The notes below the pieces were generated by a model. It was not told where the DNA came from, ran no database searches, and saw nothing but the letters and a program-made list of their open reading frames with translations. A program made the position numbers and the translations under genes. Positions 1-10,125 of a DNA stretch of 10,125 nucleotides are shown in pieces. Source of the DNA: an uncultured Alphaproteobacteria bacterium (GTDB lineage: Bacteria; Pseudomonadota; Alphaproteobacteria; Micropepsales; Micropepsaceae); NCBI GenBank assembly GCA_903922545.1, contig CAIXUE010000096.1, positions 1 to 10,125 of the forward strand, given 5' to 3'. Positions within the stretch are counted from its first letter, which is position 1; the number at the start of each line of letters is the position of its first letter.

Positions 1-45
1 CACTTGATCCGCATTATTGGCACATTTGGAACAAGACAAGACAAA

Positions 46-67
46 GCTCGAGGCTTAGGCTCGAGGC
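46..67. repeat. 9-bp direct repeat just before the GMC start codon
   Basis: GCTCGAGGC occurs at 46-54 and again at 59-67, separated by TTAG. Each copy contains the self-complementary CTCGAG, so the pair could also fold as a 6-bp stem. The second GAGG is only one base from the ATG at 68 and is too close to be a good ribosome binding site; the first GAGG is about 14 bases away, which is rather far. The start at 68 therefore rests on protein similarity more than on a clean Shine-Dalgarno. Confidence 0.4.
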
Positions 68-1588
68 ATGAGCGCGATTTTGGATGCCCGCACCCTTCCC
101 GCAGGCACCGTCCTGACGCCGGACCTGGCGATCATCGGGGGCGGCCCGGCCGGTATTTCGCTGGCGCTGGCGCTCCAGGACAGCGGCCACAGCATCCTGT
201 TGCTGGAATCCGGTGGCATGAATTTCGATTCCAAAACCCAGGCACTTTACGCGGGCCGCGAGAGCGGCGTCGCCTTTACCGCCCTGGATGGGGGACGGCT
301 TCGTTTTCTGGGCGGCAGCACCAACCATTGGGGCGGCTGGTGCCGGCCTCTGGATGCGATCGATTTCGAGGCGCGCGACTGGCTGCCCCATTCCGGCTGG
401 CCGTTTGGGCCAAGCGAACTTGCGCCCTATTTTCCCAAAGCCCAGGCCATGGTCGAGGCTGGGCACTGGACCTATGACAGCACGCCTTCGGTGTTGGGCG
501 ATGAAAGCCCGGTGATGCCGCTGGGCGCTGGCGGTGTTTACACAAGCTGGTTTCAATTCTCGCGCACGCCCGGCGATATTCTGCCGACGCATTTTGGCAC
601 CCGCTACCAGAGCGATTTGAAAAAAGCCGAAAAAATAACGCCGCTTCTGCATGCCAATGTCACCGGTATCCGGCTTTCCAAAGACGGCGGCCATGTCGAT
701 CACCTGGATGTCGCCACCCTGAATGCGGCGGGTGGTGGCCCCGACAAGCAGTTCACCGTCAAGCCGCGCTATGTGGTTCTGGCGGTCGGCGGAATCGAAA
801 ATGCCCGTCTGCTGCTGGCGTCGAATGATGTGATGACGCCGGGCATCGGCAACCAGAATGACATGGTCGGGCGCTTCTTCGCGGATGAGCCGATCCCCCG
901 CGATACCGCGACCCTGGTGGTGTTCGGCGGGGCGCTGCCCGCTTTCTATACCAACTTCACCACGCTTTCGAACGGCGCGATTGTGCGCGGCGCGATGGCG
1001 CCAACCGCTGCCTTCGCACACGGCGCCAAGGTCACCGGCTCCCTCACCACCGTGGATGATCCGGTGAAGCTGGATGCGGCGGGCGTGGCGGCCGTGGTGG
1101 CCACGGCGCAGGCGCTGGGCGTGGATGCGTCAGGCGCCAAGGCCTATTCGCTGGGCTGCGGGCTGGAGCTGGCGCCCGATCCTGAACGGCGGCTGACCTT
1201 AAGCGGCGCGCGCGATGCGCTGGGCATGCCACGGCTGAAACTGGCCATGACGGTGAGCGACGAGGATTTTGCGCGCTACCGGCGCACGCTTTCGGAACTG
1301 GGGCGGCAATTGCTGGCGGCCAAGACCGGCATGATCAAGCTGAATTACAGCCGGCGCGAAGAATGGGTGAAAGTGCTGGATTGGGGCAATCATCACATGG
1401 GTTCGACCCGGATGAGCGATGATCCCAAAACCGGCGTGGTGGACGCGCAGAGCAAAGTTTATGGCGTGGGCAATCTGTATGTGGCGGGAAGTTCGGTGTT
1501 CCCCACCTATGGCGCGTCCAATCCCACTTTGAATCTGGTGGCGCTGACGCTGCGGCTGGGCGAGCATTTGAAAAAGGCCATGGCATGA
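68..1588 (+). CDS. GMC-family FAD-dependent oxidoreductase (dehydrogenase large subunit)
   Basis: Flavoprotein of the glucose-methanol-choline family, expected to oxidise an alcohol or sugar-like substrate. The 506-residue protein opens with a Rossmann FAD-binding motif, GGGPAG at about residues 24-29, followed by the acidic ribose-binding E47 at the end of beta-2. A second FAD-contact segment with NHWGG lies near residue 90. The carboxyl end is the typical GMC block: HH at 442-443 in HHMGSTRM, and ASNPT with N485, which supply the catalytic His/Asn pair, next to the AGSSVFPT FAD loop. Length suits the bacterial dehydrogenase branch. It has no signal peptide of its own. Its stop overlaps the start of the next gene by 4 bases (ATGA at 1585-1588), so the two are almost certainly co-translated. 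The small neighbour has a Tat signal, as in gluconate/fructose dehydrogenase complexes where the partner carries the flavoprotein out. The substrate is unknown. Confidence 0.93.
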   Translation: MSAILDARTLPAGTVLTPDLAIIGGGPAGISLALALQDSGHSILLLESGGMNFDSKTQALYAGRESGVAFTALDGGRLRFLGGSTNHWGGWCRPLDAIDFEARDWLPHSGWPFGPSELAPYFPKAQAMVEAGHWTYDSTPSVLGDESPVMPLGAGGVYTSWFQFSRTPGDILPTHFGTRYQSDLKKAEKITPLLHANVTGIRLSKDGGHVDHLDVATLNAAGGGPDKQFTVKPRYVVLAVGGIENARLLLASNDVMTPGIGNQNDMVGRFFADEPIPRDTATLVVFGGALPAFYTNFTTLSNGAIVRGAMAPTAAFAHGAKVTGSLTTVDDPVKLDAAGVAAVVATAQALGVDASGAKAYSLGCGLELAPDPERRLTLSGARDALGMPRLKLAMTVSDEDFARYRRTLSELGRQLLAAKTGMIKLNYSRREEWVKVLDWGNHHMGSTRMSDDPKTGVVDAQSKVYGVGNLYVAGSSVFPTYGASNPTLNLVALTLRLGEHLKKAMA

Positions 1589-1926
1589 AGATTTCGCGGC
1601 GCACAGCGGGATTGGGTGCGGTTGCGGGGGTACTGGGCATTGCCGCCGCCGGATACCACCATATGTTTGGCGGCTGGTACCTGCCCACCGCCTATGACGA
1701 TCTTTTGCATCAGATCGTGGATCGCGGCTATGCGGCGCAGCTGGGTCAGGCTTTGCCGCACGCCGATGTTGCGCCGCTGGCGGCGAAACTGCGCCAACCG
1801 GGCTTTGCGCTTTCCGCGCGGGCCCGCGCCGATGCGGCGGCGGGACGGGTGACGGAAGCGGCGGGCTGGGTGGTGCCGGAAACGGTGGCCCTTTACGCGC
1901 AACTGGCGGCGGGCGTGGAGCGGTAA
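1585..1926 (+). CDS. small Tat-signal partner subunit of the GMC dehydrogenase
   Basis: Short protein of 113 residues. It begins with a Tat-like signal: SRRTAGL at residues 4-10 (twin arginine, then Leu), then a hydrophobic Gly/Ala-rich stretch to about residue 24. The mature part is about 85 residues, with no cysteines for haem or iron-sulfur, and ends in a helix containing WVVPETVALYAQLAA. Such small, poorly conserved proteins beside GMC dehydrogenases resemble the subunit-3 type of gluconate 2-dehydrogenase, which helps maturation and takes the signal-less flavoprotein through the Tat pore. That role is inferred from the 4-base ATGA overlap and the signal, not from a diagnostic domain. No cytochrome subunit follows: the next gene is convergent, starting its 3' end only 21 bases on, so the electron acceptor is not encoded here. 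Confidence 0.72.
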   Translation: MKISRRTAGLGAVAGVLGIAAAGYHHMFGGWYLPTAYDDLLHQIVDRGYAAQLGQALPHADVAPLAAKLRQPGFALSARARADAAAGRVTEAAGWVVPETVALYAQLAAGVER

Positions 1927-1947
1927 GAAGGTCAGCTGTTTCCAGCG

Positions 1948-2398
1948 TCAGCCGTAAGCAAAGTCCGGCTTACTCTGCCCGACTTCGATAATATAGCCGT
2001 CGGGATCGCGGATGTAGCAGCGTGTCTCGCCATATTTGTCCATCGGTTCGGTGATGAATTCGGCGCCGCGGCTTTTCCACAATTCATAACAGGCCTGAAT
2101 ATCGGCAACGCGGATATTCATAAAGCTGTCGATCCTATCGGGATCTGCAAGAGTGCTGAGCGTCACTGTGGGTTTGTCCGGCGTGGGTCCGCCGCCGACA
2201 TTGACGATGAGCCAGGTGTTGGCGATCTGGATGTAGCCGGGGGCACCGCTGATGTCCCCCCGGGCTCAGAATGCGCCCGCCAAAGACCTTCTCGTAAAAT
2301 TGCGCCGACCGTTCGATATCGGCGACGGTGATGAAATGCGCGACGGAGAAGCCTTCGCGCGGCGGCATTTCATAATTTTTCTGTTCGACCTGTACCAT
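1948..2398 (-). pseudogene. VOC-family (glyoxalase/dioxygenase fold) protein, apparent one-base frameshift
   Basis: Read from the ATG at 2398, the first half (MVQVEQKNYEMPP..., with VAHFITVADIERSAQFYEKVFGG) is a standard VOC beta-alpha-beta opening. The frame then breaks. The second half continues in another frame from about 2250: an ANTWLIVNVGGG strand, FMNIRVADIQACYELW, and the closing RCYIRDPDGYIIEVGQ with the family's metal-ligand Glu. Removing one base from the six-C run at 2256-2261 (plus strand) joins them into one 149-residue protein, the normal length for one VOC protein. GGAGG lies 5-6 bases before the start. The gene follows the cupin stop by 11 bases, so they form an operon. VOC proteins include metal-dependent lyases, isomerases, dioxygenases and resistance proteins; the substrate cannot be told. 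Whether the frameshift is real or a sequencing error in a homopolymer cannot be decided here. Confidence 0.82.
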
Positions 2399-2409
2399 GG
2401 AGCCTCCGG

Positions 2410-2850
2410 TCAGTTGTTCGGGATTGCGCGCGCCGGGGTTGGCGATTTGATCGAAGTCGCCAGGAACACCACCGGCACTGTGCCTATATTTGCCCACATA
2501 TGATTGGTGCCCTTGATGTTTAAAATGGTTGCCCCCGGACCATAAGCGGTGGGCGCGCCGCCTTTGCGTGCATCGGTCAGGGTACCGGAAATAATATGCA
2601 CGATTTCGGGCGCGCCGGCATGGCTGTGCATGGCGCGGCCGGTGCCGGGCGCGATGGTGTAGAGATTTTGGGTGAAGCGATAAGTCTTCATCTGGGGAAA
2701 TTCGTCCGTCAGATCGACATCCGCCAGGCTGACGGGCGGTGCGGCATTGGCGGGCACCATGCGCTCCCCACCCGGCGACGGCGTTTGGGCATGCGCCGCG
2801 CCGATCAGAGCGGCGGAAACAATCAGAAGACTTGTGATGGTGTTTTTCAC
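2410..2850 (-). CDS. secreted single-domain cupin protein
   Basis: The chosen start is GTG at 2850, because GGAGG (2856-2860 on the complementary strand) sits 5 bases before it and a Sec signal peptide begins there. An upstream ATG at 2886 would put 12 unlikely residues in front. The product is 146 residues: a signal peptide to about residue 21 (AHA then Q), then a cupin barrel. Motif 1 is seen as H75-S-H77 with E82, and motif 2 has H117 in GTNHMW, giving a likely mononuclear metal site. Small secreted cupins of this kind may be dioxygenases, isomerases or binding proteins; the reaction is not identifiable. It is the first gene of a pair with the VOC gene 11 bases downstream. The upstream ABC permease is on the same strand 87 bases away but is separated by a palindromic repeat, so a separate promoter is possible. 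Confidence 0.85.
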   Translation of the reverse strand: MKNTITSLLIVSAALIGAAHAQTPSPGGERMVPANAAPPVSLADVDLTDEFPQMKTYRFTQNLYTIAPGTGRAMHSHAGAPEIVHIISGTLTDARKGGAPTAYGPGATILNIKGTNHMWANIGTVPVVFLATSIKSPTPARAIPNN

Positions 2851-2904
2851 CGGTTCCTCCCATGCAGAAGACGATGAGCCTAACACGCGGGCGTGAGCGC
2901 GTAA

Positions 2905-2936
2905 GCCTGGATTCCCGCTTTCGCGGGAATGACAAA
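2905..2936. repeat. dispersed REP-like palindrome (ATTCCCGC-TTTC-GCGGGAAT)
   Basis: The core is a perfect 8-bp inverted repeat, ATTCCCGC at 2911-2918 and GCGGGAAT at 2923-2930, with a TTTC loop, flanked by CCTGG on the left and GACAAA on the right. The two strands read through as VIPAKAGIQ and SFPRKRESR, peptides seen in many false ORFs of proteobacterial genomes because this repeat is so widely dispersed. It lies 7 bases past the stop of the ABC permease and before the cupin promoter region. It could stabilise the permease mRNA 3' end or act as a weak terminator; there is no T run. Only one copy is visible in this window. Confidence 0.8.
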
Positions 2937-2937
2937 G

Positions 2938-5400
2938 TCATTCATAGCGCAGGGCAGAGACCGGTTTGGCGCGGGCGGCGATGAAGGATTGCAGCGAGAC
3001 CGTGGCCAGGGCGATAGCCAGCGCAAGCGCGCCAGCGGCGGCGAAGGTCCAGAGCGACAGCGTGATGCGGTAAGCAAAGCCGTTCAGCCAGACGTTCATG
3101 GCGTAATATGCGATGGGCCAGGCGATCAGATTGGCCCAGAGCACGGGCCGCGCAAATTCCCATGTCAAAAGCCGCACCACATCCGGCGTGGCGGCACCCA
3201 TGGCCTTCCTGATACCGATTTCCTTTGTGCGGCGTTCGGCGGTGGAGATCGCCAGGCCCATCAGGCCCAACGCTGCCAGGAAAACGGCAATACCGCAGAA
3301 GATGGCCAGCGCCTGCGCCTGGCGCAACATGGAAAGATAGAGATTCTGGATATAGGCCTGAACGAAGAAGCGGTCGGCAAGGCCATTGGCCGCCGCCGCC
3401 CAGTCGCGGTCAATCGCGGCCAGTGTCACAGGCACATCGCGGCCGGTAAGCTTGAGATTGATGGCGCGGAAACTTTCGGGACTGTCGGTATAGATCACCG
3501 GGCCGATGGCTTGCGCGAGCGACGCACCATTGCGGCCGGCGTTCAACATAAAATCAGGAACCACGCCGATGATCTGGCGGGGCGGGGCGTTCATGGCGAA
3601 AGAAAGTGTTTGCCCCACGGCAGCCGCGGGTGACGCAAAGCCCAGGCGGCGGACCGCGGTTTCATTCACCAGCATGGTGCGTTCGGCAGGCGCGGCATCG
3701 GGGCGGAACAGCCGGCCGGCGATGGGCTTGATGCCATAAAGCTCCAGCAGGCCGGGCTGGGCGCCGATGACTTCGGCCGGCAGAGTGCTGCCGTTTTTCA
3801 GCCGGAGCATGGTGATCACATTGTAACCGGAGAGAAGATTGCCGCAGTAGGCGCCGCGCACCCCGGGCAGTGCGCGCAAATTGTTCATCAGCGCGTCCTT
3901 GCAGGGGGCGCCGATACGGTCCAGCCCACGCAGCACCAGCATCTGGCCGGTATCCACACGCAAGGCGTCGCTGGTGGCGTAATCGCGCTGGCGGAAAACG
4001 GTGATGGCGGCGATGCAAAGGGTGATCAGGATGGCGAACTGCGCCGTGACCAGAACGCGGCGCAGGCGATTGGAACCGCCGGTGAACAGCCCCTGCCCTT
4101 TGAGAACAGCAGCGGGCCGGAAAGCGGACAGCACAAAGGCGGGATAAAGACCGGCGGATATGCCCAGCGCCAGGGTGCCCAGGAGAATGGCAACGGCCAG
4201 CGCGGGATCGCGCCAATAATCAAAAGCGCCGCCCGATTGCAGGACGGCGTTGACGTAAGGCAAGAGAATTTCGCTCAGCGCGACGGCGATGGCGGCGGCG
4301 ATCAACACAAGAACAAGAGATTCACCCAGGAACTGTATGATCAGGGCAGGCTTGCCCGCGCCCGAGACTTTGCGGATGCCCACTTCCAGGGCGCGGCGCG
4401 CGGAACGGGCGGTGGAAAGATTGACGAAGTTGCTGGCGGCGATGAACAGGATCAGCGCGGCGGTCAAGGCCGCCACATTGAGCAGGCCGTGAATGCCGGG
4501 ATTGAAGTCGGGAAAAAGATGCATCTGATCCAACCGGATCAGGCGCGCTTCATTGGTTTGCAGGGCATTTCTGGGGATGTTGTCCGCAAGGAAAGTGGGC
4601 AGCGCGGCCTGCAACGGATCAGGCGATGCGCCGGGCGCAAGCTGAACAAAAGTTTCGCCCAGATTGTACATCACGATGCCGTTTGCGCCGATGGCGGTGC
4701 CCGCAAGCCGCGCCGAAGTTGAGAACGGCGCCAGACCCGAGATGAAAATTCCGGTATCGATATCGGTGCCATTGACCGGCAGATCACGGATCACGGCGGC
4801 GACGATCATGGGATGCGTACCGCCGGGCAGCAGGGGCGGTGGGGCGCTGCCCGCGCCAAGGCCCAGCAGCGCCGGCTCGGGGTCGGTGATGACCTCAAGG
4901 CTCTGCCCCACCACATCATCGCGGCCGAAATATTTGCGCGCCATGGCCTGGGTGAGGACAAGATTTCCGGGGCGGGCCAGCGCGTGTTTGAGGTCGCCCG
5001 CATAAACGGGCAGCGGCATCACGGCAAAGAAATTGACGTCGGCCCAGGCGATTTTCTCAACCGCTTCGACATCGCCATGGCGCAGGCGGACATGGTCGCC
5101 GCTGAAAAGGCGCGTGGTGGCCTGAACCTGCGGAAATTTGAGTTTGAGCAGCGCGGCGAAGGCTGGATGGGTGTTGACGCCAAAATGCGCGGGCCGGCCG
5201 GAGACGGTGGTTTTGGTGGAGAAGAGATAGATCTGCCGGTGACCGGGGATGAAATGCTCAAAAGTCAGCTGGCCTCGGATCATCAAGCCGATCAGCAAGG
5301 CGGCGGTGATGCCGATGGAAAGACCCAGGATGCTGATGGCGGCATGGAGCTTGCCCCGGGCCAGATTGCGCAAGGCGGCGGCGAGAATATTGCGAAACAT
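2938..5400 (-). CDS. MacB/FtsX-type ABC transporter permease, two FtsX domains
   Basis: An 820-residue inner-membrane permease of the mechanotransmission (type VII) ABC class. The start is ATG at 5400, preceded by a GGGGAGGGG ribosome binding site; a start at 5439 is in frame but lacks support. Order: cytoplasmic amino end RNILAAALRNLARG, membrane segment about 20-43, a large periplasmic MacB-type domain about 45-300, a three-helix FtsX domain about 306-425 with the loop motif VGIRKVSGAGK at 340-350, a further membrane segment about 447-469, a second periplasmic domain about 470-690, and a second FtsX domain about 695-807 with KEIGIRKAMGA at 726-736. The protein ends VSALRYE, a common ending in the family. 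The duplicated layout means one chain may supply all eight helices. Members move lipoproteins, peptides or drugs, or transmit force to periplasmic enzymes. No ATPase or membrane-fusion gene lies in the window, so its partner must be elsewhere. Confidence 0.92.
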   Translation of the reverse strand: MFRNILAAALRNLARGKLHAAISILGLSIGITAALLIGLMIRGQLTFEHFIPGHRQIYLFSTKTTVSGRPAHFGVNTHPAFAALLKLKFPQVQATTRLFSGDHVRLRHGDVEAVEKIAWADVNFFAVMPLPVYAGDLKHALARPGNLVLTQAMARKYFGRDDVVGQSLEVITDPEPALLGLGAGSAPPPLLPGGTHPMIVAAVIRDLPVNGTDIDTGIFISGLAPFSTSARLAGTAIGANGIVMYNLGETFVQLAPGASPDPLQAALPTFLADNIPRNALQTNEARLIRLDQMHLFPDFNPGIHGLLNVAALTAALILFIAASNFVNLSTARSARRALEVGIRKVSGAGKPALIIQFLGESLVLVLIAAAIAVALSEILLPYVNAVLQSGGAFDYWRDPALAVAILLGTLALGISAGLYPAFVLSAFRPAAVLKGQGLFTGGSNRLRRVLVTAQFAILITLCIAAITVFRQRDYATSDALRVDTGQMLVLRGLDRIGAPCKDALMNNLRALPGVRGAYCGNLLSGYNVITMLRLKNGSTLPAEVIGAQPGLLELYGIKPIAGRLFRPDAAPAERTMLVNETAVRRLGFASPAAAVGQTLSFAMNAPPRQIIGVVPDFMLNAGRNGASLAQAIGPVIYTDSPESFRAINLKLTGRDVPVTLAAIDRDWAAAANGLADRFFVQAYIQNLYLSMLRQAQALAIFCGIAVFLAALGLMGLAISTAERRTKEIGIRKAMGAATPDVVRLLTWEFARPVLWANLIAWPIAYYAMNVWLNGFAYRITLSLWTFAAAGALALAIALATVSLQSFIAARAKPVSALRYE

Positions 5401-5671
5401 CAGGCCCCTCCCCGTGACGCTCGGCGCGCCGGACGGCAAATGGTAGCGCTGATTCAGGCTGGGGAGAAATGAAGCTGGGCCAGGCGTTTAAGCGAAGTTT
5501 GACGGCGAGAAATTTCAAAAAGTGTCCGGAAATGGACACCGGCATCTTGCAAATTCGTTTTGAAAAGCGCTCCGATTGCTACAGCTTGCGCTATACTTCG
5601 ATAGGAAGCGTCGCGATTAAGTTGTGCCCCGCTTTGCAGATTAAAACGCCCCCCACTTTAAAGAGGCTGCG
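5401..5671. promoter_or_regulatory. divergent intergenic region between the permease and the ATPase fragment
   Basis: This 271-base gap separates the minus-strand permease from the plus-strand low-GC genes and must hold the promoters of both. GC falls from left to right, marking the edge of the acquired stretch at about 5460-5510. It contains the dyad at 5522-5539 listed separately and a TATACT box at 5592-5597 that could be a -10 element for the plus strand, although no good -35 is spaced 16-18 bases before it. AGAGG at 5662-5665 is a fair ribosome binding site for the ATG at 5672. I see no RNA gene in it. Confidence 0.4.
5522..5539. promoter_or_regulatory. dyad GTGTCC-N6-GGACAC, candidate operator or activator site
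   Basis: GTGTCC at 5522-5527 and GGACAC at 5534-5539 form a perfect 6-bp inverted repeat around GGAAAT. The 12-base centre-to-centre distance puts the arms a little more than one helical turn apart, suiting a dimeric regulator. It lies about 120 bases before the permease start (minus) and about 130 before the Walker-A gene (plus). I looked for a sigma-54 GG-N10-GC promoter nearby and did not find one. Confidence 0.4.
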
Positions 5672-6121
5672 ATGATTTTAAAAAAAGCAACCATTGCAAA
5701 CTATCTCTCCATCACTGGATCGATTGAATTCGACTTAGATAATCGCGCAACGATCCTTCTAGGCGCCAACGATCACGGCAAATCAAATATATTGAAAGCA
5801 CTGTGCTGCCTAGCGGCGGCTGCAGAAGGAATCGATCTTCCAGTCGACCTTCGAGGCCAAATTGCAGCAAAGTGGGAAGAATCTAAGGATGTTGAAGGAA
5901 TAACTCGCGGAAAATGGTTTAAAGATACAGCCAAGAGCTTTCTCGATGGAGAGGAAGCGTCAAAGGTTGCTTTGGCCAGAACCTATGCGTTTCGATGCAG
6001 GGAAAAAAATGGCACTCCGATTGAAGGAATAGATCGAGAAGTCGCATTGGCGCTCTGCAATAGCATTGCAAAGGAATTGGCGCTGCCCAGTATCAAAGCC
6101 AAAGAGATTATCGAGGCTTAG
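5672..6121 (+). CDS. short Walker-A protein, likely truncated RecF/OLD-like AAA ATPase
   Basis: A 149-residue protein. Residues 1-50 match the amino end of the RecF/SMC/OLD-type ATPases: an opening strand ILKKATIANYLSI, an acidic strand IEFDLDNRATILLG, and a Walker A motif GANDHGKS at about residues 31-38, followed by the helix NILKAL. Complete relatives are several hundred residues long and have a signature motif, a Walker B Asp/Glu pair and a D-loop, often with a Toprim nuclease domain. None is present here, so it cannot be a normal ATPase. The remaining 100 residues are helical, charged and unrecognised. They may be native insert sequence or a fusion made by a deletion. AGAGG lies 6 bases before the ATG. 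Base composition is much more A+T-rich than the flanks, as is the next gene's, and together they look horizontally acquired. Defence-type ATPases share this amino end, but a defence role is only a guess. Confidence 0.6.
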   Translation: MILKKATIANYLSITGSIEFDLDNRATILLGANDHGKSNILKALCCLAAAAEGIDLPVDLRGQIAAKWEESKDVEGITRGKWFKDTAKSFLDGEEASKVALARTYAFRCREKNGTPIEGIDREVALALCNSIAKELALPSIKAKEIIEA

Positions 6122-6175
6122 CGGCGGCGGGACAAAATCGCTACCGCTCGATCATCGGGAACGGAATAGAACGAG

Positions 6176-6664
6176 ATGACTAAGCAACAAGAGATAGATG
6201 AAAAACACCTCGAGTGGCTAGTGGAGAACCGAAGTAAAAACTCAGGCCACTTCTATGGCACTTTTAAAAACTATTATTGCACAAGAAAAAAATTAGAAAA
6301 AAGTCGTCACTACAGCACTGCTCAAGAACTTCTCGGCGTTGCATTTTCGTTGTGGCCAAGTGTTTTTTTAGCAGACAAGAGCGGAGAGCCCGGAAGCTCT
6401 TTGAAAGACGCGAAAACTTTCCTAGCCACGATGCTGAGGGATAACGCGATAACTTATTCTCAAGACAGAATGAATAATAATTGGAGTTTCAATTTTTATA
6501 TCACGGTCGCTAAGAATCATCTTGAAGCACTGAATAAAAAATTCCCTGGCATTTTCGCGGATGGACTTAAAGTTCGTGAATCGCGCGCGCGATGGGAACA
6601 TTTGCAAGCGGCATTTGAAGCTGGCGTTACACAGTTTGGCGAGGTGCTTACTCAGACCAAGTAA
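6176..6664 (+). CDS. hypothetical protein of the low-GC island
   Basis: I do not recognise this 162-residue protein. It is charged and rich in Lys, Asn, Phe and Tyr, has no signal peptide or membrane segment, and looks largely alpha-helical. Visible landmarks are an aromatic cluster FYGTFKNYYC at about residues 26-35, an FLADK segment near 64, WSFNFYITVAKNHLEAL near 103-119, and a closing helix with ARWEHLQAAFEAG. There is no metal-binding or catalytic signature. It starts at ATG 6176, 54 bases after the Walker-A gene on the same strand, with only a weak purine-rich stretch (GGAAT) before it. A+T content is among the highest in the window, around 6241-6300 especially. It ends 40 bases before the headless crotonase copy. 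The shared strand and composition suggest it arrived with the Walker-A gene, perhaps as a partner. Confidence 0.6.
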   Translation: MTKQQEIDEKHLEWLVENRSKNSGHFYGTFKNYYCTRKKLEKSRHYSTAQELLGVAFSLWPSVFLADKSGEPGSSLKDAKTFLATMLRDNAITYSQDRMNNNWSFNFYITVAKNHLEALNKKFPGIFADGLKVRESRARWEHLQAAFEAGVTQFGEVLTQTK

Positions 6665-6703
6665 ACTCAAAAACCGCTACCCGGCTGTTATTTTTTGGCG
6701 CTG

Positions 6704-6940
6704 TTACCTGCCAATATACACCGGCGCCCGGTTCTGGGCTTCGGCGTCGCGGCCTTCCTGGAAATCGCGGGTGGCGTAGAGCGCGTTGTATTGCTTGCCC
6801 ATGGCGGCGAAAGCGGTGGGCTCGCCGCTGTCGATCGCCAGATGGGCCGAGGCCAGCGTCGCCTTGATGCCAAGCGGGCCGCAGGCGGCGACTTTTTCGG
6901 CGATGCGAATGGCGGCCTGGAGCGTGGCGGCGCTTGCAAA
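6704..6940 (-). pseudogene. headless second copy of the crotonase 3' end
   Basis: On the minus strand an open frame ending at TAA 6704-6706 encodes about 75 residues that match the carboxyl end of the crotonase at 7709-8667, from LQAAIRIAEKVAACGPLG to the ending AQNRAPVYIGR. Over about 205 aligned bases I count some 17-18 differences, roughly 91% identity, and most are synonymous; the protein changes I see are conservative (for example I/V, K/R, T/A, G/A, P/A). Upstream of about 6940 the match stops abruptly and the sequence becomes the 3' end of the HNH gene. There is no usable start codon before the copy, so it is a remnant. The mostly synonymous changes show that both copies were under selection for function before this one lost its 5' part. 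It forms a direct repeat with 7716-7930. Confidence 0.85.
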
Positions 6941-6965
6941 CCAGCTGTGGGACGCTGAAGACCGG

Positions 6966-7712
6966 TTACTTTACCGTCTTCTTTTTGCGGAGCGCATAAG
7001 CGTCCCGCCATTTGGCGCGGTTGCGCGCGATAACCTGGCGATAGTGCCGCTGCCGCTGCATCATATCGCGCACATTGTCCTGTTCTGTTCCCGGCTCCAG
7101 ATGATTGGGGTTCATGCAGAGCCGGTTGTCGCAGGTATGCCGGAGCACAACGCCCTTGGGCAGCGGCCCCTTTAATGTTTTGTAGAAATCCTGGTATGGA
7201 GCCTCAGCAGGGCTGTCATTTTCCGCATCGCTTTTTTGCGCGCGTTGCAGGTGTTTCAAGGGGCGCCACTCCCAACATTCATCCGGCGCATAACGGACGC
7301 CATGAAAACGCGCCTGCATCTTGGGCGGCAAATCTTCCCAGCGGACCAGTTCGCCGGCGGACCGCTGCATGGCATGGACGCGTTTGCGAACCGCTGCCTG
7401 GTGCGCGCGGCGGGCAATTTTGGCCTGGACCCACAGATTGTCGATTTCGTCTTCGGTCGCCGCTGCGATGAAAAGCGTATTGGGTTCCAGTTTTTCCAAT
7501 CGCGCCTGTTCATGGCTCATCCTGCGGCCCCGCGCGGGAACAACCAGACGCGTCAGTTTCATATCCGCGACAGCGCCGGGCGGATAATCAAACGCCGCGA
7601 CGCTCAATTCCAATGTTTCGCGGATATCGGATGCGCTTGTGCGCAGCGACTGCTGTTTGCCGGCCATGAAGGCGTAAATACGCAAAGATCCGGCGTCCGG
7701 CTGGTTTCTCAC
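6966..7712 (-). CDS. HNH endonuclease (homing-endonuclease-like)
   Basis: A 248-residue protein whose carboxyl half holds an HNH nuclease motif: CWEW at 146-149, then VVLRHTCDNRLCMNPNHLE at 188-206, where H192 is the first His, C194/C199 are likely structural zinc ligands, and N203/H204 complete the motif. GTEQDNVRDM follows, as in the free-standing HNH_3-like nucleases of phages and introns. The first 140 residues are basic and helical with no domain I recognise, perhaps for DNA binding. The tail is very basic (LRKKKTVK). The longest start is GTG at 7712, overlapping the crotonase TGA by 4 bases (GTGA), which suggests translational coupling; ATG at 7667 is an alternative, and neither has a strong ribosome binding site. 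The gene sits between the crotonase and a second copy of the crotonase 3' end, a position that suits mobility by cut-and-repair at that site. Confidence 0.8.
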   Translation of the reverse strand: MRNQPDAGSLRIYAFMAGKQQSLRTSASDIRETLELSVAAFDYPPGAVADMKLTRLVVPARGRRMSHEQARLEKLEPNTLFIAAATEDEIDNLWVQAKIARRAHQAAVRKRVHAMQRSAGELVRWEDLPPKMQARFHGVRYAPDECWEWRPLKHLQRAQKSDAENDSPAEAPYQDFYKTLKGPLPKGVVLRHTCDNRLCMNPNHLEPGTEQDNVRDMMQRQRHYRQVIARNRAKWRDAYALRKKKTVK

Positions 7713-8667
7713 TTCCCGATATAAATCGGCGGGCGGTTCTGGGCTTCGGCGTCGCGGCCTTCCTGAAAATCGCGGGTGCCATAAAGCGCGTTATATTGCT
7801 TGCCCATGGCGGCGAAGGCGGTGGGCTCGCCGCTGTCGATCGCCAGATGCGCCGAGGCCAGCGTGGCCTTGATGCCCAAGGGCCCGCAGGCGGCGACTTT
7901 TTCGGCGATGCGGATGGCGGTCTGGAGAGCGGCGTCTTTGTTGGGGGCGATCTCCTGCACCTCGCCCATACGCAGCGCCTCCTCAGCGCCCCAATGATCG
8001 CCGGTCAGCATGTAGCGCATGGCGTTGCCCCAGCCCACTTCGCGCGGGAAGCGGACGGTGGCGCCGCCGCCGGGAAAACGGCCATGGGTGTTTTCATCCT
8101 GGCCGAAGCGCACATCGGCGGAACAGATGCGGATATCGGCCGCCAGATGCAGTTCATGGGCGGCGTTCCAGGTGTCGCCATGGGTGACCACGATCATGGG
8201 CTTGGTCATGCGTTTGGCGGAATTGGTGCCGGTATAGCTGACCAGATCTTCGGGCGGGGGTGTGGGCGCGCCCTGTGCCATGGTGGCCTTGTGGGCATCG
8301 ACATCAATGCCGCGGGAGAAATTGTCGCATGGCCGAACAGGATGGCGCAGCGCAGGGAATCGTCATGCTCATAACCGGTGAAAGCGAGCGCCAGGGCATG
8401 GGTGGTGTCGGGATCGAAGCGGTTAAAGACTTCCGGACGGTTGATGCCGATCAAGACGATAGGGCCGCGCCGTTCGACCGTGGCGCGGACATTGGGCGAA
8501 AGCGGCACATCGGCCAGCCTGGTGGCCGGGGCGGGTTGGGCGGCGGCTTGCGTGGCCGCACTGGTAGCCGCGCTGGCCACACCGGCCATGACCATGGCGC
8601 CTTTGAGAAGAGTGCGGCGCTCAAGAGAAAAGTCTTCCGAAGAATTATCCGGCTTGTTGATCGTCAC
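7709..8667 (-). pseudogene. Tat-signal crotonase (enoyl-CoA hydratase/isomerase family), apparent one-base frameshift
   Basis: The start is GTG 8667, with AAGGA (8675-8679 complement) 7 bases before it. The frame runs through a Tat-like signal, ERRTLLK at residues 16-22 and an Ala-rich stretch to about 44, then the crotonase opening VERRGPIVLIGINRPEVFNR, and is lost at about 8328 after CAILFG. The rest continues in another frame, starting DNFSRGIDVDAHKATM, the first oxyanion-hole segment. Adding one G at the CATGCGAC junction gives a single 319-residue protein. Both catalytic glutamates of true hydratases are in place: E172 in AHELHLAADI and E192 in FGQDEN, 20 apart as in E144/E164 of rat mitochondrial hydratase. 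A Tat signal on a CoA-dependent fold is odd, since acyl-CoA is cytoplasmic. It is divergent from the cupin at 8812 and is followed by the HNH gene. The frameshift may be a sequencing error; if it is real, the gene is dead or recently broken. Confidence 0.85.
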
Positions 8668-8720
8668 GGGCGCGTCCTTCCGGTTTCTGGTGCTGGCGGC
8701 TTTGTGCCAGCCCACCTATG

Positions 8721-8748
8721 TTGCCTCATATGTTAAGTGGGGTTATCT
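8721..8748 (+). promoter_or_regulatory. candidate sigma-70 promoter for the cupin gene
   Basis: TTGCCT at 8721-8726 and TTATCT at 8743-8748 are spaced 16 bases apart and each matches the -35 or -10 consensus at 4 of 6 positions. Transcription would start near 8755, about 57 bases before the cupin ATG and inside the inverted repeat at 8751-8774, which is where a repressor would be expected to bind. Confidence 0.35.
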
Positions 8749-8750
8749 GA

Positions 8751-8774
8751 AATTGCTTGCCTAAGCAAGCAATT
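8751..8774. promoter_or_regulatory. perfect 10-bp inverted repeat, candidate operator of the divergent crotonase/cupin pair
   Basis: AATTGCTTGC (8751-8760), CTAA (8761-8764) and GCAAGCAATT (8765-8774) form a perfect palindrome with a 4-base centre. It lies in the 144-base gap between the crotonase start (8667, minus) and the cupin start (8812, plus), directly after a possible -10 box. Neither side has a T run, so a terminator is unlikely. The size and symmetry suit a TetR- or MarR-like dimer that could control both genes; no regulator gene lies in the window. Confidence 0.5.
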
Positions 8775-8811
8775 CTGCCCTGCAGGAATTGCGCATCTCA
8801 AGGAGACTGTC

Positions 8812-9330
8812 ATGAAAAACCGCTTTGCCGCCCTTTTGTGCGCCGCCGCGCTGTGCCTTCCCGCCGCCGCGCAGGCGCAGATGAAAACTGCCCCTCACCC
8901 CATCACCGGCGCGCCGGCCATTACCGACGCGCCCGGGCGGGGCGAGATCGACACGGTGCATACCGCGGCGATGCCGTCGATGTTCGATCTGGACGCCCAG
9001 CCGAAGGAGCAGATTTCGCCGTTGATCCAGCGGCAATATCTTTCGGGCAGCCAATCCACCCTGACCAAATGGACGGTGAAGGCGGGCGGGGTTTTTCCGC
9101 TGCATCATCACGCCAATGAGCAGATGACCTGGCTGACCAAGGGACGCTGCGAGATGTATTCGCAAGGCAGGAAATTCGTGCTGACGCCCGGCAGCGTGGT
9201 GATTGTGCCGCCCAATGTGCCGCATGAGCTGACCTGCAGCGAGGACAGCATTGATATCGATTTCTTCGCGCCGCAAAGACAAGATTGGATGGATGGTGTT
9301 CCGTCGGTGGCGGCGCAGCCCTCCAAGTAG
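8812..9330 (+). CDS. secreted cupin protein
   Basis: A 172-residue exported cupin. AAGGAG at 8800-8805 lies 6 bases before the ATG at 8812, which also starts a clean Sec signal peptide (hydrophobic to AQA, cleavage after about residue 22); the longer frame from 8737 has no such support. The barrel has the full metal-binding set: H98, H99 and H100 in PLHHHANEQ with E103, and H138 in PPNVPHEL after GSVVIVPPN. It is therefore probably a metal-dependent enzyme or sensor in the periplasm; the substrate is unknown. The last 17 residues, RQDWMDGVPSVAAQPSK, lie beyond the barrel and are encoded a second time at 9417-9470. It is transcribed away from the crotonase across a shared region with a strong palindrome, which suggests joint control and a shared pathway. 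Confidence 0.88.
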   Translation: MKNRFAALLCAAALCLPAAAQAQMKTAPHPITGAPAITDAPGRGEIDTVHTAAMPSMFDLDAQPKEQISPLIQRQYLSGSQSTLTKWTVKAGGVFPLHHHANEQMTWLTKGRCEMYSQGRKFVLTPGSVVIVPPNVPHELTCSEDSIDIDFFAPQRQDWMDGVPSVAAQPSK

Positions 9331-9377
9331 ATCAGTCTGAGTCATCTATTTCGCTGATCAGCGCGCGTTTCACCTGG

Positions 9378-9401
9378 ATGGCCCGCACTCCGGCGGGCCA
9401 T
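9378..9401. terminator. 9-bp hairpin after the cupin gene, possible terminator
   Basis: ATGGCCCGC (9378-9386) and GCGGGCCAT (9393-9401) pair perfectly around ACTCCG. It lies 48 bases after the cupin stop, between the cupin and the convergent gene ending at 9473. The following sequence is A/T-rich (AATAAATATT) but not a T run, so termination would be weak or act mainly to protect the mRNA end. Confidence 0.45.
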
Positions 9402-9416
9402 GACAATAAATATTAG

Positions 9417-9470
9417 CGGCAGGACTGGATGGATGGCGTACCCTCAGTAGCGGCGCAGCCGAGCAAATAA
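9417..9470 (+). pseudogene. headless second copy of the last 17 cupin codons
   Basis: This stretch encodes RQDWMDGVPSVAAQPSK and a stop, exactly the end of the cupin at 9277-9330. The protein is identical, yet about 14 of 54 bases differ, all synonymously, including AGA/CGG, TCC/AGC and the stop TAG/TAA. An in-frame TAG directly precedes it and the upstream bases do not match the cupin, so it cannot be translated as part of a cupin now. It is the tail of a lost paralogue that had diverged under selection. It ends 2 bases before the stop of the convergent gene at 9473. Confidence 0.82.
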
Positions 9471-9472
9471 TT

Positions 9473-10125
9473 CTACTTCACTTCCACCAGCATGGCGTGG
9501 ATGGCGCCATCCTGCGCGGTGATGGTGCGGGATTTGCCGGCGGGCAGGAAAATGGCCTGGCCGCTGTCGTAATGCTGCACCCTGGCCGGGCCGCCATCTT
9601 CGGCGATGGACAGATCGCCGCCTTCGGCAAAAGCGATGAACATGTCGCGGGTGTTAAAGGACGCGGCGCCGGGACGGGCCGACCAGGCGCAATCCCAGAT
9701 AATCACCTTGTCATTGTCCACCACCTTGGTTTGCACGGGCGCGTATTTGTTGGCCGGCAGGCTGGTGGTGTTGGCGGCTTCGGGAACGGATTTTTCCTTG
9801 ATATCGATCACCACCGTGTGGCGGCCCGGATCGGTGACGGTCATTTCCGCATGGGTGAGGTCTTTGGGCAGGTACCACATGTGATCCTTGATCACCGGGC
9901 CGGGCGGGCCCCAATTGGCGTCGCCCTGACGCTTGGTCACAACCGCGGCGGTGTTGAGATCCAGCCCCGCGAAGAAGTAGCGGTGGCGGTGCATCGCAGC
10001 TGGGACGTCTTTTGTATAGACGACATTGTAGGCCGCGCCGCGGTCATTTTCGACCAGAAGGGTGGCGCCGGGGCGCGGCCAGCCGGGTGGCAAATCGTCA
10101 GTCGCGGGCTGGGCCTGGGCAATCG
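9473..10125 (-). CDS. bicupin-like secreted protein, amino end beyond the window
   Basis: The frame is open to the right edge, so the gene is partial; about 217 residues are visible. The first visible residues, IAQAQPATDDLPPGWP, look like the end of a signal peptide and its cleavage site, so only about 20-25 residues may be missing. Two cupin-like halves can be seen: one around VPAAMHRHRYFFAGLDL, with two histidines, and one near the carboxyl end, with VQHYDSGQAIFLPAGKSRTI followed by a closing strand AIHAMLVEVK. The second half lacks a full HxH...E...H set, so metal binding there is doubtful. It is convergent with the cupin at 8812, ending 2 bases past the cupin-tail remnant. A third secreted cupin in one 10-kb window suggests a shared periplasmic task, but the reaction is unknown. 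Confidence 0.72.
   Translation of the reverse strand, partial: IAQAQPATDDLPPGWPRPGATLLVENDRGAAYNVVYTKDVPAAMHRHRYFFAGLDLNTAAVVTKRQGDANWGPPGPVIKDHMWYLPKDLTHAEMTVTDPGRHTVVIDIKEKSVPEAANTTSLPANKYAPVQTKVVDNDKVIIWDCAWSARPGAASFNTRDMFIAFAEGGDLSIAEDGGPARVQHYDSGQAIFLPAGKSRTITAQDGAIHAMLVEVK

What the first reader, a model, noticed from the sequence alone, without database searches (positions are those of the whole stretch)
6704..9470. Nested locus: a crotonase/cupin pair and an HNH gene lie between the outer 3' ends of an older crotonase/cupin pair
Seen: the divergent crotonase (minus) and cupin (plus) are flanked, each on its outer side, by a headless second copy of its own 3' end (6704-6940 and 9417-9470). 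Both outer tails are in the orientation expected of one resident divergent pair whose middle is gone, and an HNH gene sits inside the left tail. Inference: a related cassette (HNH, crotonase, cupin) replaced the interior of a homologous resident locus, leaving only its 3' ends. An HNH nuclease that cuts the resident allele could drive this, a form of homing that carries metabolic genes along. Two independent partial duplications would be a simpler but less symmetrical explanation.
Basis: partly seen in the sequence, partly recalled or inferred. Interest (0 to 1): 0.75.

Follow-up and report, generated by a model that had tools for sequence, protein, structure and literature searches.

The report
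Gene pair nested inside its remnants
In a bacterial DNA fragment, a two-gene block beside a DNA-cutting enzyme gene sits between leftover tails of a different version of the same two genes, a scar of gene replacement that resembles how selfish DNA-cutting genes spread in fungal mitochondria.

Summary
A 73-codon crotonase 3' end (6704-6922; 90% nt identity) and an 18-codon cupin 3' end (9417-9470; 78%) lie outside the inner genes, same orientation. Differences are mostly synonymous (crotonase 15 codons synonymous, 5 not; cupin 12 and 0), matched by 0 of 20,000 neutral simulations: the tails come from a diverged functional copy, not from local duplication and decay. Inner and outer crotonase tails are sisters (100/95), so donor and resident are close kin or paralogues. 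Against one simple cassette swap: synonymous divergence differs between tails (14/66 versus 11/15 codons, p=2e-4), and no relative of the whole locus could be fetched. The HNH gene is phage-type and free-standing; its one full-length genomic relative lies in a gene-transfer-agent-like cluster without such a duplication. The left half (inner 3' end, nuclease gene, displaced 3' end 1 kb on) matches fungal mitochondrial mobile ORFs (PMC3630166, passages). Best reading: a recombination scar made by illegitimate joining of an incoming homologous segment. A role for the nuclease is inferred, not shown.

The parts
6704..6929 (-). Outer crotonase 3' tail: last 72 codons plus stop of a second crotonase copy, no 5' part
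   Evidence: 90% nt identity to 7711-7934; 15 synonymous and 5 non-synonymous codon differences of 73; sister to the inner tail at 100/95
6930..6965 (.). Left junction: 36 bp between the HNH stop and the broken end of the outer crotonase tail; no significant terminal inverted repeat with the other end of the HNH gene
   Evidence: local alignment p 0.12 against random pairs from the window
6966..7712 (-). Free-standing HNH_3 endonuclease gene (248 aa from GTG; 239 aa in database record P0001, start near 7685)
   Evidence: PF13392 E 2.2e-7; phage HNH or endonuclease families, best phrog_1872 E 1.6e-16; 5 other relatives with 74-96% query coverage, 42-54% identity
7709..8715 (-). Inner crotonase (enoyl-CoA hydratase family); broken by a frameshift near 8330 into ORFs 8206-8715 and 7709-8281
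   Evidence: PF00378 E 2.3e-23 on the C-terminal ORF; alignment of that ORF with intact relatives
8812..9330 (+). Inner cupin (Cupin_2), 172 aa
   Evidence: PF07883 E 6.1e-12; 278 proteins at E 1e-3 (120 listed)
9331..9416 (.). Right spacer, 86 bp, holding a palindrome with a 9-bp stem (9373-9404) of the same head-and-tail form as one at 2906-2933; REP-like (name recalled)
   Evidence: pattern scan; predicted stem (fold energy of the spacer not unusual, z -1.17)
9417..9470 (+). Outer cupin 3' tail: last 17 codons plus stop of a second cupin copy
   Evidence: 78% nt identity to 9280-9329; 12 of 18 codons differ, all synonymously; stop lies 2 bp from the stop of the convergent ORF 9473-10123
5460..6700 (+). 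A+T-rich island (GC 0.43-0.51 in 300-base windows) abutting the outer crotonase tail: truncated AAA_15/OLD-like ATPase ORF 5672-6121 and an ORF without family match, 6176-6664; may or may not belong to the same history

Best explanation
The locus is a recombination scar between two diverged, once functional copies of the same crotonase and cupin genes. A segment from a close relative (or a paralogous locus) carrying the crotonase 3' end, the free-standing HNH gene and probably the whole crotonase-cupin pair was joined into the resident locus with homology on at most one side of each junction (illegitimate break repair), so the resident 3' ends were pushed outward instead of exchanged. On the left this is the layout of a mobile endonuclease gene that brings a replacement 3' end for the gene it lands in and displaces the native 3' end. 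Shown: two diverged copies, a purifying-selection signature, the boundaries, and common lineage of the crotonase tails. Inferred: the direction of transfer, the number of events (the unequal divergence leans towards two), and any role of HNH cutting. The first two rivals below are narrower versions of this statement, so their odds overlap with it.
For: Codon comparison and neutral simulation: crotonase tail dS 0.34, dN 0.04; cupin tail 12 of 18 codons changed, none in amino acid; 0 of 20,000 simulations as low in amino-acid changes for either tail at kappa 1, 2 and 4. The outer cupin tail keeps the C terminus AAQPSK of the inner one, which none of the 39 other cupin C termini printed has. Inner and outer crotonase tails are sisters at 100/95 in a tree of 111 rows. 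HNH_3 domain and phage HNH families. The layout matches fungal mORFs, where the duplicated C-terminal part of atp6 lies about 1000 bp downstream past an endonuclease ORF (PMC3630166, passages); here the spacing is 1005 bp. One-sided illegitimate break repair in homing is described for phage T4 introns (PMC2988022, passages). No Rfam family, so no known group I intron, at gathering score in the window.
Against: Synonymous divergence differs between the tails (p=2.2e-4), which no single swap of one haplotype for another predicts. No relative of the locus with or without the HNH could be compared. None of 33 other HNH loci, including the one full-length relative, has a flanking gene-tail duplication. 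A protein-level scan shows no clear lineage switch at the tail boundary of the inner crotonase. The inner crotonase carries a frameshift, and by eye a glyoxalase-like gene near 2260 does too, so contig errors or decay cannot be excluded.
Confidence: 0.5

Rival explanations
1. One event: a single HNH-crotonase-cupin cassette replaced the interior of one resident divergent pair, both ends joined illegitimately (double illegitimate recombination or end joining into a gap). A narrower version of the best explanation.
For: The nested order does not follow from a tandem duplication of the pair plus deletions (inference); both remnants are 3' ends with a functional-divergence signature. It needs the fewest events.
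Against: Unequal synonymous divergence of the two tails (14/66 versus 11/15), unless the 224-nt left copies were later made alike by gene conversion. No relative shows the pair as an ancestral unit: 0 of 7 crotonase-bearing genomes have a cupin relative at E 1e-20 (the tool warns that an empty answer without a positive control shows nothing).
Confidence: 0.27
2. Two separate one-sided events: on the left an HNH element that carried a replacement crotonase 3' end (mORF-like), on the right an independent exchange at the REP-like palindrome beside the cupin 3' end. A narrower version of the best explanation.
For: Divergence heterogeneity; left layout like mORFs; REP-like palindrome ending 12 bp before the right tail.
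Against: Two independent events at the two ends of one gene pair are less economical; no nuclease or mobile gene on the right side.
Confidence: 0.3
3. Paralogues of the same genome: the lineage had two crotonase and two cupin copies, and local rearrangement and deletion left the tails; the HNH is a bystander.
For: Inner and outer crotonase tails are sisters apart from the other listed proteins; crotonase-tail codon usage is like that of neighbouring genes for both copies.
Against: A tandem pair plus deletions gives the order crotonase, cupin, crotonase, cupin, not the nested order (inference). Seven genomes with a crotonase relative show one close copy each (2 genomes at E 1e-50; 5 at E 1e-40), but they are not close kin of the window.
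Confidence: 0.17
4. Local partial duplications of the two 3' ends that decayed as pseudogenes.
For: Only 3' ends are present and they are headless.
Against: Differences are synonymous far beyond neutral expectation in both tails (0 of 20,000 simulations).
Confidence: 0.03
5. Assembly chimaera of strains in a metagenome-type contig.
For: The window equals a 10,125-base contig with two apparent frameshifts; no genome is held.
Against: The duplicated stretches differ by 10-22%.
Confidence: 0.1

Closest known systems
Mobile ORFs (mORFs) of fungal mitochondrial genomes (Allomyces atp6; Glomus atp6, atp9, cox2, nad3)
   Same: Gene 5' part continuous with an inserted 3' end, then an endonuclease ORF, then the displaced native 3' end; spacing about 1 kb in atp6; nucleotide divergence well above amino-acid divergence between the two 3' ends (PMC3630166, passages)
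   Different: Those have LAGLIDADG or GIY-YIG nucleases, organelle genomes and close relatives without the insert; here HNH_3, a bacterial contig, a second displaced tail on the partner gene, and no empty site seen
Free-standing HNH homing endonucleases of phages (intronless homing, marker exclusion)
   Same: HNH_3 domain of phage type, no known intron, gene beside another gene; co-conversion of flanking alleles is known in T4 (PMC2988022, passages)
   Different: Sits beside metabolic genes; homing proper replaces flanks and does not leave displaced tails; activity and target unknown
One-sided or illegitimate break repair (T4 intron homing with one exon; homology-facilitated illegitimate recombination)
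   Same: Homology on one side and an illegitimate joint on the other can leave displaced ends (PMC3240628 and PMC2988022, passages)
   Different: No microhomology could be tested because neither parent sequence is known
HEG islands: nuclease genes at boundaries of exchanged phage segments (PMC10448857, abstract and section list seen)
   Same: A nuclease gene lies at the boundary between diverged allele blocks
   Different: Those are phage genomes and regions over 10 kb of high identity

Membership tests
Free-standing HNH homing endonuclease | HNH nuclease domain | tested here: met
   PF13392 E 2.2e-7, 30.8 bits against a cut-off of 24.8; 8 phage HNH or endonuclease families at E 0.01
Free-standing HNH homing endonuclease | Own ORF, not inside a group I intron | tested here: met
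   Open frame 6966-7712 between gene ends; 0 Rfam matches in the window at gathering score. Inteins were not searched for separately
Free-standing HNH homing endonuclease | Presence/absence at the same site in relatives | tested here: inconclusive
   No close relative of the locus in the genomes searched
Free-standing HNH homing endonuclease | Cuts the allele that lacks it | not testable with these tools
   Needs biochemistry
mORF-type element with replacement 3' end | Two 3' ends of the host gene flanking an endonuclease ORF | tested here: met
mORF-type element with replacement 3' end | The two 3' ends diverged as functional sequence, one of foreign origin | tested here: inconclusive
   Functional divergence met; foreign origin of either end not shown, since both are sisters
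mORF-type element with replacement 3' end | Host gene is a functional hybrid | tested here: inconclusive
   No clear lineage switch; the gene is frameshifted in this contig
mORF-type element with replacement 3' end | Recurrence of the layout with related nucleases | tested here: not met
   0 of 33 other HNH loci with a hit to the model (one 22-nt match apart; 20 more of the 53 had no hit and were not tested; some loci are near-duplicates of each other and some flanks short), one of them the full-length relative in G066
Homology-facilitated illegitimate recombination | Homologous joint at one end, illegitimate joint at the other | not testable with these tools
   Donor and resident parent sequences are not held

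The most novel reading that the evidence does not exclude
A natural bacterial homing cassette: a free-standing HNH nuclease that carries a synonymously diverged (uncuttable) 3' end of its target gene, and with it a linked metabolic gene pair, replaces resident alleles and leaves the native 3' ends as displaced tails. It would be a bacterial counterpart of fungal mORFs, built like a recoded-rescue gene drive.
Probability: 0.13. Interest if true: 0.75.

Novelty: new variant of a known kind. Interest (0 to 1): 0.42.

Why it matters
If the nuclease drove the exchange, selfish nucleases could move ordinary metabolic alleles between bacterial chromosomes and leave readable scars (displaced, synonymously diverged 3' ends), a signature that can be searched for in any genome. 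If it did not, the locus is still a clear example of joining of diverged homologues that keeps both versions of two gene ends in place.

Tried and rejected
Rejected or led nowhere. (1) Terminal inverted repeats around the HNH gene (a shared 8-mer): p 0.12 against random pairs, dropped. (2) Finding the crotonase-cupin pair elsewhere through equal contig lengths in the protein listings: 3 coincidences (one the window itself) against a mean of 1.55 and a maximum of 5 at shifted lengths, no evidence. (3) Close genomes: crotonase at 75% and 68% in L002 and L001 are the nearest full matches of 25 loci. In the order of L002's genome 2 of 96 genomes match at E 1e-50 and in its class 2 of the 385 drawn at E 1e-75, both times the genomes of L001 and L002 themselves. 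The permease at 2938-5439 matches in 17 of 96 at E 1e-100, best 51% identity, so I take it that the window's lineage is not among those held in that order; the class was only sampled. (4) HNH profile: 1 of 385 class genomes at E 1e-8, over the HNH part only, and 0 of 5 genomes at E 1e-5; viral contigs match over the C-terminal HNH part only. The one full-length genomic relative came from the HNH_3 family search (3 of 96 genomes; 14 of 199 in another order). (5) HNH structure: model mean pLDDT 68.5, pTM 0.43; no PDB fold match under E 0.001, the homing endonuclease I-PpoI among the weak rows (E 0.98); no PDB sequence match at E 1. (6) Codon usage does not settle which copy is foreign: mean log relative codon frequency -0.77 inner and -0.83 outer for the crotonase tails, like neighbouring genes; the 18-codon cupin tails score lower, -1.25 inner and -1.54 outer, the outer as low as the island ORFs, but are too short to weigh. 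(7) Literature searches that could have shown a bacterial case of a nuclease gene with a displaced native 3' end (open-licence papers; only titles and abstract starts of the 10-12 rows listed each time) showed none that I recognised; this is not proof of absence. One search was for illegitimate recombination. (8) No tRNA gene in the window.
Full report
What is there. The window has the length of a 10,125-base contig in the protein database; no whole genome is held for it. From left to right the locus reads: an A+T-rich island (about 5460-6700), the outer crotonase 3' tail (6704-6929, minus), a 36-bp junction, an HNH gene (6966-7712, minus), the inner crotonase (7709-8715, minus, frameshifted near 8330), the divergent inner cupin (8812-9330, plus), an 86-bp spacer with a REP-like palindrome, and the outer cupin 3' tail (9417-9470, plus), whose stop lies 2 bp from the stop of a convergent ORF (9473-10123).

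Is it more than chance. The left repeat is 224 nt at 90% (blastn E 5.5e-82). The right repeat has 39 of 50 matches, while the best match to the same 50-mer in 200 first-order Markov surrogates of the window is 32. Both are in frame and end in a stop codon at the homologous place.

Where the tails come from. Over 73 aligned codons the crotonase tails differ at 15 codons synonymously (stop codon counted) and 5 non-synonymously (dS 0.34, dN 0.04). The cupin tails differ at 12 of 18 codons, all synonymously, which is near saturation (pS 0.97). In 20,000 neutral simulations with the same number of changes, at kappa 1, 2 or 4, none had as few amino-acid changes for either tail. The two copies therefore diverged as functional genes before one was cut down. 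The C terminus AAQPSK is in both cupin copies and in none of the other 39 of the 40 cupin C termini printed. The crotonase tails are sisters with 100/95 support in a tree of 111 distinct rows (both tails and the 119 other listed relatives, identical rows dropped; 73 columns, so deeper forks are weak). Donor and resident are thus close kin or paralogues, not distant organisms. Codon usage does not tell which is foreign.

One event or two. A single swap of one haplotype into another predicts like divergence in both tails. Among codons with a synonymous choice and the same amino acid, 14 of 66 differ in the crotonase tail and 11 of 15 in the cupin tail (Fisher p 2.2e-4). I hold both as open, with a slight lean to two exchanges.

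The HNH gene. It matches HNH_3 (PF13392) and phage HNH families. The protein search, which reaches only relatives sharing short exact words, gave 11 proteins at E 1e-3, the window's own included; 5 of these cover 74-96% of the query at 42-54% identity. The only full-length genomic relative found (29% over 234 aligned columns) is in genome G066, about 1.6 kb from a major capsid gene, in a cluster with distal-tail (Rcc01695 family) and cell-wall peptidase genes over their curated cut-offs, a tape-measure gene that matches the RcGTA model below its cut-off, and a T5orf172 ORF 1.6 kb to the other side. Phage-type structural genes are ordinary company for homing-type nucleases. A screen of 54 loci for direct repeats between the two flanks of the HNH ORF placed the ORF in 34. 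The window shows the repeat; the other 33 show none beyond a 22-nt match in L032; 20 had no hit to the model and were not tested, several loci are near-duplicates of each other, and some flanks were short. So the duplication is not a general trait of such genes.

Relatives of the gene pair. Twenty-five genome loci with a crotonase relative (best 75% identity) show no cupin relative at E 1e-5 in their fetched flanks. Seven of those genomes were searched whole for the cupin: 0 at E 1e-20 (no positive control). The same seven have one close crotonase each (E 1e-50, E 1e-40).

Comparison with known things. The left half has the layout of fungal mitochondrial mORFs: in Glomus atp6 the duplicated C-terminal part lies about 1000 bp downstream past an endonuclease ORF, the two ends sharing 63.5% of nucleotides but 91% of amino acids (PMC3630166, passages). 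In phage T4, homing with homology on one side only gives illegitimate break repair, and free-standing endonucleases co-convert flanking alleles (PMC2988022, passages). Homology-facilitated illegitimate recombination is a bacterial process with one homologous and one illegitimate joint (PMC3240628, passages). Nuclease genes at boundaries of exchanged phage segments are described in PMC10448857 (abstract). The right half has no nuclease; its break lies 12 bp from a REP-like palindrome of the same form as one at 2906-2933 (the name REP is recalled).

Verdict. It is unproven as to a single cassette and as to homing. I file the locus as a recombination scar with a free-standing HNH gene at its left boundary, a new variant of a known kind, and keep the bacterial mORF-like homing cassette as the bold reading.

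Noticed in passing
window 1948-2400: By eye, a glyoxalase-like gene appears broken by a frameshift near 2260 (ORFs 2135-2941 and 1948-2166), the second apparent frameshift of the contig; either decay or base errors of the assembly. Not checked against relatives.
   Followed up: no
window 5460-6700: A+T-rich island with a truncated AAA_15/OLD-like ATPase ORF (PADLOC best AriA, E 7.8e-9) and an ORF without family match, ending beside the outer crotonase tail; looks like a remnant of a defence-type insertion.
   Followed up: partly
window 2906-2933 and 9373-9404: Two palindromes of the form CCTGGAT-stem-loop-stem-ATGAC, REP-like; the second separates the two cupin 3' ends.
   Followed up: partly
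L089 7531-17922 (G066): A gene-transfer-agent-like structural cluster that holds both an HNH gene related to the window's and a T5orf172 (GIY-YIG type, recalled) ORF near the major capsid gene: possible homing genes in a gene transfer agent.
   Followed up: partly
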